NCBI GenBank assembly: GCA_900315015.1
Contig: OMXJ01000002.1
Coordinates: forward strand, 1-64,000
Reading direction: 5' to 3'
From: an uncultured Eubacteriales bacterium
Lineage (GTDB): Bacteria > Bacillota > Clostridia > Lachnospirales > Lachnospiraceae
DNA: 64,000 nt
The notes beneath the pieces were generated by a model. That model did no database searches. It saw nothing but the letters and a program-made list of their open reading frames with translations, and was not told where the DNA came from. A program made the translations under genes and the position numbers. Of this stretch, positions 1 to 64,000 are shown piece after piece; position 1 is the first letter of the stretch; each line of letters starts with the position of its first letter.

Positions 1-3000
1 TCTGTGTTTGTAAGTGCTGTTCCGTCATACACCTTGGAAGCTGTAGCAGATGTAAGTGTCACACTACGCTTTCCTATTGACACTTCAACATAATTGGCAA
101 CTGTATCATTATGATTTTCATCAGCTTTTACCTTATACCATACATAGTAGGTTCCGGCATTGGTCTTTGTCGGGATGGATGTGGTATAAAGGGATTCATC
201 CGTCGGTGCAGTGTTCTCGGTGGTTACGGCATAGTACAGCGTGCCGCCCGTGGCTTCGCCTGCGGTCACAAGCGACTGTGCAGAGCCAGTATAGGTCAGC
301 GTCTTTGCTTCAGGTGCTTTTGTTACAACTGATGCTTCCTTTGCCGCATAAGTATATGTGTAAGTTGTTGCTTCTGTGATTGCCGTGTCCGCGCTAGGTG
401 TCACATCCCAGCTTCCCGCCTTGTAGGTGTTGTTCGGCTTGCTGCCGACTGCCGGAATCTGGTTTTCCGCCAGTTTCAGCTCAGCTCCCCCATAACCGTT
501 CAAAGTCACTGTCTTGTCGGCAGTCGTCTCATCATCCCACGAACCATTAACTACCTTGAAGGTCACGGTATAACTGGTTCCCAGACAGAGCTGTTCATCC
601 GCATTTTTAAATACGGAATAATCATTATTATCGCTGCTGAATTTACTTGCGTCATTATTGGAAACGGTGCTACTGCTTGTAAATACGCCAGGGTTATACA
701 TGATAATGCCAATTTGCGCTCCGTCGCTTAAAGCTCCCGTAATCGAGATTTTAGCGCCATCCCATAACCACACATTGTTATCTGTACCATCACTTTTCTT
801 ATTGTCTGTAATCGAAACATTTCCCGATATTTCAAATGTGCCAGTCGAGCCTGGGCTATTAACACCGCCACCGAAGTTTTTGGCAACGTTTCCGGTAATG
901 GAACCGCCTAACAGTTGAAGAGTTGTATTTTGACCCGCACAGAAAACACCTCCTCCAGCGTTTACAGCCATATTATTGCTTATTGTTCCGCCCGTCATTT
1001 TAAATGTACCATTCTCAAGCTCAACGCCGCCGCCATTTCCCCAGCAGGAATTCGCGATGATTGCAGCATTGTCTGACATATTAAGCGTTCCGGGTTCAAT
1101 CCAGATACCGGTACGCTCATGTCCGATAATCGTTCCCCCCTTAAAATTCAATGTGCCTTGATTTCCAAGAGACACGCCATATACGTCGCCTGTAATATAA
1201 CCACCAGTAAAGGAAGCAGTGCCGTCACTTTTGCCTATATCCGTTGCCCTTCCCGCTCCACCGGTAGCAGGCTTGTATCTGTGAACAACATCCGCATTAC
1301 TGTCTATGATGGTTAGGTCTCCACCCATAACGTCGAAAACGCCTTGATTACGCGCGCCTTTATCTCCTGAAACATATTTTCTGATTATTCCGAATCCATT
1401 CAGATCCAGTGTTTTTGTATTATTGACAGTTATGGTCGAATTAAGATTCGCGTCCGCATACAGCTTCAACGTGCTGCCTTCCGTCCAATTATTGAGTGCA
1501 GCGGAAAGGTCCGCATACTCTGTGGTGACGCCACCACTGGTCGTCACGGATGCAACGATATTGCTCCACTGTGCATAGAGCGTGGTATTAGCAGTAATGT
1601 TAAAGGTTTGGTCTGCTGCATAGGCTGTTCCGGATCCGTCCGCCATGGTGTTCCATCCATCGAACACAAGCCCTGTTTTAACGAGACTGTTTGTATTTCC
1701 GGGCACTGTAATAACGCTTCCGGAAGCATAGCCTGTAGTCTCTGCCGGAACATTACCGTCTGTCGCACCATTGCCATCATAGGTCAGAGTGACGATGGGT
1801 GAACCAAGGAACAACTGTCCATCTGCGTTCTTGCCTACTGCATAATCTTGACTGTTGCTAAAAAAGGCTCCCTCTATGTTGAAGGAAGTATCGGAAGAGT
1901 TTGTAAATACACCTGAGGCATATCCCGAAGTGCCTGTAGCAGGTTTTATTGTAATGCCGATGGAGGCTTCGTTAGTAAGCTCTCCAACTACGTTAATCTT
2001 CTTTCCGCTCCATAAATATACGTCGCCCCCAACATTATCCTTTATAATGGGATTCCCTGAAATATTAAGGGTGCTCGCGCCGCTTCGGAATACAATGCCG
2101 CCGCTCTCACTACATCCATCCGGATTGCCAAGCGCAATATTATTTGTTATTTTACCGCCGCTTATGGTCGCGATTCCGCTGCCTCCCATGCACACGGCGC
2201 CGCCCTGGTTTGTCGCAGTATTGTAGCTGATTTCTCCGCCCTTCATGATGAAGCCGTCTCCGCCGCCTCTAGTATCAACGGCGCCATGCAAGGATACGTT
2301 TCCGATCATTTTTCCGCCGGTCATCTCAAAGCGTGATGCCTGAACGCTTACTGCGCCGCCGAAAGCATAATTAGCAGCATAATTTCCGATCATCGTACCG
2401 CCGTGCATATTAAAGATTCCACCATCTTTTACCAAAACACATGCGCCGGTTAAATCATAAGCATAAGCACCTGTGAGATAGCCCCCTTCAAACGTCTTTA
2501 CGTTTTCACCGGTGGCATTGTCATCTACCACGGCAAGTCCATTGCCGTTAAGGGTATATTTGTGTACTCCTGTCCCTTCATCATACAGGCTCAGCGTGAC
2601 TCCTGCCCCTACCTCCATCATCCTGTGATTACCGGTTGACTTAATCGCGTGCCCGTTCAGGCAAAGATTCGTTGTGCCCGCTGGGACGTTCCAGGTACTG
2701 CTGATGGTCACGTCATTTGCCAGATAATAGTTTCCCGCCTCGTTGGGCATACTGTTCGTAGCAGTCCATGCGGTGAAGGTAATGTCGTTGTGGGTATGAG
2801 CGGCAGGTTCAACTGCGCCGCCAATGCTCTCGACCTTGTAGCCGCCGCTTTCCTTCTCGTTTATGGATTTCCAGTGTGCTTCGTTCGAGATACCGGTTGT
2901 AATGTCTACGGTCTGATTGCCGTTGCCGTTGAAGATTATGCCATTAACAGCTGCGGGAAGCACAGCGGTATAGACCTGCTGGCCGTACTCGTTGACACTG

Positions 3001-3908
3001 CTCTTATCCATTGCAACACCGGGCCACTCTGCGCCGTTGTCCCAATAGTAGACATGTATGTCACCCCAGCCAAGTGCATCAGTGAAGAAAATCGTATATT
3101 CTGTTACGGCCGCCGCATTCACCGTCACATCGCAGGTCGCGCTCTTGCTACTGTCCGCGTTGCTGGTGCAGGTGACGGTAGCACTGCCCGCTGATACGCC
3201 CTTGGCGTAGACGGTCAGGGTTTCGGTGGCATCCGCACCAACCTCGGTAGTGCAGTCCGCATCGGTATACAGCTTTACAGCACCCGCATTCGTTCCGCCA
3301 ACACTCCACTTCACGGTCTTGTCCGTTGCCTCATCCGGACTAACCGTTGCTGTCAGTGTTTCTGTATCTCCTACAGTCATTGTAGCAGAAGTCTTGTTAA
3401 GTTCTACTCCTGTGACATTAACAACTGATGGAGTTTCCTCATTTACTGTAACGACAAATACAATAGATGTAACACGTACAGTCACTTCTCCGCTAAGTGT
3501 TACTTCATTTGACTCACCAGTCCATGTAAGTGAATTACCATTATCGGTCCAACCAGTGGAAAGATCATATAACGTCTGTTTTTCATCGTATTTTATTTCG
3601 ATGCTGCTAAACTTGCCATTACTTATAGAAAAGTTAGCTACATAGGTGTCCTCTACATAAACTAAGTTTTCATTAAGATTCTTCCAAAATGCAGCTCCCG
3701 AAGCAGTTATCCCATTTTCGTCAGTATGGCTTCCTCCTGTTTCATCTTTACTAAATAAGCCATCCCAATTGCTTGAATCCCATGTAATAGTTTTGTTAGC
3801 TGCCGCATACGCCGTCAGCCCCATCCCCGGCATCAGTCCGATGACCATCGCCAGAGTGAGCAAAAAGCTCAGCAGCTTCCTTCCTAATTTTTTTCGTTTG
3901 TTCTTCAT
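1..3908 (-). CDS. Large secreted surface protein with Big_2, CBM26 and Listeria-Bacteroides repeat domains (3' end outside window)
   Basis: One open frame runs from ATG at 3908 off the left edge, about 1,302 codons with no stop, so the C terminus is missing. AAGGAGG at 3917-3923 fixes the start. Residues 1-36 form a Lys/Arg-rich signal peptide ending AYAAA. About 160-265 reads as a Big_2 Ig-like domain (VTGVELNKTSATMTVGDTE). About 270-340 looks like a CBM26 starch-binding module (YYWDNGAEWPG, later FNGNGNQTVD). Two stretches rich in GG-x-I/M-x-N turns (about 390-700 and 790-1090) suggest right-handed beta-helix repeats. A Listeria-Bacteroides (Flg_new) repeat lies at about 700-780, with FDGWNTMADGSGT. 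The visible end resembles MBG-like repeats (KVYDGTALTNT). Probable role is adhesion or glycan binding at the cell surface. The anchor is not visible. Codons look more GC-rich than in neighbours, which may mean acquisition by transfer. Confidence 0.85.
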   Translation of the reverse strand, partial: MKNKRKKLGRKLLSFLLTLAMVIGLMPGMGLTAYAAANKTITWDSSNWDGLFSKDETGGSHTDENGITASGAAFWKNLNENLVYVEDTYVANFSISNGKFSSIEIKYDEKQTLYDLSTGWTDNGNSLTWTGESNEVTLSGEVTVRVTSIVFVVTVNEETPSVVNVTGVELNKTSATMTVGDTETLTATVSPDEATDKTVKWSVGGTNAGAVKLYTDADCTTEVGADATETLTVYAKGVSAGSATVTCTSNADSSKSATCDVTVNAAAVTEYTIFFTDALGWGDIHVYYWDNGAEWPGVAMDKSSVNEYGQQVYTAVLPAAVNGIIFNGNGNQTVDITTGISNEAHWKSINEKESGGYKVESIGGAVEPAAHTHNDITFTAWTATNSMPNEAGNYYLANDVTISSTWNVPAGTTNLCLNGHAIKSTGNHRMMEVGAGVTLSLYDEGTGVHKYTLNGNGLAVVDDNATGENVKTFEGGYLTGAYAYDLTGACVLVKDGGIFNMHGGTMIGNYAANYAFGGAVSVQASRFEMTGGKMIGNVSLHGAVDTRGGGDGFIMKGGEISYNTATNQGGAVCMGGSGIATISGGKITNNIALGNPDGCSESGGIVFRSGASTLNISGNPIIKDNVGGDVYLWSGKKINVVGELTNEASIGITIKPATGTSGYASGVFTNSSDTSFNIEGAFFSNSQDYAVGKNADGQLFLGSPIVTLTYDGNGATDGNVPAETTGYASGSVITVPGNTNSLVKTGLVFDGWNTMADGSGTAYAADQTFNITANTTLYAQWSNIVASVTTSGGVTTEYADLSAALNNWTEGSTLKLYADANLNSTITVNNTKTLDLNGFGIIRKYVSGDKGARNQGVFDVMGGDLTIIDSNADVVHRYKPATGGAGRATDIGKSDGTASFTGGYITGDVYGVSLGNQGTLNFKGGTIIGHERTGIWIEPGTLNMSDNAAIIANSCWGNGGGVELENGTFKMTGGTISNNMAVNAGGGVFCAGQNTTLQLLGGSITGNVAKNFGGGVNSPGSTGTFEISGNVSITDNKKSDGTDNNVWLWDGAKISITGALSDGAQIGIIMYNPGVFTSSSTVSNNDASKFSSDNNDYSVFKNADEQLCLGTSYTVTFKVVNGSWDDETTADKTVTLNGYGGAELKLAENQIPAVGSKPNNTYKAGSWDVTPSADTAITEATTYTYTYAAKEASVVTKAPEAKTLTYTGSAQSLVTAGEATGGTLYYAVTTENTAPTDESLYTTSIPTKTNAGTYYVWYKVKADENHNDTVANYVEVSIGKRSVTLTSATASKVYDGTALTNT

Positions 3909-4023
3909 TTAAAATTCCTCCTTGAGATTATTTTTTTATTAATAAAACTGCCTTACATGACAGGGTATAGCACCCGCTTTTATAATATCAAAACTATTCT
4001 TCTAGGACTCCTTGAAAGTTTTA

Positions 4024-5172
4024 TTAGCGGTTACGTATTTCAAGCACCTTTTGTCCTATTTTGTTAAGATGCTCATGCGCTAATTGACATCTGTATTCTT
4101 CAAAAAGCTCTTTATCACTCACAAGGGCTATCAGCTTCAAAGCCTCCTGATAATCCTCTTCAAGACCTGTCTGTGAGTACCTTTCAAAGGCCTTTTGAGC
4201 ACTGCTTACAGTAATCTCAAGATGCTTACCTTCAAGCTTTGCAAGAAGCGCATCCTTTACGGTACTGTCCTTTAATAAGTCTACCTTTTTAGCAGCCCAT
4301 CTGTAATAGCCCTCTGTTCCTTTTCTCAGGTATTTATCAACAGCTTCTTTTGCCTTATTCTCAGTGTTTATAAGCTTTTCAACATAAGAAACTAATTTAT
4401 CGGTCCAGACCCTATACCCCTCAAAGCTGATATGCACATAACCATCACTGCAGTATTTTGCCGCAAGACCGCCTTCTGCATCCTTCATCTGCGATGTTAC
4501 GTCGATATAGTACATATCCTTATTTTCTGCGCAGTACTGCTCCATTATTGAATTATATTCATCTATGCTGGCATCACTGAAATACTTTTTCTCATTTTCA
4601 TAGGTACTTTTTGTTGCATAGGTCATGCTTTCTACGAAAATCACTACTTCAGGATTTTCTTCCCTTATGCCCTTAAGATATTCCTTATACTTTTCGCTTG
4701 TTTTTTTAGCGCCCATGTATATGTCGTTAGTGCCCATATTAACAAATACTCTTTTTACACCGCTTAGCTTTATGAGGTTTTTAGCCATGTCGGTAACCTC
4801 GGTTCCATCCGGCGCTGTATAGGTTATCTGGCCCGAAGGGCGGGTATCATTATAAAAGGAATAACAGCCCACTACAAGCATTGTAGGATTTCCTAAAAAT
4901 CCCTTTCCCTGCCTGTTAAAGTACATTCTTTGGCCTATTCCTATGCTGCTTCCTATAAATGCAGATTCTCCTATATATTCATTTACATCTATGCCTTTTT
5001 TATTTTTCTCATCTTCCAAACTGCTTTCTTCACTCTTCTCAGTTTCTGATGACACAGACTCACTCGCAGTTGAATTCGCCCTGCTTTCCTTAGCCTTAAT
5101 TTCGCCTGCTGTAACATTCGCTAAAAGCATTGAAGTAAGCGCTAAAGTGACAACAATTTTTCTTAGTTTCAT
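4024..5172 (-). CDS. Secreted SGNH/GDSL-type hydrolase
   Basis: 382 residues. Residues 1-25 are a signal peptide or membrane anchor, followed by a Ser/Glu/Lys-rich linker to about residue 65. The SGNH blocks are readable: block I FIGSSIGIG (72-80, candidate nucleophile Ser, with GSS replacing GDS), block III GTND (147-150), and block V with Asp243 and His247 in DGYVH. The family covers lipases, esterases and deacylases acting on lipids or cell-wall and glycan acyl groups; the substrate cannot be told here. A C-terminal helical tail of about 120 residues follows the fold. The gene has its own consensus promoter and lies upstream of the surface-protein gene on the same strand. The distance to that gene (115 nt) is compatible with partial read-through. 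Confidence 0.8.
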   Translation of the reverse strand: MKLRKIVVTLALTSMLLANVTAGEIKAKESRANSTASESVSSETEKSEESSLEDEKNKKGIDVNEYIGESAFIGSSIGIGQRMYFNRQGKGFLGNPTMLVVGCYSFYNDTRPSGQITYTAPDGTEVTDMAKNLIKLSGVKRVFVNMGTNDIYMGAKKTSEKYKEYLKGIREENPEVVIFVESMTYATKSTYENEKKYFSDASIDEYNSIMEQYCAENKDMYYIDVTSQMKDAEGGLAAKYCSDGYVHISFEGYRVWTDKLVSYVEKLINTENKAKEAVDKYLRKGTEGYYRWAAKKVDLLKDSTVKDALLAKLEGKHLEITVSSAQKAFERYSQTGLEEDYQEALKLIALVSDKELFEEYRCQLAHEHLNKIGQKVLEIRNR

Positions 5173-5204
5173 CTTACTATCTGCCTCTGTTTTTTTATTA
5201 TCTG

Positions 5205-5233
5205 ATTATACCACAATCATTTCAAACTGTCAA
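5205..5233 (-). promoter_or_regulatory. Promoter of the SGNH hydrolase gene
   Basis: On the minus strand TTGACA (5228-5233) and TATAAT (5205-5210) are separated by exactly 17 bp, a perfect sigma-A type promoter about 30 nt upstream of the ATG at 5172. Confidence 0.85.
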
Positions 5234-5293
5234 AGGTTATATTTTTTTTACTTTTATTTTACTATCTCTTTGTTGCAAAGCATAAAATATATC

Positions 5294-5322
5294 TTGATTT
5301 ACTTTTATTTATAATTTATAAT
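5294..5322 (+). promoter_or_regulatory. Promoter of the DUF6935 gene
   Basis: TTGATT (5294-5299), a 17-bp spacer and TATAAT (5317-5322). It diverges from the SGNH promoter and leaves a leader of about 60 nt before the ATG at 5392. Confidence 0.75.
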
Positions 5323-5391
5323 AGTATTGTTTCATTTGTATTATTTTAGAAAAATAATTATTATAAAACATATCATTAAGGAGGATTGGAA

Positions 5392-5964
5392 ATGAGTATT
5401 TTTGATAATCTTAAGAAACCAGCTCCAGCAGCAGATGCCGCTCCAGCTAGTAGCACTTACGTTAAAGAGGAAGGTCCAAAGACCTTTACCTTCAGTGCAC
5501 TTCCAGAAAGCCTAGCTCAGTTACAGGCTCTTCCTGAAGCATCCTTAGATTCACCTTTTAAGACAGCAGCTCTTACAGTTCTTGCTCTTTGCGCATATGC
5601 TGCTGCACCTGAAATCGGTATTGAAATGATCAACTATCTTATGGGACCAGAAGAGCTTTCAACTTACGATAAGTCCTTCTTAAAGGATCGTTTTATGGGA
5701 AATAAATATTATAAGCCATTTTCTTATTTTGCCGGAACTTCACCTGAAAATGATTATACTCCTTCCGAACCATTTACAATTACAATTAAAACAGGTCCTT
5801 ATTCCTACCAGGAAGATAATTACGCAGTCATGAAGCTTAAGTCTAGCGGTGCTGATTCAGAAAGAGATGTTAAGTGCAGACGCAAGGGCAATCAGTGGTT
5901 CCTTCACTCACAGCAACTCCTTCCTGACATCCGCATTCCTAAGTCACAGGATAAGTGGGCTTAA
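5392..5964 (+). CDS. DUF6935 family protein
   Basis: 190 residues starting at ATG 5392. AAGGAGG at 5378-5384 sits 7 nt upstream; an in-frame TTG at 5386 touches the ribosome site and is rejected. The protein begins with a short Ala/Pro-rich segment (about 1-35). A compact domain follows with the pattern LPES-x-AQLQALPEA, a hydrophobic helix ALTVLALCAYAA, FLKDRFMG, SYFAG-x-SPENDYTP and KCRRKGNQWFLH. I recall this pattern from DUF6935 proteins, which have no known function. There is no signal peptide or obvious catalytic site. It is a single-gene unit closed by a strong hairpin at 5996-6028. Confidence 0.75.
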   Translation: MSIFDNLKKPAPAADAAPASSTYVKEEGPKTFTFSALPESLAQLQALPEASLDSPFKTAALTVLALCAYAAAPEIGIEMINYLMGPEELSTYDKSFLKDRFMGNKYYKPFSYFAGTSPENDYTPSEPFTITIKTGPYSYQEDNYAVMKLKSSGADSERDVKCRRKGNQWFLHSQQLLPDIRIPKSQDKWA

Positions 5965-5995
5965 TTTAAACAATGGCATTTAAGATTAAACATCA

Positions 5996-6028
5996 AAAAG
6001 AGGCTACGCTGCTTGCATAGCCTCTTTT
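5996..6028. terminator. Bidirectional terminator between DUF6935 gene and dapL
   Basis: AAAAGAGGCTA and TAGCCTCTTTT are exact inverted repeats of 11 bp around an 11-nt loop. A-tract and T-tract on either side allow use from both directions, matching two convergent genes. Confidence 0.8.
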
Positions 6029-6048
6029 ATTTCTATTTACTAAATTTT

Positions 6049-6128
6049 CTGTAATTCTCTTTACTTGCCGGTAATTCTCTTTACTGTCCTGTAGTTTTCT
6101 TTACTGTCCTGTAATTCTCTTTACTGCA
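6049..6128 (-). repeat. 20-bp tandem repeat covering the 3' end of dapL
   Basis: Four near-identical 20-bp units start at 6049, 6069, 6089 and 6109, each containing TAATTCTCTTTACT or a one-to-two-base variant. The repeat includes the last codons and stop of dapL (stop at 6101-6103). Two copies lie beyond the stop, so the gene end looks tandemly duplicated. Confidence 0.85.
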
Positions 6129-7315
6129 GTTTCTGTGTTTTCCTTGCTTCCAAAGGCAGTAAGTCTAAAATACCCTTCGCCGTGTGGTCCAAAGCCTACT
6201 CCTGGAGTTCCTACTATATTCTTTTCCTCTAAGAGATAATCAAAGAATTCCCATGACTTCATGTTATCAGGTGTCTTGAGCCAGATATATGGAGCATTCT
6301 TTCCTCCAAAGACTGTATATCCCGCCTTAGCAAGACCATCACTTATTATCTTTGCATTATCAAGATAATACTTAACCTGCTCTTTAGTCTCCTTCTTTCC
6401 TTCCTCTGAATAAACAGCCTCTCCTGCTCTTTGTATGATATATGGCGCACCGTTGAACTTTGTTCCGTGTCTCCTTGCCCAGAGCTGATTTAGAGATACT
6501 CCATCATAGGTAAGAGTCTTTGGAACTACTGTAAAGCCAAGTCTTGTTCCTGTAAAGCCTGCATTCTTTGAAAAGCTTCTTAGCTCTATCGCACACTTTT
6601 TAGCACCCTCGCATTCATATATTGAATGAGGAATGTTTTCTTCTGTGATATAAGCCTCATAAGCTGCATCATATATAATAAGTGCCTTCTTTTCAATGGC
6701 AAAATCTACCCATTTCTGAAGCTCATCCTTTGTAATTGTGCCTCCTGTAGGATTGTTTGGGAAGCATAAATAAATGATGTCTGGAACTTCCTCTGGAATA
6801 ACTGGAAGAAAGCCTGTTTCTGCTGTACATGGCATATATACAACTCCGTCAAAGCCTTCCTTTTCTGGATTATACTCTCCTGTTCTTCCGCCCATTACGT
6901 TTGAATCAACATAAACAGGATAAACAGGATCGCAGACTGCTATTTTGTTATTGTCTCCAAAGATGTCTGAAATATTTCCTGAATCGCTCTTTGCACCATC
7001 CGATACAAATACTTCATCAATTTCAATATCACATCCTCTTGCCTTATAGTCATTTGCTACTATTGCACTTCTCAAAAATTCATATCCAAGATCAGGTGCA
7101 TAACCGCGGAATGAACCAGCATGAGCCATTTCCTCTGTTGCTTTATTTATTGCCTTTATTACTGCAGGGCAAAGTGGAAGTGTAACATCTCCTATTCCAA
7201 GGCTTATTACTCTTTTATCTGGATTTGCCTCTTTATATTCTCTTACCTTTTTTCCTATTGTTGAAAAAAGATAGCTGCCCTGTAATCTAAGATAGTTTTT
7301 ATTTGGTGTAAACAT
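6101..7315 (-). CDS. dapL: LL-diaminopimelate aminotransferase
   Basis: 404 residues, the usual length for DapL. The PLP enzyme converts tetrahydrodipicolinate to LL-diaminopimelate in one step for lysine and peptidoglycan synthesis, in the cytoplasm. Readable motifs are SLGIGDVTLPL near residue 38, FPNNPTG (185-191), YDAAYEAY (215-222, with Asp216 expected to contact the PLP ring) and SFSKNAGFTGTRLG, with Lys250 as the Schiff-base lysine. The ATG at 7315 has an AAAGGAGG site just upstream. It follows dapF by 49 nt on the same strand, so the last steps of the pathway are co-located. The 3' end carries the 20-bp tandem duplication. Confidence 0.95.
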   Translation of the reverse strand: MFTPNKNYLRLQGSYLFSTIGKKVREYKEANPDKRVISLGIGDVTLPLCPAVIKAINKATEEMAHAGSFRGYAPDLGYEFLRSAIVANDYKARGCDIEIDEVFVSDGAKSDSGNISDIFGDNNKIAVCDPVYPVYVDSNVMGGRTGEYNPEKEGFDGVVYMPCTAETGFLPVIPEEVPDIIYLCFPNNPTGGTITKDELQKWVDFAIEKKALIIYDAAYEAYITEENIPHSIYECEGAKKCAIELRSFSKNAGFTGTRLGFTVVPKTLTYDGVSLNQLWARRHGTKFNGAPYIIQRAGEAVYSEEGKKETKEQVKYYLDNAKIISDGLAKAGYTVFGGKNAPYIWLKTPDNMKSWEFFDYLLEEKNIVGTPGVGFGPHGEGYFRLTAFGSKENTETAVKRITGQ

Positions 7316-7364
7316 TATTTGCCTCCTTTTTTTCTCAAAATTACAATTACATTTTCCTAGCTAA

Positions 7365-8258
7365 TTAATAAAAATACTCACCCTCGCATACTGTCTCTGC
7401 CGGGCCTGTCATATAAACATCTCTGGTTTCTTCATCGTATTCAATAACAACATCTCCTCCGAGCATATGTACTGTTACAGGAGATTTGGCCATTTTATTT
7501 ACTATGGTCGAAACAGCAGTTGCACAGGCTCCGGTTCCGCAGGCGTATGTTTCACCCGAACCTCTCTCCCATACTCTCATATTTACCTCATGCTCATTTA
7601 AGACATGGGCAAATTCTGTATTTACTCTTTCCGGGTATATTTCTAGAAATTCAGAAACCTTTCCGTATTTTTCTACTTCAAATTCAGCAGTATCTTCAAC
7701 ATAGGTAACGGTATGAGGATTTCCCATTGAAAGCACTGTAAATTCAAAATCTCTATCTAAGAGTGAAACTTTTACATTATTATTAGCCTTTACATAGTTT
7801 TCACTCTCCGATATTTCTGCTGAGATATTATTATAATCTATGGCTTCCTTCTTAAAAGGAATTTCAGATGTCTTAAATATGGCCTTTCCCATATATACCC
7901 TTACGGTTTCTACCTTATTCGTATCTTTATTCACGAATAATTTGAGCTTTTTTACACCTGATAGAGTGTCTACATTTATTTCTGTCTTATTACCGCACAT
8001 TCCATGGTCATATATGTATTTTCCAACACATCTTATACCATTTCCGCACATTTTTCCTTCACTTCCATCTGCATTGAAAATATGCATCATGAAGGGTGCA
8101 TTTTCTGATGGTGTTATTAAAATAAGTCCATCTGAACCTATTCCCTTTCTTACATCAGATACCTTTATTGCAACTGCCGAAGGGTCTTCTACCTTCTCCT
8201 CAAAGCAGTTTACATATATATAATCATTTCCGCAGCCTTGCATTTTAGTATATTTCAT
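7365..8258 (-). CDS. dapF: Diaminopimelate epimerase
   Basis: 297 residues. It interconverts LL- and meso-diaminopimelate using two cysteines as acid and base. Cys71 lies in KMCGNGIRC and Cys240 in YACGTGAC; the family signatures surround both. It lacks a cofactor. It lies downstream of purF and upstream of dapL on the same strand, so dapF-dapL is a likely operon making meso-diaminopimelate. Its ribosome site is repeated three times in tandem (8259-8294). The start is fixed by MKYTKMQGCGNDY, the conserved N-terminal end of the family. Confidence 0.95.
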   Translation of the reverse strand: MKYTKMQGCGNDYIYVNCFEEKVEDPSAVAIKVSDVRKGIGSDGLILITPSENAPFMMHIFNADGSEGKMCGNGIRCVGKYIYDHGMCGNKTEINVDTLSGVKKLKLFVNKDTNKVETVRVYMGKAIFKTSEIPFKKEAIDYNNISAEISESENYVKANNNVKVSLLDRDFEFTVLSMGNPHTVTYVEDTAEFEVEKYGKVSEFLEIYPERVNTEFAHVLNEHEVNMRVWERGSGETYACGTGACATAVSTIVNKMAKSPVTVHMLGGDVVIEYDEETRDVYMTGPAETVCEGEYFY

Positions 8259-8294
8259 AAAGCCTCCTTTAAAGCCTCCTTTAAAGCCTTCTTT
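8259..8294 (-). repeat. Three tandem ribosome-binding-site units before dapF
   Basis: The minus strand carries AAAGGAGGCTTT twice exactly and once with one change (12-bp period) directly before the dapF ATG. Only the copy next to the ATG has good start spacing; the others are spare Shine-Dalgarno copies. Confidence 0.8.
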
Positions 8295-8337
8295 TAGACT
8301 TTTTTAAACGTACTCATAGTTACAAAATCAAAAACGC

Positions 8338-8372
8338 AAACATATAAAACTTATAATTTCTTTTATATGTTT
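8338..8372 (-). terminator. AT-rich hairpin at the 3' end of purF
   Basis: AAACATATAAAA (8338-8349) and TTTTATATGTTT (8361-8372) are 12-bp perfect arms overlapping the last codons of purF. On the minus strand a GCGTTTTTG stretch follows. The low-GC stem makes it a weak terminator, so read-through into dapF is plausible. Confidence 0.45.
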
Positions 8373-9784
8373 CTGATATCGTGCTTTGGTGCTGCTTCAG
8401 GGTAATTTCCAGAAAAGCATGCATCACAGAAATCATCTGTCTTGTCTATAAGTTCATTTAATCTATCATTTGGAAAATATCCAAGCGAATCTGCTCCGAT
8501 TATTTTGCATATTTCCTCAACGCTCTTTCCTGTTGCTACAAGCTCCTTGCTGCTTGGTACATCCGTTCCAAAATAGCATGGGAATAAAAATTCAGGCGAG
8601 CTTATTCTTACATGCACCTCAGTTGCTCCGGCATCCCTTAATAATTTTACTATCTGAGCGCTGGTCGTTCCTCTTACTATGGAGTCATCGATCATTACTA
8701 CTCTTTTTCCATTTACGGCCTGCTTTATGGCATTAAGCTTAATCATTACCCCTGCCTCTCTCATTGTCTGAGATGGCTTTATGAATGTCCTGCCGACATA
8801 GGAATTCTTTTCAAAGCCCATGCAGTACGGTATTTTACTTTCCATGGAATATCCGTACGCAGCAATAAGGCCCGAATTGGGTACTCCCACGACAACATCA
8901 GCTTCTGCTGGATGCTCCTGAGCAAGTATTTTCCCGGCCTTTACTCTAGAATCATATACACTGATTCCATCTATTACCGAATCAGCTCTTGCAAAGTAAA
9001 TATATTCAAATATACAGTGAGCATGCTTTCTACCGCAAAGAGTCTTATCACTTTCGATGACAGTTTCTCCTGTGACCTTATCCTTATAGATTGTCACGAC
9101 CTCTCCCGGCTCAACATCTCTTACATATTCTGCCTTTACGGCATCTAATGCGCAGGTTTCTGAAGCAAAGAAATAGGTATCATCCTTTTTTCCAAGTACT
9201 AATGGTCTAAATCCAAACGGATCCCTTGCCCCTATAAGCTTTCTAGGGCTCATTATTACGAGTGAATATGCTCCCTTTAGCTTCTTCATTGCATTTAATA
9301 CTGCGCTTTCAACATTTTTAGTATTAATTCTCTCTCTTGCTATTAAATATGCAATCACTTCTGTGTCTATTGTAGACTGGAAAATGGCTCCTGTGTAGCT
9401 TAGCTCCTGCTTCAGCTCTGCTGCATTTACAAGATTTCCATTGTGCGCAAGACCAAGTGTTCCCTTGATGTAATTAATAGCTAGTGGCTGGATGTTTGAA
9501 GGTATGCTTGCACCTGTTGTTGAATATCTTACATGTCCGACTCCTAGATTTCCCTTTAGAGTTTCTAGATTTTTCTTATCGAACACCTCATTTACAAGCC
9601 CCATGCCCTTTACCGAGCATATGTTACCTTTTTCTCCGCTGGTATCACTAACGGATATTCCGGCACTTTCCTGACCTCTGTGCTGGAGTGCAAACAGTCC
9701 ATAATAAATATACGCCGCTACATCCTCTCCTGACAGAGAATATGCCGCAAACACACCGCATTCCTCATGTAAATTATTATCCAT
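8363..9784 (-). CDS. purF: Amidophosphoribosyltransferase
   Basis: 473 residues. It catalyses the first committed step of purine synthesis, PRPP plus glutamine to phosphoribosylamine. The N terminus MDNNLHEECGVFA places the glutaminase nucleophile at Cys9 after a short propeptide that is cleaved in Bacillus-type PurF. The glutaminase domain spans about 9-250. The phosphoribosyltransferase PRPP loop is VVMIDDSIVRGTTS near residue 365. Cysteines in HAHCIFEY, FPCYFG and DFCDACFSG fit the [4Fe-4S] ligands of the Bacillus-type enzyme. No purine riboswitch core is seen upstream. It stands alone among nitrogen and lysine genes; asnB is upstream on the same strand, 224 nt away. Confidence 0.95.
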   Translation of the reverse strand: MDNNLHEECGVFAAYSLSGEDVAAYIYYGLFALQHRGQESAGISVSDTSGEKGNICSVKGMGLVNEVFDKKNLETLKGNLGVGHVRYSTTGASIPSNIQPLAINYIKGTLGLAHNGNLVNAAELKQELSYTGAIFQSTIDTEVIAYLIARERINTKNVESAVLNAMKKLKGAYSLVIMSPRKLIGARDPFGFRPLVLGKKDDTYFFASETCALDAVKAEYVRDVEPGEVVTIYKDKVTGETVIESDKTLCGRKHAHCIFEYIYFARADSVIDGISVYDSRVKAGKILAQEHPAEADVVVGVPNSGLIAAYGYSMESKIPYCMGFEKNSYVGRTFIKPSQTMREAGVMIKLNAIKQAVNGKRVVMIDDSIVRGTTSAQIVKLLRDAGATEVHVRISSPEFLFPCYFGTDVPSSKELVATGKSVEEICKIIGADSLGYFPNDRLNELIDKTDDFCDACFSGNYPEAAPKHDIRNI

Positions 9785-10008
9785 AAAATCCGAACCCTTT
9801 CTTCCTATGGTTTTATGTTTTTATCCATATATTATTTTATATAGTTATATAAATATAAATCAGCTGCATTCAGCTTTAGCTGCCTGCCGGCATAAACCTG
9901 CTTATGCGTCTTAATCAAAACACTTACTGTCATATGACAAATGGCAAAGATACACAGCATAAGAATACCGCCCACAGCTTAAGCTGCTTACATGCTGATA
10001 ATTATATT
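9785..10008 (-). promoter_or_regulatory. purF upstream region with small inverted repeats
   Basis: The 224-nt gap holds a perfect 12-bp palindrome TGTCATATGACA (9928-9939), several GCAGCT-containing inverted repeats and an AT-rich stretch near the start that could hold a -10 element. I see no clear -35/-10 pair and no strong terminator for asnB. Confidence 0.35.
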
Positions 10009-11595
10009 TTACTGTCCTGATGCTCCATAGTTTGCAAGTACTCTTGCTGATGGATCATCTACGTTGCAGCCCGGCCAGTTCTTGTTTGGCATCCAGAAAT
10101 CTACTACCATGTCAGACTGTCCTGGATAATACTTTTCAAAGATTTCTCTATAGAGAAGACTTTCCTTTGTAAATGGTCTTGCATGCTCATATTTAGCTAT
10201 TTTCTCTTCAAATTCTTCATCTGAATAGAAGCTTTCTGCATATTCTTTAAGATCATTTACAAGAGAATGACCTACTGCATCTGAAAATGCTGCCTTTTCT
10301 CTTTGAAGAATAGATTCCGGAAGGCATTTATCCTCTTCAAAGGCATGTCTTAAAAGATACTTTCCTTTTCCGTAAACATTCATCTTTACTGAAGGATTAA
10401 GGCTCATTACATAATCAACAAAATCAAGATCTCCAAATGGTACTCTTGCCTCTAATGAGTTAACCGAAATACATCTGTCAGCTCTTAATACATCATACAT
10501 ATGGAGTTCTCTTACTCTCTTTTCAGCCTCCATCTGGAATTCATCAGGTGATGGCGCAAAATCTGTATATTTATATCCAAAGAGCTCATCAGATACTTCT
10601 CCTGTGAGAATTACCCTGATATCTGTATTTTCATGTATGTACTTACATACAAGATACATTCCCATGCTTGCTCTAGTTGTTGTAATATCATAGGTTCCAA
10701 GAGTCTTGATTACAAAATCAAGTGCCTCTATTACGTCTTCTCTTGTTATGATTACATCTGTATGCTCTGCACCGAGAAACTCTGCAACCTGTCTTGCATA
10801 CTTAAGGTCTATAGCATCAATGTCCATGCCTATTGCAAAGGTCTTAATAGGCTTATTTAGTATCTTTGCTGATACTGCGCAAACAAGGCTTGAATCAAGA
10901 CCTCCTGAAAGAAGGAAGCCAACCGGTGCATCTGCATCAAGTCTCTTTTCAATGCCCTTAATTAAAAGGTCATGGATCTTTTTAGATGCTGTGTCTGCAT
11001 CATCTAAGATAAGCTTTCCTGAATCTGCAGGATCTCTATACTGCACGAACTTTTCTCCGTCATAGTAATGTCCTGGCGGGAATGGCATTACCTTTGCGCA
11101 TACTGAGATGAGATTCTTAGGTTCACTTGCAAAGGCAATGGAGCCATCTGATAAATAACCATAATAAAGAGGTCTTATTCCGATCGGATCTCTTGCTGCA
11201 ATGAATTTTTCCTTTTCTGCATCATACATAATAAGTGCATACTCAGCATCGAGTTTTTCAAACATTGAAAGACCATATTCCTTGTACATTGGAAGAAGGA
11301 TTTCGCAATCTGATTCACTAACAAAGCTATATCCCTTACTTATAAGATTATCCTTTTCTTTTCTAAAGCCGTATATTTCACCATTACATACTATACTGCT
11401 TTCTCCATGGTGAAATGGCTGCATTCCATTTTCATTAAGTCCCATTATTGATAATCTATTAAAACCAAGCCATCCTTTTCCTGCTTCTTCAAAGCGGCTC
11501 ATGTCAGGGCCTCTTGATATCGTCTTTGCAAGACATCTTTTGGCTTCTTCTTCAGTTATTGCTTTTCTACTAGTAAATCCGATAATTGAACACAT
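10009..11595 (-). CDS. asnB: Asparagine synthase, glutamine-hydrolysing
   Basis: 528 residues from ATG 11595. A second in-frame ATG two codons upstream (11601) is rejected. The Shine-Dalgarno AAAAGGGGG is only 1 nt from it but 7 nt from 11595, and the later start puts Cys at position 2, as required for the N-terminal nucleophile of class II amidotransferases (MCSIIGF). The glutaminase domain (about 2-190) is followed by the ATP-pyrophosphatase synthetase domain with SGGLDSSLV. It makes asparagine from aspartate, glutamine and ATP. It is divergent from gltB. Its leader carries a terminator and an overlapping hairpin covering the ribosome site, so it is probably controlled by attenuation. Confidence 0.93.
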   Translation of the reverse strand: MCSIIGFTSRKAITEEEAKRCLAKTISRGPDMSRFEEAGKGWLGFNRLSIMGLNENGMQPFHHGESSIVCNGEIYGFRKEKDNLISKGYSFVSESDCEILLPMYKEYGLSMFEKLDAEYALIMYDAEKEKFIAARDPIGIRPLYYGYLSDGSIAFASEPKNLISVCAKVMPFPPGHYYDGEKFVQYRDPADSGKLILDDADTASKKIHDLLIKGIEKRLDADAPVGFLLSGGLDSSLVCAVSAKILNKPIKTFAIGMDIDAIDLKYARQVAEFLGAEHTDVIITREDVIEALDFVIKTLGTYDITTTRASMGMYLVCKYIHENTDIRVILTGEVSDELFGYKYTDFAPSPDEFQMEAEKRVRELHMYDVLRADRCISVNSLEARVPFGDLDFVDYVMSLNPSVKMNVYGKGKYLLRHAFEEDKCLPESILQREKAAFSDAVGHSLVNDLKEYAESFYSDEEFEEKIAKYEHARPFTKESLLYREIFEKYYPGQSDMVVDFWMPNKNWPGCNVDDPSARVLANYGASGQ

Positions 11596-11602
11596 ACGCA
11601 TT

Positions 11603-11628
11603 CCCCCTTTTTTGCAGCAAAAAAGGGG
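11603..11628 (-). promoter_or_regulatory. Ribosome-site-sequestering hairpin of asnB, competing with the terminator
   Basis: In the asnB transcript CCCCUUUUUU (11628-11619) can pair perfectly with AAAAAAGGGG (11612-11603 region, including the Shine-Dalgarno) across the loop GCUGC. The CCCC and U-tract are also the 3' arm and tail of the terminator at 11619-11660, so the two structures exclude each other. Confidence 0.6.
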
Positions 11629-11660
11629 TCAGAAGATAGACTATGCACTCTTCTGGCCCC
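11619..11660 (-). terminator. Leader terminator (attenuator) of asnB
   Basis: On the minus strand GGGGCCAGAAGA (11660-11649) pairs with TCTTCTGACCCC (11636-11625) with one G-U pair, followed by six T. It lies between the asnB promoter and its ribosome site, and its 5' arm begins about 15 nt after the predicted start site. Confidence 0.8.
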
Positions 11661-11682
11661 TTTGCCTTTTTAATGATTTCAA

Positions 11683-11711
11683 ATCATAGCACCTGGTTTT
11701 GATTTTGTCAA
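11683..11711 (-). promoter_or_regulatory. asnB promoter
   Basis: TTGACA (11706-11711), 17-bp spacer and TATGAT (11683-11688) on the minus strand. Transcription should start near 11676. Confidence 0.85.
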
Positions 11712-11827
11712 CAGTTTTTTTTCTCAAAAAACATTTTTTGTCTGGGTAAAAAAAAGTTTTTTGGCCGCGTTAATTAGAAGAAAAAAACACACGGAAAAAA
11801 ATCCCCAAAAAAATTTCAAATTTCCTC
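11712..11827. other. A-tract-rich region between divergent asnB and gltB promoters
   Basis: The 116 bp between the two -35 boxes hold many runs of 5-8 A or T. Three A7 runs near 11780-11818 are spaced about 12-14 bp apart, and oppositely oriented A/T runs lie near 11720-11762. Such DNA may be bent or act as UP elements for both promoters. No gene is present. Confidence 0.5.
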
Positions 11828-11856
11828 TTGACAAATAAAAATCTTTGCGATACAAT
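11828..11856 (+). promoter_or_regulatory. gltB promoter
   Basis: TTGACA (11828-11833), 17-bp spacer and TACAAT (11851-11856). The predicted start is near 11863, about 8 nt before the leader terminator. A second, weaker TATAAT at 11940-11945 without a clear -35 could give a terminator-free transcript. Confidence 0.85.
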
Positions 11857-11870
11857 ACACGCAAGTTCGA

Positions 11871-11919
11871 GGCAACGGCGCCTATATAGGCGTCGTTGCC
11901 CTTTTTTTGTTCAAAAAAA
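11871..11919 (+). terminator. Promoter-proximal terminator in the gltB leader
   Basis: GGCAACGGCGCC (11871-11882) pairs with GGCGTCGTTGCC (11889-11900) with one G-U pair around the loop TATATA, followed by seven T (11902-11908). After GTTC comes a complementary A7 (11913-11919) able to capture the U-tract. The same order is seen in the asnB leader. Full-length gltB mRNA from the upstream promoter would need antitermination. Confidence 0.85.
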
Positions 11920-11984
11920 TAAATTTATCTAATTATGGCTATAATTGAATTCTGACTTAATTTTCTAAAAAAGGGGCTGTGAAT

Positions 11985-14900
11985 ATGTGTAACAATGAAT
12001 TTGTTAACCTAAGTAAATATTCTTCGGGTTCGGATCCTATAAATCAGATTATGCATGATTCATGTGGTATTGGCTGTGTTGTTGACATTAAAGGTCGTAA
12101 GACCCACTCTACAGTTGATGATGCATTAAAAATCGTTGAAAAGCTTGAACACCGTGCCGGTAAGGATGCTAGTGGAAAGACTGGTGACGGCGTTGGAATT
12201 CTTCTTCAGATTTCTCATAATTTTTTCTCTAAGGCTGCTAAAGAAGCCGGTATCGAGCTTCCTCCCGAGCGTGAATACGCGGTAGCAATGATTTTCTTTC
12301 CTCAGGACAAGGTCAAGAGAGCTCGTCATAAAAAACTTCTTGAAATTCTTCTCGAAAAGGAAGGCATCCCTTTCCTTGGTTGGAGAAAGGTTCCAATCAA
12401 TAGTGAAATTCTTGGTGAAAAAGCTCTTGGCTGCATGCCTTCTATCTGGCAGTGCTTCGTTAAGATTCCTATGAATACTAAGACAGGCATTGATTTTGAT
12501 AGAAAGCTTTATGTTCTCCGCCGTGAATTCGAGCAGTCAATTAATTCTGAAACTTATGTATGCTCTTTTTCAAGCCGTACTATTGTATATAAGGGAATGT
12601 TCCTCGTTGGACAGCTCCGCAGATTCTATTTAGATCTTGAAGATAAAGATTATGAGTCTGCAATCGGAATGGTCCACTCTCGCTTCTCTACTAATACAGA
12701 TCCTAGCTGGCAGAGAGCACATCCAAATAGAATAATCCTTCACAATGGTGAAATTAATACAATAAGAGGCAACATCGACAGAATGCTTGCCCGCGAAGAG
12801 ACAATGAGCTCTGAGCTTCTTTCAGGCACTGATTTTGAAAAGGTTCTTCCAGTTGTTGATAATACCGGTTCAGATTCAGCTATGCTTGATAATACACTTG
12901 AATTTCTTATGTTCAGTGGTTGCCCTCTTCCTAAGGCTCTTATGCTTACTATTCCTGAGCCTTGGAATAAGAATGAAGACATGCCAAGACTTAAGAGAGA
13001 CATGTATCATTACTATGCAACAATGATGGAGCCTTGGGATGGCCCTGCTGCTATCCTCTTCTCAGATGGCGACATTGTTGGTGCTACTCTTGATAGAAAC
13101 GGACTTAGACCTGTAAGATATTACATTACTGATGATAGCCGTCTTATCCTTTCTTCTGAGGTAGGTGTCCTTGATATCGCACCAGAACATATTGTTAAAA
13201 AGTCAAGACTTATGCCTGGCCGTATGCTTGTAGTTGACACTGTTTCAGGAAGAATAAAGGATGATGAAGAATTAAAGAACGGATATGCAGTAAGCCATCC
13301 TTATGGTGAATGGATTGATTCTGAGCTTGTTACTTTAAAGTCTCTTCCTATTCCTAATAAGAAGGTTCTTGAAAGCTCAGAAGAAAACCGTAACAGACTT
13401 TATCAGGCCTTTGGTTATTCCTGGGAAGGCATAAAGGACATAATCCTTCCTATGGCAAAGCTTGGCTCTGAGCCTACTGCTTCTATGGGTGTTGATACTC
13501 CTCTTGCTGTTCTTTCTGAACATCACAGACCATTGTTTGAATATTTCAAGCAGATGTTCGCTCAGGTTACTAACCCTCCTATCGATGCAATTCGTGAGGA
13601 GATTGTTACTGATACCACAGTATATGTTGGTTCAAGTGGTAATCTTTTAAGTGATAAACCATCTAACTGCCATGTACTTCAGATAAACAATCCTATTTTA
13701 ACTAGTATTGATCTTTTAAAAATCAAGTCCTTGAACATGCCTGGTCTTAAGGCTGCTGTTGTTTCTATTCTTTATTATAAGAATACTTCACTCGAACATG
13801 CCATTTCTAAGATGTTCAATGATTGCGATAATAAATATAGAGATGGTGCTAATATCATCATTCTTTCAGATCGTGGCATCGATGAGAACCACACTGCTAT
13901 CCCATCACTTCTTGCTGTTTCTGCTCTTGAGCAGTATCTTGTACGTACCAAGAAGCGCACACAGCTTTCTGTTATCCTTGAAAGCGGTGAGCCATACAGC
14001 GTTCACCATTTCGCTACTCTTTTAGGCTTTGGTGCTCAGGCTGTAAATCCTTACCTCGCACAGGAATGTATTGAGGAATTAGTTGATAAAAATCTTCTTG
14101 ATAAGGATACTCACGCAGCAATCAACGATTTCAACAACGCCGCTCTTCACGGAGTTGTTAAGATTGCTTCTAAGATGGGAATATCCACAATTCAGTCTTA
14201 CCAGAGTGCTCAGATTTTCGAAATCGTTGGTATCTCTAGAAAGGTTGTGGATGAATATTTTACAAATACCATAAGCAGAATAGACGGTATTACCTTAAAG
14301 GAAATTGAAGAGGATGTCCTCTACCGTCATGATCTCGCTTTTGATCCTATGGATCTTCCTACTGATCTTGTTACTTCTACAAGCGGAACTCATAAGCTTC
14401 GTGCTGAGAGCCGTGCTGAGGATCATATGTTCAATCCCGAGACTATTCTTATGCTTCAGAAGGCTACACAGACAGGTGATTACAAACTCTTTAAAAAATA
14501 TTCAGCACTAGTTGATGATGATAAGATACCTCACACCTTAAGAGGTCTTCTCACCTTTGATTATTCAAATGTTACTCCTATTTCAATAGATAAGGTAGAA
14601 CCGGTTTCTTCTATCGTAAAGCGTTTCAAGACTGGTGCTATGTCTTATGGTTCTATTTCTAAGGAAGCACATGAATGTCTTGCAGAGGCCATGAACAGAA
14701 TCGGCGGACGCTCTAATTCAGGTGAAGGCGGAGAAACTCTTGAAAGACTTGGTACTATTAAGAATTCAGCAATCAAACAGGTTGCTTCTGGTAGATTCGG
14801 TGTTACTAGTGAATATCTGGTAAGTGCAAAGGAAATACAGATAAAAATGGCTCAAGGCGCAAAACCTGGTGAGGGCGGTCTCCTTCCTGGAAAGAAGGTA

Positions 14901-16550
14901 TGGCCTTGGATAGCTCATACTAGACTTTCAACTCCTGGTGTTACTCTTATCTCACCTCCTCCTCATCATGACATTTATTCTATTGAGGATTTGGCACAGC
15001 TTATCTACGATTTAAAGAACGCTAATAAAAATGCTGATATTTCAGTAAAGCTTGCAAGTGAGGCCGGTGTTGGTACTATTGCCTGCGGTGTTGCTAAAGC
15101 AGGTGCTCAGACAGTTCTTATTTCAGGTTATGACGGCGGTACTGGCGCTGCTCCAGAGAGTGCGATCCATGGCTGCGGTCTTCCTTGGGAACTTGGTATT
15201 GCAGAGGCTCACGAGGCTTTAAGAAAATCCGGTCTTAGAAGCAGAGTTAAGCTTGAAACCGATGGTAAGCTCATGACAGGTAAGGATGTGGCTGTTGCTT
15301 GTATCCTTGGCGCTGAGGAATTCGGTTTTGCTACTACTCCTTTAGTTACTCTTGGCTGTGTAATGATGAGAGTCTGTAATTTAGATACCTGTCCTATGGG
15401 TATTGCTACTCAGAATGAAAAGCTCAGAAAGAATTTCCGTGGAAAGCCTGAATATGTAATCAATTTCATGGAGTTTGTTGCAGAGGAGGTAAGAGAAATC
15501 CTTGCTTCTCTTGGTTTAAAGAGTCTTGATGAGCTTGTTGGCAGATGTGATCTTTTAAAGGTAAAAGAAAAGCAGATTACACGTAAAGCTGAAATGCTTG
15601 ATGTAAGCTATCTTTTAAGAACAGCTAGTGATACTAATGATGCTACTCTTCCTACACATGCAGATCCAAATGATAAGTATGATTTCAAACTTGAAGAGAC
15701 CATAGATGAAAAAGAGCTTTTAGGTCTTCTTGATTCTAAAAATAAGCCTTCTAAGGAATATTCTTTAAATTGTAATAATAGATCAGTTGGTACTCTTCTT
15801 GGTGCAGAAATCACAAGACGCCATGGTCATTCCTTAAGCGATGATACCTATCACTTAAAGTTCCGCGGCGGAGCTGGTCAGTCTTTCGGTGCCTTTATTC
15901 CTAAGGGCCTTACCCTTGAGCTTGAAGGCGATTCAAATGACTATTTCGGAAAAGGTCTTTCAGGCGGAGAGCTTATTGTTTATCCTGATAGAAAGTCAAA
16001 GTTCAATGCCGCTGATAATATTGTTATCGGAAACGTTGCTCTTTACGGTGCAACTAGCGGACGCGCTTTTGTAAACGGAAGTGCCGGCGAGCGTTTCTGC
16101 GTAAGAAACTCTGGTGCTACTGCTGTTGTTGAAGGTGTCGGTGAGCATGGCTGCGAATACATGACTGGCGGTACTGTTGTTGTTCTTGGTAGAACAGGCA
16201 GAAACTTTGCTGCTGGTATGAGCGGTGGTACTGCTTATGTTCTTGATTTTGAACATGATTTATATAGAAGATTAAATAAACAGATGGTTTCCATGGAGCC
16301 TGTTACTGAGGCCATGGACATTGAAAAAATAAAAGAGCTTCTTCTTGCACATGTTAAGGCTACTGGTTCTAAACGTGCTCAGGGAATTCTAGATGATTTT
16401 GATAATAAAGTATATGATTTTAAAAAGATCATCCCTCGCGATTACAGCACAATGCTTGAGCGTATTGCAAGCTGTGTTGCAAAGGGCATGAGCACTGAAC
16501 AGGCCGAACTTGAAGCTTTTAGTCTTAGTTTAACGGAAGGAGGAAGATAA
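11985..16550 (+). CDS. gltB: Glutamate synthase large subunit
   Basis: 1,521 residues from ATG 11985. A GTG at 11979 is only 2 nt from the AAGGGG site and is rejected. The enzyme makes two glutamates from glutamine and 2-oxoglutarate. The amidotransferase nucleophile is Cys27 (HDSCGIG) after a short propeptide. The glutaminase domain runs to about 430. The FMN-binding synthase domain (about 800-1200) contains GGRSNSGEGGE, AKPGEGGLLPG and the [3Fe-4S] cysteines in CVMMRVCNLDTCPMG (about 1125-1138). A GXGXG-type beta-helix domain lies at about 1270-1480 (GGTVVVLGRTGRNFAAGMSGG). gltD starts 2 nt after the stop, so the subunits are translationally coupled. Upstream is an unusual leader terminator. 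Confidence 0.96.
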   Translation: MCNNEFVNLSKYSSGSDPINQIMHDSCGIGCVVDIKGRKTHSTVDDALKIVEKLEHRAGKDASGKTGDGVGILLQISHNFFSKAAKEAGIELPPEREYAVAMIFFPQDKVKRARHKKLLEILLEKEGIPFLGWRKVPINSEILGEKALGCMPSIWQCFVKIPMNTKTGIDFDRKLYVLRREFEQSINSETYVCSFSSRTIVYKGMFLVGQLRRFYLDLEDKDYESAIGMVHSRFSTNTDPSWQRAHPNRIILHNGEINTIRGNIDRMLAREETMSSELLSGTDFEKVLPVVDNTGSDSAMLDNTLEFLMFSGCPLPKALMLTIPEPWNKNEDMPRLKRDMYHYYATMMEPWDGPAAILFSDGDIVGATLDRNGLRPVRYYITDDSRLILSSEVGVLDIAPEHIVKKSRLMPGRMLVVDTVSGRIKDDEELKNGYAVSHPYGEWIDSELVTLKSLPIPNKKVLESSEENRNRLYQAFGYSWEGIKDIILPMAKLGSEPTASMGVDTPLAVLSEHHRPLFEYFKQMFAQVTNPPIDAIREEIVTDTTVYVGSSGNLLSDKPSNCHVLQINNPILTSIDLLKIKSLNMPGLKAAVVSILYYKNTSLEHAISKMFNDCDNKYRDGANIIILSDRGIDENHTAIPSLLAVSALEQYLVRTKKRTQLSVILESGEPYSVHHFATLLGFGAQAVNPYLAQECIEELVDKNLLDKDTHAAINDFNNAALHGVVKIASKMGISTIQSYQSAQIFEIVGISRKVVDEYFTNTISRIDGITLKEIEEDVLYRHDLAFDPMDLPTDLVTSTSGTHKLRAESRAEDHMFNPETILMLQKATQTGDYKLFKKYSALVDDDKIPHTLRGLLTFDYSNVTPISIDKVEPVSSIVKRFKTGAMSYGSISKEAHECLAEAMNRIGGRSNSGEGGETLERLGTIKNSAIKQVASGRFGVTSEYLVSAKEIQIKMAQGAKPGEGGLLPGKKVWPWIAHTRLSTPGVTLISPPPHHDIYSIEDLAQLIYDLKNANKNADISVKLASEAGVGTIACGVAKAGAQTVLISGYDGGTGAAPESAIHGCGLPWELGIAEAHEALRKSGLRSRVKLETDGKLMTGKDVAVACILGAEEFGFATTPLVTLGCVMMRVCNLDTCPMGIATQNEKLRKNFRGKPEYVINFMEFVAEEVREILASLGLKSLDELVGRCDLLKVKEKQITRKAEMLDVSYLLRTASDTNDATLPTHADPNDKYDFKLEETIDEKELLGLLDSKNKPSKEYSLNCNNRSVGTLLGAEITRRHGHSLSDDTYHLKFRGGAGQSFGAFIPKGLTLELEGDSNDYFGKGLSGGELIVYPDRKSKFNAADNIVIGNVALYGATSGRAFVNGSAGERFCVRNSGATAVVEGVGEHGCEYMTGGTVVVLGRTGRNFAAGMSGGTAYVLDFEHDLYRRLNKQMVSMEPVTEAMDIEKIKELLLAHVKATGSKRAQGILDDFDNKVYDFKKIIPRDYSTMLERIASCVAKGMSTEQAELEAFSLSLTEGGR

Positions 16551-16552
16551 TT

Positions 16553-17974
16553 ATGGGAAAACCAACTGGATTTATTGAGTATTCTCGTCTTGAGAACACT
16601 TCAGCTTCTCCTTCTGTAAGAATAAAGGATTATAATGAATTCCACACTCCTCTTTCTGAAGGAGATAGAAAAAAGCAGTTTGCTAGATGCATGAACTGCG
16701 GTGTTCCATTTTGTGAGGCTGGTATTACTTTAGATAAGGAGCGCTTTGGCTGCCCTCTTCACAATCTCATTCCTGAATGGAACGAACTTATGTGGCTTGG
16801 AAATGTCGATCTTGCAGTCAGAAGACTTCTTAAAACAAATCCTTTCCCGGAGTTTACCGGAAGGGTCTGCCCTGCTCCTTGTGAGCATGCCTGCACCTGC
16901 AAACTTGTTTTGAACTCTCCTATTACAATCAGGGAAAACGAGTTATCTATTATAGAAAAAGCTTTCGAGGATGGCCTCATTAAGGCCGAAAAGCCTAAGG
17001 GCAGATCTGAAAGCTCTGTTGCAATTATAGGTTCTGGACCTTCTGGTTTATCGGCTGCTTATTGGCTGAATAAAAGAGGTCACAAAGTTACAGTTTTTGA
17101 AAAGGCTAAAAAGCCTGGTGGTCTTTTGACCTACGGTATTCCGGAAATGAAGCTTTCCTGGTCAGTAATTGAGCGCAGAATTAAGCTTCTTACAGAAGAA
17201 GGCATTGAGTTTAAAACCGAAACCGAAGTCAAAGATATCAAGAAATTAAGAGAAAGCTTTGATGCTGTTATAGTTTGCTGCGGAAGCCGTTCTCCTAGAA
17301 AGCTTGATATTGAAATGGTTGAGGGAGATGCCAAGACAGATAAGAAAGCTTCTAAAGCAGGAGCTTCTAAAAAGAGTTCTAGCTCTCCTACCGGTATCAT
17401 GTATGCACTTGATTACCTTACTGCTTCTGCAAAGGATGTGCTTGGTGAAGAAAAGCTATCCTCTTTCCTTTCTGCAAAGGGAAAGAATGTTGTAATAATC
17501 GGTGCTGGTGACAGTGCTTCCGACTGCGTTGCTACTGCTATCAGACAGGGAGCTAAAAGTGTAAGTCAGCTCATCAGAAAGCCAGCTTCTTTCTATGAGA
17601 AAACGGATGCTTCAGGTAATAAAACACTTCCTTCTGATTATGCACATGAAGAAGCTGAGGCCATTTTTAAGAAAGATATCAGAAGCTTTTCTACCGAATG
17701 TAGTAAAGCATACTTTACAAATAATTCCTTAACGGAAATCGAATTAAAGACGCAGCCACCTAAAAAAATCCCTTGCGAGCTTTTAATTATCGCATCAGGT
17801 TTTGCTGGTCCTGATGAAACTGCCGAAAAGCTTATGAATAATAAGCTAGATGGCATCTTCTCTGCTGGTGACATTAATACCGGCGCATCACTTGTTGTTA
17901 CTGCTATCGCTGATGGCCGCAGCGTTGCAGCTAAATGTGATGAATATCTTACCGGATATAGAAGCTTTTTGTAA
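16553..17974 (+). CDS. gltD: Glutamate synthase small subunit
   Basis: 473 residues. It passes electrons from NAD(P)H through FAD and Fe-S clusters to GltB. N-terminal cysteine motifs CMNCGVPFC, FGCPLHN and GRVCPAPCEHACTC fit two [4Fe-4S] clusters. The FAD Rossmann motif IIGSGPSGLSAAYW starts near residue 159. The second nucleotide-binding motif near 315 reads IGAGDSASD instead of the common GGGDTGxD. A Lys/Ser-rich insert of about 20 residues (around 257-280) sits before it. The end has the typical SAGDINTGASLVV flavin motif. GGAAGGAGG overlaps the end of gltB. No terminator is obvious before glnN. Confidence 0.95.
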   Translation: MGKPTGFIEYSRLENTSASPSVRIKDYNEFHTPLSEGDRKKQFARCMNCGVPFCEAGITLDKERFGCPLHNLIPEWNELMWLGNVDLAVRRLLKTNPFPEFTGRVCPAPCEHACTCKLVLNSPITIRENELSIIEKAFEDGLIKAEKPKGRSESSVAIIGSGPSGLSAAYWLNKRGHKVTVFEKAKKPGGLLTYGIPEMKLSWSVIERRIKLLTEEGIEFKTETEVKDIKKLRESFDAVIVCCGSRSPRKLDIEMVEGDAKTDKKASKAGASKKSSSSPTGIMYALDYLTASAKDVLGEEKLSSFLSAKGKNVVIIGAGDSASDCVATAIRQGAKSVSQLIRKPASFYEKTDASGNKTLPSDYAHEEAEAIFKKDIRSFSTECSKAYFTNNSLTEIELKTQPPKKIPCELLIIASGFAGPDETAEKLMNNKLDGIFSAGDINTGASLVVTAIADGRSVAAKCDEYLTGYRSFL

Positions 17975-18295
17975 CATTTTCATTGGCAAATAGACTAGTT
18001 CACGATAAAACTTTTCTCTTTAGCTGTGGACTGGCTTATTTCATAGATAGCTGTATCAGTTGCTAAAGCCCTCTGACTATTCGTCAGATCACACTTCTAG
18101 TGAACCGAACCCTCGCTGGAAGAAAAAAAAAATAACACATTAAACATAACCCTATATTCCTTTATGGTTTCAGCCGTGTACCTAATATACGAAGTGTAAC
18201 CATAAATGTGCGGCTGGTACAGCTTTTATGTGCTATTACTGAGTATTTTTATTATGAAAGGTAAAATTATATAGAGTAAAAAGGAGGAAAATTGT
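17975..18295 (+). ncRNA. Candidate structured 5' leader RNA of glnN
   Basis: The 321-nt gap has no gene but many complementary segments. Upstream half: GTTCAC (17998-18003) with GTGAAC (18100-18105), CTTTAGC (18018-18024) with GCTAAAG (18062-18068), and TCTGAC (18072-18077) with GTCAGA (18083-18088), together a multibranch shape. Downstream half: TTTATGGTT (18161-18169) with AACCATAAA (18198-18206), and CAGCCG (18171-18176) with CGGCTG (18211-18216), crossing as in a pseudoknot. A possible promoter TTGGCA/TAAAAC lies at about 17983-18010; if used it would cut off the first arm. I cannot match this to a named riboswitch; the known cyanobacterial glutamine motif is not seen. AAGGAGG before 18296 is the ribosome site. 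Confidence 0.5.
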
Positions 18296-20413
18296 ATGAG
18301 CGAAACAATTACTAAAAGCATTTCTGATTTTTTCGGGGAGGACGTATTCAATGACGCTGTAATGCAGGCTAGACTTCCAAAGAAGGTTTACAATGCATTA
18401 AAGAAAACAATGGATGAAGGTAAAGAGCTCGACATGGCAACTGCTGACGTAGTTGCAAACGCAATGAAGGACTGGGCTATCGAGAAGGGTGCTACTCATT
18501 ATACACACTGGTTCCAGCCTCTTACAGGAATCACAGCTGAAAAGCATGATTCATTCATTTCTCCAGCTAAAAAGGACGGAAAGGTTCTTATGGAATTCTC
18601 AGGCAAGGAGCTTGTAAAGGGTGAGCCTGATGCTTCTTCTTTCCCATCTGGCGGTCTTCGTGCTACATTTGAGGCTAGAGGCTACACAGCTTGGGACTGC
18701 ACATCTCCTGCTTTCATCAGACATGATGCTGCCGGTGCTATTCTTTGTATCCCAACTGCATTCTGTTCTTATACAGGCGAGGCACTTGATGCTAAGACTC
18801 CTCTTCTTCGTTCTATGGAGGCTTTAAATACACAGGCTTTAAGACTTTTAAAGCTTTTCGGAAATACAACAGCAACTCATGTAACTACATCTGTAGGTGC
18901 TGAGCAGGAATATTTCCTTGTTGATAGAAGTAAGTTCCTTCAGAGAAAGGATTTAATATATACAGGACACACTCTTTTTGGTGCAATGCCTCCAAAGGGA
19001 CAGGAACTTGAGGATCAGTACTTTGGTTCTATCCGTGAGAGAGTAGGTGCATTCATGAAGGTTGTTAATGAAGAGCTCTGGAAGCTCGGTGTATGTGCTA
19101 AGACTCAGCATAACGAAGTTGCTCCATCACAGCACGAGCTTGCTCCTATCTATTCAGAGACTAACGTTGCTGTAGACCAGAACCAGCTTATGATGGAAAC
19201 AATGAAGAAGGTTGCTGAACGTCAGGGACTTATGTGCCTTCTCCATGAAAAGCCTTTTGCCGGAGTTAATGGTTCAGGTAAGCATGATAACTGGTCTATC
19301 ATTTCCAATGATGGAATTAACCTCTTAGATCCTGGCAAAAAGCCTCACGAGAATCTTCTCTTCCAGCTTGTTCTTGTATGTTTATTAAAGGCTATTGATG
19401 ATCATGCTGATCTTCTTCGTGAATCTGCTGCTACCGTTGGTAATGACTATCGTCTTGGCGCTAATGAGGCACCTCCAGCTGTTCTTTCTGTTTTCCTTGG
19501 CGAGCAGATCCAGGATATCTTAGATCAGATCATTGCTTCTGGTAATGCAACAAGCACAAAGCAGAGTGAATTACTTAAGACTGGTGTTGCTACTCTTCCT
19601 GATTTTAAGAAGGATGCTACTGACCGTAACCGTACTTCACCATTTGCTTTTACTGGAAACAAGTTCGAATTCCGTATGGTTGGTTCTTCTGCTTCTATCG
19701 CTGAGCCTAATACAGTTCTTAATACCATTACTGCTGAAGCCTTCTGCGAAGCTTGTGATGAGCTTGAAAAGGCTGATGACTTCGATGCTGCACTTAAGTC
19801 TCTTCTTAAGAGATATGCTACAGAGCATCAGAGAATTGTCTTCAACGGAAACGGCTATTCAGATGAGTGGATTGATGAAGCTGCAAAGAGAGGCCTTCCA
19901 AACCTTAAGACAATGGTTGATTCTATCCCATCTCTTACTACCGAAAAGGCTAAGAAGATGTTTGAAAAGTTCGGTGTTTTCACAGCTAAAGAGCTTGAAT
20001 CACGTGCTGAAATCAAGTATGAGGATTATGCTAAGGAAGTAAACATCGAGGCTCGTACAATGATCGATATGGCTTCTAAGTCTCTCATCCCTTCTTGTGT
20101 TAAGTATACTAAGTCTCTTGCAGATACAGTTATCGCTTTAAAGGAGGCTGGTGCTGATTATAGTTTAGCTAAGGAAAATCTTGACGAGGTTGTCAGCCTT
20201 GTTACTAGTGCTAAGGCTGCTCTTAAGGCTCTTATTGCTGATACTGATAAGGCTGCTGCTCTTGAGGCTGGTTTAGATCAAGCTGCTTTCTATAGAGATA
20301 TAATAAAGAATGATATGGCTGCCCTCAGAGCACCTATCGACACACTCGAAATGATCGTTGATAAGGATTATTGGCCAATGCCTTCTTATGGCGATCTCCT
20401 CTTCGAGGTATAA
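18296..20413 (+). CDS. glnN: Glutamine synthetase, type III
   Basis: 705 residues, the usual GSIII size and far longer than GSI (about 450). It makes glutamine from glutamate, ammonia and ATP. GSIII features are [19 protein letters not shown] near residue 117, the metal-binding [22 protein letters not shown], the Lys/Gly loop [18 protein letters not shown] and [17 protein letters not shown] helical C-terminal extension (about 560-705) is typical of the class. It follows gltBD, so ammonia capture and glutamate formation are adjacent. It is monocistronic or a read-through product of gltBD, ending at the terminator at 20453-20490. The leader suggests RNA-level control. Confidence 0.95.
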
Positions 20414-20452
20414 TATAGCTTTTACCAAATCTCTTTTATAAAACAATTCCTA

Positions 20453-20490
20453 AAAACAGGTCCCTGCATTAAATACAGGGACCTGTTTTT
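20453..20490 (+). terminator. glnN terminator
   Basis: AAAACAGGTCCCTG and CAGGGACCTGTTTT form a 14-bp stem followed by T. The A-tract on the left could serve the convergent hydrolase gene as well. Confidence 0.9.
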
Positions 20491-20538
20491 ATACTATCTT
20501 TTCTTTTTAGTAGAAAAGAATAGCATAATCATAGCTCT

Positions 20539-21759
20539 TTAATTAATCTCTTCTATCTCATCTATTCCGCCGTAAACAATATTTCTGATCCTTCTAATTA
20601 GTGAATTATCACAGCCGCCAAATTTCTGCTGCATATAAAGGATTACTACCCCGCTTACTGCATCTATCGAAACATAGTCTCCCATATAGCCATCCCAGCC
20701 AAAATCATGTGTTGCATTAGTGCAGCCAGCCACATTATCCTCTAGTGTCCTAAAGAAATTGGCATATCCATACCCCTTTAGCTGCTCCCAGCAAAAATAC
20801 TTTTTCTGCTCATCAGTAAGTGCATTTGTAGTCATGAAATCCACAGTATTTGAACTTAATATTCTTTCGCCGTTTGTACCATACTCACCCATATTAGCAA
20901 GCATGCAGGCAAATTTTGCGTAATCATCAACGGTAGTTACAAGTCCTGCTCCGCCGCTTTCAAACTTTGGCGGATTTAGATAATCTCCAAGACCTAGGAA
21001 ATTATCTCCTGCTACCTTTAACTGCATTTTTTCCCAGTCATAATCGTACATAACTGAAAATCTATCCTGCTTTTCTTTTGGCACATAAAAATCTGTATCC
21101 TTCATTCCAAGTGGAATAAATATTTCCTTCTTCAAGAATTCAGAAAACTTCATGCCTGAAGCCACTTCTACCAATCTTCCTGCAACATCCGCGCAGGTAG
21201 AATATCTCCATCTTTCTCCTGGTTCGAATTCAAGAGGCTGCTTTGCTATCAGCTTCACTACCTCTTCTGTATTCATTTCCTTACCGCTCTTCCAGTTTGC
21301 ATAAAGAACATTATCATAGGCTTCCTGCATCTTCATGCCCGCTTTAAAGGACATGTCAGGATAAACCAGCCCTGCTGTCATATTCATTACCTGCTGAACT
21401 GTTATCTGGCTCTTTGCCGGACGCTCTCCATTTTCATCTAGCACCATCATATCCTTAAATTCAGGAAGATAGTGCGAAAGTGGCATCAACAGATCTATTT
21501 TTCCTCTTTCATAAAGTATCATTACCGCTACTGAAGTAATAAGTTTTGTCATGGAAAATAGTCTATAAATTGTATCTTCCTTTGTCTCTTTCTTATTCTC
21601 CTTATCTGCATAGCCGTAACATTTACGATAGAATTCATTTATTTTTCCTGATTCATCTCCTAGCTTATATAATGCTATTTGAGCTCCTGCAATGCGGGCA
21701 TCATCTATTTCCTTTTGAATTGCTTCGTCAATGTATTTTGTAAACTTTAGTTTTTCCAT
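20539..21759 (-). CDS. Serine beta-lactamase-like hydrolase (class C / penicillin-binding fold)
   Basis: 406 residues. The SxxK motif is S69-M-T-K72 in LFSMTKLIT. The second motif is Tyr186-Ser in WRYSTCADVAG, where class C enzymes usually have YxN. There is no signal peptide, so the enzyme appears cytoplasmic. That fits an esterase or peptidase of the beta-lactamase-related family better than antibiotic resistance. GESGGAGLVTTVDDYAKFA-like text (about 270-290) is typical of this family. The AAAGGAGC site is well placed. Upstream are two direct repeats with inner palindromes (21822-21894) that could be operators. It ends convergent with glnN. Confidence 0.85.
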   Translation of the reverse strand: MEKLKFTKYIDEAIQKEIDDARIAGAQIALYKLGDESGKINEFYRKCYGYADKENKKETKEDTIYRLFSMTKLITSVAVMILYERGKIDLLMPLSHYLPEFKDMMVLDENGERPAKSQITVQQVMNMTAGLVYPDMSFKAGMKMQEAYDNVLYANWKSGKEMNTEEVVKLIAKQPLEFEPGERWRYSTCADVAGRLVEVASGMKFSEFLKKEIFIPLGMKDTDFYVPKEKQDRFSVMYDYDWEKMQLKVAGDNFLGLGDYLNPPKFESGGAGLVTTVDDYAKFACMLANMGEYGTNGERILSSNTVDFMTTNALTDEQKKYFCWEQLKGYGYANFFRTLEDNVAGCTNATHDFGWDGYMGDYVSIDAVSGVVILYMQQKFGGCDNSLIRRIRNIVYGGIDEIEEIN

Positions 21760-21821
21760 TTATACTGCTCCTTTCATTTTCAGGGCTTTCCTTCTTTTTG
21801 GGGCCAGCCGCCATCTTTTTG

Positions 21822-21894
21822 TGAATATCTTACAGAATATTCAAAGTTTTACCATTTTTTTGAATATCTTACAGAATATTCAAGCTTTTACCAT
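21822..21894 (-). repeat. Two 34-bp direct repeats, each with an inner palindrome
   Basis: TGAATATCTTACAGAATATT begins at 21822 and again at 21861; each copy continues to TTTTACCAT with two changes. In each, GAATAT and ATATTC are inverted around 8 bp. They lie 60-135 bp upstream of the beta-lactamase-like gene and look like tandem regulator sites. Confidence 0.6.
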
Positions 21895-21926
21895 CATTTA
21901 TAAAGCTTTATAATGAACCATTTAAC

Positions 21927-21954
21927 AAAAAGCCCACTGCCTTTAGGCGGTGGG
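21927..21954 (-). terminator. Terminator of the DUF5662 gene (resembles an IS200/IS605 end hairpin)
   Basis: On the minus strand CCCACCGCC pairs with GGCAGTGGG around TAAA, then CTTTTT. It directly follows the stop codon. The flanking GTGAACTACCCACC resembles ends of IS200/IS605 elements as I remember them, but no transposase is nearby. Confidence 0.7.
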
Positions 21955-21958
21955 TAGT

Positions 21959-22654
21959 TCACACTGAATGATCAAAATCCACCTTATTTTGATGCATTCC
22001 ATAAGGAAGCATCATACTTTTCCTAGGAAGACTCCTGGTCCTTTTATATAGCTCTGCGATTTCCTTATTTGCCATCTGGCTGCTTGATGGTCTTGGTATC
22101 ATATGCCCCTTACTTTTAAGCCACCTTCTGGTATAGCTAAAAGCTGCACCGCTTCCTTCTAACGCCAATATTCTTATAATTATTTCAATTTCAGCCTCTG
22201 TCATTGGATGCATTACCCTTACCTTTTTTCCGCCTAAAAAATAATTTAATGGATCTGTATCCTTATAATTTTTACCATTATAGGTCTGAGAAGCTGCCAT
22301 TCTGTCACAGAACATTTCTATTACATAGCGTTTTGGCATAAGTACAGGCTGTAGCTGCCTTGTCTCTTTGCTATAATCTGTCCAATACTCAAAATGATGC
22401 TTATTTCTTCCTTTATGATGCATCCATGCCTTTGAATAGCCATATTCTTCTCTCTCTCCTTCATTTGGACTTCTTGTTCCCTGATAGTGAAGAGCCCCGG
22501 CTATAAATTCTTCCGGCATATATTTTGATAAATCATGAAACATCCCCTGAAAACCTATTCCTGCACGAATGCAATTTATCATCACCTGGTGCCTGTGATG
22601 GGTTATCGTTCTGAAATGCTTTATTGGATGAATTTCACTTATACTATATTTCAT
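21959..22654 (-). CDS. DUF5662 family protein
   Basis: 231 residues, no signal peptide. The pattern HPIKHFRTITHHRHQVM, HDLSKYMPEEF, HYQGTRSP and WMHHKGRNKHHFEYW is recalled as DUF5662, common in Clostridia. The conserved His/Asp set (HHRH, HDLSKY, HHKGRNKHH) resembles a metal-binding HD-like site. Function is unknown; phosphohydrolase activity is only an inference. It has its own promoter at 22728-22757 and an AGGGGAT ribosome site. The stop overlaps the start of the terminator hairpin region. Confidence 0.75.
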   Translation of the reverse strand: MKYSISEIHPIKHFRTITHHRHQVMINCIRAGIGFQGMFHDLSKYMPEEFIAGALHYQGTRSPNEGEREEYGYSKAWMHHKGRNKHHFEYWTDYSKETRQLQPVLMPKRYVIEMFCDRMAASQTYNGKNYKDTDPLNYFLGGKKVRVMHPMTEAEIEIIIRILALEGSGAAFSYTRRWLKSKGHMIPRPSSSQMANKEIAELYKRTRSLPRKSMMLPYGMHQNKVDFDHSV

Positions 22655-22727
22655 TTTTTATCCCCTGTTATTTGCCATAACAAACCTGCAACAACTATGT
22701 AGAATATCTATAAACATCCATCAGTAT

Positions 22728-22757
22728 ATTATAGCAAAAATTTTTATTTTTTTTCAA
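22728..22757 (-). promoter_or_regulatory. Promoter of the DUF5662 gene
   Basis: TTGAAA (22752-22757), 18-bp spacer, TATAAT (22728-22733). The -35 overlaps the U-tract of the serS terminator just upstream. Confidence 0.65.
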
Positions 22758-22792
22758 AAAATACTGCTGTCATATTTCTACAACAGCAGTAT
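22755..22792 (-). terminator. serS terminator
   Basis: ATACTGCTGT (22761-22770) and ACAGCAGTAT (22783-22792) are exact 10-bp arms; six T follow on the minus strand. Confidence 0.85.
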
Positions 22793-22849
22793 TATAAATT
22801 GTATTTATAGAAATTTTATTTATAGAAAGCCTAATCAGTATAGAGCATT

Positions 22850-24148
22850 TTACTTAATGCAGCTCTTAGTAGGAACAAGAACTTCCTTACCGCCCATATA
22901 TGGCTGAAGAGCCTTAGGAACTGTAACTGTTCCATCTGCCTGAAGATGATTTTCAAGGAAGGCTATAAGCATACGTGGTGGTGCAACTACTGTATTGTTG
23001 AGTGTATGAGGAAGGTAATTTCCATTTTCTCCTCTTGCTCTTATCTTAAGTCTTCTTGCCTGAGCATCTCCGAGGTTTGAACATGAACCTACCTCGAAAT
23101 ACTTCTTCTGTCTTGGGCTCCATGCTTCTACGTCAAGTGACTTTACCTTAAGGTCTGCAAGGTCTCCTGAACAGCACTCAAGTGTACGAACTGGAATTTC
23201 AAGACTTCTGAAGAGTTCTACTGTATATGACCAGAGCTTATTGAACCAATCCATTGACTCCTCTGGCTTACAGATTACAATCATTTCCTGCTTTTCGAAC
23301 TGATGAATACGATATACGCCTCTTTCCTCAATTCCATGAGCTCCCTTTTCCTTACGGAAGCATGGTGAATAACTTGTAAGGGTAAGTGGAAGTGTAGGCT
23401 CATCTATCATCTGATCAATAAAACGACCTATCATTGAATGCTCTGATGTTCCAATAAGGTAAAGATCCTCGCCCTCTATCTTATACATCATTGAATCCAT
23501 TTCATCAAAGCTCATTACGCCTGTAACTACATCACTTCTGATCATGAATGGTGGAATTACATAGGTAAAGCCCTTATTTATCATGAAATCTCTTGCATAT
23601 GCTGTAACTGCTGAATGAAGACGTGCAATGTCTCCGATAAGATAATAGAATCCATTACCTGCTACTCTTCTTGCTGATTCAAGATCAATTCCTGCAAAGC
23701 TTTCCATGATATCTGTATGATATGGAATTTCAAAATCTGGTACTACTGGCTCTCCGTAACGCTTTATTTCGACATTTTCTGAATCATCCTTACCAATTGG
23801 TACTGATGCGTCGATAATATTAGGAATTACCATCATTACCTTCTTAAGCTGCTCATCAACAACTGGCTGCTCTGCCTCTAATTCCTTAAGGCGAGCTGCA
23901 TCTCTTGCCATCTCTTCCTTAATTTTAGCTGCGCCTTCCTTATCTCCAGCCTTCATAAGTTCGCCGATCTGCTTACTTACCTTATTACGTTTTGATCTTA
24001 AATTATCTGCCTCTGTCTTGATTTCACGAGACTTTTTATCAAGCTCGATTGCTTCATCAACAAGTGGAAGCTTACGATCCTGGAATTTGTTCTTAATGTT
24101 CTGCTTTACGATATCAGGATTTTCCCTGACAAACTTGATGTCTAACAT
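22850..24148 (-). CDS. serS: Serine--tRNA ligase
   Basis: 432 residues, normal SerRS length. It charges tRNA-Ser in the cytoplasm. The N terminus MLDIKFVRENPDIVKQN is conserved and leads into the antiparallel coiled-coil arm (about 25-110, rich in Lys/Glu/Ala) that grips the tRNA long arm. Class II motif 2 is CFRKEKGAHG with YRIHQFEKQE, and motif 3 region contains NNTVVAPPRMLIAFLE. It has its own promoter and a 12-bp stem-loop at the very start of its leader. No T-box elements are seen, although many Firmicutes serS genes carry one. Confidence 0.96.
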   Translation of the reverse strand: MLDIKFVRENPDIVKQNIKNKFQDRKLPLVDEAIELDKKSREIKTEADNLRSKRNKVSKQIGELMKAGDKEGAAKIKEEMARDAARLKELEAEQPVVDEQLKKVMMVIPNIIDASVPIGKDDSENVEIKRYGEPVVPDFEIPYHTDIMESFAGIDLESARRVAGNGFYYLIGDIARLHSAVTAYARDFMINKGFTYVIPPFMIRSDVVTGVMSFDEMDSMMYKIEGEDLYLIGTSEHSMIGRFIDQMIDEPTLPLTLTSYSPCFRKEKGAHGIEERGVYRIHQFEKQEMIVICKPEESMDWFNKLWSYTVELFRSLEIPVRTLECCSGDLADLKVKSLDVEAWSPRQKKYFEVGSCSNLGDAQARRLKIRARGENGNYLPHTLNNTVVAPPRMLIAFLENHLQADGTVTVPKALQPYMGGKEVLVPTKSCIK

Positions 24149-24206
24149 GGTTTCCTTTCGTTACGGAGCGTCTTTTTATTATTTAATGCCTTTTAGCAAT
24201 CAATCC

Positions 24207-24238
24207 GCGGCCAAAACATCTCCGCCTGTTTTGACCGC
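24207..24238 (-). promoter_or_regulatory. Stem-loop at the 5' end of the serS leader
   Basis: GCGGTCAAAACA and TGTTTTGGCCGC form a 12-bp stem (one G-U pair) around the loop GGCGGAGA. It begins within a few nucleotides of the predicted start site and is not followed by a T-tract. Confidence 0.65.
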
Positions 24239-24248
24239 ATATATGATA

Positions 24249-24277
24249 ATTATACTACTATTTTTATTTTAGTTCAA
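24249..24277 (-). promoter_or_regulatory. serS promoter
   Basis: TTGAAC (24272-24277), 17-bp spacer, TATAAT (24249-24254) on the minus strand. Confidence 0.7.
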
Positions 24278-24287
24278 CCCTATTTTT

Positions 24288-27200
24288 TTATATATTTCTT
24301 TCGTTCTTCTTTTTAAGGAGTGCGCTGGTATCAAGCCCTGTAACATTGCCAGCTCCGCTAGAAGGCTTATTCTTTTTCTTATTATCCTTCTCCTTCTTTT
24401 TAGCTTTCTTATCAGGCTTATCTGATGAACCTCCTGCGCCTTCTGCGTCTTCTGCGCCATCTGTGCCTCCTGAGCTGCCGCCATCTCCTGCATCTTCTTT
24501 CTTATACGCTGCTTTTTTAAGGCCCTCTTCATTACCGGTCCTCTTACTATCTTTTATTCTTCTTGTAAGCCTGTTTATTCCTGTACTTACCATAGCTAGA
24601 GGCTCTATTCCGAGCTGCCTTGATACTATATCCAAAATAAGTAGAGCTAACGCTAATATAAGAAGCGTTTTTGATAAATCCACTGCACTGCCTTTTACTT
24701 TTTTAAGCGTGCCCCAGACATTATCCTCCTCAGTAATTTCATTTCCTAAAAGCCTTAATACTTTCAGATAGCTGTCATTAGTTACATCCGGTCTGTATTC
24801 GTCCGAATACTGTATTGAAAACGCTGAAGCACTAATATTCGAAACCTCTCCGTTTTCATGCTTTGTTACTACGTATTCATACATTCCCATATCATCAGCA
24901 TCTACATAGGCCTCGTATATTCCAGGCTCTGTCTGAGAAAAACTGATACTATTAGTTTTTCCATCCGGGTCCGTATACTTTCCTTCTACCGAGGTTCCCT
25001 CACTTATTTCATCTACCACATATCTGATTCTCATGCGGTCTCCGACCTTTTCAGCAGTTGCAGCATTATCTCCAGATATTAAGCTTGTGGTTGCAAAATC
25101 GAGCATTCTTTTCCATAGTGCCTGATATTCACTCCAAGAAGCCATTTGTTCATTCCAGGTACTAGAAACAGTTGTATTAAAGGCAACCGTGTGTCCTAAG
25201 CCATATTGCCAGGTCGTTAGAATCGGGTCTTCTTCCTCTGTTTCTATTACTCTATTTACGCCGCCCTTTTGTGTTGCGGCTATATAGGTCTTAATATTAG
25301 GAACCGGGTTTGAACTCATATCTTCTTCAAGCCCCTCTAGGAACTTAGATGAATACATCTTAAGCGGAAAATCTCCATTCCTTACATAGGTACTTCCTGC
25401 CATATAGGTTTCTTTTGCAAAAACCTCTGGAAGAAGATTTGCTTTTTCAATAAAATAGAACTGTCCAGAGCTTCTATCTGCAATTTCTTTCATAAGCAGC
25501 TTATCAGCATCAACACCAAGAGCGATTGTCGAAACAGTTATTGCCTCGTCCTCTAAGTGCTCATATTGTTGCTTAGTCCACGAAAAATCGCCCGAGCCAT
25601 CACTTAGCAATAGAATGTGCTTCACCTGCGCATCGCACCTCTCAAGCTGCTTTACCGCTTCATCCATTGCTCCTGTAATAGTCGTTCCACCTCCTGGCGG
25701 TATAGAATTGATTGCACTTATTACTGCTCCCTTATCTGTCAGCTTATTTAGCTGATGATATATCCTATATTCTGAATCAAATGCGATTACACCGACATAA
25801 TCCTTCTCGGAAAAGCCGCCTACGGCTGTTACTGCTGCCTTTTTTACGATATCAAGCTTCGTTAGACCACTATTTCCGTAGTCTAATCCACTTTCCATTG
25901 AACCTGAACGGTCTATTACCATTATTACTCCAAGAGATGGAATCTCATTCAATCCCCTTGGCGTCATGTCTACCGGCAGTACTTTTTCAATCTCTGTATC
26001 TTTATAACCGCCTTGTCCAAAGCTGTTGTAGCCGCCTGTCATTATAAAACCGCCGCCATAATCTGAAACATAATTTTCAATGTCTGTTCCAAAGCTCTTA
26101 GGAAGATTTGAATAAAGCACATTATTAAGAATGACTGCCTTGTATTTTAATAGTGAAGAAAGGCTCAGATCCTCCTCATACCATCTATCAATTATGTCAT
26201 ATTCAGTCCCTATGCTGCTTAATATATTATCTACTTCTTCCTTTTGCTCAGGATCCGTTATACATAGCACTCTCGGTCTGTTTTCAACATTTATTGCTAC
26301 ATTATAGGTATTATCCTCAGGTACTTCATCGCCTTCGGCCCTAATTCTTAATTCATATTTACCGGTTCCTATTTCATCATTGCTCTCTTGATCTAACATG
26401 ATGGTATTTTCACCGATTTCCAAATGAAGGGTTCTTTCCTCTACTACTTCTCCCTCCTTTAGTATTTCAAGCACTGCATCCGTTTCATAGCTTGCATAGA
26501 CTGTTGCATTTAACCTGAACATTTCTCCCGGATGTACTGTTCCTGGTACCTTTGCATCCTTTATATATACATCCGGGTTATTTTTTCCATCGTATATAAT
26601 ACTGCAAAGCTCAACATTTCTACTTGTTAGTGTTGGCGCCGAATTTGCAATGCTTCCTCTGGTTTCTCTTCCATCAGTTAATACTACTACCTTTCCGGCA
26701 TTTCCTTCTGGAATCAATGAAACCGCAAGATTCACTCCGCTTTCTATATCAGTTGCCGTTGAATCTACTACTGTACTTATGCCATTAAATACTTTTTTAT
26801 CAGTTACAAACTGAGCTGCACTTGCTCCCTTACCAAATATTACTATTGCGTACTCATTATTCTTAGGCTTCTTTTTCACCTGGGCTGAAATATAATCCTC
26901 TATCGCCCTCTTATTATCCTCATTACTTATCGAATAATCTACTGCAAATACCGTAACCGAAGACTTTTTTCTTATCGGTATTTTTATTCCGATAAGTGAT
27001 AGAACAATGACCACGCACATGGCAAGTGAGAATCCCGAAAGAAGAGATCTTTTAAAGCCATAATTTCTTGCTCTTATTAATATCTCTATTATCAATATAA
27101 CCAGGGCAACTAATGCAAATATTTTCCATACATTTTCACCAAGAGCTGAAAGATCTATTTCTTCATTTCCATAAATACTTCCATCTTTTGCAATATTTTG

Positions 27201-29036
27201 TCCGTTTACTGCTGATTCCTTATCAGGGAAGCGTACTGTAAGGTAAGAGTCAAAGATTTCCTCTGCCTCCTCACCATTTCCTACATTTCCCTTGTAATAA
27301 ACAATGCCGGCCCTTTCTGTTGGCGCATTCAGCATTATTGTTCCAGCCTCTACACTGCTAACTGTAAATGCACTCTTACTGCCTATATAATTAAGCGCAT
27401 TCTGCACAAATACAGGAAACTCTGGTAACAATGCAAAGTTTGTGTCTGAAATATCAAAACCTACTACTACGTTTCTTTTTCCGCTTTTATTTCCATAATA
27501 GGCTATTGTTGAATCGCCTGCGTAAATACAGCTCGTTGCCCATTCAGGTACTTCTAGCTCTGCTGCCTTTAATACTCCGATATTAAAGGCCTTAAGACCA
27601 TCAGTAAGTTCACTTTCTGGAACATAGGCTGTCATATTTTCAATATATTCCTCAGGTTCAGTCAATGCTTTTTCATTGTCCTCTCCTTCATCCTCTGGTG
27701 CTTGTGGCATTACGGCATCTACTAATCCGTCACTTTCTAAGGAAAATACAAGATGTGAGTGATCCTTATCCGTTACCTTTGTAGCATCTGTATAAATATA
27801 TATGCTATATTCTGCCGGTATTCCGATATCACTATCTGCTCTGTCTATTCTTTCACCGGTTACTGCAAAATAAGCCTTCTCCAAATAGGTATTTTTATTT
27901 CCTATGAGAATTGCCTTTCTGGTCTTATTCTTTGTAATACTATCAAAGGCTACATTATCATTTTTAAGTGAATCGTTAAATTCCTCCTCAAAGGTAAGCT
28001 CGGCCTTTACAAAATCATATTTCTCCATGGCCTTAGCTTCCTTAGGCTCAAATATCACACTTTTACTTCCATCTGCTTTTAGCGTGACCGTTTTTATAGA
28101 AAGTAGCTCCTTATCATAATCCTCATCCTTAAGAAGCTCTGCGTCGCCTTCCTTAAAGGCGCTCTTTGCATTTTCCTTTATTTTACAGCCATATAGTGAA
28201 ACCTCTGCATAGTTCTCATTTTTTGAAGAATTATTTACCTGCGCTACAGATATAAATTCTTCTTCATCTATTTTCGAGGACAAAAAGGCAATAGATACAT
28301 TCTCTTCGCTATACTCGGTGTCACTTCCAACAGTAAATACCGATACACCCTCTGGCATTACGTCTTTTAGCTGCTCTGATAATTTAGCTTCCCTGCTATC
28401 ACCCTCAAGCGCAAGCATTTCTTCGCTTTTTATACCGAAGGTATTTTCAAAAAAACTCTCAGAGCCTTCTTTATCTGTAAAAACAGCAATCTTATCCTGT
28501 TTTAAGCTCATTGCAAGATTATAGGCTTCTGATATATTTCCTTTTCCATCAAAGGCCTCAATGTTGTTAATGGCAGCCTTTATTACAGACTTATCTGATG
28601 AAGCGGCTATGACCGTTGCGGTATCTCCTGCCTTGACCAGATATAGCTCTCCGTTAAGCCCATCGATGAACTTTTCTGCATCTTCCTTTGCTAAATCAAG
28701 CTTTGTCTTTCCTCTGCTGCTTATTACTGAATTCATACTTGCAGTAGAGTCAATTACAACAACCGCGCTTGCCTTAGTTACTCCCTTTATAGCACTTATT
28801 CTAGGCCCCATGAGAGCTGTCATAAGTGCTAATATGATAGCTATATTAAGGAAAAGCATTATATTTTTTTCGAATTTTTCGAACTTTTTTATGCTGAAAT
28901 TCTCCTTCAGCACTCTTTCCCATAGTAAAAGGGATGGGATTTTTTGATCCTTACCCTTTGGTCTAAAGAAATATAATATTATAGCTACTGGTATTAATAA
29001 TAAAAATAACAGTGGCCAAAGATTTGTAAATATCAT
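24288..29036 (-). CDS. Giant BatA/vWA membrane protein with three von Willebrand A-like domains
   Basis: 1,582 residues. Residues 1-80 match the BatA N terminus with two membrane helices. vWA-1 begins near 92 (DSTASM, a degenerate MIDAS). Two helices lie at about 637-682, then vWA-2 near 697 (DYSIS). A class I glutamine amidotransferase-like segment follows at about 905-1010 (YGGGFIMTGGYNSFG). vWA-3 has a canonical MIDAS, DRSGSM, near 1042, with later TTITGA and LLSDGSGD. A last helix near 1470 leads to a Lys/Gly/Asp-rich cytoplasmic tail of about 100 residues. It looks like two membrane vWA proteins fused end to end. Its ATG overlaps the DUF58 stop (ATGA), so it is the last gene of the MoxR operon. 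Role inferred: metal-dependent assembly or surveillance of envelope proteins with MoxR. Confidence 0.88.
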   Translation of the reverse strand: MIFTNLWPLLFLLLIPVAIILYFFRPKGKDQKIPSLLLWERVLKENFSIKKFEKFEKNIMLFLNIAIILALMTALMGPRISAIKGVTKASAVVVIDSTASMNSVISSRGKTKLDLAKEDAEKFIDGLNGELYLVKAGDTATVIAASSDKSVIKAAINNIEAFDGKGNISEAYNLAMSLKQDKIAVFTDKEGSESFFENTFGIKSEEMLALEGDSREAKLSEQLKDVMPEGVSVFTVGSDTEYSEENVSIAFLSSKIDEEEFISVAQVNNSSKNENYAEVSLYGCKIKENAKSAFKEGDAELLKDEDYDKELLSIKTVTLKADGSKSVIFEPKEAKAMEKYDFVKAELTFEEEFNDSLKNDNVAFDSITKNKTRKAILIGNKNTYLEKAYFAVTGERIDRADSDIGIPAEYSIYIYTDATKVTDKDHSHLVFSLESDGLVDAVMPQAPEDEGEDNEKALTEPEEYIENMTAYVPESELTDGLKAFNIGVLKAAELEVPEWATSCIYAGDSTIAYYGNKSGKRNVVVGFDISDTNFALLPEFPVFVQNALNYIGSKSAFTVSSVEAGTIMLNAPTERAGIVYYKGNVGNGEEAEEIFDSYLTVRFPDKESAVNGQNIAKDGSIYGNEEIDLSALGENVWKIFALVALVILIIEILIRARNYGFKRSLLSGFSLAMCVVIVLSLIGIKIPIRKKSSVTVFAVDYSISNEDNKRAIEDYISAQVKKKPKNNEYAIVIFGKGASAAQFVTDKKVFNGISTVVDSTATDIESGVNLAVSLIPEGNAGKVVVLTDGRETRGSIANSAPTLTSRNVELCSIIYDGKNNPDVYIKDAKVPGTVHPGEMFRLNATVYASYETDAVLEILKEGEVVEERTLHLEIGENTIMLDQESNDEIGTGKYELRIRAEGDEVPEDNTYNVAINVENRPRVLCITDPEQKEEVDNILSSIGTEYDIIDRWYEEDLSLSSLLKYKAVILNNVLYSNLPKSFGTDIENYVSDYGGGFIMTGGYNSFGQGGYKDTEIEKVLPVDMTPRGLNEIPSLGVIMVIDRSGSMESGLDYGNSGLTKLDIVKKAAVTAVGGFSEKDYVGVIAFDSEYRIYHQLNKLTDKGAVISAINSIPPGGGTTITGAMDEAVKQLERCDAQVKHILLLSDGSGDFSWTKQQYEHLEDEAITVSTIALGVDADKLLMKEIADRSSGQFYFIEKANLLPEVFAKETYMAGSTYVRNGDFPLKMYSSKFLEGLEEDMSSNPVPNIKTYIAATQKGGVNRVIETEEEDPILTTWQYGLGHTVAFNTTVSSTWNEQMASWSEYQALWKRMLDFATTSLISGDNAATAEKVGDRMRIRYVVDEISEGTSVEGKYTDPDGKTNSISFSQTEPGIYEAYVDADDMGMYEYVVTKHENGEVSNISASAFSIQYSDEYRPDVTNDSYLKVLRLLGNEITEEDNVWGTLKKVKGSAVDLSKTLLILALALLILDIVSRQLGIEPLAMVSTGINRLTRRIKDSKRTGNEEGLKKAAYKKEDAGDGGSSGGTDGAEDAEGAGGSSDKPDKKAKKKEKDNKKKNKPSSGAGNVTGLDTSALLKKKNERNI

Positions 29037-29941
29037 AGAGTATATATCCTCTTTAATCTATTAAATAATATGTCTTCTACTTTCTCGCCCGTATTGACAG
29101 ATATAAATTCACAACCTGCTATTGCTGCATTTTTCCTGATTTTTTCCTTAAAGTCATTAAGGGTTCTGATATATCTTTCAATAACACCTCTATCTAGGGT
29201 TATTTTTTTCTTTTTTCCTGTTTCAGAATCTATCATGTTCAAAGTTAGTCCCTTGCTGCTCTGCATTTGCTTTGGATCTGCTTCCTCATTTGAGAGCACC
29301 TGTATTAGTATAGGATACTGCTTTGAAGCCTTTAGAATTGTCAGCATTTTATATTCATTATCAGTAAAATCCTCATTTAAAAAGTCTGAAATAATGAAGG
29401 TGTAGCCAGGTCTTAATGCACTCGTCACAATTCTCTCAGAAATGCTTTCTATTTCACCCTTTCCTTCAGCTTCCACAGGCTCCTTTGCCGTAAAGGCTTC
29501 AATCTCTCTAAATGCCTTTGGTATGTCACCTCTTCCTCCGCTGAATTCAAGGTTATTAAGTCTGGTATTTTTACTTAAGTCCCTTACTGACAGCTCATTT
29601 TCATTTTCAAGCGTTATGACAGATATGGCTGCAGCTATCTTTTTGGCTAAAAGAAGCTTATTATCAAAGCCCATAGATGCACTTGTATCCATAAATACAT
29701 TGACACAGCTTCTTCTTATTTCCATATTTTCTCTGACATAAAACTTATCAAGTCTCGCATATGCATTCCAGTCAAGATTTCTTACATCATCTCCCGGTAC
29801 ATATTCTCTATAGCCCAAAAATTCATCTGATGAACCGCTTCTTATTACCAGCACGGCTCCTTCGTCTGCTAAGTAACTATTTCTATTATTTGCAAGATTA
29901 ATAGTCCTAAGCCTTTCTATGATACTATTATCTAGTAACAT
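29033..29941 (-). CDS. DUF58 protein
   Basis: 302 residues with YREYVPGDDVRNLDWNAYARLDKFYVRE, the DUF58 signature, followed by a vWA-like fold starting FMDTSASM. DUF58 proteins are regularly encoded beside MoxR ATPases and membrane vWA proteins and are thought to be their partners. No membrane segment is evident. AGAGGGGG precedes the ATG. The stop overlaps the ATG of the vWA protein by 4 nt, which suggests translational coupling and fixed stoichiometry. The MoxR gene ends 10 nt upstream. Confidence 0.92.
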   Translation of the reverse strand: MLLDNSIIERLRTINLANNRNSYLADEGAVLVIRSGSSDEFLGYREYVPGDDVRNLDWNAYARLDKFYVRENMEIRRSCVNVFMDTSASMGFDNKLLLAKKIAAAISVITLENENELSVRDLSKNTRLNNLEFSGGRGDIPKAFREIEAFTAKEPVEAEGKGEIESISERIVTSALRPGYTFIISDFLNEDFTDNEYKMLTILKASKQYPILIQVLSNEEADPKQMQSSKGLTLNMIDSETGKKKKITLDRGVIERYIRTLNDFKEKIRKNAAIAGCEFISVNTGEKVEDILFNRLKRIYTL

Positions 29942-29951
29942 ACGCCCCCTC

Positions 29952-30908
29952 TTATGATTCTAGTTTTAAAATCTCACCAATTACGTCATCTGCACTCTTT
30001 CCCTCCGAAATTGCATCAAAGCTTAGAATAATTCTATGCCTTAATACCGGGAAGGAAATACTCTTTATGTCTTCAAAGGAAACATTTAGTCTACCATTAA
30101 GGAATGCCCTTGCTCTTCCTGCTCTGATAAGTGACTGAGCTGCTCTAGGGCTTGCACCTTCTCTTATAAGCGGATTTTTCTCGTGTGTCTTGCAAACAAG
30201 TGATACTACATAATCAAGCACGTCCTTTGAAACCGGTATCTCACCTATTGCCTTTATGCACTCTAAGAGCTCATCTGCTCCCATTACTTTTTTAGCTCCC
30301 TCTGCTTTAACATTTTCTTCACCTATACGCTCTGTTAATTTTACTATCTTTCCAAGCTGCTCTTTATCTGGGAACTTAACGTCTATCATAAGCATAAATC
30401 TGTCCATCTGAGCCTCTGGCAGTGAATAGGTTCCTGCAAGATCTATTGGGTTTTCTGTCGCAAGTACAAAGAATGGCTTTGGTAGCGCATAAGTTTCATT
30501 TCCTATTGATACAGTGTGCTCCTGCATCGCCTCAAGAAGCGCTGACTGAGTTTTCGGAGTAGCTCTGTTTATTTCATCTGCTAATACTATATTAGCAAAT
30601 ACAGGTCCCTTTCTAAATTTAAGCTCTGTGCCATTTGGAGTACGTTCAATTACGTTTGTTCCTGTGATATCAGCCGGCATAAGGTCTGGTGTAAACTGGA
30701 TTCTTTTAAAGTTTAAATCAAATACATTACTAACGGTTTGAACAAGTCTTGTTTTTCCAAGTCCTGGCATACCATGAAGAAGTATATTTCCTCCTGTAAA
30801 CATTCCTAGAAGGACACCCTCTACTACCTCCTCCTGACCAATTATTTCTTTACTTATTTCTCCCTTACATTTAAGAGCTAATTCCTTTAATTCATCAATT
30901 CTGTCCAT
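29952..30908 (-). CDS. MoxR-family AAA+ ATPase
   Basis: 318 residues starting MDRIDELK at 30908, where AAAGGA sits 9 nt upstream. A frame extending to 30944 would have no ribosome site and overlap the previous gene. Walker A is GMPGLGKT (46-53) and Walker B is ADEINRATPKTQSALLEAMQE, both typical of MoxR. Sensor 1 is FVLATENP. MoxR ATPases act as chaperone-like motors with vWA and DUF58 partners; here both partners are encoded directly downstream. The substrate cannot be inferred. Confidence 0.94.
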   Translation of the reverse strand: MDRIDELKELALKCKGEISKEIIGQEEVVEGVLLGMFTGGNILLHGMPGLGKTRLVQTVSNVFDLNFKRIQFTPDLMPADITGTNVIERTPNGTELKFRKGPVFANIVLADEINRATPKTQSALLEAMQEHTVSIGNETYALPKPFFVLATENPIDLAGTYSLPEAQMDRFMLMIDVKFPDKEQLGKIVKLTERIGEENVKAEGAKKVMGADELLECIKAIGEIPVSKDVLDYVVSLVCKTHEKNPLIREGASPRAAQSLIRAGRARAFLNGRLNVSFEDIKSISFPVLRHRIILSFDAISEGKSADDVIGEILKLES

Positions 30909-30927
30909 TTTATTATCCTTTCTCTTT

Positions 30928-32574
30928 TTACTGCATGTCCTCAAAATATTTTTTTATTACGTCTGCCTTTTCAGCTGGATATTTTCCAGATTCAACTCCG
31001 CTTATTGCCTTATCAGCATATTCTTCTATTACCTGATTTGCCGGAACCTTTTCTCCGTTAAATACTAAACCGTTCTGTCCTTTATAATAATCGCTGTCAT
31101 ATGTATTACCATTACTTTTTCCTGCAATGTCCATATCCTCGGTTACAGCTACAAAGTCGGTAGCGTCATCTTCTCCGTAAACGCCGGTTCCATTTCCTTT
31201 TCCACTACCACTGTTACCATTTCCATTTCCATTTCCATCTCCGTTTCCGTTTCCGTTTCCATCTCCGTTTCCGTTTCCATCTCCGTTCCCGTTTCCATCT
31301 CCGTTTCCATCTCCGTCTCCGTTCCCATCTCCGTCTCCGTTCCCATCTCCGTTTCCGTTTCCATTTTCACTGTTCCCGTTTTCGCTGTTTCCGTTTCCGC
31401 TGTTTCCATTTTCGCTGTTTCCGTTTCCGCTGTTTCCGTTTTCACTGTTTCCATTTTCACTGTTTCCGTTTCCGCTGTTTCCGTTTCCGCTGTTTCCATT
31501 TTCACTGTTTCCGTTTCCACTGTTTCCGTTTCCACTGTTTCCGTTCTCGCCGTTTTTACCGTCTTCTCCGTTCTCGTTATTGCCGTTTTTTCCGCTATTT
31601 CCATTTTTTCCACTAGGATCACCTGCATTAGGATTTGCGCTGGCAAGCTTTTTTCCTCCATTATTTACAGCTAGATTTCCTAACTGATTTTGCGCATCTG
31701 CAAGCTTTTTCTGCTTTTCTTGCTGCTTTTCTTCTTTATTTTCCTTATCCTCTTCATCTTCTGATTCATTATTTTCATCATCAGGATCTTTAGAGCCTTC
31801 CATCTTTCCGTTTGCTATATCATTCAGCATTTTTTGCAGTTCCTCTGCCTTCATTGCTGTATGATTTCTGGCGTCTGCTAGCATTTTAGAATTCTTCACC
31901 TTTGATAATTCCTTCTGCGTCATTTCTAGCGACTTTTGAAGTTCACTAAGTGCTGCTAATTCCTGCTCATTAAAGGTATTATCATTATTTTTCTGGATAT
32001 CCGCTAATTTTTCTATTGTCGCTTTAACTTCTTCCTTTATTACCTTCGCCTGAACCTTACTATCATGATTTTCCTCTGCAGTCTTTACTGCTGCCGTCTT
32101 CACAAAGGTCAGTGCTACATTTCCCGCAATTAAAACCAGAAGTATAAGTGAAAGAATGGCCGTTTTTTTGTCAAAAAGCTTTAACTTATCTACAGCAATG
32201 CTTCCATAGCCTCTTAGTGCTGCTGCCGCATCCGACCTCTGCTTTTTTACTATGGTACCTTCACTTTTCATATATTCTACGGCGGTACTTATCTTTTCAT
32301 TACCAATAGCCGCATCTAACACCTTTGCCGCACTTTTATTGCTTATTTTTTTGAACAATACATAAAAAATCCCCGTAACTACAAGAGCACCTGCAGCAAT
32401 TAATGCCGCTGGTACTGCATAGTAAAACGGGAATAATTTTGAATAGCCCATAATAAGCGCAGATAAAACCGCTCCTATTGATGCAAATATCAATAGGCTC
32501 TTTATGGACTTATTTATTCTAAGCTTTCTCTTTACCTTTTTTAAATATTGAAAAATTGTCTCCTCATCCTTCAT
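30928..32574 (-). CDS. Membrane protein with coiled coil and a long Gly/Asn/Asp/Ser repeat
   Basis: 548 residues; first gene of the MoxR/vWA operon. Hydrophobic helices lie at about 23-45, 50-75 and 140-160. A charged, probably coiled-coil region (about 170-300, rich in Lys/Glu/Gln) follows. Residues about 308-465 are built from NGNSGNGNSE-type units turning into GDGNGDGDG units. The last 80 residues are ordinary sequence (KGQNGLVFNGEKVPANQVIEEYADKAI), so the repeat is internal and in frame. The architecture recalls DUF4175-like proteins encoded beside MoxR, but I do not recognise the family with confidence. The repeat may be a flexible spacer outside the membrane or bind cations. GGAGAAATATCT precedes the ATG. 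Confidence 0.8.
   Translation of the reverse strand: MKDEETIFQYLKKVKRKLRINKSIKSLLIFASIGAVLSALIMGYSKLFPFYYAVPAALIAAGALVVTGIFYVLFKKISNKSAAKVLDAAIGNEKISTAVEYMKSEGTIVKKQRSDAAAALRGYGSIAVDKLKLFDKKTAILSLILLVLIAGNVALTFVKTAAVKTAEENHDSKVQAKVIKEEVKATIEKLADIQKNNDNTFNEQELAALSELQKSLEMTQKELSKVKNSKMLADARNHTAMKAEELQKMLNDIANGKMEGSKDPDDENNESEDEEDKENKEEKQQEKQKKLADAQNQLGNLAVNNGGKKLASANPNAGDPSGKNGNSGKNGNNENGEDGKNGENGNSGNGNSGNGNSENGNSGNGNSGNGNSENGNSENGNSGNGNSENGNSGNGNSENGNSENGNGNGDGNGDGDGNGDGDGNGDGNGNGDGNGNGDGNGNGNGDGNGNGNGNSGSGKGNGTGVYGEDDATDFVAVTEDMDIAGKSNGNTYDSDYYKGQNGLVFNGEKVPANQVIEEYADKAISGVESGKYPAEKADVIKKYFEDMQ
31195..31560 (-). repeat. Coding minisatellite (Gly/Asn/Ser/Asp)
   Basis: Interleaved 6- and 12-to-18-bp units such as CCGTTTCCATCT and TTTCCGTTTCCGCTG are repeated with many synonymous changes. 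All length changes seem to be multiples of three, since the frame stays open. Such DNA is prone to slippage, so copy number may vary between strains. Confidence 0.85.
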
Positions 32575-32610
32575 AGATATTTCTCCATCTTCACTATTTT
32601 GTAATTTATT

Positions 32611-32639
32611 ATTTTATCATAATCAGAGATACCTGTCAA
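32611..32639 (-). promoter_or_regulatory. Promoter of the MoxR/vWA operon
   Basis: TTGACA (32634-32639), 17-bp spacer, TAAAAT (32611-32616). Confidence 0.8.
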
Positions 32640-32645
32640 CAAACG

Positions 32646-32694
32646 AAAAAAGCCTTAATTCTCTCAGTTGTATAAACTGATGAACAAGGCTTTT
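32646..32694 (-). terminator. Terminator of the ABC-2 operon
   Basis: AAGCCTT and AAGGCTT arms flank an inner TCAGTT/AACTGA hairpin, with six T following on the minus strand. It separates the ABC-2 operon from the MoxR operon promoter. Confidence 0.7.
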
Positions 32695-32698
32695 ATTT

Positions 32699-33565
32699 TT
32701 ACTCTTTGCCCTTTAATGGATTAATTTTTCTAGATGCAATCTTTATATATAATATCGATAAAAGTATCATTATTACAAGAGAAACCGCTGTTGTTACCCA
32801 GAAGGAACACATTACCGCAGGAAGGCCAATCGTTTGATGTTCATAAAGATATGCAAAAATAGATCCCTCCCCTACTATTGCCATCAAAAAATTAACATAT
32901 AGTACAATTGGATTGGCACATAAGAAAAAATACGAAAATAGCTTAGATGCATAAAGTTGACCAAATCCAAAAGGAATAAAAGATAATACATACAATAAAA
33001 TATATATTATGTACGCCTTTACTATAGCTCCCGTCGTTTTTTTGCTATAAGCAGAACACATTACACCAAGACTTCCCAACATAAAGGAATAAACAATTGT
33101 TATAAGAAGGAAAATAGGTAAATGTATCCAGTTTAAACCACCTACAATAAACGAAAATGCCATAATCGGAATACCTGCAATTACAAAGGTCATTGTTCTT
33201 ATTACAGATGACATTATTTTTCCTGTTACGATTCTCGTGCATGAAAGAGGTGTAGTACGCAGTATATCAAAGGTCTGATGTCCCTTTTCATCTGTTATGG
33301 CTGAACCTGTCATTACCGGAATAATTATCGTAATAATTCCGGCCTGTATAGCCATTAATGCAGGAAAGAAAGATATAAAACTCCTATATACATCTGTCAC
33401 ATCATAATATCGACTATTGTAGGAATTAATTCCCAAAACAATCTTAAATACCACATAAAATCCTATCGCTAAAATTGCCTCATAGGCAAACAGCCCCCAA
33501 TAAAATCTTGCATTTCTTGAGGTTATTCTTAAATCCTTTTGCATGACCGGATTAATCTTAAGCAT
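32699..33565 (-). CDS. ABC-2 type transporter permease
   Basis: 288 residues with about six hydrophobic segments and the ABC-2 signature region ITDEKGHQTFDILRTTPLSCTRIVTGKI, where the first cytoplasmic helix meets the ATPase. The N terminus MLKINPVMQKDLRITSRNARFY is typical of ABC-2 or gliding-type permeases (compare NosY or GldF). It is the last gene of a three-gene unit with the ATPase upstream (15 nt away). Substrate unknown; export is the usual direction for the family. Confidence 0.88.
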   Translation of the reverse strand: MLKINPVMQKDLRITSRNARFYWGLFAYEAILAIGFYVVFKIVLGINSYNSRYYDVTDVYRSFISFFPALMAIQAGIITIIIPVMTGSAITDEKGHQTFDILRTTPLSCTRIVTGKIMSSVIRTMTFVIAGIPIMAFSFIVGGLNWIHLPIFLLITIVYSFMLGSLGVMCSAYSKKTTGAIVKAYIIYILLYVLSFIPFGFGQLYASKLFSYFFLCANPIVLYVNFLMAIVGEGSIFAYLYEHQTIGLPAVMCSFWVTTAVSLVIMILLSILYIKIASRKINPLKGKE

Positions 33566-33580
33566 AAAAAACTCCTTCCA

Positions 33581-34666
33581 CTATTTTGAATTACTAGTAA
33601 GTTCCATGAACATAGTTTCAAGATCGACCTTTTGTCTCTCAAAGCCATATAATATACAGCCTCTCCTCATTACTTCCATAATAAATCTATTTATATATTC
33701 ATCATCTTCCTTACAGGTAACTGAAAGCTCCTGCGCTCTTACTGAAACCACCTTGATGCCATCAAACTCCTTAGCTACAGTAACTGCTTCTTCTATATTG
33801 CTCTTTATATGAATATTAATTCTTATATCCTGATTTATAGCGCCACTTGTAATACTAGGATTTCCTATTGAATTCTCAGCTATTCCTTCTTTAATTGCAG
33901 CTGCTTCATCCGGTGATACCAGATTATCTGTTGATTCATTGCCATCTGTGCCTGAAAATCCCTCCATTACACTCGTACCAGCTACTGCTCCATGGCTTAA
34001 AAGATTCTGTATGGTATCAACAGCAACAAGCTTTCCCTGGCTCATTATTCCTACACTGTCACACATTTCTGCTATGTCTGCAAGGATATGAGAGCTTATG
34101 ATTATTGTCTTTCCAAGACTTTGAAGATTCATAAGAATCTCCTTCATTTCTACTCTAGCTCTTGGATCAAGACCTGAGCTTGGTTCATCCATTACTAAAA
34201 GAGCTGGATTATGTATAAGAGCTCTAGCAACACAAAGCCTCTGCTTCATACCTCTTGATAAAGTATCTACATATTCATTTTCTTTTCCTGTCAGATTAAC
34301 AAGTGCTAAAAGGTCCTCGGTAAGCTTTTTCATGTCCGCGGATGATATTCCATATATTGAACCATAGAACTCCATATACTCGCTTACCTTAAAATTTTCA
34401 TATACTCCAAAAAAGTCTGGAACATAACCTATACATCTCTTTATCGCTGCACCTTCCTTAGCGCTTCCACCAGATTGAATTCCATTGATAGTAATTGTTC
34501 CCGAATCCTGCTTTAACAGACCGCATATCATTTTTATTGTAGTTGTCTTTCCAGCACCATTAGGACCAACAAAGCCGAACAATGATCCATCCTTTACCTC
34601 AAAGGAAATATCATCTACAGCCCTTTTAGCTCCAAAGCTTTTAACAAGATGCTCTATTTTTAGCAT
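33581..34666 (-). CDS. ABC transporter ATP-binding protein
   Basis: 361 residues from ATG 34666 (GGGAGG 5 nt upstream); a start six codons further up lies on the ribosome site itself and is rejected. Walker A is GPNGAGKTT, the signature is LSRGMKQRL and Walker B is LLVMDEPSSGLDP. The domain ends near 230 with IMSQGKLVAV. A Ser/Asn/Glu-rich stretch follows (about 235-285). The DUF4162-like C-terminal domain is extended. The insert is longer than usual for ABC-2 ATPases. It pairs with the permease just downstream. Confidence 0.92.
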   Translation of the reverse strand: MLKIEHLVKSFGAKRAVDDISFEVKDGSLFGFVGPNGAGKTTTIKMICGLLKQDSGTITINGIQSGGSAKEGAAIKRCIGYVPDFFGVYENFKVSEYMEFYGSIYGISSADMKKLTEDLLALVNLTGKENEYVDTLSRGMKQRLCVARALIHNPALLVMDEPSSGLDPRARVEMKEILMNLQSLGKTIIISSHILADIAEMCDSVGIMSQGKLVAVDTIQNLLSHGAVAGTSVMEGFSGTDGNESTDNLVSPDEAAAIKEGIAENSIGNPSITSGAINQDIRINIHIKSNIEEAVTVAKEFDGIKVVSVRAQELSVTCKEDDEYINRFIMEVMRRGCILYGFERQKVDLETMFMELTSNSK

Positions 34667-34722
34667 ATAGCCTCCCTTAACCATCTTTTCTTTTATAATA
34701 ACACTAAAAATTCAAGAAATAA

Positions 34723-36234
34723 TTACCAGCCATAGTTATAGTCATAATAGTCATAATAGTCATAATCGACACCACTATTATTACTATCTACACCTACAAC
34801 TGTATATACAAGTTCTACTGACTTTTCATCACATTTGCCGCTTAACATCCCATCCGAATAATTGCAGCCTATTACAAAGCATGTCAAATCTCCTGAACCA
34901 TAATTACTACTAAGAACTTCTATAGCATCTCTTAAACAATTAATCTGTGCAGATTTCCTAAAATCATCAACTGAAACTGCCTCTTGTATCATATTTTCAA
35001 ATTGCACGTAATAGCCATTGCTATAACCATAACTGCTTCCCGGATAGTAACCTATCCTATCATTAGAGTTTGAAGAAAGCGTAATTTCTTCACTTTGCTT
35101 CACATCTTCGATAAGCCATACATCATCCCCTGAAACACAAACAAGATATTCGTAATCTTTATCTGTACCATTTATTACAGTTACATTTCCATTGTTAAAC
35201 TTTGAACTAAAAGCACCTGAAACATTTTTATTTGAATAAGCTGAAAAAAATTCCATTTCAAAGCTTTCAGATGCTTTTGATATAAGTTTGATCGGACCTG
35301 TAGAATATTGAACTATATTATCTCCATCATCATAAAGACGGTTTTCATCATAACTAGAAGGAGATGCCGAAAAATGATCTTCACTTAATTCAAAAATATT
35401 AGCCTTTGTATTTGGAGAATACATACCAATAAATGAACAAGAAGTATCTACATCTGTATCTGTAATCTTAACACTGCTAACTACCGTATTTTTAACCGCT
35501 GTAAGCCTTGAATATCCTCCTACGCCCAAAACAGCCAACACTGAAATCACAGGAATTATTACCCAGCACTTTTCTCTTTTATCAATACTCTTAAGCACCA
35601 ATAATAGAACCGGCCCTATTATTATAAGGTAAACTACTATCATTCCGATAATCAGTCCAACACTAATAGCAGGTCCTTTTTCAAATGCATATTGAGAATA
35701 TCTGAAATTTGAAGAATAACTTTCTAACATTGATGAGAACGAATTTTGATTATTTGAATAATTATAGTAAGAATAACTATCCGAATTAAAATATGAACCT
35801 TTGATTGATAATACGCCAAGATTCTCTATATATTCGATTTTGTTATTATCATCGCATATTACAAGTTTTCCATAAGTCAAAAGATCTGGAGCGCAACTAG
35901 GCAAGGAAATTTCAATTACATTCTCATTTCCAGCAGTTAAAGTCACCTTTTTTTCTATTCTGCTTCCCGATAATTTATCTCCGACCTTTAAACCTGAGTT
36001 CGCATTATTATAATAATAACTAATATCATCTAGTTTCAATGCAACCGTTCCATTCAAATCTACCTTGCTTTTGATTGTGATTTTAAACTTATAGCCATCC
36101 AAACCGTCAATGTCTTGTCTATCCACATTCACATCAAAATCTGAATTCAATGCATAAAGTGCCCTAGGCTTACTAGCAAACACAGAAAGTACCAGCACAG
36201 TAAGTAGCACAAAAGCAAATAATCTTTTTTTCAT
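34723..36234 (-). CDS. Secreted/membrane protein of the ABC-2 operon, Tyr/Asp-rich tail
   Basis: 503 residues, not recognised. A signal peptide (1-29, ending ASKPRALYAL) is followed by a beta-rich ectodomain (30-185) with a Ser/Tyr/Asn-rich stretch. Two membrane helices follow at about 190-215 and 223-243. A second soluble region (245-485) comes next. The C terminus is a DYDYYDYYDYNYGW tail coded by 9-bp repeats at 34735-34765. As the first gene of the operon it probably works with the ABC-2 transporter as an accessory or substrate-binding membrane partner; this is inference from position only. Confidence 0.75.
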   Translation of the reverse strand: MKKRLFAFVLLTVLVLSVFASKPRALYALNSDFDVNVDRQDIDGLDGYKFKITIKSKVDLNGTVALKLDDISYYYNNANSGLKVGDKLSGSRIEKKVTLTAGNENVIEISLPSCAPDLLTYGKLVICDDNNKIEYIENLGVLSIKGSYFNSDSYSYYNYSNNQNSFSSMLESYSSNFRYSQYAFEKGPAISVGLIIGMIVVYLIIIGPVLLLVLKSIDKREKCWVIIPVISVLAVLGVGGYSRLTAVKNTVVSSVKITDTDVDTSCSFIGMYSPNTKANIFELSEDHFSASPSSYDENRLYDDGDNIVQYSTGPIKLISKASESFEMEFFSAYSNKNVSGAFSSKFNNGNVTVINGTDKDYEYLVCVSGDDVWLIEDVKQSEEITLSSNSNDRIGYYPGSSYGYSNGYYVQFENMIQEAVSVDDFRKSAQINCLRDAIEVLSSNYGSGDLTCFVIGCNYSDGMLSGKCDEKSVELVYTVVGVDSNNSGVDYDYYDYYDYNYGW

Positions 36235-36299
36235 ATAAATTCCCCTTACACATATTATTAATTGTAAATATTTTTTTATTTAGCTCAAAAACTTTTTAT

Positions 36300-36328
36300 A
36301 TTTTATCACGTGAATAATAATAAGTCAA
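36300..36328 (-). promoter_or_regulatory. Promoter of the ABC-2 operon
   Basis: TTGACT (36323-36328), 17-bp spacer, TAAAAT (36300-36305), about 65 nt upstream of the ATG at 36234. Confidence 0.75.
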
Positions 36329-36345
36329 TCAAATCATTTTTTCAC

Positions 36346-36383
36346 CAAAAATACCCTCCTTACAGTTTTCCGTAAAGAGGGTA
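36346..36383 (-). terminator. Terminator after mgtE
   Basis: TACCCTC (36352-36358) and GAGGGTA (36377-36383) with an inner TTAC/GTAA pair form a stem; TATTTTT follows on the minus strand. Confidence 0.75.
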
Positions 36384-36456
36384 ATTAATAATTGTAACTA
36401 TTAAATTATAAATAGACTTATAAATTTTAGTATTTAAAGTGAAAAGCCACCATTCT

Positions 36457-37809
36457 TTAAAGCATGTGACTAGCTATTGCAAAGAACACAATTAATCCAG
36501 CCGCATCGATTATTGTTGATAGAAGCGGAGCTGCTGTATTAGCCGGATCCCATTTCATTACCTTGGCTAGTATAGGCATTGTGCAACCTATAAGCTTTGA
36601 CATAAGCACTATCACAATTATGCTTGCTGCAACCACACCAGTCAATACAAGCTTTCCTGGATAAATAAGCTGCATAATTGCAAAATCAATTACTGCAAGA
36701 ATAATTCCGCAGATAAGACCAACTCTTATCTCCTTCCAAATGATCTTACCTATATCCTTTGGCTGTATTTCATCAAGAGTAAGTCCTCTAATTACCATTG
36801 TTGCTGCCTGCGTACCTGAATTTCCGCCTGTATCCGTAAGCATAGGAATAAAGGTCACAAGTATCGGGAACAGCTTAATTGTATCCTCGTAAATATTAAG
36901 TAACAGACCGATAAAAATACCGATTATCATAAAAACAATTAGCCATACTATTCTATTTCTTACAATTGTCAGAACATCTGTCTTAAGATAAGGTTTTTCA
37001 CTTGGACGTATGGCGGCCATCTTTTCGATATCCTCAGTGGCCTCTTCTTCCATTACATCTACCGCATCATCTACAGTAACAATTCCAACAATTCTATTTT
37101 CCTTATCAACAACCGGAAGTGCTAATAAGTCGTATTTGTTGAACATATCGGATACTTCTTCCTTATCATCTAAGGTATGAGCCTTGATGACATTTTCATC
37201 CATGATATCCTCTATTAATTCATCATCGTGGCTTAGCAAAAGATCCTTTAGTGTCACTACACCGATCAATATTCTTGACTTTTCAACAACGTAACAGGTA
37301 TAGATGGTTTCTTTATCTACGCCTTGCTTTCTGATTACATCAAGTGCTTCCTTTACCGTATATTCCTTGCTGAGTTTTACATACTCAGAAGTCATTACGC
37401 TTCCCGCACTAGAATCAGGATATTTCAAGAACTGATTTATTTCCTTTCTTGTCTGAGGCGTTGCTGCATTAAGGATCTTAGATACAATATTTGATGGCAG
37501 TTCTTCTAAGATATCAACTGCATCATCAACTGCAAGATCCTCAATGATAGCCACTAATTCCTTATCTGTTACACTATCTATTATACTCTTTTGAAACTCG
37601 ATAGACATACATGCAAATACATCCGTTGCAAGATCCTTAGGCAGAAGTCTAAATACAACCGTCGCCTTTTCTGTATCGAGTTCTTCAAGAAAAGCTGCTA
37701 TATCATTTTCATTTAATTCGCTTATTTTTATTTTTATTTCGCGAAGCTGCTTCTTTTCAAGCAGATCTTTAAGTTCATCACTATTTAGCGGTTTCGCTCC
37801 ATCGTCCAT
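36457..37809 (-). CDS. mgtE: Magnesium transporter MgtE
   Basis: 450 residues, the standard MgtE layout. The N-terminal helical domain (about 1-130) is followed by a CBS pair (about 135-255), then five membrane helices (about 275-450). The pore motif region reads TDTGGNSGTQAATMVIRGL. MgtE is a Mg2+-gated Mg2+ channel in the cytoplasmic membrane. It is the last gene of a pyrF-esterase-mgtE unit, 34 nt after the esterase gene. No M-box Mg2+ riboswitch is seen before it, so control is probably protein gating plus operon-level transcription. Confidence 0.95.
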   Translation of the reverse strand: MDDGAKPLNSDELKDLLEKKQLREIKIKISELNENDIAAFLEELDTEKATVVFRLLPKDLATDVFACMSIEFQKSIIDSVTDKELVAIIEDLAVDDAVDILEELPSNIVSKILNAATPQTRKEINQFLKYPDSSAGSVMTSEYVKLSKEYTVKEALDVIRKQGVDKETIYTCYVVEKSRILIGVVTLKDLLLSHDDELIEDIMDENVIKAHTLDDKEEVSDMFNKYDLLALPVVDKENRIVGIVTVDDAVDVMEEEATEDIEKMAAIRPSEKPYLKTDVLTIVRNRIVWLIVFMIIGIFIGLLLNIYEDTIKLFPILVTFIPMLTDTGGNSGTQAATMVIRGLTLDEIQPKDIGKIIWKEIRVGLICGIILAVIDFAIMQLIYPGKLVLTGVVAASIIVIVLMSKLIGCTMPILAKVMKWDPANTAAPLLSTIIDAAGLIVFFAIASHML

Positions 37810-37843
37810 TTCTAATTATTCTCCATAATTGTATTGTTATTTT

Positions 37844-39496
37844 TTATATTTTTGCAAAAGGTGCAAGAGGCAGTCCAGTTCTTGAAAAAATCATTACCGG
37901 TGCATAGTTATAATAGAGATATCTGGCATTTCTTATGCTGTTTACATAACTTGATGAGAGTTCTATTATATTTCCTCTTATTCTTGCCTCTGCTGGATAA
38001 AAGGCTCCGTCACTTCCTGCCACCTCAAAGGTCGTATAGCCCTGAGGAATGGTTACTTCAACACCTCTTATTCCATTTTCAAATCTGGTAATTCTTCTTT
38101 CCAGCTTTTTTTCAACCTCTTCGGCTGTATAAGTAAGGTACTCAAAGCCCTTATTCTCAACATTTACCTTAAGTCCATCCTCTGCATTCTTGATAATTAT
38201 CTTAAGACTATCTGTTCCAAGTCCGCTGCAGACTCCGTCTATCATAGGGCTTACTGCATTTTTCTCTGCAATTATGCCATATACTCCATATTCAGCTAGA
38301 AGAGCCATTCTTCTTGCAGCCTCTTTCTTTTCCTTTGGATGGATTTCATTATACTGTCCTCTATCATAAAGTACAGCCATATAGGTATTTCTTACCGAAT
38401 CATAAACATCCTGCTGAGCCTGTCTTATAATAGCCCAGTTTCTCTTGTCTGGATCAGCCTTATATCTATGTGCCGGGAGCTGCATGAAGATGAATGGAAG
38501 CTTATTATCTCCCCATTCCTCTCTCCAGTTCTTTATCATTCTTGAGAAAAGCTTTTCATAGGCCTCTGGTCTATGATCGTCGCTCTCTCCCTGATAATAG
38601 ATAAAGCCTTTTAATGAATAAGGTACTATTCTCTGAAGCATTGTCTTATATAAGCCGGCTGGTCTGAACTCACTTGCACAGCTCTTTGGACCCGGGTATT
38701 GGCAAGGACCTAATATGTTCTGGACTTCATCCCAGGTAATATCAGGATTTTTCTGATAAAGCTCCCCGCTCTTTTTATCCCATTCAGCATGATATCTTTG
38801 ATATTCTCTATATTCCTTTACCTGCAAAGCCTCGCTCTTTCCTACGATTCCTTCATCATATTCGTCAACGTAGATCTTAGTTTCAGGATTTTCAACCAAA
38901 GCTTCTCTGCTCATCCATGCTGAGGCTGAAGTTCCTCCCCAGTTACAGCCGATCAGTCCTACCGTAACTCCAAGGTCTTTCGCAAGCTTTTTTCCAAAGA
39001 AATAACCTATGGCCGACCAATGTTCAGATTTTCCTGGTCCGAACTCCTGCCAGCTTGATTTTCTCTCCGCTTTGTAGAAGTCCTCATCCATATATGCCAT
39101 TTTGTTGGTATAGTAAAAACGAACATTTGGAACATCATTATCTATGGCTTCCTGACCGCCAAGGCAGTTCATAAGCTCATATTCCATATTTGACTGTCCG
39201 CCGCATAGCCATACCTCTCCGACAGAAACATTCTTAAACTCTACTCTTGCATAAGGTGTGAGTAGTGCCTGCATATTCCCTTTAAAAGCTGAAACCTTCA
39301 TTGTAAGATTATCAGCTGCTTCTTTCGAAGGTATTACTACACAGAACTTACCATTTCGAGTCGAAGCTCTATTTTTTTCACCGTAAAAATCAACCTCGAT
39401 TATATCGCCGTCATCAGCTGTTCCGAATACCTTTATGTTCTTTCTTCTTTGAAGTACCATGTTTGAAGAAAAAACAGCTGCTACCTCGAATGCCAT
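37844..39496 (-). CDS. Sialate O-acetylesterase-like enzyme
   Basis: 550 residues. The GEVWLCGGQSNMEYEL motif (nucleophile Ser in GQSNM near residue 100) and the later NEIHPKEKKEAARR near 383, with the catalytic His, are typical of the sialate O-acetylesterase family. There is no signal peptide, so it is predicted cytoplasmic, unlike many secreted homologues. It probably removes acetyl groups from sialic acids or other sugars. It lies 17 nt after pyrF and 34 nt before mgtE, a grouping without an obvious metabolic link. Confidence 0.88.
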   Translation of the reverse strand: MAFEVAAVFSSNMVLQRRKNIKVFGTADDGDIIEVDFYGEKNRASTRNGKFCVVIPSKEAADNLTMKVSAFKGNMQALLTPYARVEFKNVSVGEVWLCGGQSNMEYELMNCLGGQEAIDNDVPNVRFYYTNKMAYMDEDFYKAERKSSWQEFGPGKSEHWSAIGYFFGKKLAKDLGVTVGLIGCNWGGTSASAWMSREALVENPETKIYVDEYDEGIVGKSEALQVKEYREYQRYHAEWDKKSGELYQKNPDITWDEVQNILGPCQYPGPKSCASEFRPAGLYKTMLQRIVPYSLKGFIYYQGESDDHRPEAYEKLFSRMIKNWREEWGDNKLPFIFMQLPAHRYKADPDKRNWAIIRQAQQDVYDSVRNTYMAVLYDRGQYNEIHPKEKKEAARRMALLAEYGVYGIIAEKNAVSPMIDGVCSGLGTDSLKIIIKNAEDGLKVNVENKGFEYLTYTAEEVEKKLERRITRFENGIRGVEVTIPQGYTTFEVAGSDGAFYPAEARIRGNIIELSSSYVNSIRNARYLYYNYAPVMIFSRTGLPLAPFAKI

Positions 39497-39513
39497 TTGC
39501 TCACCTCTTTAGT

Positions 39514-40449
39514 TTATTTTCCTATATGTGAAACAAGATCTTCCTTCATGTCTAGTACTGCCTGGCGGCTTGCATCAGCAAAATTCTCTGCGCCATACTT
39601 TGCGTAAGCTTCACTCTTATATGCACAGATTATTCCTCTTGAAGAATTTACGATTGCTCCTGCTCCGTCCTTATCAAAGAAACCTGCAAGATCTTCGCCC
39701 TTTCCGCCCTGAGCTCCATAGCCTGGAACTAAGAAGAAGGTATGAGGCATAAGAGCTCTGAGCTCTTCTCCTGCCTTTGGCCAGGTAGCACCTGTAACAG
39801 CTCCGACATCGCTATAATTACCATGTCTTACTTCAGCTCCCCATTCTTCTACTTTAAGGGCAACCTCTTCAAATAATCTTCTATTACCTTTCTCTGAAAC
39901 GATAACCTTATCCTGGAAATCTACGCTGCTTGGATTTGATGTCTTTACAAGGACAAAGATTCCTCTGTCATTAGCCTTACATACATCTACAAATGGCTTA
40001 ACACCATCTATTCCAAGGTATGGATTTACAGTTACTATATCTTCATCAAAAACTGGTGTCTCAACATCTTCTATCTTCATTTTTCCGATATGAGCTGTAG
40101 CATAAGCTGCAGATGTTGAACCAATATCGCCTCTCTTTATATCGCCGATTACAATGAGTCCCTTCTCATGAGCCATTTTTACGGTCTCAATATATGCCTT
40201 AAGTCCTGGAATTCCGAACTGCTCATACATTGCGATCTGTGGCTTTATTGCAGGGATAAGATCTGCTGTTGCATCAAGTATCTTTTTATTATACTCAAGT
40301 ACAGCCTCAGCTGCTCCCTCAAGAGTCTTTCCATGCTTTTCATATGCAGCATTTCTGATAAAATCAGGAATGTAGCTTAACATTGGATCTAGTCCTACAA
40401 CTACAGGGCAATTTTTTTCTGCGATTTTTTCGATCAGCTTTTCAATCAT
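39514..40449 (-). CDS. pyrF: Orotidine 5'-phosphate decarboxylase
   Basis: 311 residues, the longer subfamily. It decarboxylates OMP to UMP, the last step of de novo pyrimidine synthesis. The catalytic Lys-Asp array is GDIKRGDIGST (Lys105 and Asp108; Asp103 precedes). The N terminus VVVGLDPMLSYIP provides the phosphate/substrate loop. It is separate from other pyr genes and leads the unit with the esterase and mgtE. The 5' leader has a CAAGG/CCTTG stem near 40513-40555, but I do not see a PyrR-binding consensus. Confidence 0.95.
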   Translation of the reverse strand: MIEKLIEKIAEKNCPVVVGLDPMLSYIPDFIRNAAYEKHGKTLEGAAEAVLEYNKKILDATADLIPAIKPQIAMYEQFGIPGLKAYIETVKMAHEKGLIVIGDIKRGDIGSTSAAYATAHIGKMKIEDVETPVFDEDIVTVNPYLGIDGVKPFVDVCKANDRGIFVLVKTSNPSSVDFQDKVIVSEKGNRRLFEEVALKVEEWGAEVRHGNYSDVGAVTGATWPKAGEELRALMPHTFFLVPGYGAQGGKGEDLAGFFDKDGAGAIVNSSRGIICAYKSEAYAKYGAENFADASRQAVLDMKEDLVSHIGK

Positions 40450-40770
40450 TTTTAATTCTCTCCTAATCTTTTTAATGCTTTCCCACCTTATCTCCTTCCT
40501 TTTTTTAATAAGGGATCAAGGGGAGTGCTTTTTATTTAGGAAAAACTCTTTCCTTGGGGTTAAGTTCTAACTAGTATTATAAAAGCACAAAACTATCACT
40601 ATACAATCATTTATATCACATTTTCCTCAAAAAGTAAATAGCCACATTTACACAAATGTTTTCCCTAACAGTTATTGGCATAAAACGTCAAAAATGCTAA
40701 GCCGCAAATTTTAGTCACGGGCTTAGCATAATGATTTATGTGGTGTCTGCAATAACTATTAACTACGAAA
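40450..40770 (-). promoter_or_regulatory. pyrF upstream region
   Basis: The 321-nt gap contains TATAAT (40576-40581) with a weak TTGTAT at 40601-40606 (19-bp spacer) as a possible pyrF promoter. A leader stem CAAGG/CCTTG lies near 40513-40555. The suf terminator is at 40689-40729. No gene is seen. Confidence 0.45.
40689..40729 (-). terminator. suf operon terminator
   Basis: ATGCTAAGCC (40694-40703) and GGCTTAGCAT (40720-40729) are exact 10-bp arms; TTTTT follows on the minus strand. Confidence 0.85.
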
Positions 40771-41241
40771 TTACTTTATGTCACAATGTTTCGCACTGCC
40801 GCTTCCCTCATTTTTTCCTTCAATGAGTATTTCCTTAAGAGTTCTCCAGCCAAGGAGAGCACACTTAACTCTAGCCGGCATATGGGATACATCCTCCAGG
40901 GCTGCTGCCTCATCTAGCTCTTCTATTTCCTCTGGCTTTGCTGTGCCCTTTATCATTGCATCAAAAATATCTGCATATCTGATGGCTTCTTCTCTTGTTT
41001 TTCCTATAACAATGTCGAGCATCATATCACATGAGGCCTGAGAAACCGCACAGCCGCTTCCCATAAAGGAGCCATCTGTAATAATTCCATTTTCATCTAC
41101 CTTAAGCTGCAAATTAATATCATCTCCGCAAGAAGGATTAACTCCCTCATGAACCATTGTGGCGTCTACAATATTATATTTATGCGCAGGATGAAGATTG
41201 TGTTCATTTACAATCTCTCTATATAAACTCTTTAAATCCAT
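40771..41241 (-). CDS. sufU: Iron-sulfur cluster assembly / sulfur-acceptor protein SufU
   Basis: 156 residues starting MDLKSLYREI at 41241 (AGAGG 9 nt upstream), matching the family start; a longer frame to 41271 is unlikely. The conserved ligands are Cys38 and Asp40 in NPSCGDD, Cys64 in GSGCAVS and Cys127 in VKCALLGW. SufU accepts persulfide from SufS by zinc-ligand exchange. Its position directly after sufS agrees. A Ser/Gly-rich C-terminal tail of about 20 residues ends in KHCDIK. Confidence 0.93.
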   Translation of the reverse strand: MDLKSLYREIVNEHNLHPAHKYNIVDATMVHEGVNPSCGDDINLQLKVDENGIITDGSFMGSGCAVSQASCDMMLDIVIGKTREEAIRYADIFDAMIKGTAKPEEIEELDEAAALEDVSHMPARVKCALLGWRTLKEILIEGKNEGSGSAKHCDIK

Positions 41242-41297
41242 TCTCCATAGCCTCTTTTCTATTATTTGCATTACTTCTATTACTTACATAACTTTCA

Positions 41298-42512
41298 TCA
41301 GTCCTTATAGCCCATGAAGCCTCTGACCTTTGCTACTGCTGCTAAGAATCTGTCTGCTTCTTCTATGGTATTATAAAAATACACACTTGCCCTTGCTGTA
41401 TTTGAAACACCAAGGAATTCCATGAGCGGCTGAGCGCAGTGATGTCCTGCCCTGATATCAACATGCTCCTCATTCATGATATCAGCCACATCATGAGGAT
41501 GGCAGCCTTCGATATTAAAGGTAATTATTCCGGAATGCTTTTTATAATCGCTATTACCATATACCGTAACATATGGTATTTCCTTCATTCCTTCCATAAT
41601 TCTCTTAACTATGCTCTCTTCTCTTTCAGCTATAAAATCAAAGCCTACCTTTTTAACATACTCTATTGCGGCCTTTAATCCAACGGCTCCTGCTGCATTA
41701 ACTGTTCCTGCCTCGAACTTGTGAGGAACCTCTGCATATATTGCGTCAAATCTCGTAACCTTATCTATCATTTCACCGCCGTAAAGGAATGGCTGCATTT
41801 CTTCAAGAAGCTTCTTTTTTCCATAAAGAACACCTATTCCCATAGGTCCTAAAAGCTTATGACCGCTGAAAGCATAGAAATCAACGTCAAGATCCTTAAC
41901 GTCTACCTTTTGATGAGGAGTAGACTGTGCTCCATCAGCCACCATAACTGCGCCTACCTTATGAGCTGCTGCTGCAAGCTTCTTTACCTGATTAGTTATT
42001 CCAAGCACGTTTGAAGTATGTCCTACAGAAACTATCTTAGTTCTTGGACCTATCTTAGCTGCAATTTCCTCATCAGTAATTATACCTTCTGCATCAGGCT
42101 CAAGATAAACTAATTTAGCTCCGTTTTTCTCGCAAACCATCTGCCAAGGAAGCATGTTAGAATGATGTTCCATTATGGAAATTACTATTTCATCGCCTTC
42201 CTTTACATTAGAGAGGCCATAGGAATAAGCCACAAGATTGAGACTTTCTGTCGCATTACGTGTGAAAACAATTTCTGCACTTTCCTGCGCATTTATGAAC
42301 TCACACACCACTTCCCTTGCCTCTTCATAAGCCTCTGTTGCTTTTATGCTCCAGTCATACAGACCTCTCATTGGATTTGCATTAGACTTTTCATAAAAGT
42401 CAATAATCGCCTCTGTGACCTGCTTTGGGCGCTGCGTTGTTGCTGCATTATCAAAATATACTATATCGTTTCCCTGAAATATAGGGAAATCCTTGAGAAA
42501 TTTATTATCCAT
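41298..42512 (-). CDS. sufS: Cysteine desulfurase SufS
   Basis: 404 residues. The PLP enzyme takes sulfur from cysteine as a persulfide. The PLP lysine is Lys219 in AFSGHKLLGP, and the catalytic cysteine is Cys359 in RAGHHCAQPLM, both in SufS-type context. DGAQSTPHQ precedes the lysine. AAGGAAG lies 5 nt before the ATG. It is separated from sufD by an unusually large, structured gap of 230 nt. sufU follows 57 nt downstream. Confidence 0.96.
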   Translation of the reverse strand: MDNKFLKDFPIFQGNDIVYFDNAATTQRPKQVTEAIIDFYEKSNANPMRGLYDWSIKATEAYEEAREVVCEFINAQESAEIVFTRNATESLNLVAYSYGLSNVKEGDEIVISIMEHHSNMLPWQMVCEKNGAKLVYLEPDAEGIITDEEIAAKIGPRTKIVSVGHTSNVLGITNQVKKLAAAAHKVGAVMVADGAQSTPHQKVDVKDLDVDFYAFSGHKLLGPMGIGVLYGKKKLLEEMQPFLYGGEMIDKVTRFDAIYAEVPHKFEAGTVNAAGAVGLKAAIEYVKKVGFDFIAEREESIVKRIMEGMKEIPYVTVYGNSDYKKHSGIITFNIEGCHPHDVADIMNEEHVDIRAGHHCAQPLMEFLGVSNTARASVYFYNTIEEADRFLAAVAKVRGFMGYKD

Positions 42513-42742
42513 ATAATCTTCCTTTTCTTTTTTATAACCAAATCGCTATGCCTTAAATATATCCCTTTTGCCTTTTATTGCCAAAGCCCTATGCCTTAAA
42601 TATATCCGCTTTAGGCTTAAAGTATGTTCCTTTTGGCAAAGCATAATCGCGATTCATATATGCACATAGGTGCCAAAAGGAATCTCTTCTTTTTTTGGCA
42701 CCTACAATATTATCATTTTTTTATTTAACTGTAAAGCAAGGA
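42513..42742 (-). ncRNA. Structured intercistronic region between sufD and sufS
   Basis: No gene. Arm C, TTTTGGCACCTA (42693-42704), pairs perfectly with TAGGTGCCAAAA (42667-42678). The overlapping TGCCAAAAGGAA (42671-42682) pairs perfectly with TTCCTTTTGGCA (42627-42638). Both stems are 12 bp and share the middle arm, so they exclude each other. Between the arms lies the palindrome ATCGCGAT. CTATGCCTTAAATATATCC occurs twice (42546 and 42589). Other gaps in the operon are 4-57 nt. It could be a regulatory or processing element, or a small inserted repeat. Confidence 0.55.
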
Positions 42743-44017
42743 TTAAAGATTCTTGAAGCCCTCTTCAATTTTGCTTCTTACAAGTGCGCTAAGACCTTCA
42801 TCTGGTATCTTACGGCTGACATCATTGAGCTTTCCACGCACTATCATTTTTTCAGCCTCTACCTTTTCAATACCCCTTGTCTGCATATAAAAGAGCATTT
42901 CATCTGAAATCTTTCCGATAGTAGCACCATGTCTAGCCTCTACCTTTTCCTCTTCGCAAAGAATTATAGGCATTGCCTTATTTATTACATTATCACCAAG
43001 TAGAAGTGAATCCTCCTGCTCATCACCTAAAGAACCCTCTGAACCGAGTCTCATGTCGATGGTTTCTCTAAAGACCTTCTGCGCCTCATCTGCAAGCACG
43101 CCCTTAAAGAACATCTTAGCATCAGTTTCTCTTCCACGCTGAGTTGCAACGAAATTACCATCAAGAATTCTCTTTTCATTTACAAAGAAGCCACAGTCGA
43201 AATAGAAAATGCTCTTTTTTCCGTTAAGCGCTGAATACACACCTGTATAAGTCTTTTCGCCGCCTAGCTCTAATTTAGCATAATCAAGCTGTGCATACTC
43301 TTCCTCGATTGCACCTGTATCATTTAATACAAGAGTCTTATTTCCTGCTCTTTGTATCTTAACAAACTTCACCTTTGCACCCTTTTTAAGATATAGTCTT
43401 GTTGAAATGCCTATCAGCTCTGTGCTCTCATCATCAGAAGTAAAATCAAGAGCAATGGTCACCTCGCTATTTTCACCAACCACTATGAGCTGTGCAAATA
43501 GAGGCTTTTCACTTTTCTTAAGAGCTTCCATCTTCTTTCCTGCAAAAGACTTAACTGAATCTGGATCTGCATCCTCATCATTTTCATCTATCTCAGTCTT
43601 CCAGCCCGCAAGAAGCTCATCTTTTTCAGCTGCAGTAGAACTAAAGTGAAGAAGCAAAGGCTCCTTGGCACTTACATTATCTGCTACTGTAATTACATCT
43701 GTTAAAACATTATTGCTTTCAAATAATTCATCTATCTCTACGCCCATGCCTGTAGCAAACTGCTGTTTTGCATAGATAGGATATTTTCCTGCAACATAGG
43801 CCTCTCTCTTATTTTCTATCTTAAGGCCCTCTGACATTTTCTTAACTTCGTCAGCTGTAACATCAGTTTTAATTTCAACGCCCTCTGATAAACCTGAAGC
43901 GTAAAAGGTATATACAGGAAGCTCTCCTGAAAACTCAGCCTTGACATCTGCATCATTTAACTTCAGCTTGTTCCATGTAAGCACTGGCAGATGATTAACT
44001 TTCATGTCTAATTTCAT
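42743..44017 (-). CDS. sufD: Fe-S assembly scaffold subunit SufD
   Basis: 424 residues, the SufB/SufD beta-helix family. The end GKISDEMLFYMQTRGIEKVEAEKMIVRG parallels the end of SufB. The central region (about 180-340) is repeat-rich beta sequence. SufD forms the SufBC2D scaffold complex. RHGATIGKISDE near 375 contains the conserved His used in the SufB-SufD interface. It starts 4 nt after sufB. SufD diverges more than SufB; the assignment rests on order and the C-terminal motif. Confidence 0.9.
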   Translation of the reverse strand: MKLDMKVNHLPVLTWNKLKLNDADVKAEFSGELPVYTFYASGLSEGVEIKTDVTADEVKKMSEGLKIENKREAYVAGKYPIYAKQQFATGMGVEIDELFESNNVLTDVITVADNVSAKEPLLLHFSSTAAEKDELLAGWKTEIDENDEDADPDSVKSFAGKKMEALKKSEKPLFAQLIVVGENSEVTIALDFTSDDESTELIGISTRLYLKKGAKVKFVKIQRAGNKTLVLNDTGAIEEEYAQLDYAKLELGGEKTYTGVYSALNGKKSIFYFDCGFFVNEKRILDGNFVATQRGRETDAKMFFKGVLADEAQKVFRETIDMRLGSEGSLGDEQEDSLLLGDNVINKAMPIILCEEEKVEARHGATIGKISDEMLFYMQTRGIEKVEAEKMIVRGKLNDVSRKIPDEGLSALVRSKIEEGFKNL

Positions 44018-44021
44018 CTAT

Positions 44022-45458
44022 TTACATTCCTTCCATTTCAAGCTTTATTAGATTGTTCATTTCTGCCGCATATTCAAGAGGAAGCTCCTTACTTACAGGA
44101 TTTGCAAAGCCTGATACGATCATTGCTTTTGCATCTGATTCAGAAAGTCCTCTGCTCATCAGATAGAACACTGCCTCATCACTGATTCTTCCTATTTTTG
44201 CCTCATGACCACAATCACAGTCAGCAGTACGTATATCCATTGCTGGAATAGTATCTGAACGAGAAAGATTATCAAGCATGAGAGATCCGCAGTTTACTGC
44301 ACACTTAGAGCCCTTTGCTGTCTTTCTTACCTCGATTACAGAACGGAAATTATTAATTCCGCCGTCCTTAGAAACTGACTTTGAATCTACGAAGCTTGAA
44401 GTACCTTCACCGATATGAATTATCTTAGTTCCGGTATCAAGATTCTGACCTGCGCCTGAGAAAGTTACGCCAGTAAATTCACAATGTGAATTCTTTCCTT
44501 TTAGTATTGTTGATGGATATAGATATGATTCGTGAGAACCAAATGAACCGGTTACCCACTCCATTCTTCCATTCTCTTCAACTAGAGCCCTCTTAGTATT
44601 GAGGTTGTACATATTCTTGCTCCAGTTTTCTATTGTAGAATAACGAAGTCTTGCGCCTTTTTTTACGTAAAGCTCTACGGTTCCTGCATGGAGACTTGCT
44701 ACATTATACTTTGGAGCTGAACAGCCTTCTATGAAATGAAGGTCTGCGCCTTCATCTACAATGATAAGAGTGTGCTCGAACTGACCTGCTCCCTTTGCAT
44801 TAAATCTAAAATAAGACTGAAGAGGTATATCTACCTTTACTCCCTTTGGTACATATACAAAGGAGCCTCCAGACCAAACTGCACCATGAAGTGCCGCAAA
44901 CTTATGATCTGTAACAGGCACTACCTTCATGAAGTATTCTCTTACCATATCTGAATACTCACTATTTAAAGCGCTCTCCATATCTGTATAGATAACACCC
45001 TGTGCTGCTACATCTTCCTTTACATTGTGATAGACAAGTTCTGAATCGTACTGTGCACCTACACCTGCAAGTGCCTCACGTTCTGCCTGTGGAATACCGA
45101 GCTTTTCAAAAGCCACCTTAATATTTTCAGGTACATCCTTCCAGTCTGTCTTCATGTTTGTATTAGGACGGACATAGGTAACAATCTTATCCATATTAAG
45201 TCCGTCGATAGGTGGTCCCCAGTTTGGAACCTCAAGCTGGTAATATACCTCAAGTGCATGAAGTCTGAAATCAAGCATCCAATCAGGATCATGCTTTTCT
45301 TTTGAAATCTGTTTTACTATTTCAGGAGTCAGACCTTCCTGTATCTTATAAAACTCTGACTCATCATCTCTAAAGTCATATATGCTGTGATCTGTATCAG
45401 GAGAATTAAGTTCTTCCTCGCTCACAGCTATAGGCTTATCTTTCATCTGTTCACCCAT
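44022..45458 (-). CDS. sufB: Fe-S assembly scaffold subunit SufB
   Basis: 478 residues, normal SufB size. Motifs include WMLDFRLHALEVYYQ, FRFNAKGAGQFEHTLI, EGCSAPKYNVASLHAGTVE and CGHEAKIGRISDEAVFYLMSRGL. SufB is the core of the SufBC2D complex where clusters are built. AGGGAAGGA precedes the ATG by 8 nt. It is 20 nt after sufC. Order sufC-sufB-sufD-sufS-sufU is the usual Gram-positive arrangement with minor variation. Confidence 0.97.
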   Translation of the reverse strand: MGEQMKDKPIAVSEEELNSPDTDHSIYDFRDDESEFYKIQEGLTPEIVKQISKEKHDPDWMLDFRLHALEVYYQLEVPNWGPPIDGLNMDKIVTYVRPNTNMKTDWKDVPENIKVAFEKLGIPQAEREALAGVGAQYDSELVYHNVKEDVAAQGVIYTDMESALNSEYSDMVREYFMKVVPVTDHKFAALHGAVWSGGSFVYVPKGVKVDIPLQSYFRFNAKGAGQFEHTLIIVDEGADLHFIEGCSAPKYNVASLHAGTVELYVKKGARLRYSTIENWSKNMYNLNTKRALVEENGRMEWVTGSFGSHESYLYPSTILKGKNSHCEFTGVTFSGAGQNLDTGTKIIHIGEGTSSFVDSKSVSKDGGINNFRSVIEVRKTAKGSKCAVNCGSLMLDNLSRSDTIPAMDIRTADCDCGHEAKIGRISDEAVFYLMSRGLSESDAKAMIVSGFANPVSKELPLEYAAEMNNLIKLEMEGM

Positions 45459-45478
45459 AAGCGATTCCTTCCCTTTAA

Positions 45479-46237
45479 TTATTCTGCCTCATACTTTTCG
45501 AAACCGTTCTTATTGATTTCATCAACAAGAGTTCCGTCACCTTCTTCTACGATTCTTCCCTTTACCATGATATGAGTCTTATCTACCTTGAGAGACTCAA
45601 GAATTCTAGTGGAATGTGTAATAATGATAAGGGCTCCATCCATTCTCTTTTGATATTCTTCAATGCCCTTTGATACTGTACGTACAGCATCTACATCAAG
45701 ACCTGAATCTGTTTCATCTAAGATTGCAAGCTTTGGTCCGAGCATAAGAAGCTGAAGAATTTCAGACTTTTTCTTTTCTCCGCCTGAGAAGCCTACATTG
45801 AGATCTCTTTCTGCATAGCTCTCATCCATTGATAAAATCTTCATGGTCTCGGCAAGCTGCTTTTTAAATGCAAATACCTTAAGAGGCTTGCCTGTCTTTG
45901 CTCTTATCGCATTTCTGATAAATGCTTCAAGAGATATTCCCGGAACCTCGAGAGGGTTCTGGAATGAAAGGAACATACCAGCTGCTGCTCTCTTATCTGC
46001 TGATTCGTTTGTGAGATCTGTACCGTCAAAATTAATGTTTCCGTTAAAAACCTTATAGCTAGGACTACCCATTAATGTACAGCCGAGGGTTGATTTTCCT
46101 GCTCCATTAGGTCCCATGAGTACATGAGTCTCTCCTGGATTAACAGTCAAATTAATAGAGTGAAGAATTTCACTTGCTACACCCTCTGAATCTACAATAC
46201 CTGCTGAAAGATCTTTTACTTCAAGTAAAGCCGACAT
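45479..46237 (-). CDS. sufC: Fe-S assembly ATPase SufC
   Basis: 252 residues from ATG 46237 (AAGGAGA 6 nt upstream); the longer frame to 46282 has no ribosome site. Walker A is GPNGAGKS (42-49), the signature is FSGGEKKKSEI and Walker B is LAILDETDSGLD. The Lys-rich signature and the DETDSGLD box are characteristic of SufC. It energises the SufBC2D scaffold. It is the first gene of the operon. Confidence 0.97.
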   Translation of the reverse strand: MSALLEVKDLSAGIVDSEGVASEILHSINLTVNPGETHVLMGPNGAGKSTLGCTLMGSPSYKVFNGNINFDGTDLTNESADKRAAAGMFLSFQNPLEVPGISLEAFIRNAIRAKTGKPLKVFAFKKQLAETMKILSMDESYAERDLNVGFSGGEKKKSEILQLLMLGPKLAILDETDSGLDVDAVRTVSKGIEEYQKRMDGALIIITHSTRILESLKVDKTHIMVKGRIVEEGDGTLVDEINKNGFEKYEAE

Positions 46238-46296
46238 AATGTTTCTCCTTTTCATTATATAATTTTTCCATACATATCCCAATCACTTCTGCATCT

Positions 46297-46325
46297 ATTT
46301 TACGCAGATATGATAGTTGTGTCAA
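46297..46325 (-). promoter_or_regulatory. sufC: suf operon promoter
   Basis: TTGACA (46320-46325), 17-bp spacer, TAAAAT (46297-46302); leader about 55 nt. Confidence 0.85.
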
Positions 46326-46349
46326 CATATAAAATATTAAATAATCGTC

Positions 46350-46405
46350 AAATTGTTAATTACTTAACAATTTAATCTTACAATATATGTAAGTTTAGGC
46401 TTACA
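46350..46405 (-). promoter_or_regulatory. Palindromes upstream of the suf promoter (candidate operators)
   Basis: AAATTGTTAA (46350-46359) and TTAACAATTT (46364-46373) form a perfect 10-bp-arm palindrome. Next to it CTTACA (46377), TGTAAG (46388) and CTTACA (46400) form two overlapping inverted repeats. They lie 25-85 bp upstream of the -35 box. The binding factor is unknown. Confidence 0.55.
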
Positions 46406-46508
46406 ATTAAACTTTCTCTCAATAATAGCATAGCTTTTAATTTTTAAAATGATTATAATCAAATTAAAGTCTAAAAATTTTTTAAAATACCTCTCAAATT
46501 TTAGGCAT

Positions 46509-46540
46509 AAAAAAACTCACAAATGATTTTCATTTGTGAG
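46509..46540 (-). terminator. tRNA-Gly terminator
   Basis: CTCACAAATG (46516-46525) and CATTTGTGAG (46531-46540) are perfect arms; seven T follow on the minus strand. Confidence 0.9.
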
Positions 46541-46548
46541 TCCTAAAG

Positions 46549-46620
46549 AGCACGAGACGGGATTCGGACCCGCGGCCTTCGCCTTGGCAAGGCGACGCTC
46601 CACCACTGAGCCACTCGTGC
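46549..46620 (-). tRNA. tRNA-Gly (anticodon GCC)
   Basis: On the minus strand the acceptor arms GCACGAG and CTCGTGC pair, the D arm begins GGCTC, the anticodon stem TCGCC/GGCGA holds the loop TTGCCAA with anticodon GCC, and the T arm contains GGTCCGAATCC. Length is 72 nt with U73; CCA is not encoded. It has its own perfect promoter and terminator and is a single-tRNA unit. Confidence 0.95.
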
Positions 46621-46624
46621 GTAC

Positions 46625-46681
46625 CTCATTGCTTTCCTCAAGCAACGAGTGTATTATACACACTTCACATAACTTTGTCAA
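46625..46681 (-). promoter_or_regulatory. tRNA-Gly promoter and leader hairpin
   Basis: TTGACA (46676-46681), 17-bp spacer, TATAAT (46653-46658): a perfect consensus promoter. The leader contains CTCGTTGCTT and AAGCAATGAG as a 10-bp hairpin (46625-46649) directly before the mature tRNA, which may aid RNase P processing. Confidence 0.85.
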
Positions 46682-46812
46682 GCACAATTTCAATATTTTT
46701 TAAAAATTTTTTTCTTCAAAGCCCCTTTAGTTCCATATTATTTAAAAAAATGTAATTATTCTACTTTAAATTTCCATATTCTACTATAATTTTGTAACAT
46801 AAAGGAAAAAGA

Positions 46813-47679
46813 TCAGCTCATTTTTGAAATATACTCTCTTCTATAATTCTGAGGTGACTGTCCATAGTATTTCTTGAACAGCTTGCTAAAATGATAAACA
46901 TCATCATAACCTACTTCCATGGCTATGCCCTTTATGCTGTCATTTTCATTATTTTCAAGCATAGCCTTTGCTTTTTCAAGCCTTACCTTAATGAGATAGC
47001 TTATTGGCGACTCTCCTGTTTCTTCCTTGAAGATCTTAGAAACATATACTGGGCTTAAATACATATTATGAGCTATCCTATCAAGAGAGATCTTATGAGG
47101 ATAATTTTCATTGATATATGTAATTATCTTCTTTACAGCATACTTTCTATTGTAATTTTCAAAATTATAACCGCGGATATGAGTCTTTGGAGGCTCTTCT
47201 ATTCCGCGCACCATTAAAATGAGCAGCTGCATCAGCTTTGCCTTTAGCATGAAATACTTACCAAAGCTTTCATTCGCATTTTCTGCAAGCATTTCATAGC
47301 AGAGCTTTTTTACCTCTTCCTTCTGGTCTGGTGGAAGACGCAGTAAATAGCCGCCCTCCTTAAGCTCGATTCGATTTTCAGGCATATTTTTAAAATGATA
47401 ATTCTGAAAACCTACAAAAAATTCAGTTGTAAAGTACTTTCTGCTCTTTACTACATTATGATGTCTAACTCCCGGGTTACATACGATAATGTCACCTGAT
47501 TCAGCCTCTATTGTCTCGCCTTCGACATAATAGTCTGTTTTTCCCGATAATATGATCGTAAGCTCTGTAAAATCCTGATGGCAATGATATATATCATTCT
47601 TTTCCATCTTCATCTTACTTACAAAGAGCATTTCGGGATTAAAATCTCCAACTGTAAGGTCGTTTTGTCCTTCAAACAT
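46813..47679 (-). CDS. AraC-family transcriptional regulator
   Basis: 288 residues. The N-terminal half is a cupin-like sensing domain (HCHQDFTELTIILSGKTDYYVEGE, GDIIVCNPGVRHH). The C-terminal 100 residues contain the two AraC helix-turn-helix motifs (ISLDRIAHNMYLSPVYVSKIFKEETGESPISYL and GYDDVYHFSKLFKKYYGQSPQNYR, quoted in part). AraC proteins of this shape usually control sugar-use genes, but none lies next to it. It is transcribed alone, downstream of the peptide importer and upstream of the tRNA. AAGGGGA precedes the ATG. Confidence 0.9.
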   Translation of the reverse strand: MFEGQNDLTVGDFNPEMLFVSKMKMEKNDIYHCHQDFTELTIILSGKTDYYVEGETIEAESGDIIVCNPGVRHHNVVKSRKYFTTEFFVGFQNYHFKNMPENRIELKEGGYLLRLPPDQKEEVKKLCYEMLAENANESFGKYFMLKAKLMQLLILMVRGIEEPPKTHIRGYNFENYNRKYAVKKIITYINENYPHKISLDRIAHNMYLSPVYVSKIFKEETGESPISYLIKVRLEKAKAMLENNENDSIKGIAMEVGYDDVYHFSKLFKKYYGQSPQNYRREYISKMS

Positions 47680-47756
47680 TCTGATTCCCCTTATTTTACT
47701 TCAAATATCTATATGGTAAATTCCATCATTTATACAAAAAAATACATCTCCTTTTC

Positions 47757-47786
47757 ATTATACTATAAAAACAGCAAAAATATCAA
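47757..47786 (-). promoter_or_regulatory. Promoter of the AraC regulator gene
   Basis: TTGATA (47781-47786), 18-bp spacer, TATAAT (47757-47762). Confidence 0.7.
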
Positions 47787-47826
47787 GTTTTTTATAATAT
47801 CTTAATTTACTTCTTTTTTCATCAAT

Positions 47827-47866
47827 AAAAGACTGATGCCCCTTTTGAATTATCAGGTCATCAGTC
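47827..47866 (-). terminator. Terminator of the peptide-importer operon
   Basis: GACTGATG (47831-47838) and CATCAGTC (47859-47866) pair around a 20-nt loop; TTTT follows on the minus strand. Confidence 0.7.
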
Positions 47867-47948
47867 CTTTTTACTTTAATATATTTGTATTTTCTTATAC
47901 TAGTATGCTTTTTATCACCACTATACTTCCTTAAACTTAATAGGGATT

Positions 47949-49703
47949 TTAGAGCTTTGGAACTGCACTCATGAGCTTTTTAGTATAGTCATCCTTAGGA
48001 TTATCTACCACCTCATCAGCGTCTCCTCTTTCAACTATTTCACCGTTATGCATTACACATACATTATCACAGAGTCTTTTTACTACATTTATATCATGTG
48101 ATATAAAAATATAGGAAAGAGAATACTTTTCCTTAAGCGAAACTAATAGCTTTAAGACTTTTTCCTCAACAGTTACATCAAGCGCTGATACTGGTTCATC
48201 AAGCACTATAAGTTCCTGTCCTAGTACAAGCGACATGGCTATCGCAACTCTCTGCCTCTCTCCGCCTGATAATTCATTAGGATATCTGTCTGCATATTCT
48301 AGTGGCAGTCCAACTGCCTCAAGGCTTTCATTCACCTTCTTTTTCATTTCTTCCCTGGTATATTTTCTGGCCTTTAGGTGAATTCCCTGTGCTAAAAGCT
48401 CCTTTGGTGTATGTACCATATGAAGTCTCATAGGCTCCATAAGAAGCCATTCTATCTTTTTTGAAGGATTAAGTGATGCATAAGGATCCTGGAAAACCAT
48501 CTGAGGATGCCTGCAGCTAGTGGATATCTCTCCATCATAAAGCTTATTAAGACCTACAATGGCCTTTACAAGCGTAGATTTTCCGCAACCGGATTCTCCA
48601 ACAATTCCAAGGATTTCTCCTCTTTTAACAGTAAGTGAAGCATTCTTAACTATAGGCTTTTCCTTTTTCTTATCATAGAAAACCGAAACATCTTTTACTG
48701 TTAGTACAGCCTGCTCATTTTCAGATTTATTCTGTACATTGCTATCTGCCTTATTATCAGCTACTTCATTCCCATTCTTTGCAGCTTTATCACTCTTTGA
48801 AGCTTTATCATTCTTTGAAGCTTTACCATTCTTTGAAGCTTTATCACTCTTTGAAGCTTTATCTTTATCCTTTGCTGCCTTTTCTTTATCCTTTGCCTTT
48901 AGCGGATCTGCATGAAGCGCAGCCTTTAACAGCAGCTTAGTATATTCCTGCTTTGGACGCTCGAATATATTCTCGATCGTATCAGTTTCAACGACCTTTC
49001 CCTTATACATGACAACAACTCTTTTTGCAATTCTTTTAATAACTCCCAGGTCGTGGGATATAAAGATGATTGCCGTTCCATATTCCTTTGATAACTCCTC
49101 CATAATGGTGAGGATCTTATCCTGAATGGTAACATCAAGTGCAGTTGTCGGCTCATCTGCAATAATAAGTCTAGGCTTTAGTATCATTGCAATGGCTAGC
49201 ATTACTCTCTGTCTTTCACCGCCGGAGAGCTGATATGGATATTTCTTAAGGAGCTCCTCGCCTGCTTCTTCGCTCTTTACAAGGCCTACCTCATTAAGCA
49301 TTTCAAGGCAGCGCTCCTTTATCTTTTCCTTTTCCATTTCAGTATGGAGAACTAGCATCTCAGAGAGCTGATTTCCTATGGTAAGTACAGGGTTTAAAGA
49401 AGTCATGGGCTCCTGAAAAATAATACCGATCTCAGTACCACGATGCACTCTCATCTCCTTATCACTAATTGATAGAAGATCAATCATTTCTCCATTTTTA
49501 GTATTAAATAATACCTTTCCCTTGGCTCTTCCGCCCTGGGCAAGAAGTCTTGTCACAGCATGCATTGAAACAGACTTTCCTGAGCCTGATTCTCCTACAA
49601 TTCCTAGAACTTCCCCTTCATCAAGGGTAAGACTTACACCATGAGTCACTTCTTTTTTACCAAAGGAAACTGAAACATCCTTTAATTCCAATAAATGTGG
49701 CAT
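47949..49703 (-). CDS. Fused dipeptide/oligopeptide ABC transporter ATPase (DppD-DppF type)
   Basis: 584 residues carrying two complete ABC ATPase domains. The first (about 1-260) has GESGSGKS, LSGGERQRVMLA and IIADEPTTALD. The second (about 345-584) has GESGCGKS, LSGGERQRVAIA and [11 protein letters not shown]. Between them is a Lys/Ala/Ser/Asp linker of about 75 residues made of KASKND/KASKSD-like units. Oligopeptide importers usually have two separate ATPases; here they are joined. The C-terminal Cys-rich tail common in DppD/OppD is absent. It is the last gene after the binding protein and two permeases. Confidence 0.93.
   Translation of the reverse strand: MPHLLELKDVSVSFGKKEVTHGVSLTLDEGEVLGIVGESGSGKSVSMHAVTRLLAQGGRAKGKVLFNTKNGEMIDLLSISDKEMRVHRGTEIGIIFQEPMTSLNPVLTIGNQLSEMLVLHTEMEKEKIKERCLEMLNEVGLVKSEEAGEELLKKYPYQLSGGERQRVMLAIAMILKPRLIIADEPTTALDVTIQDKILTIMEELSKEYGTAIIFISHDLGVIKRIAKRVVVMYKGKVVETDTIENIFERPKQEYTKLLLKAALHADPLKAKDKEKAAKDKDKASKSDKASKNGKASKNDKASKSDKAAKNGNEVADNKADSNVQNKSENEQAVLTVKDVSVFYDKKKEKPIVKNASLTVKRGEILGIVGESGCGKSTLVKAIVGLNKLYDGEISTSCRHPQMVFQDPYASLNPSKKIEWLLMEPMRLHMVHTPKELLAQGIHLKARKYTREEMKKKVNESLEAVGLPLEYADRYPNELSGGERQRVAIAMSLVLGQELIVLDEPVSALDVTVEEKVLKLLVSLKEKYSLSYIFISHDINVVKRLCDNVCVMHNGEIVERGDADEVVDNPKDDYTKKLMSAVPKL
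48784..48863 (-). repeat. 18-bp coding repeats in the ATPase linker
   Basis: The unit GAAGCTTTATCATTCTTT recurs about four times with one- or two-base changes, encoding six-residue KASKxD/G units. Confidence 0.75.
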
Positions 49704-49717
49704 ACTTTTCCCCTCAA

Positions 49718-50506
49718 TTATTTAAGTGAATTTCCAATAAGACTTACGCCAAGAACTGTAATAACTATCGTAAGTCCAGGTGCTAACGCCATCCAAGGTG
49801 CTCTAAAAAGATATACCTGCGACTCTGCAAGCATTCTTCCAAGGCTCGCTGTTGGTGGCTGAACTCCAAGTGCCATATAGCTCATTCCTGCCTCTGCAAG
49901 AACTGCGTTATTAAAGCCTATGGTAAAGGAAGAAAGCATTATCTTTCTAGTATTTGGAAGTATATGTACAAAAATATTTCTAAAATTTGAAGCTCCAATA
50001 AGTCTTGCATTACTAACATAATCAAGATTTTTCTGAACAATATATTCACTTCTTGCAATACGCGCAAAGGATGGAATAAAAATTACACCAAGCGCTATGA
50101 TGATTTTATACTTTCCTGTTCCAAAAAGTGCAACAAAAACAAGTGCCATAAGGATACTTGGAAATGATGCAAGAGTATCATTTAATCTCATGAGTATTTC
50201 ATCAACTATTCCGCCAAAATATCCGGTAATGCTGCCTATTATGGTTCCTATTACAAGACCTATAAGAACCGTAGACATGCCTATGATAAAAGTAGTAGAT
50301 GCGCCCTTCATTACGCGGCTGAGTACATCTCTTCCCATGTTATCACAGCCAAAGGGATGTGATAGCGACGGCTTTGCAAATTTAAGCGAAGCAGCCATTG
50401 TATTTGGATTATATGGAGTATGTATAAAGCCTGCTAATACAAATAGCAGCACAAATCCTACTAAGACAAGGCCAATTATGAAAGTGGTCTTTTTTTCTTT
50501 GCTCAT
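49718..50506 (-). CDS. Peptide ABC transporter permease, DppC type
   Basis: 262 residues. The N-terminal helix is followed by HPFGCDNMGRDVLSRVMKGA, the DppC/OppC signature, and the EAA loop region GASNFRNIFVHILPN. About six membrane helices are seen. It ends at LGVSLIGNSLK and lacks the usual GDGLRDxLDP end, so it is about 10 residues short. It follows dppB by 42 nt and precedes the fused ATPase by 14 nt. Confidence 0.92.
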   Translation of the reverse strand: MSKEKKTTFIIGLVLVGFVLLFVLAGFIHTPYNPNTMAASLKFAKPSLSHPFGCDNMGRDVLSRVMKGASTTFIIGMSTVLIGLVIGTIIGSITGYFGGIVDEILMRLNDTLASFPSILMALVFVALFGTGKYKIIIALGVIFIPSFARIARSEYIVQKNLDYVSNARLIGASNFRNIFVHILPNTRKIMLSSFTIGFNNAVLAEAGMSYMALGVQPPTASLGRMLAESQVYLFRAPWMALAPGLTIVITVLGVSLIGNSLK

Positions 50507-50548
50507 ATTCTTTTCCTCATTATGAAATCTATTTTTACAGCTTTATAA

Positions 50549-51487
50549 TCATACATTTACTCGCTTATCAAAGCGCTTATATGTCAGATCTACGATAAAG
50601 TTTATTATAATGACAGTAAATGCGATATAGAGCATAATCGCCTGTACTACAGGATAATCACGTGCTCCGATTTCAGAAACAAGAAGTGTTCCAAGTCCTG
50701 GCAGTGAAAATACCTTTTCGACAACTATTGAGCCCGCAAGCACCTCTGCTATCATCATTCCAAAGAAAGTGATAACCGGTATCATTGCATTTTTCATAAC
50801 ATGAAGCACAAGTATCCTGAACATGTTATTCCCCTTAGATTTTGCTGTACGAACATAATCCTTGGTAAGCTCCTTCTGTATGCCTGTACGGATAAGCCTT
50901 ACAAGCATGGCCGTTTTAGGCAATGCTATTGCAAGTGCAGGCCAGAAAAGATACTTCATACATCCCCTGAGATCTTCATTATACGGAATATAACCACCTG
51001 GTGAAAAGAATTTTAGTATAAGTCCAAATATTAACGTGATTATTATTCCCATAAAAAATGATGGCACTGCCATAAAGCTCTGATTAAACAAAGTAAAGAC
51101 AGTTTCCCCTGCTGGATGCTTTATTGCTGAAGTTAGTATTCCTATAGGAAATGCCATAATAATAATCAGGAAAATAGCAAGAAAAGCCGTAAGAAGCGTT
51201 ACCGGAAGTCTTCCTTTTATTACCTCCATTACAGGCTTATCGTAGTGCATTGATATTCCTGCATCTCCATGAAGAAGCCCCCCTACATAAGAAACGAAGC
51301 TTTCAAGAAAAGGCTTATCAAGTCCTCTCTCGTGCATGAGTGCTGCTACATCCTCGTCTGAGGCATCTAGTCCTAAAGCTATCTGAGCTGAATTTCCCGG
51401 TATTATTCTAAAGGCTGTAAAAGCTAGAAACATAACAAGGAAAAGCGTCAGAAATAAAGTACATATCTTTTTTACGTAGAATTTCAC
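50549..51487 (-). CDS. Peptide ABC transporter permease, DppB type
   Basis: 312 residues from a GTG start (AGAGG 6 nt upstream). The typical N-terminal permease motif is seen as MFLAFTAFRIIPGNSAQIALG, with six hydrophobic segments and the EAA-like region RTAKSKGNNMFRILVLHVMKNA. DppB forms the membrane channel with DppC. It lies after the binding-protein gene, separated by a hairpin. Confidence 0.93.
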   Translation of the reverse strand: MKFYVKKICTLFLTLFLVMFLAFTAFRIIPGNSAQIALGLDASDEDVAALMHERGLDKPFLESFVSYVGGLLHGDAGISMHYDKPVMEVIKGRLPVTLLTAFLAIFLIIIMAFPIGILTSAIKHPAGETVFTLFNQSFMAVPSFFMGIIITLIFGLILKFFSPGGYIPYNEDLRGCMKYLFWPALAIALPKTAMLVRLIRTGIQKELTKDYVRTAKSKGNNMFRILVLHVMKNAMIPVITFFGMMIAEVLAGSIVVEKVFSLPGLGTLLVSEIGARDYPVVQAIMLYIAFTVIIINFIVDLTYKRFDKRVNV

Positions 51488-51553
51488 TCTGAACCTCTTT
51501 TTCGATTTTCAAATTTTAATTGATTTATAATTATCCGTAAATAACAAAATATT

Positions 51554-51578
51554 CCAAGGCCGCTAATGGCGACCTTGG
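51554..51578 (-). promoter_or_regulatory. Intercistronic hairpin between binding-protein and permease genes
   Basis: CCAAGGTCGC and GCGGCCTTGG form a 10-bp stem (one G-U pair) on the minus strand, followed by AATATTTTG. This may stabilise the binding-protein mRNA or attenuate downstream genes, a common arrangement in binding-protein operons. Confidence 0.65.
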
Positions 51579-51643
51579 CATATTATTAATCAGAATTTTC
51601 TATTATATTTTTGGATTTGATGCAAAGCGCATCTGGATTAAAA

Positions 51644-53218
51644 TTACTGCTTTACAAAGTAAACTCTGCTCATATCCTGAACATATACAGGATAGAAGGT
51701 ATAACCTGAAAGCTTCTTTGATACAGCAACAATAAGTGATGGATCCTGAATATATGCTGAAGCTGCATCATTTGTAAGGATTTCCTGAAGCTTCTTATAA
51801 TCTTCTACCTTCTTATTGTCATCTGTCTCAGCTACTGCTGAAGCGAAGAGTGTATCATACTCTGAATTATTATAATTGATGAAATTGCCTGATGCTGTTG
51901 AAGCGTAACGCTTTAATACATCACTAGGTGCAAGGTCTGCATCAAGACCGATGATAGTTGTTTCAAAGTTTCTTCCCTTGTAAACTTCATCGAGCCATGT
52001 AGCCCACTCAACAAGACTGATAGTTGCATTGATGCCTACTTCTTTGAGCTGTTCTACAAGTACCTGTGCTGTATCTACATGGAACTGATAATTTGATGGA
52101 ACTGTGATTGTTATATCAAAGCCATCTGGATAACCTGCATCTGAAAGAAGCTGCTTTGCCTTAGCTACATCTTTAGCATAAGTATTAACTGTATCAGCAT
52201 TGTAATACTTTTCGAAGCCTGCGAACATACCTGTTCCGATTACTGTGCCCTTGCCTGCAGCAACCATGTCAAGCACGCCCTGTCTGTCAATAGCATAGCA
52301 GATAGCCTGACGAATACGGATATCATCAAGTGGCTTTACTGTGTTGTTAAGGAAAAGAGCCTGTACAAGGTTCATGTTACCTACTTCGATATTATAATTC
52401 TCTGTAAGCTGATCTGCCTGATCTGCTGTAAGATATGGGAATACATCGATTGTGCCAGCTAAAAGCTGTGTGAAGGCTGCATCAGTATCAGATGTAATCT
52501 TGAAGGTAACCTTATCAAGATATGCCGGGGTTCCATAGTAATCAGCAAACTTTTCCATTACTACTGAGCTTGCCTCTGTATATGAAACGAACTTGAATGG
52601 GCCTGCACCAACTGGTGATTCAGACTGCTTTGTGTAATCATCTGGGATAATGGCAAATGTAAGATATCCAAGAAGCTCTGTATTTGGTGCTGAAAGTGTA
52701 AGAGTTACAGTTTCCTTACCATCCTCAGTTGTTCCCTTTTCAACACTTGTTAAAGTAGAAAGTGCTGACTCATGCTTTACTGATGCATCAGGGCTGCCAT
52801 CAAGACCCGATACTCTCTTTACAGAATATACAACATCATCTGCATTGAGCTCTGTTCCATTGTGGAACTTTACGCCCTGTCTGATAACAAAGGTATAAAC
52901 TGTACCATCTTCATTAACTGTATAGCTTTCTGCAATCGCTGGAACAAGGTCTCCATCTGGAGTAACCTTTACAAGTCCATCGAACATATTAAATAAAATT
53001 TCACCAGTACCTGCTGCTGTGTACTTGTGTGGATCTAAGTTGTCGATATCATTTGTGACACCTACAACAATTTCTCCGCCCTGCTGGATCTCATTTTCAG
53101 GTGCAGCGCCTGAATTTGCCTTTGTTGTTGCATTCTGGTCATTTTTCTTGCCACAGCTTGCAAAAATCGCTGAAACTACAAGAATACATGCCATAAGAAC
53201 CGCTAATTTCTTTTTCAT
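51644..53218 (-). CDS. Peptide ABC transporter substrate-binding lipoprotein
   Basis: 524 residues of the DppA/OppA family (SBP_bac_5). The signal peptide ends with lipobox IFASC, so Cys22 is the lipid anchor. Family motifs are GEIVVGVTNDIDNLDPHKY near the start, FVIRQGVKFHNGTELNADDVVYSVKR and IRQAICYAIDRQGVLD. It captures peptides outside the membrane for the DppBC channel. It is the first gene of the operon, with a promoter at 53293-53321. Confidence 0.94.
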   Translation of the reverse strand: MKKKLAVLMACILVVSAIFASCGKKNDQNATTKANSGAAPENEIQQGGEIVVGVTNDIDNLDPHKYTAAGTGEILFNMFDGLVKVTPDGDLVPAIAESYTVNEDGTVYTFVIRQGVKFHNGTELNADDVVYSVKRVSGLDGSPDASVKHESALSTLTSVEKGTTEDGKETVTLTLSAPNTELLGYLTFAIIPDDYTKQSESPVGAGPFKFVSYTEASSVVMEKFADYYGTPAYLDKVTFKITSDTDAAFTQLLAGTIDVFPYLTADQADQLTENYNIEVGNMNLVQALFLNNTVKPLDDIRIRQAICYAIDRQGVLDMVAAGKGTVIGTGMFAGFEKYYNADTVNTYAKDVAKAKQLLSDAGYPDGFDITITVPSNYQFHVDTAQVLVEQLKEVGINATISLVEWATWLDEVYKGRNFETTIIGLDADLAPSDVLKRYASTASGNFINYNNSEYDTLFASAVAETDDNKKVEDYKKLQEILTNDAASAYIQDPSLIVAVSKKLSGYTFYPVYVQDMSRVYFVKQ

Positions 53219-53292
53219 AATATTCCTCTTCCCGGCCTAAGCCAAAATATTTTATCAGTCATGCTTCTCTATCGATAGCTGCTGACACGCAT

Positions 53293-53321
53293 ATAATAAT
53301 ACAACTTTTTTTAAAATTCAA
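53293..53321 (-). promoter_or_regulatory. Promoter of the peptide-importer operon
   Basis: TTGAAT (53316-53321), 17-bp spacer, TATTAT (53293-53298). It lies just after the rho stop at 53372. Confidence 0.7.
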
Positions 53322-53371
53322 TATTTAATTATTATAAAAATCGAAAATCGTCAAAAATTATAATAAACTAG

Positions 53372-55528
53372 CTAATTTAGCGGCTTTTGTTGTTTCATTT
53401 TCTGAATTAGTTCTTCGTTACTTGAGGTATAAGAGAAAAGATTAATCACCTTTTCAATCGCCTCCTCAGCCTTTGCTCCTATTACAGCCCTTCTTATTCT
53501 TAAATTCACTGCTGCCTCTTCCTCTGTAAGAAGAAGATCATCTCTTCTGGTGCTTGATTTTGCTAGATCTATTGCAGGGAATATTCTTCTCTCTGAAAGA
53601 TTTCTATTTAAAACAAGCTCCATATTACCAGTACCCTTAAATTCCTCATACACAACATCATCCATTCTGCTGCCTGTTTCAACAAGTGCAGTTGCAAGTA
53701 TTGTAAGAGAGCCTCCCTCGCGCATATTTCTAGCTGCACCAAAGAAACGCTTTGGACTATAGAGCGCTGCCGGGTCAAGTCCGCCTGAAAGAGTTCTTCC
53801 GCTTGGTGTAACTGTAAGGTTATAGGCTCTTGCAAGTCTCGTTATTGAGTCAAGAAGAATGATTACATCCTTCTTTGATTCTACTATTCTCTTTGCATGC
53901 TCAATAACCATCTCTGATACTTTTTTATGATGGTCTGGAAGCTCATCAAATGTCGAATAAATAACTTCTACATTATCTCCCTTTATGGATTCCTTCATAT
54001 CGGTAACTTCCTCAGGTCTCTCGTCAATAAGAAGGATTATTATATACATCTCAGGATGATTTTTCTGTATGGCTCCGGCTACCTGCTTCATGAGCGTAGT
54101 TTTTCCGGCCTTTGGCTGAGAAACTATCATTCCTCTTTGTCCCTTTCCTATAGGTGATAAAAGATCCATCATTCTCATTGAAGCCGGGCACCCCGGTGTC
54201 TCAAGATGAATTCTTTCCTTCGGGAATATAGGAGTAAGATTTTCAAACTTTGGTCTTCTTAAGGTTTCTGCTATGGTAAGTCCGTTTACTGTCTGAACAT
54301 ACACCAGCGCTCCGTATTTTTCAGTTCCTCTTACACGTGAAACGCCCTTTATCATGTCTCCGTTTCTTAGGCCTAAGCGTTTTATCGTCTGTACACTTAC
54401 ATATACGTCATCAGTTCCTGGTAAATAATTGCTGTTTCTAAGGAAGCCAAAGCCATCAGGCATTATCTCTAACACACCAGTCTTTATGGTATCAAACTCA
54501 TTCATTACAAACTGACCGTCTGAGGTGGTATGTCTTTCATTTTCATTCCTGCTAGCCTCTTCTGTGCCTTGCTCATATGTATTCATATCATCTTCTCTCT
54601 TATAGGTATCTGCAGGCATTTCTTCCCTTTTAACTTCGGTTTTATATTCAGCTTTTAAATCAGCTTTAACATCGGCTTTACCTTCATAATTATCATTTTT
54701 TATGGCATCAGTTCTCTTTACATAATTTTTCTTAACTTCATTTCTCTTATAATCGTTTCTATTGTCATCACTTTTCTTATAATCAGTTCTATTATCTTCG
54801 CTTTTCTTATAATCTGTTCTATTATCTTCGCTTTTCTTATAATCTGTTCTATTATCTTCGCTTTTCTTATAATTAATCCTCTTATCTTCAGCTTTATCAG
54901 GTGCCCCTGGGCCTGCTTTAGCCTCTATGGCTTCATTTTTTATTTCACCGCTCTTTATAACAGAGCTCTTTGGGATGCCATCCTTTTGGACATCGTCATT
55001 TTTTTCACCTAGCTTTATATCTGCGGCTTTTTGGTCTACGGCCTTTTTATCAGCTTCCTTTTTATTTACTGCCTTTTTTTCAGCTTCCTTTTTATCTGCC
55101 GCCTTTTTATCAGCTTCCTTTTTATTTACTGCCTTTTTTTCAGCTTCCTTTTTATCTGCCGTCTTTTTATCAGCTTCCTTTTTATTTACTGCCTTTTTTT
55201 CAGCTTCCTTTTTATCTGCCGCCTTTTTATCAGCTTCCTTTTTATCTGCTGCCTTTTTTTCAGCTTCCTTTTTATCAGCTTCCTTTTTATTTACTGCCTT
55301 TTTTTCAGCTTCCTTTTTATCTGCAGCCTTTTTATGGGATTCCTTTTTATCCGCCGCCTTTTTATTTACAGCTTTTTCTTCTGATTTAGCACCACCGCTC
55401 ATTTCAGAAATCAGTGAAACAAGCTCTGTCTTTCTTTTTGCAGAAATATTCTTGATTCCTAATTCCTTCGCAATATTCTTTAATTCTACTGATGATAATG
55501 ATGATAAATCTTCTGCCTTATAGTTCAT
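53372..55528 (-). CDS. rho: Transcription termination factor Rho with a long charged insert
   Basis: 718 residues, about 300 more than E. coli Rho (419). Residues 1-50 are the Rho N-terminal SAP-like helices (LSSVELKNIAKELGIKNIS). Residues about 51-170 are almost wholly KKEADKKAADKKEAEKKAVN-type repeats, and about 219-276 are DNRTDYKKSE repeats. The RNA-binding cold-shock domain starts near 345 (GVLEIMPDGFGFLRN). The ATPase has PKAGKTT near 472, ILLDSITRLARAYN and GGLDPAALYSPKRFFGAARN. All core motifs look intact, so it should be functional. Rho inserts are known in Bacteroides and Actinobacteria; this one is predicted disordered and strongly charged. AAAGGAGA precedes the ATG. Confidence 0.96.
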   Translation of the reverse strand: MNYKAEDLSSLSSVELKNIAKELGIKNISAKRKTELVSLISEMSGGAKSEEKAVNKKAADKKESHKKAADKKEAEKKAVNKKEADKKEAEKKAADKKEADKKAADKKEAEKKAVNKKEADKKTADKKEAEKKAVNKKEADKKAADKKEAEKKAVNKKEADKKAVDQKAADIKLGEKNDDVQKDGIPKSSVIKSGEIKNEAIEAKAGPGAPDKAEDKRINYKKSEDNRTDYKKSEDNRTDYKKSEDNRTDYKKSDDNRNDYKRNEVKKNYVKRTDAIKNDNYEGKADVKADLKAEYKTEVKREEMPADTYKREDDMNTYEQGTEEASRNENERHTTSDGQFVMNEFDTIKTGVLEIMPDGFGFLRNSNYLPGTDDVYVSVQTIKRLGLRNGDMIKGVSRVRGTEKYGALVYVQTVNGLTIAETLRRPKFENLTPIFPKERIHLETPGCPASMRMMDLLSPIGKGQRGMIVSQPKAGKTTLMKQVAGAIQKNHPEMYIIILLIDERPEEVTDMKESIKGDNVEVIYSTFDELPDHHKKVSEMVIEHAKRIVESKKDVIILLDSITRLARAYNLTVTPSGRTLSGGLDPAALYSPKRFFGAARNMREGGSLTILATALVETGSRMDDVVYEEFKGTGNMELVLNRNLSERRIFPAIDLAKSSTRRDDLLLTEEEAAVNLRIRRAVIGAKAEEAIEKVINLFSYTSSNEELIQKMKQQKPLN
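54720..54890 (-). repeat. 30-bp coding repeats in rho
   Basis: The 30-bp unit coding DNRTDYKKSE is repeated about four to five times almost identically. Confidence 0.9.
55030..55380 (-). repeat. 60-bp coding repeats in rho
   Basis: Units of about 60 bp built from CAGCTTCCTTTTTATC-like pieces encode KKEADKKAADKKEAEKKAVN; five partial or full copies are visible, some of altered length but in frame. Confidence 0.9.
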
Positions 55529-55821
55529 ATGTTTTCTCCTTTTGTGCTGATATTCCCTCTTTTTATGCTTTTCTTTGAGTTTTTACAATGCGCCTCTATG
55601 CATGTTTTTTCCTTGCGCCATTTTGCAGTTTTAAAGAGCCCACATAGCCTTCGCCCTCACGCCTTACTTAATTTTTAGCATAAATTCAGAACAACAGACT
55701 ATAGCAAGGCAAGGCCTGTTTTACAGGCCATCCTTGCTGATAAATTATTAATTTAAATTATGGGATTCATTAATTGAAAAACACCAATATAGATTTTTAT
55801 TAAAACCTTAATGAGTATATA
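55529..55821 (-). promoter_or_regulatory. rho upstream region with hairpin
   Basis: The gap holds a long imperfect hairpin at 55703-55738 (AGCAAGG with CCTTGCT and inner GGCCTG with CAGGCC) without a good T-tract. A weak TTGTAA/TAAAAA pair lies near 55560-55590. rho genes are often autoregulated, but nothing here proves it. No gene is seen. Confidence 0.4.
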
Positions 55822-57579
55822 TTAACTCATAATGTCCTCAGATGTCAATTCATAATTTGAAAGAACCTTTGCAAAGGTCCTAAAATGCTTGTAATGAAAG
55901 ATATTCCATTGTACCATCTTATCTATTGATGATAACATTAAAACAGACGGAATATCATTAATACCCTTAAATCTAACTAGAATGAAGGATAAGATACCGT
56001 ATTCCTCAAACTCCTTTTTAGCTCTGACTGCCGTGTCTGGAAGGCTCTTTAAAAGATTTACAGTCAAAAAATCCCTTCCGCTTATAGTAAGTTCTAATAG
56101 TTCTTCTCTTACTATTTCCTCTACGGCTTTAATTACCTTTTCCTTTCCTATTCTTACACTTCCTGCATCTATTCTGTATTTTAATGGATCGCCAGAAAAA
56201 ATCATGACGTTGTCAATTCCAAATACAGAGGTAAAATCTCCAAGAAGATTGCTCAGCTCCGGCTTTCTGATTCTGCTGACAGAATCTAGCATTTCTATTA
56301 TCACCTCACCTGGCTCTATGCTCTCTCTGTCCTTCATGGCGCTTGAGTTCATGTTTTGATTAAGTATCGCCTCAAGCGGTGCGTGCTTTGAAGGTGTATA
56401 AATAATATACCTGTTTCTTCCCTTTGCCTTAGCAAGATACAAGCAGTAATCCGCAACTGTAAATAAATCGTTGTAATTATCAGCATTTTCTGGATATTCA
56501 GCGCTTCCTATCGAAACTGACAGCGGCGAATTATCCGGATAACCTACGCCCGGGAAAGTTGCCGATACTAGATTCTTGATATTTCTAAATATATATCTTA
56601 AATCATCCTCAGTTTTATAATCGTCGAGCACAACCACAAACTCATCTCCGCCGAATCTTCCTACAACGCCCTTATTGCCGATTTCATCAGATATAATCGA
56701 AGCTATTCTCTTTATTACCTTATCACCAAATTGATGGCCAAAGGTATCATTTACATGCTTAAAAAAGTCTATGTCAATGATTGCAAGGGCTATACGTCCG
56801 CCGTCAGGCATCGAGGTCTTTTCCATGGCTATTCTAGTTATTTCAGCCTTATTCAAAAGTCCTGTAAGAGCGTCATTTAAGAGCCCTCTATTATACTTCT
56901 TTCCTATTACCTCTTCTGTCTGAAGTGAACATACTATTATTTCTCTCTCACCATGATAAATGGTCATTCCCTCTATTATAGTTGTAGTAATGGTTTTTTC
57001 TGAATTTATAAGATTATCATCTATCGCTATTGAAAAATGTCCATTTCTTGATTTCACATTATTAACAAAGGCATCTATTTCAGCGCCTTTGCTTTTCGTC
57101 GTTTTTTCCTTCATCGCCCTTTGAAGCTCATCAAAGGTAAAGTTTCCGCTCTCGTAAAAGGTTCCCTCAGCATTATAAAAAACCACGCTTTCATCTGAAG
57201 GGTCATAGACAAAATACACTCCCATGCTCATCTTAAGCATGGCCCGCAGATTAATTATTTCATCAATCTGCCTGATATTTTTCACCATCATATCATCAAG
57301 AGATACCATTTCAAATTTAATATAACTATTATTAATGTCCGTAATCCTAAGAGCATATTTCTTCCTTGCTGTCGAAGTCCTTATAGCCACATAGAACCAA
57401 TCCTTCGTTTTTTTTTCAATACTATCAAGGAATTCTTTTCTATCATCTTCATCCATATAATCCTCAATCGGCTTATACAGATTATCATCAATAAAATCAA
57501 TAGCCACACTGTCTCCAGACAAGAACAGGTGATTCTTACTATCAATAGTAATAGAATGAATATTGTTAACACTTACCAT
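55822..57579 (-). CDS. GGDEF-domain protein, predicted diguanylate cyclase
   Basis: 585 residues. Residues 1-215 are a sensor-like region of unknown fold. The cyclase domain (about 230-395) has DALTGLLNK, DIDFFKHVNDTFGH and an intact RFGGDEFVV site near 311. No RxxD inhibitory site is seen five residues before GGDEF. The C-terminal 185 residues (400-585) form another domain, perhaps regulatory. No membrane segment is predicted, so it should be cytosolic. It probably makes cyclic di-GMP. It is the third gene after HAD-HD and the small protein (56-nt gap). Confidence 0.88.
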   Translation of the reverse strand: MVSVNNIHSITIDSKNHLFLSGDSVAIDFIDDNLYKPIEDYMDEDDRKEFLDSIEKKTKDWFYVAIRTSTARKKYALRITDINNSYIKFEMVSLDDMMVKNIRQIDEIINLRAMLKMSMGVYFVYDPSDESVVFYNAEGTFYESGNFTFDELQRAMKEKTTKSKGAEIDAFVNNVKSRNGHFSIAIDDNLINSEKTITTTIIEGMTIYHGEREIIVCSLQTEEVIGKKYNRGLLNDALTGLLNKAEITRIAMEKTSMPDGGRIALAIIDIDFFKHVNDTFGHQFGDKVIKRIASIISDEIGNKGVVGRFGGDEFVVVLDDYKTEDDLRYIFRNIKNLVSATFPGVGYPDNSPLSVSIGSAEYPENADNYNDLFTVADYCLYLAKAKGRNRYIIYTPSKHAPLEAILNQNMNSSAMKDRESIEPGEVIIEMLDSVSRIRKPELSNLLGDFTSVFGIDNVMIFSGDPLKYRIDAGSVRIGKEKVIKAVEEIVREELLELTISGRDFLTVNLLKSLPDTAVRAKKEFEEYGILSFILVRFKGINDIPSVLMLSSIDKMVQWNIFHYKHFRTFAKVLSNYELTSEDIMS

Positions 57580-57635
57580 ACCAGAACCAGCTCCTTATTT
57601 CACACAAATAATCCTAATAACCTAGTATACATCTT

Positions 57636-57824
57636 TTATGCGTGAAGATGGTACTTTCTTACATAAGCCATAAATTCCTCTGTAGAAAGCTTCAGCATCT
57701 TTGCCGCACTATCTCTCGTCTTCAGATGATTTTTTATAAGTGAACAAGCAAGACTCACCTGATCAAATGACGGTCCCTTATCATTTTCGTCGGTAGCATT
57801 ATCATAATTATCCTGTAATCCCAT
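57636..57824 (-). CDS. Small protein of unknown function, coupled to the HAD-HD gene
   Basis: 62 residues. It starts 4 nt after the HAD-HD stop, with AGGTAG of that stop region as ribosome site. The first third is acidic and polar; the second half is a predicted helical segment DSAAKMLKLSTEEFMAYVRKYHLHA, like a small helix-turn-helix. No family recognised. Coding is supported by the tight position between two real genes on the same strand. Confidence 0.6.
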   Translation of the reverse strand: MGLQDNYDNATDENDKGPSFDQVSLACSLIKNHLKTRDSAAKMLKLSTEEFMAYVRKYHLHA

Positions 57825-57828
57825 ACTT

Positions 57829-59301
57829 CTACCTCATCTTCTCTTTAATTTTACTCCTTATGACTTCAAGCTTTTCATTTGTCTCTTCATTTTGAGACTT
57901 AAAGGAGAGCATCCTTTCAAGATATCCTTCTGCTGCTGTTATTTCATAGCTTATAGGATAAACTAAGCCCCACACAAGTGAAATATGCCCCACAAGGCTA
58001 TCTATTGCACTTTTCCTATATGCCTTTAGTACAGTCTCCTCATTCAAAAAGCTCTCCATCACCTTGTCCGTAATGTTGCTCTTTAATAGTTCCTCTTTAG
58101 TTACTCCGTATATATCCTCTGGCGAAAACAGCGTATTCACCTTTAATATGTCAATTTTATCAGCATCTCTTAATATATTACAATAATTTTTTGTTTCTTC
58201 ATCAAGTCCTTCATCTATTTCAAATTTATTATGATTTCTAATTGAGGTTTCAAGTAGATACATCATTCTCTCATCCTGCAGCTTTTCATCCATAAATTTA
58301 TTTATGAGAGGAGCTGACTCATCAAATAACAGATCTGCTCCAAGCTTTGCATGATCAACAGATACCGCATCGTTAAAGGTATGATATCTTCTTACCTGCT
58401 CGAATCTTCCTACATCATGAAGCATTCCCGATAGCCATGCAAGATCTCTGTCAAACCCTGCCCTCCATCCTATTACTTCAGCAAGCGCTGCCACTCTGTA
58501 GGTATGCTCTATCTTTAGTAATATTTTAGGATCCTTTGAATTATAGGCATCTGTATATTCCCTGAAGAAATCCCTTACCGCCTGTCTATCGATAAATGCA
58601 CTATATTTATGCTCTCTCATATGAGGTGCCTGCCTATTTCCCGAAAAATTAATTTCAATAAGGATGTCAATTATTTTATCAAGGCTTTCTACTATCCTAT
58701 TAGTAAGCTTCTTAGTTTCTTCATCTATAATGATTGTATCCGGAATGTGTACTACATACATTCCACCAGCAGCTCCTGCCTTTATTCCATTAATGCTATC
58801 TTCTACAACTATGCATTCTTCAGGATTTAGTCCCATTTTTGCAGCTGCATCAAGAAAGATATCAGGTGCCGGCTTTCCATTCTTTACCTCATCACCGTAA
58901 GAAACTGCAGCTAGCTTATCATATATTCCTATGCATTTAAGAGACCTTTGAGCACTTTCCCTTCTTGTGGAGGTTGCAACTGCACATTTGATATCATTTT
59001 TTTCACAGAATTCAAACAGGTCATATAATCCCTTTTTAGTTACTATGCCTTCCTTTTCACGCACTTTATAGCAATACTGCGTTCTATATTCCCTAGCTTT
59101 TAAATAATCCAATCTGCCCTTAAAATAATCATCAAATATTTTTTTGATGGACTCATTATTACTGCCTTTAAAGCTGTCTATAAGAGAATCCGGGATTTCC
59201 TCCCCCATTTTTTCGCCTGCATACTTCCAGCCTGCAATGGATGGCCTCTCAGAATCAATAAGAACTCCGTCCATATCAAAAATAATGCCTTTAATCTTCA
59301 T
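57829..59301 (-). CDS. HAD phosphatase fused to an HD domain
   Basis: 490 residues. Residues 1-215 are a beta-phosphoglucomutase-type HAD phosphatase: FDMDGVLIDSE (Asp nucleophile and acid), ATSTRR, and KPAPDIFLDAA with VVEDSINGIKAG. Residues about 265-400 are an HD domain: HTYRVAALAE, HDVGRFEQ, DHAKLGADLL and RNHNKFEI. HAD and HD are both phosphohydrolase folds; the fusion suggests two successive steps on one substrate, or a regulatory HD. It is upstream of a small protein and a diguanylate cyclase, so a nucleotide-signalling link is possible but unproven. Its promoter is preceded by a 14-bp tandem repeat array. Confidence 0.87.
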   Translation of the reverse strand: MKIKGIIFDMDGVLIDSERPSIAGWKYAGEKMGEEIPDSLIDSFKGSNNESIKKIFDDYFKGRLDYLKAREYRTQYCYKVREKEGIVTKKGLYDLFEFCEKNDIKCAVATSTRRESAQRSLKCIGIYDKLAAVSYGDEVKNGKPAPDIFLDAAAKMGLNPEECIVVEDSINGIKAGAAGGMYVVHIPDTIIIDEETKKLTNRIVESLDKIIDILIEINFSGNRQAPHMREHKYSAFIDRQAVRDFFREYTDAYNSKDPKILLKIEHTYRVAALAEVIGWRAGFDRDLAWLSGMLHDVGRFEQVRRYHTFNDAVSVDHAKLGADLLFDESAPLINKFMDEKLQDERMMYLLETSIRNHNKFEIDEGLDEETKNYCNILRDADKIDILKVNTLFSPEDIYGVTKEELLKSNITDKVMESFLNEETVLKAYRKSAIDSLVGHISLVWGLVYPISYEITAAEGYLERMLSFKSQNEETNEKLEVIRSKIKEKMR

Positions 59302-59330
59302 CTTGCATACTCCATAGTAAATTAATTATA

Positions 59331-59359
59331 ATTATATTATAAAATTATTATCATTGCAA
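59331..59359 (-). promoter_or_regulatory. Promoter of the HAD-HD/GGDEF operon
   Basis: TTGCAA (59354-59359), 17-bp spacer, TATAAT (59331-59336). Confidence 0.7.
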
Positions 59360-59378
59360 CATTTTTTTGCCTTTTATA

Positions 59379-59490
59379 TCCAAATATGTATGTCCAAATA
59401 CGTATATCCAAATACGTATATCCAAATACGTATATCCAAATACGTATATCCAAATATGTATATCCAAATATGTATATCCAAATATGTACA
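59379..59490 (-). repeat. Eight tandem 14-bp repeats upstream of the HAD-HD promoter
   Basis: Units of TCCAAATACGTATA (or TATGTAT variants) start every 14 bp from 59379 to 59477. Each contains the near-palindrome ATACGTAT. The array ends 20 bp upstream of the -35 box. Confidence 0.95.
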
Positions 59491-59507
59491 TACTTTCCAA
59501 AAAGATA

Positions 59508-59738
59508 CTATTGCTCTTTTTTATTTAGCGTTATGCTCTTTCCCTTTTCTTCTAAAAGCACTACGTCGCCCTCATTTATGTTTTTTGCATACAATTCCTT
59601 GTCTAAATAAGGAATTGCATCAATACTCCCATCTTTAAGGCTTTTAAGTTTTACAAGTACCTTGCCGCCCTCATTATCTGGTCTTCCTTCACAGCCAAAA
59701 TCCATCTCATCTATTCTTATTACTTCATACTCGTCCAT
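59508..59738 (-). CDS. Small conserved-looking protein, unknown function
   Basis: 76 residues, second of two small genes (1 nt after the first). MDEYEVIRIDEMDFGCEGRPDNEGGKVLVKL suggests a small beta-rich, possibly OB-like fold, with KNINEGDVVLLEEKG near the end. No family recognised. GAAGGAATATT precedes the ATG, and the coding pattern fits. Confidence 0.65.
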   Translation of the reverse strand: MDEYEVIRIDEMDFGCEGRPDNEGGKVLVKLKSLKDGSIDAIPYLDKELYAKNINEGDVVLLEEKGKSITLNKKEQ

Positions 59739-59739
59739 T

Positions 59740-59964
59740 TTAATATTCCTTCTTTAAATCCTTTTCATCTACTGCATATCTTTCAAGAAACTCATAAAGA
59801 TCCTTATTATCCCTAATGAACATTACCTCTCTAAAGGAGCTGTCTTCTAAGCTCTTAAAGCCTGCAACCTGCTCTCCGTTACAGATGCTTGCCCTTATTA
59901 TTGGGCGCTCTTTTGTCTTATCATATGGAGTTACCTCAAACTGCTTTTTCTTTTTTCCGAACAT
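59740..59964 (-). CDS. Small basic-then-acidic protein, unknown function
   Basis: 74 residues. It starts MFGKKKKQFEV and contains RPIIRASICNGEQVAGF and a helix DNKDLYEFLERYAVDEKDL. AAAAGGAGG is well placed. Promoter at 59996-60025. No membrane segment or known motif. It forms a two-gene unit with the next small gene. Confidence 0.7.
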   Translation of the reverse strand: MFGKKKKQFEVTPYDKTKERPIIRASICNGEQVAGFKSLEDSSFREVMFIRDNKDLYEFLERYAVDEKDLKKEY

Positions 59965-59995
59965 AAGAACCTCCTTTTACATTTTTTATACTTCT

Positions 59996-60025
59996 ATTAT
60001 AATCAATAGACAGCTCGGCTGTCAA
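59996..60025 (-). promoter_or_regulatory. Promoter of the two small genes, with palindrome over the -35 box
   Basis: TTGACA (60020-60025), 18-bp spacer, TATAAT (59996-60001). GACAGC (60009-60014) and GCTGTC (60018-60023) are inverted around TCG and overlap the -35 and spacer, as a repressor site would. Confidence 0.75.
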
Positions 60026-60135
60026 CAATTATAAAAATGTTGTATCTATTTCCTTTATAAACGTCACTTTATAATCATTTTCCATTTATTAACATAAAAT
60101 TTTATTACAATTTTACTATTATTTTTTATAACCTG

Positions 60136-60144
60136 TGTTATAAT
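60136..60144 (+). promoter_or_regulatory. Extended -10 promoter of the MacB-like exporter
   Basis: TGTTATAAT gives a TGn extended -10 with TATAAT at 60139-60144. No good -35 is seen. Confidence 0.6.
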
Positions 60145-60152
60145 ACTGATAA

Positions 60153-60228
60153 TTTTATCTAAGAGGCTTTATTTTAAGAGACCAGCTTAGTTCATTTCTG
60201 GTAGGCCTTTTTAAACAATAAGATAAAA
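60153..60228 (+). promoter_or_regulatory. Structured leader of the MacB-like exporter
   Basis: TTTTATCT (60153-60160) and AGATAAAA (60221-60228) can close a region holding AGGC/GCCT and ACCAG/CTGGT stems (60164-60208), after which five T occur (60208-60212). It resembles an attenuator but the stems are short. Confidence 0.4.
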
Positions 60229-60250
60229 ATAAAAAAGAAAGGTGAATCTA

Positions 60251-63200
60251 ATGCTTGAATTAAAAGGCGTAATTAAGAACTACCTTGCCGGCGAAAATAC
60301 CGTTTTTGCCCTCAAGGGAATTGACTTAAAGTTCAGACAATCTGAGCTTGTTTCAATCCTTGGTCCTTCAGGCTGTGGTAAGACTACCATGCTTAATATC
60401 ATAGGCGGTCTTGACAAATATACTGAAGGTGACCTCATTATAAATGGCCGCTCTACCAAAAAATACAAAGACCGTGACTGGGATACTTACAGAAACCATT
60501 CCATTGGCTTTGTATTCCAGAGCTACAACCTCATTCCTCACCAGAGCGTTCTAGCAAACGTAGAGCTAGCTCTTACTCTTTCAGGTGTTTCAAAGTCTGA
60601 AAGGAGACAGCGTGCAAAGAAGGCCCTTGAAGACGTAGGTCTCGGGAATCAGATCCATAAGCGTCCTAGCGAGCTCTCAGGCGGACAGATGCAGAGAGTT
60701 GCGATAGCCAGAGCCATTGTAAATAACCCTGATATCATCCTTGCCGATGAGCCGACCGGTGCTCTTGATACAGTTACTAGCGTACAGGTAATGGATATCC
60801 TTAAGGACATTGCTAAGGACAGACTCGTAATCATGGTAACTCACAACCCGGAGCTTGCCGAAAAGTATTCTACAAGAATCATAAAGATGCTCGATGGTAA
60901 AATCACTGATGATTCCATGCCTCTTACTGAAGAAGAATCAAAGAAGGAAGCCGAAAGAGATGAAAAGCTTCAGGCTGAATACAGTGCAAATAAAAAGGCT
61001 AGAAAAAAGCCTTCAATGTCCTGGGGAACCTCCTTTGCTCTTTCACTCAAGAATCTTTTCACAAAGAAGGGAAGAACCATTCTTACCTCCTTTGCAGGAA
61101 GTATCGGTATCATAGGTATCGCTCTTATTTATTCGATATCTCATGGACTTTCAACCTACATTGATACCGTTCAGGAAGAAACACTCTCTTCCTATCCTTT
61201 AACCATAGAAGCTACAACTACTGATCTTTCTTCTCTCATGGAGACCTTCATGAAGGCAGAAAACGACAGTGCTTCTCACGATAAGGATGCAGTTTATCTT
61301 AGATCTTCAATATATGAGATCATGAATGCTCTTAATACTTCAAACTCAGTTGAAAACGACCTTAAGACCTTCAAGTCATATATTGAATCTGAGCAGGCTA
61401 CTGAAGGATCAGATCTTAGCACTGCACTCAACGGTGTTCAGTACACCTACAACATCTCTCCTCTTATCTTCACAAAGAACATAGATGGAAAGGTTGTTCA
61501 TTCCGATGCTCAAAAGCTACTTACCGAAATAGTTTCTGAGTATATGGGAGTTGACATGTCAGCGATGCAGACAACAATGGCTAGCGGCGGCGGAATCATG
61601 TCTATGATGTCAGCTAATTCAATGATGTCTTCTAATATATGGCAGGAAATGCTCTCTGCTACAGACGGAGCTCTTATCAGTCCTCTCATTACAAAGCAGT
61701 ATGATGTAGTTTACGGTGAATGGCCATCTGCTTACAACGAGGTTGTGGTTATTCTTGATCCGAACAACGAAATCGATGATCTCTCACTCTATGCCTTAGG
61801 TCTTGAATCTAAGGAGGAGGTAAGTGCAAAGTCTACAGCTGCAATGGATGGAACTCAAATTGAAAACACCGGAAAATCCAAGTGGTCTTATGAAGAGATC
61901 TGTGCAATGGATTTCAGACTCGTTATCAACGCTGACTGCTATCAGTATGATGCTGTAACTGACACTTATACAGATATGAGAGAAACAGAAGCTGGTATAA
62001 ATTACCTTTATGATAACGGAATCCCTATCAAGGTAAGCGGAATAATCCGTCCAAATGAAGATGCGACCTCTTCTATGCTCCGTGGTACAATCGCTTATAC
62101 TACAGAACTTACCGAATATGTAATTAAACACAATTCAGATTCAGCTGTAATTAAAGCTCAGTTAGATAATGATAAAAAAGATGTCCTCACAGGTCTCCCA
62201 TTCAAGGATACTGAAGGCAATCTCAGTGATGCAGACAAGGCTTCTTCCTTCAAGAGCGCTGTTTCTATTCAGACAAACGACGAGAAGGTAAAGACCTACC
62301 TTACCATCATGAGCACTCCTTCTGAAGAGCTCCTTAATTCGATGGTTGAGCAGGCAATGACAGGCGTTACAAGAGAATCGATGATACAGGCAATGCTCCA
62401 GGCACTGCAGTCACAGATGGGAATGGATGAAGAAACTGTTGCTTCTTACCTCGATTCAATGAGTGATGAAGATCTTACTACCTACTACACTGAGGCAGTA
62501 AAGCAGCAGTCAGCAGCTCAATATGCTCAGCAGGCCATGTCAGAGCTTATGAATCTTTCTCCTGAGGATGCTCTCAAGGCTTTAGACATTCTTCTTGAAA
62601 CTGCTGATGAAAAGACCCTCGCATATTACCACGACAATATACTTGAGTTCTCAAACTCATCTTATGACAACAACCTTACTACACTCGGCTACGTAAGTCT
62701 TGATGAACCATCAAGCATCAACCTTTACGCTGCTTCCTTTGAAGATAAGGATCTTATCGAAGCTTCTATCAAGAGCTTCAATGAAGGCAAGGATGACCTT
62801 GAACAGATAAAGTATACAGACTATGTAGGAATAATGATGAGCTCAATTACAACCATCATAAATGCCATAACCTATGTGCTTATTGCCTTCGTTAGTATTT
62901 CACTTATAGTTTCCTCTATCATGATCGGTGTTATTACACTCATTTCAGTTCAAGAGCGTACAAAGGAAATCGGAATACTCCGTGCAATCGGTGCTTCAAA
63001 GAAGAATGTCAGCAGCATGTTCAACGCAGAAACAATGCTCATCGGCTTCTCCTCTGGTCTTTTAGGCGTATTAGTTACATATTTACTGTGCATACCTATA
63101 AATATCGTAATCCACAAGCTTACAGACCTCAATAATCTGAACGCTTATCTTCCAATTCCTGCTGCAATAATCCTTGTTGCAATCAGCGTACTTCTTACTC

Positions 63201-63271
63201 TTATTTCTGGTATCATACCATCGAGAAGCGCTGCAAAGAAGGATCCTGTAGTAGCACTTAGAACAGAATAA
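60251..63271 (+). CDS. MacB-like ABC exporter, ATPase fused to FtsX-type permease
   Basis: 1,006 residues from ATG 60251 (GAAAGGTGA upstream; a GTG at 60242 overlaps that site). The ATPase (about 1-225) has [21 protein letters not shown] and [11 protein letters not shown] helix near 275-300 ([26 protein letters not shown], in part) leads to a large outside region of about 550 residues, then three helices near 865-1000 with [17 protein letters not shown], the FtsX signature. MacB-family pumps use the outside domain to drive peptides or toxins away from the membrane. No two-component genes are adjacent, unlike bacitracin-type loci. Confidence 0.93.
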
Positions 63272-63332
63272 GCGCTGGCCAAATTTTTAATATGAATTAG
63301 CTCTAGTTACAATTCATAAATAGAAATGCAAT

Positions 63333-63371
63333 AAAAAAACTGCACTATGTATTCTCAGTGCAGTTTTTTTT
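63333..63371. terminator. Bidirectional terminator between convergent transporter genes
   Basis: ACTGCACT (63339-63346) and AGTGCAGT (63357-63364) pair around a 10-nt loop, with A- and T-tracts on both sides. Confidence 0.9.
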
Positions 63372-63383
63372 ATAGGCTTATTT

Positions 63384-64000
63384 TTAAGCCTTTGCAGCAT
63401 TCTTTTCCTTACTCTTAGCCTCATCAGCTAATCTCTCTTTGGTGCTTTTTTCATCATTTTCTACTATCTTTCTAGCTTCAATGCCGTCATCAAAGAGATG
63501 GCACCTTACGAAGTGCCCATTACCCATATCCCTTACCTTAGGAGCTAAAGTCTTGCAGACCTCCATGCATTCTCTGCATCTTGTATGGAACTTACAGCCC
63601 TTAGGCGGATTTGCCGGTGAAGGGATGTCGCCCTGGAGTATGATTCTCTCCTTCTTTATATCAGGGTCTGGCATAGGTATTGCACTGAAAAGCGCCTTTG
63701 TATACGGGTGAAGAGGCTTTGCAAATATCTCTTCGGTAGTTCCAGTTTCTACAAGACTTCCAAGATACATGACACCTATGGTATCAGATATATGCTCAAC
63801 AACCGAAAGGTCATGTGAAATGAAAAGATAAGTAAGATTATTCTTTTCCTGAAGCTCCTGCAAAAGGTTTATTATCTGTGCCTGAATTGACACATCAAGT
63901 GCTGATACAGGCTCATCGCAGACAACGAATTCAGGCTTAAGCGCAAGTGCTCTTGCTATACATATACGCTGTCTCTGTCCACCTGAAAATTCATGCGGAT
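63384..64000 (-). CDS. Second peptide ABC transporter ATPase, DppF/OppF type (5' end outside window)
   Basis: About 205 residues to the window edge, in frame from [20 protein letters not shown], the signature motif, onward; Walker B is [16 protein letters not shown]. The C-terminal Cys-rich tail [19 protein letters not shown] is typical of Opp/Dpp ATPases of this type. A further Lys/Glu-rich end of about 30 residues ([26 protein letters not shown]) is an extension. The N terminus and the start are beyond 64000. It indicates a second peptide importer just outside the window. Confidence 0.9.

Follow-up and report, generated by a model that had tools for sequence, protein, structure and literature searches.

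The window, i.e., the whole stretch of 64,000 nucleotides of Lachnospiraceae DNA that was analysed, carries the genes for both subunits of glutamate synthase and, divergent from them, an asnB-like gene (Table 1). The gltB start codon is the ATG at 11985, and a GTG at 11979 is also in frame. The first-pass annotation of this DNA had the gltB promoter firing straight into an intrinsic terminator, and this was borne out: the -35 box (11828-11833) and the -10 box (11851-11856) are separated by 17 bp and match the consensus at 11 of 12 positions, and a strong terminator follows the promoter after at most 15 nt. The terminator hairpin and its run of seven T also stood, whereas the stem, previously given as 12 bp, has 13 pairs, nine of them G-C, enclosing a loop of four bases, with an energy, taken alone, of approximately -24 kcal/mol. 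With the RNA start set 7 nt past the -10 box, i.e., near 11863, the predicted RNA folds with a z of -3.4 relative to dinucleotide shuffles.

Table 1. Leaders, leader elements and associated genes at the gltB and asnB-like loci of the window.
Feature	Position	Strand	Detail
gltB promoter, TTGACA-17-TACAAT	11828-11856	+	promoter scan
gltB leader intrinsic terminator	11871-11908	+	stem 11871-11900, then C and T7 (11902-11908)
Single ANTAR-type hexaloop hairpin (P2, candidate antiterminator), AGGC[AACGGC]GCCT	11870-11883	+	A1 = 11874, G4 = 11877
gltB, glutamate synthase large subunit	11985-16550	+	GATase_2, Glu_syn_central, Glu_synthase and GXGXG domains
gltD-like small subunit	16553-17974	+	one operon with gltB
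asnB-like promoter, TTGACA-17-TATGAT	11683-11711	-	promoter scan
Single ANTAR-type hexaloop hairpin, asnB-like leader, GGC[AAAGGG]GCC	11655-11666	-	
R1 model match (hexaloop, terminator and U-tract), asnB-like leader	11615-11668	-	37.4 bits
asnB-like asparagine synthase with N-terminal glutamine amidotransferase	10009-11601	-	

The first-pass annotation saw no room for a classical upstream antiterminator, but the view that there is none proved wrong: the candidate antiterminator overlaps the terminator's own 5′ arm. It is a hairpin with a six-base loop and a stem of only 4 bp, and its fold and that of the terminator are mutually exclusive. ANTAR antiterminators recognise a hexaloop with A1 and G4 that is carried by a short stem whose closing pair is conserved (PMC3369931). 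Both the gltB leader and the asnB-like leader carry an A1/G4 hexaloop, and neither stem is below the motif's minimum of 3 bp, that of the asnB-like leader having only 3. The divergent asnB-like leader, which is of equal layout and has its terminator at approximately 11662-11623 on the minus strand, was the first sign of a common device.

Comparison of the leader across related genomes, a check put forward with the first description, confirmed that the hexaloop and terminator unit recurs. Among the gltB loci gathered from relatives, many have a strong promoter followed 4-27 nt on by a terminator, and a 5′ element of the GC-AAAGGC-GC type is common to the terminator stems; written out, it is a small hairpin whose loop has six bases, e.g., GAAGC[AAAGGC]GCTTC, AGAAC[AAAGGC]GTTCT and GTGAC[AAAGGC]GTCAC. 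A descriptor for a hexaloop hairpin that is closed by a C-G pair and overlaps a terminator identified 33 units in the 102 upstream regions scanned, versus a mean of 0.3 in dinucleotide shuffles, and 24 units with a promoter no more than 30 nt away, versus none in the shuffles; A2 and G5 were also present in 30 of the 33 matches. In the alignment of the 33 leaders, columns 12-16 pair with either columns 1-5 or columns 40-44, an overlap with the terminator 5′ arm as in the P2 hairpin of ANTAR targets, and both pairings covary, the covariation of the terminator spanning 12 pairs. The inner three pairs of the hexaloop stem were demanded by the selection of the leaders; pair 2/15, which was free of that selection, is intact in 30 of 33 and is represented by four pair types. 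Predicted leaders of this kind are not peculiar to the source genome: hundreds exist in the Lachnospiraceae, mostly ahead of nitrogen-assimilation genes, the counts being dependent on our in-house descriptor and a model built from hexaloop-selected leaders. Five loci (L059, L067, L081, L085 and L088) have upstream of gltB a subclass, GTCGC[AAWGGR]GCG, whose terminator stem extends over the hexaloop hairpin's 5′ strand as well.

A search of the source genome with covariance model R1 produced matches with a hexaloop ahead of amtB, the asnB-like gene, gltB, the gene for an amino-acid-type ABC binding protein, gdhA and asnA, all of them nitrogen-assimilation or amino-acid-nitrogen genes. The promoter scan identified a promoter for every one of these leaders except that of the ABC binding protein, which does have a correctly placed TATAAT. 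In relatives, leaders also lie ahead of glnN, purF-like, carA, PII-like and ABC transporter genes, as judged by eye from translations. Two kinds of R1 match in the source genome were set aside, i.e., those lacking a hexaloop, which look like ordinary terminators, and reverse-strand matches paired with forward ones, which are ordinary bidirectional terminators with no hexaloop. The glnA and glnN genes of the source genome were also rejected as members, as there is no hexaloop leader at either. The long leader ahead of the window's glnN (type III glutamine synthetase; 17975-18295) has no ANTAR unit and no match near threshold in an Rfam scan, unlike glnN in many relatives, which does carry an ANTAR leader.

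The source genome encodes a single ANTAR (PF03861) protein (G000:C28:25227-25367), and its gene lies immediately behind glnA (type I glutamine synthetase), a linkage within 1.5 kb that was found in 27 of 30 loci of relatives. The linkage to glnA and the C-terminal position of the ANTAR domain (61.2 bits, residues 131-177) are the two characters of a NitR-type regulator. In 150 genomes of the family, 131 with an ANTAR protein and 19 without (some of the latter incomplete), R1 matches at E ≤ 1e-4 occurred in 97 of the 131 and none of the 19 (Fisher 2e-10, kinship ignored), and at E ≤ 1e-3 in 114 and 4, respectively. The AlphaFold model (pLDDT 94) has a receiver fold plus ANTAR, the same combination as in EutV, and among solved structures it most closely resembles RNA-bound EutV (6ww6). 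Lys149, Glu160, Met172 and Tyr164 of EutV matter for RNA binding (PMC8934654); residues aligned with the first three are present and invariant in 23 homologues, the Tyr164 position is a His in the source protein and mostly a His in the homologues, and EutV Arg168/175/177 are not conserved in the source protein.

Unlike EutV, which has a phosphorylatable Asp54, the 23 aligned homologues all lack a phospho-acceptor Asp where receiver strand 3 ends; the source protein reads ALVICGYR there, and the Pfam Response_reg score of the latter is under the cut-off. The ANTAR protein of L117 (1111-1656) and its homologues in L112-L141 have a receiver fold without this Asp. These features point to an ANTAR protein that would operate independently of a kinase. 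The receiver is apparently closed to ordinary phosphorylation and its gene accompanies glnA; for these reasons we consider it a reasonable idea that glutamine synthetase may govern the activity of the ANTAR protein. Such gating, if real, would have a logic like that of feedback-inhibited glutamine synthetase and TnrA in Bacillus.

With a probability of roughly 85%, we favour the reading of the gltB leader as an attenuator that responds to nitrogen and is run by the genome's single NitR-type ANTAR protein, with the same switch serving asnB, amtB, gdhA, asnA and the amino-acid ABC transporter. At the level of sequence, the promoter, the hexaloop, the overlapping terminator, the covariation of both hairpins, the common regulon, the co-occurrence with ANTAR, the glnA linkage and the lack of a second transcribed hexaloop all argue for it. 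Control of read-through by a protein had been one of the options raised in the first-pass annotation, and the ANTAR-type loop and co-occurrence make it the most likely one. In the proposed mechanism, RNA synthesis would begin at about 11863. If the ANTAR protein were inactive or absent, the 5′ arm would join the terminator and transcription would end after approximately 45 nt. Under nitrogen shortage, the protein would bind AGGC[AACGGC]GCCT, the hairpin that emerges before any other, and keep it closed, and the closed hairpin would withhold the 5′ arm from the terminator, allowing gltBD to be transcribed. Nitrogen limitation is the probable signal because of the composition of the regulon and the precedent of NitR of Clostridium saccharobutylicum.

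When the gltB RNA was folded step by step as it lengthens, 14 nt being taken as hidden in the polymerase, the result was consistent with this order of events. Between polymerase positions +34 and +43 the hexaloop hairpin has the lowest energy, and from +44/+45, when the polymerase is in the U-tract, the terminator hairpin wins; in the other members the hexaloop hairpin appears at approximately +32 to +36 and the terminator wins at approximately +47 to +65. The hexaloop hairpin folds before the terminator and therefore only needs to be held. Positioned at the start of the RNA, it would stand in for a recruitment hairpin.

A difficulty for an attenuator with one hexaloop is that EutV-type antitermination requires two, P1 and P2 (PMC3369931, PMC8934654). 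Deletion of P1 ablated EutV induction, and changes to the linker were also harmful (PMC3369931), because of which one hexaloop might not suffice. A structural study of EutV found that the binding site was reducible to a single hexaloop, yet that both were needed for antitermination, with P1 acting as a recruitment hairpin and the ANTAR dimer having to contact first one hexaloop and then the other if termination is to be prevented (PMC8934654). It could then be argued that the true start lies farther upstream and that a P1 is transcribed, and an upstream hexaloop does occur in a few relatives (L017, L033, L192, L195 and L201). Against this, no A1/G4 hexaloop closed by a C-G pair was found upstream of the gltB or the asnB-like hexaloop, and P1-like upstream matches numbered just six in 100 leaders, and several of these belonged to tandem units; in L192, L195 and L201 the upstream element is a full hexaloop and terminator unit, i.e., tandem attenuators precede one gene. 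A near-consensus promoter is also fixed close to the hexaloop: the end of the -10 box is 5-17 nt from the hexaloop stem in 73 of the 100 leaders, versus approximately 5% in shuffles, with a median of about 10 nt and a sharp peak at 8-12 nt. With the -10 box 8-12 nt ahead, the hairpin would begin no more than about ten bases from the RNA start, and with the box so close a P1 could not be transcribed. A second hexaloop inside the terminator that would restore the dual motif was considered and rejected, as the consensus loop was present there in only 3 of 100 leaders, and any A1/G4 loop in 12 of 100 versus 10.8 in shuffles. We consequently regard a dual-hexaloop leader at gltB as unlikely. The P1 of the dual motif was not found in these leaders, whose predicted transcribed part has one hexaloop, and in nearly all of them a single predicted recognition hairpin lies at the very beginning of the RNA. 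A separate case is L205, which has hexaloop leaders on both strands (- 1505 and + 1652), one of them with a second consensus hexaloop within its terminator stem.

Control without an ANTAR protein, e.g., by a small-molecule-binding RNA, by U-tract/A-tract pairing or by a different RNA-binding protein, would be compatible with a signal that is not fixed by a known receiver phosphorylation site, and it might draw on the ability of the terminator 3′ arm to pair with the Shine-Dalgarno region in the two window leaders. However, no Rfam family matched the leader at gathering score or came near it, a 45-nt leader has no space for an aptamer, and the loop letters, the C-G closing pair and the ANTAR co-occurrence all favour ANTAR. 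The U-tract/A-tract pairing, which had been offered earlier as a means of control, is not general: a run of five A directly follows the U-tract in just 10 of 74 related leaders. Such non-ANTAR control thus seems very improbable to us. A general control through base-pairing between the terminator 3′ arm and downstream (Shine-Dalgarno) sequence was likewise discarded, the pairing being only marginally stronger within a leader's own pair (-10.8 kcal/mol) than in swapped pairs (-10.2 kcal/mol); it is strong in the gltB and asnB-like leaders and not in the regulon or in relatives. After read-through into the asnB-like gene, CCCCTTTTTTGC and GCAAAAAAGGGG (within 11602-11660, minus strand) pair as a hairpin that covers the Shine-Dalgarno sequence, and this leader may possibly have a translational layer on top, which the other leaders lack.

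The promoter and terminator also delimit a discrete RNA of about 45 nt, which could in principle be a small RNA acting in trans while gltB is transcribed from another promoter. Recurrence of the unit ahead of nitrogen genes speaks against this, as does the covariation that maintains the alternative hexaloop fold, needless for a simple small RNA, and no downstream promoter was supported: the TATAAT at 11940, suggested initially as a second promoter, has no -35 partner and was absent from the promoter-scan output. We give the small RNA hardly any credence. A phage search with the region produced no match.

Antitermination of nitrogen genes by ANTAR proteins, as in the favoured attenuator, is a known kind of mechanism, and what differs is the predicted form with one hexaloop at the start site, for which no description was found in the openly searchable literature. 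As described by a citing paper, NitR of C. saccharobutylicum was reported to act by antitermination on GS/GOGAT genes (glnA/gltAB) under nitrogen limitation (Stutz et al. 2007, cited in PMC6316151). The likeness extends to the type of regulator, the GS/GOGAT-cycle targets and antitermination under nitrogen limitation, with the ANTAR gene here located behind glnA; the differences are that amtB, asnA/asnB, gdhA and transport are also targeted and that one start-site hexaloop is used, a comparison that rests on the citing description of NitR and to which leader architecture and receiver state do not extend. Predicted ANTAR regulons at glutamate synthase genes in Desulfotomaculum were found with a dual-hairpin model (PMC3369931), and those leaders likewise precede glutamate synthase and other nitrogen genes, whereas the leaders described here are without the first hairpin. 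With the EutV/EutW system of the Enterococcus faecalis eut genes they share the A1/G4 hexaloop, the conserved closing pair and a P2 over the terminator 5′ arm (PMC3369931, PMC8934654); the difference is that EutV leaders have P1 and P2, with loops at approximately +29 and +53 in eutP, and the leaders here have one hexaloop at approximately +6 to +14. In its logic alone, the proposed switch is like LicT/SacY-type antitermination, in which one protein-stabilised hairpin also lies over a terminator; the protein and the RNA site, a RAT of 29-30 nt, are unrelated.

The authors of the EutV structural study called for work on single hexaloops (PMC8934654), and the leaders described here are natural, numerous and very short one-hexaloop cases, so that the question is open to direct test in an RNA of about 45 nt. 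They also outline a coherent predicted nitrogen regulon for the Lachnospiraceae, bacteria abundant in the gut and rumen, and an apparently kinase-independent ANTAR protein with a gene linked to the glutamine synthetase gene. A bolder extension, which we offer tentatively and consider rather doubtful, is that the nitrogen regulon of the whole family may rely on start-fixed, one-hexaloop antitermination with no recruitment hairpin, by a phosphorylation-free ANTAR protein whose degenerate receiver would be gated by the neighbouring glutamine synthetase. Under this extension, the recruitment hairpin would be dispensable because the hexaloop is the first structure out of the polymerase.

Weaker hexaloop and terminator units were also observed ahead of an uncharacterized membrane protein in the source genome (C31:71798-71862, minus strand) and, near position 168 on the minus strand of L145, before an ORF resembling a PucR-type regulator.
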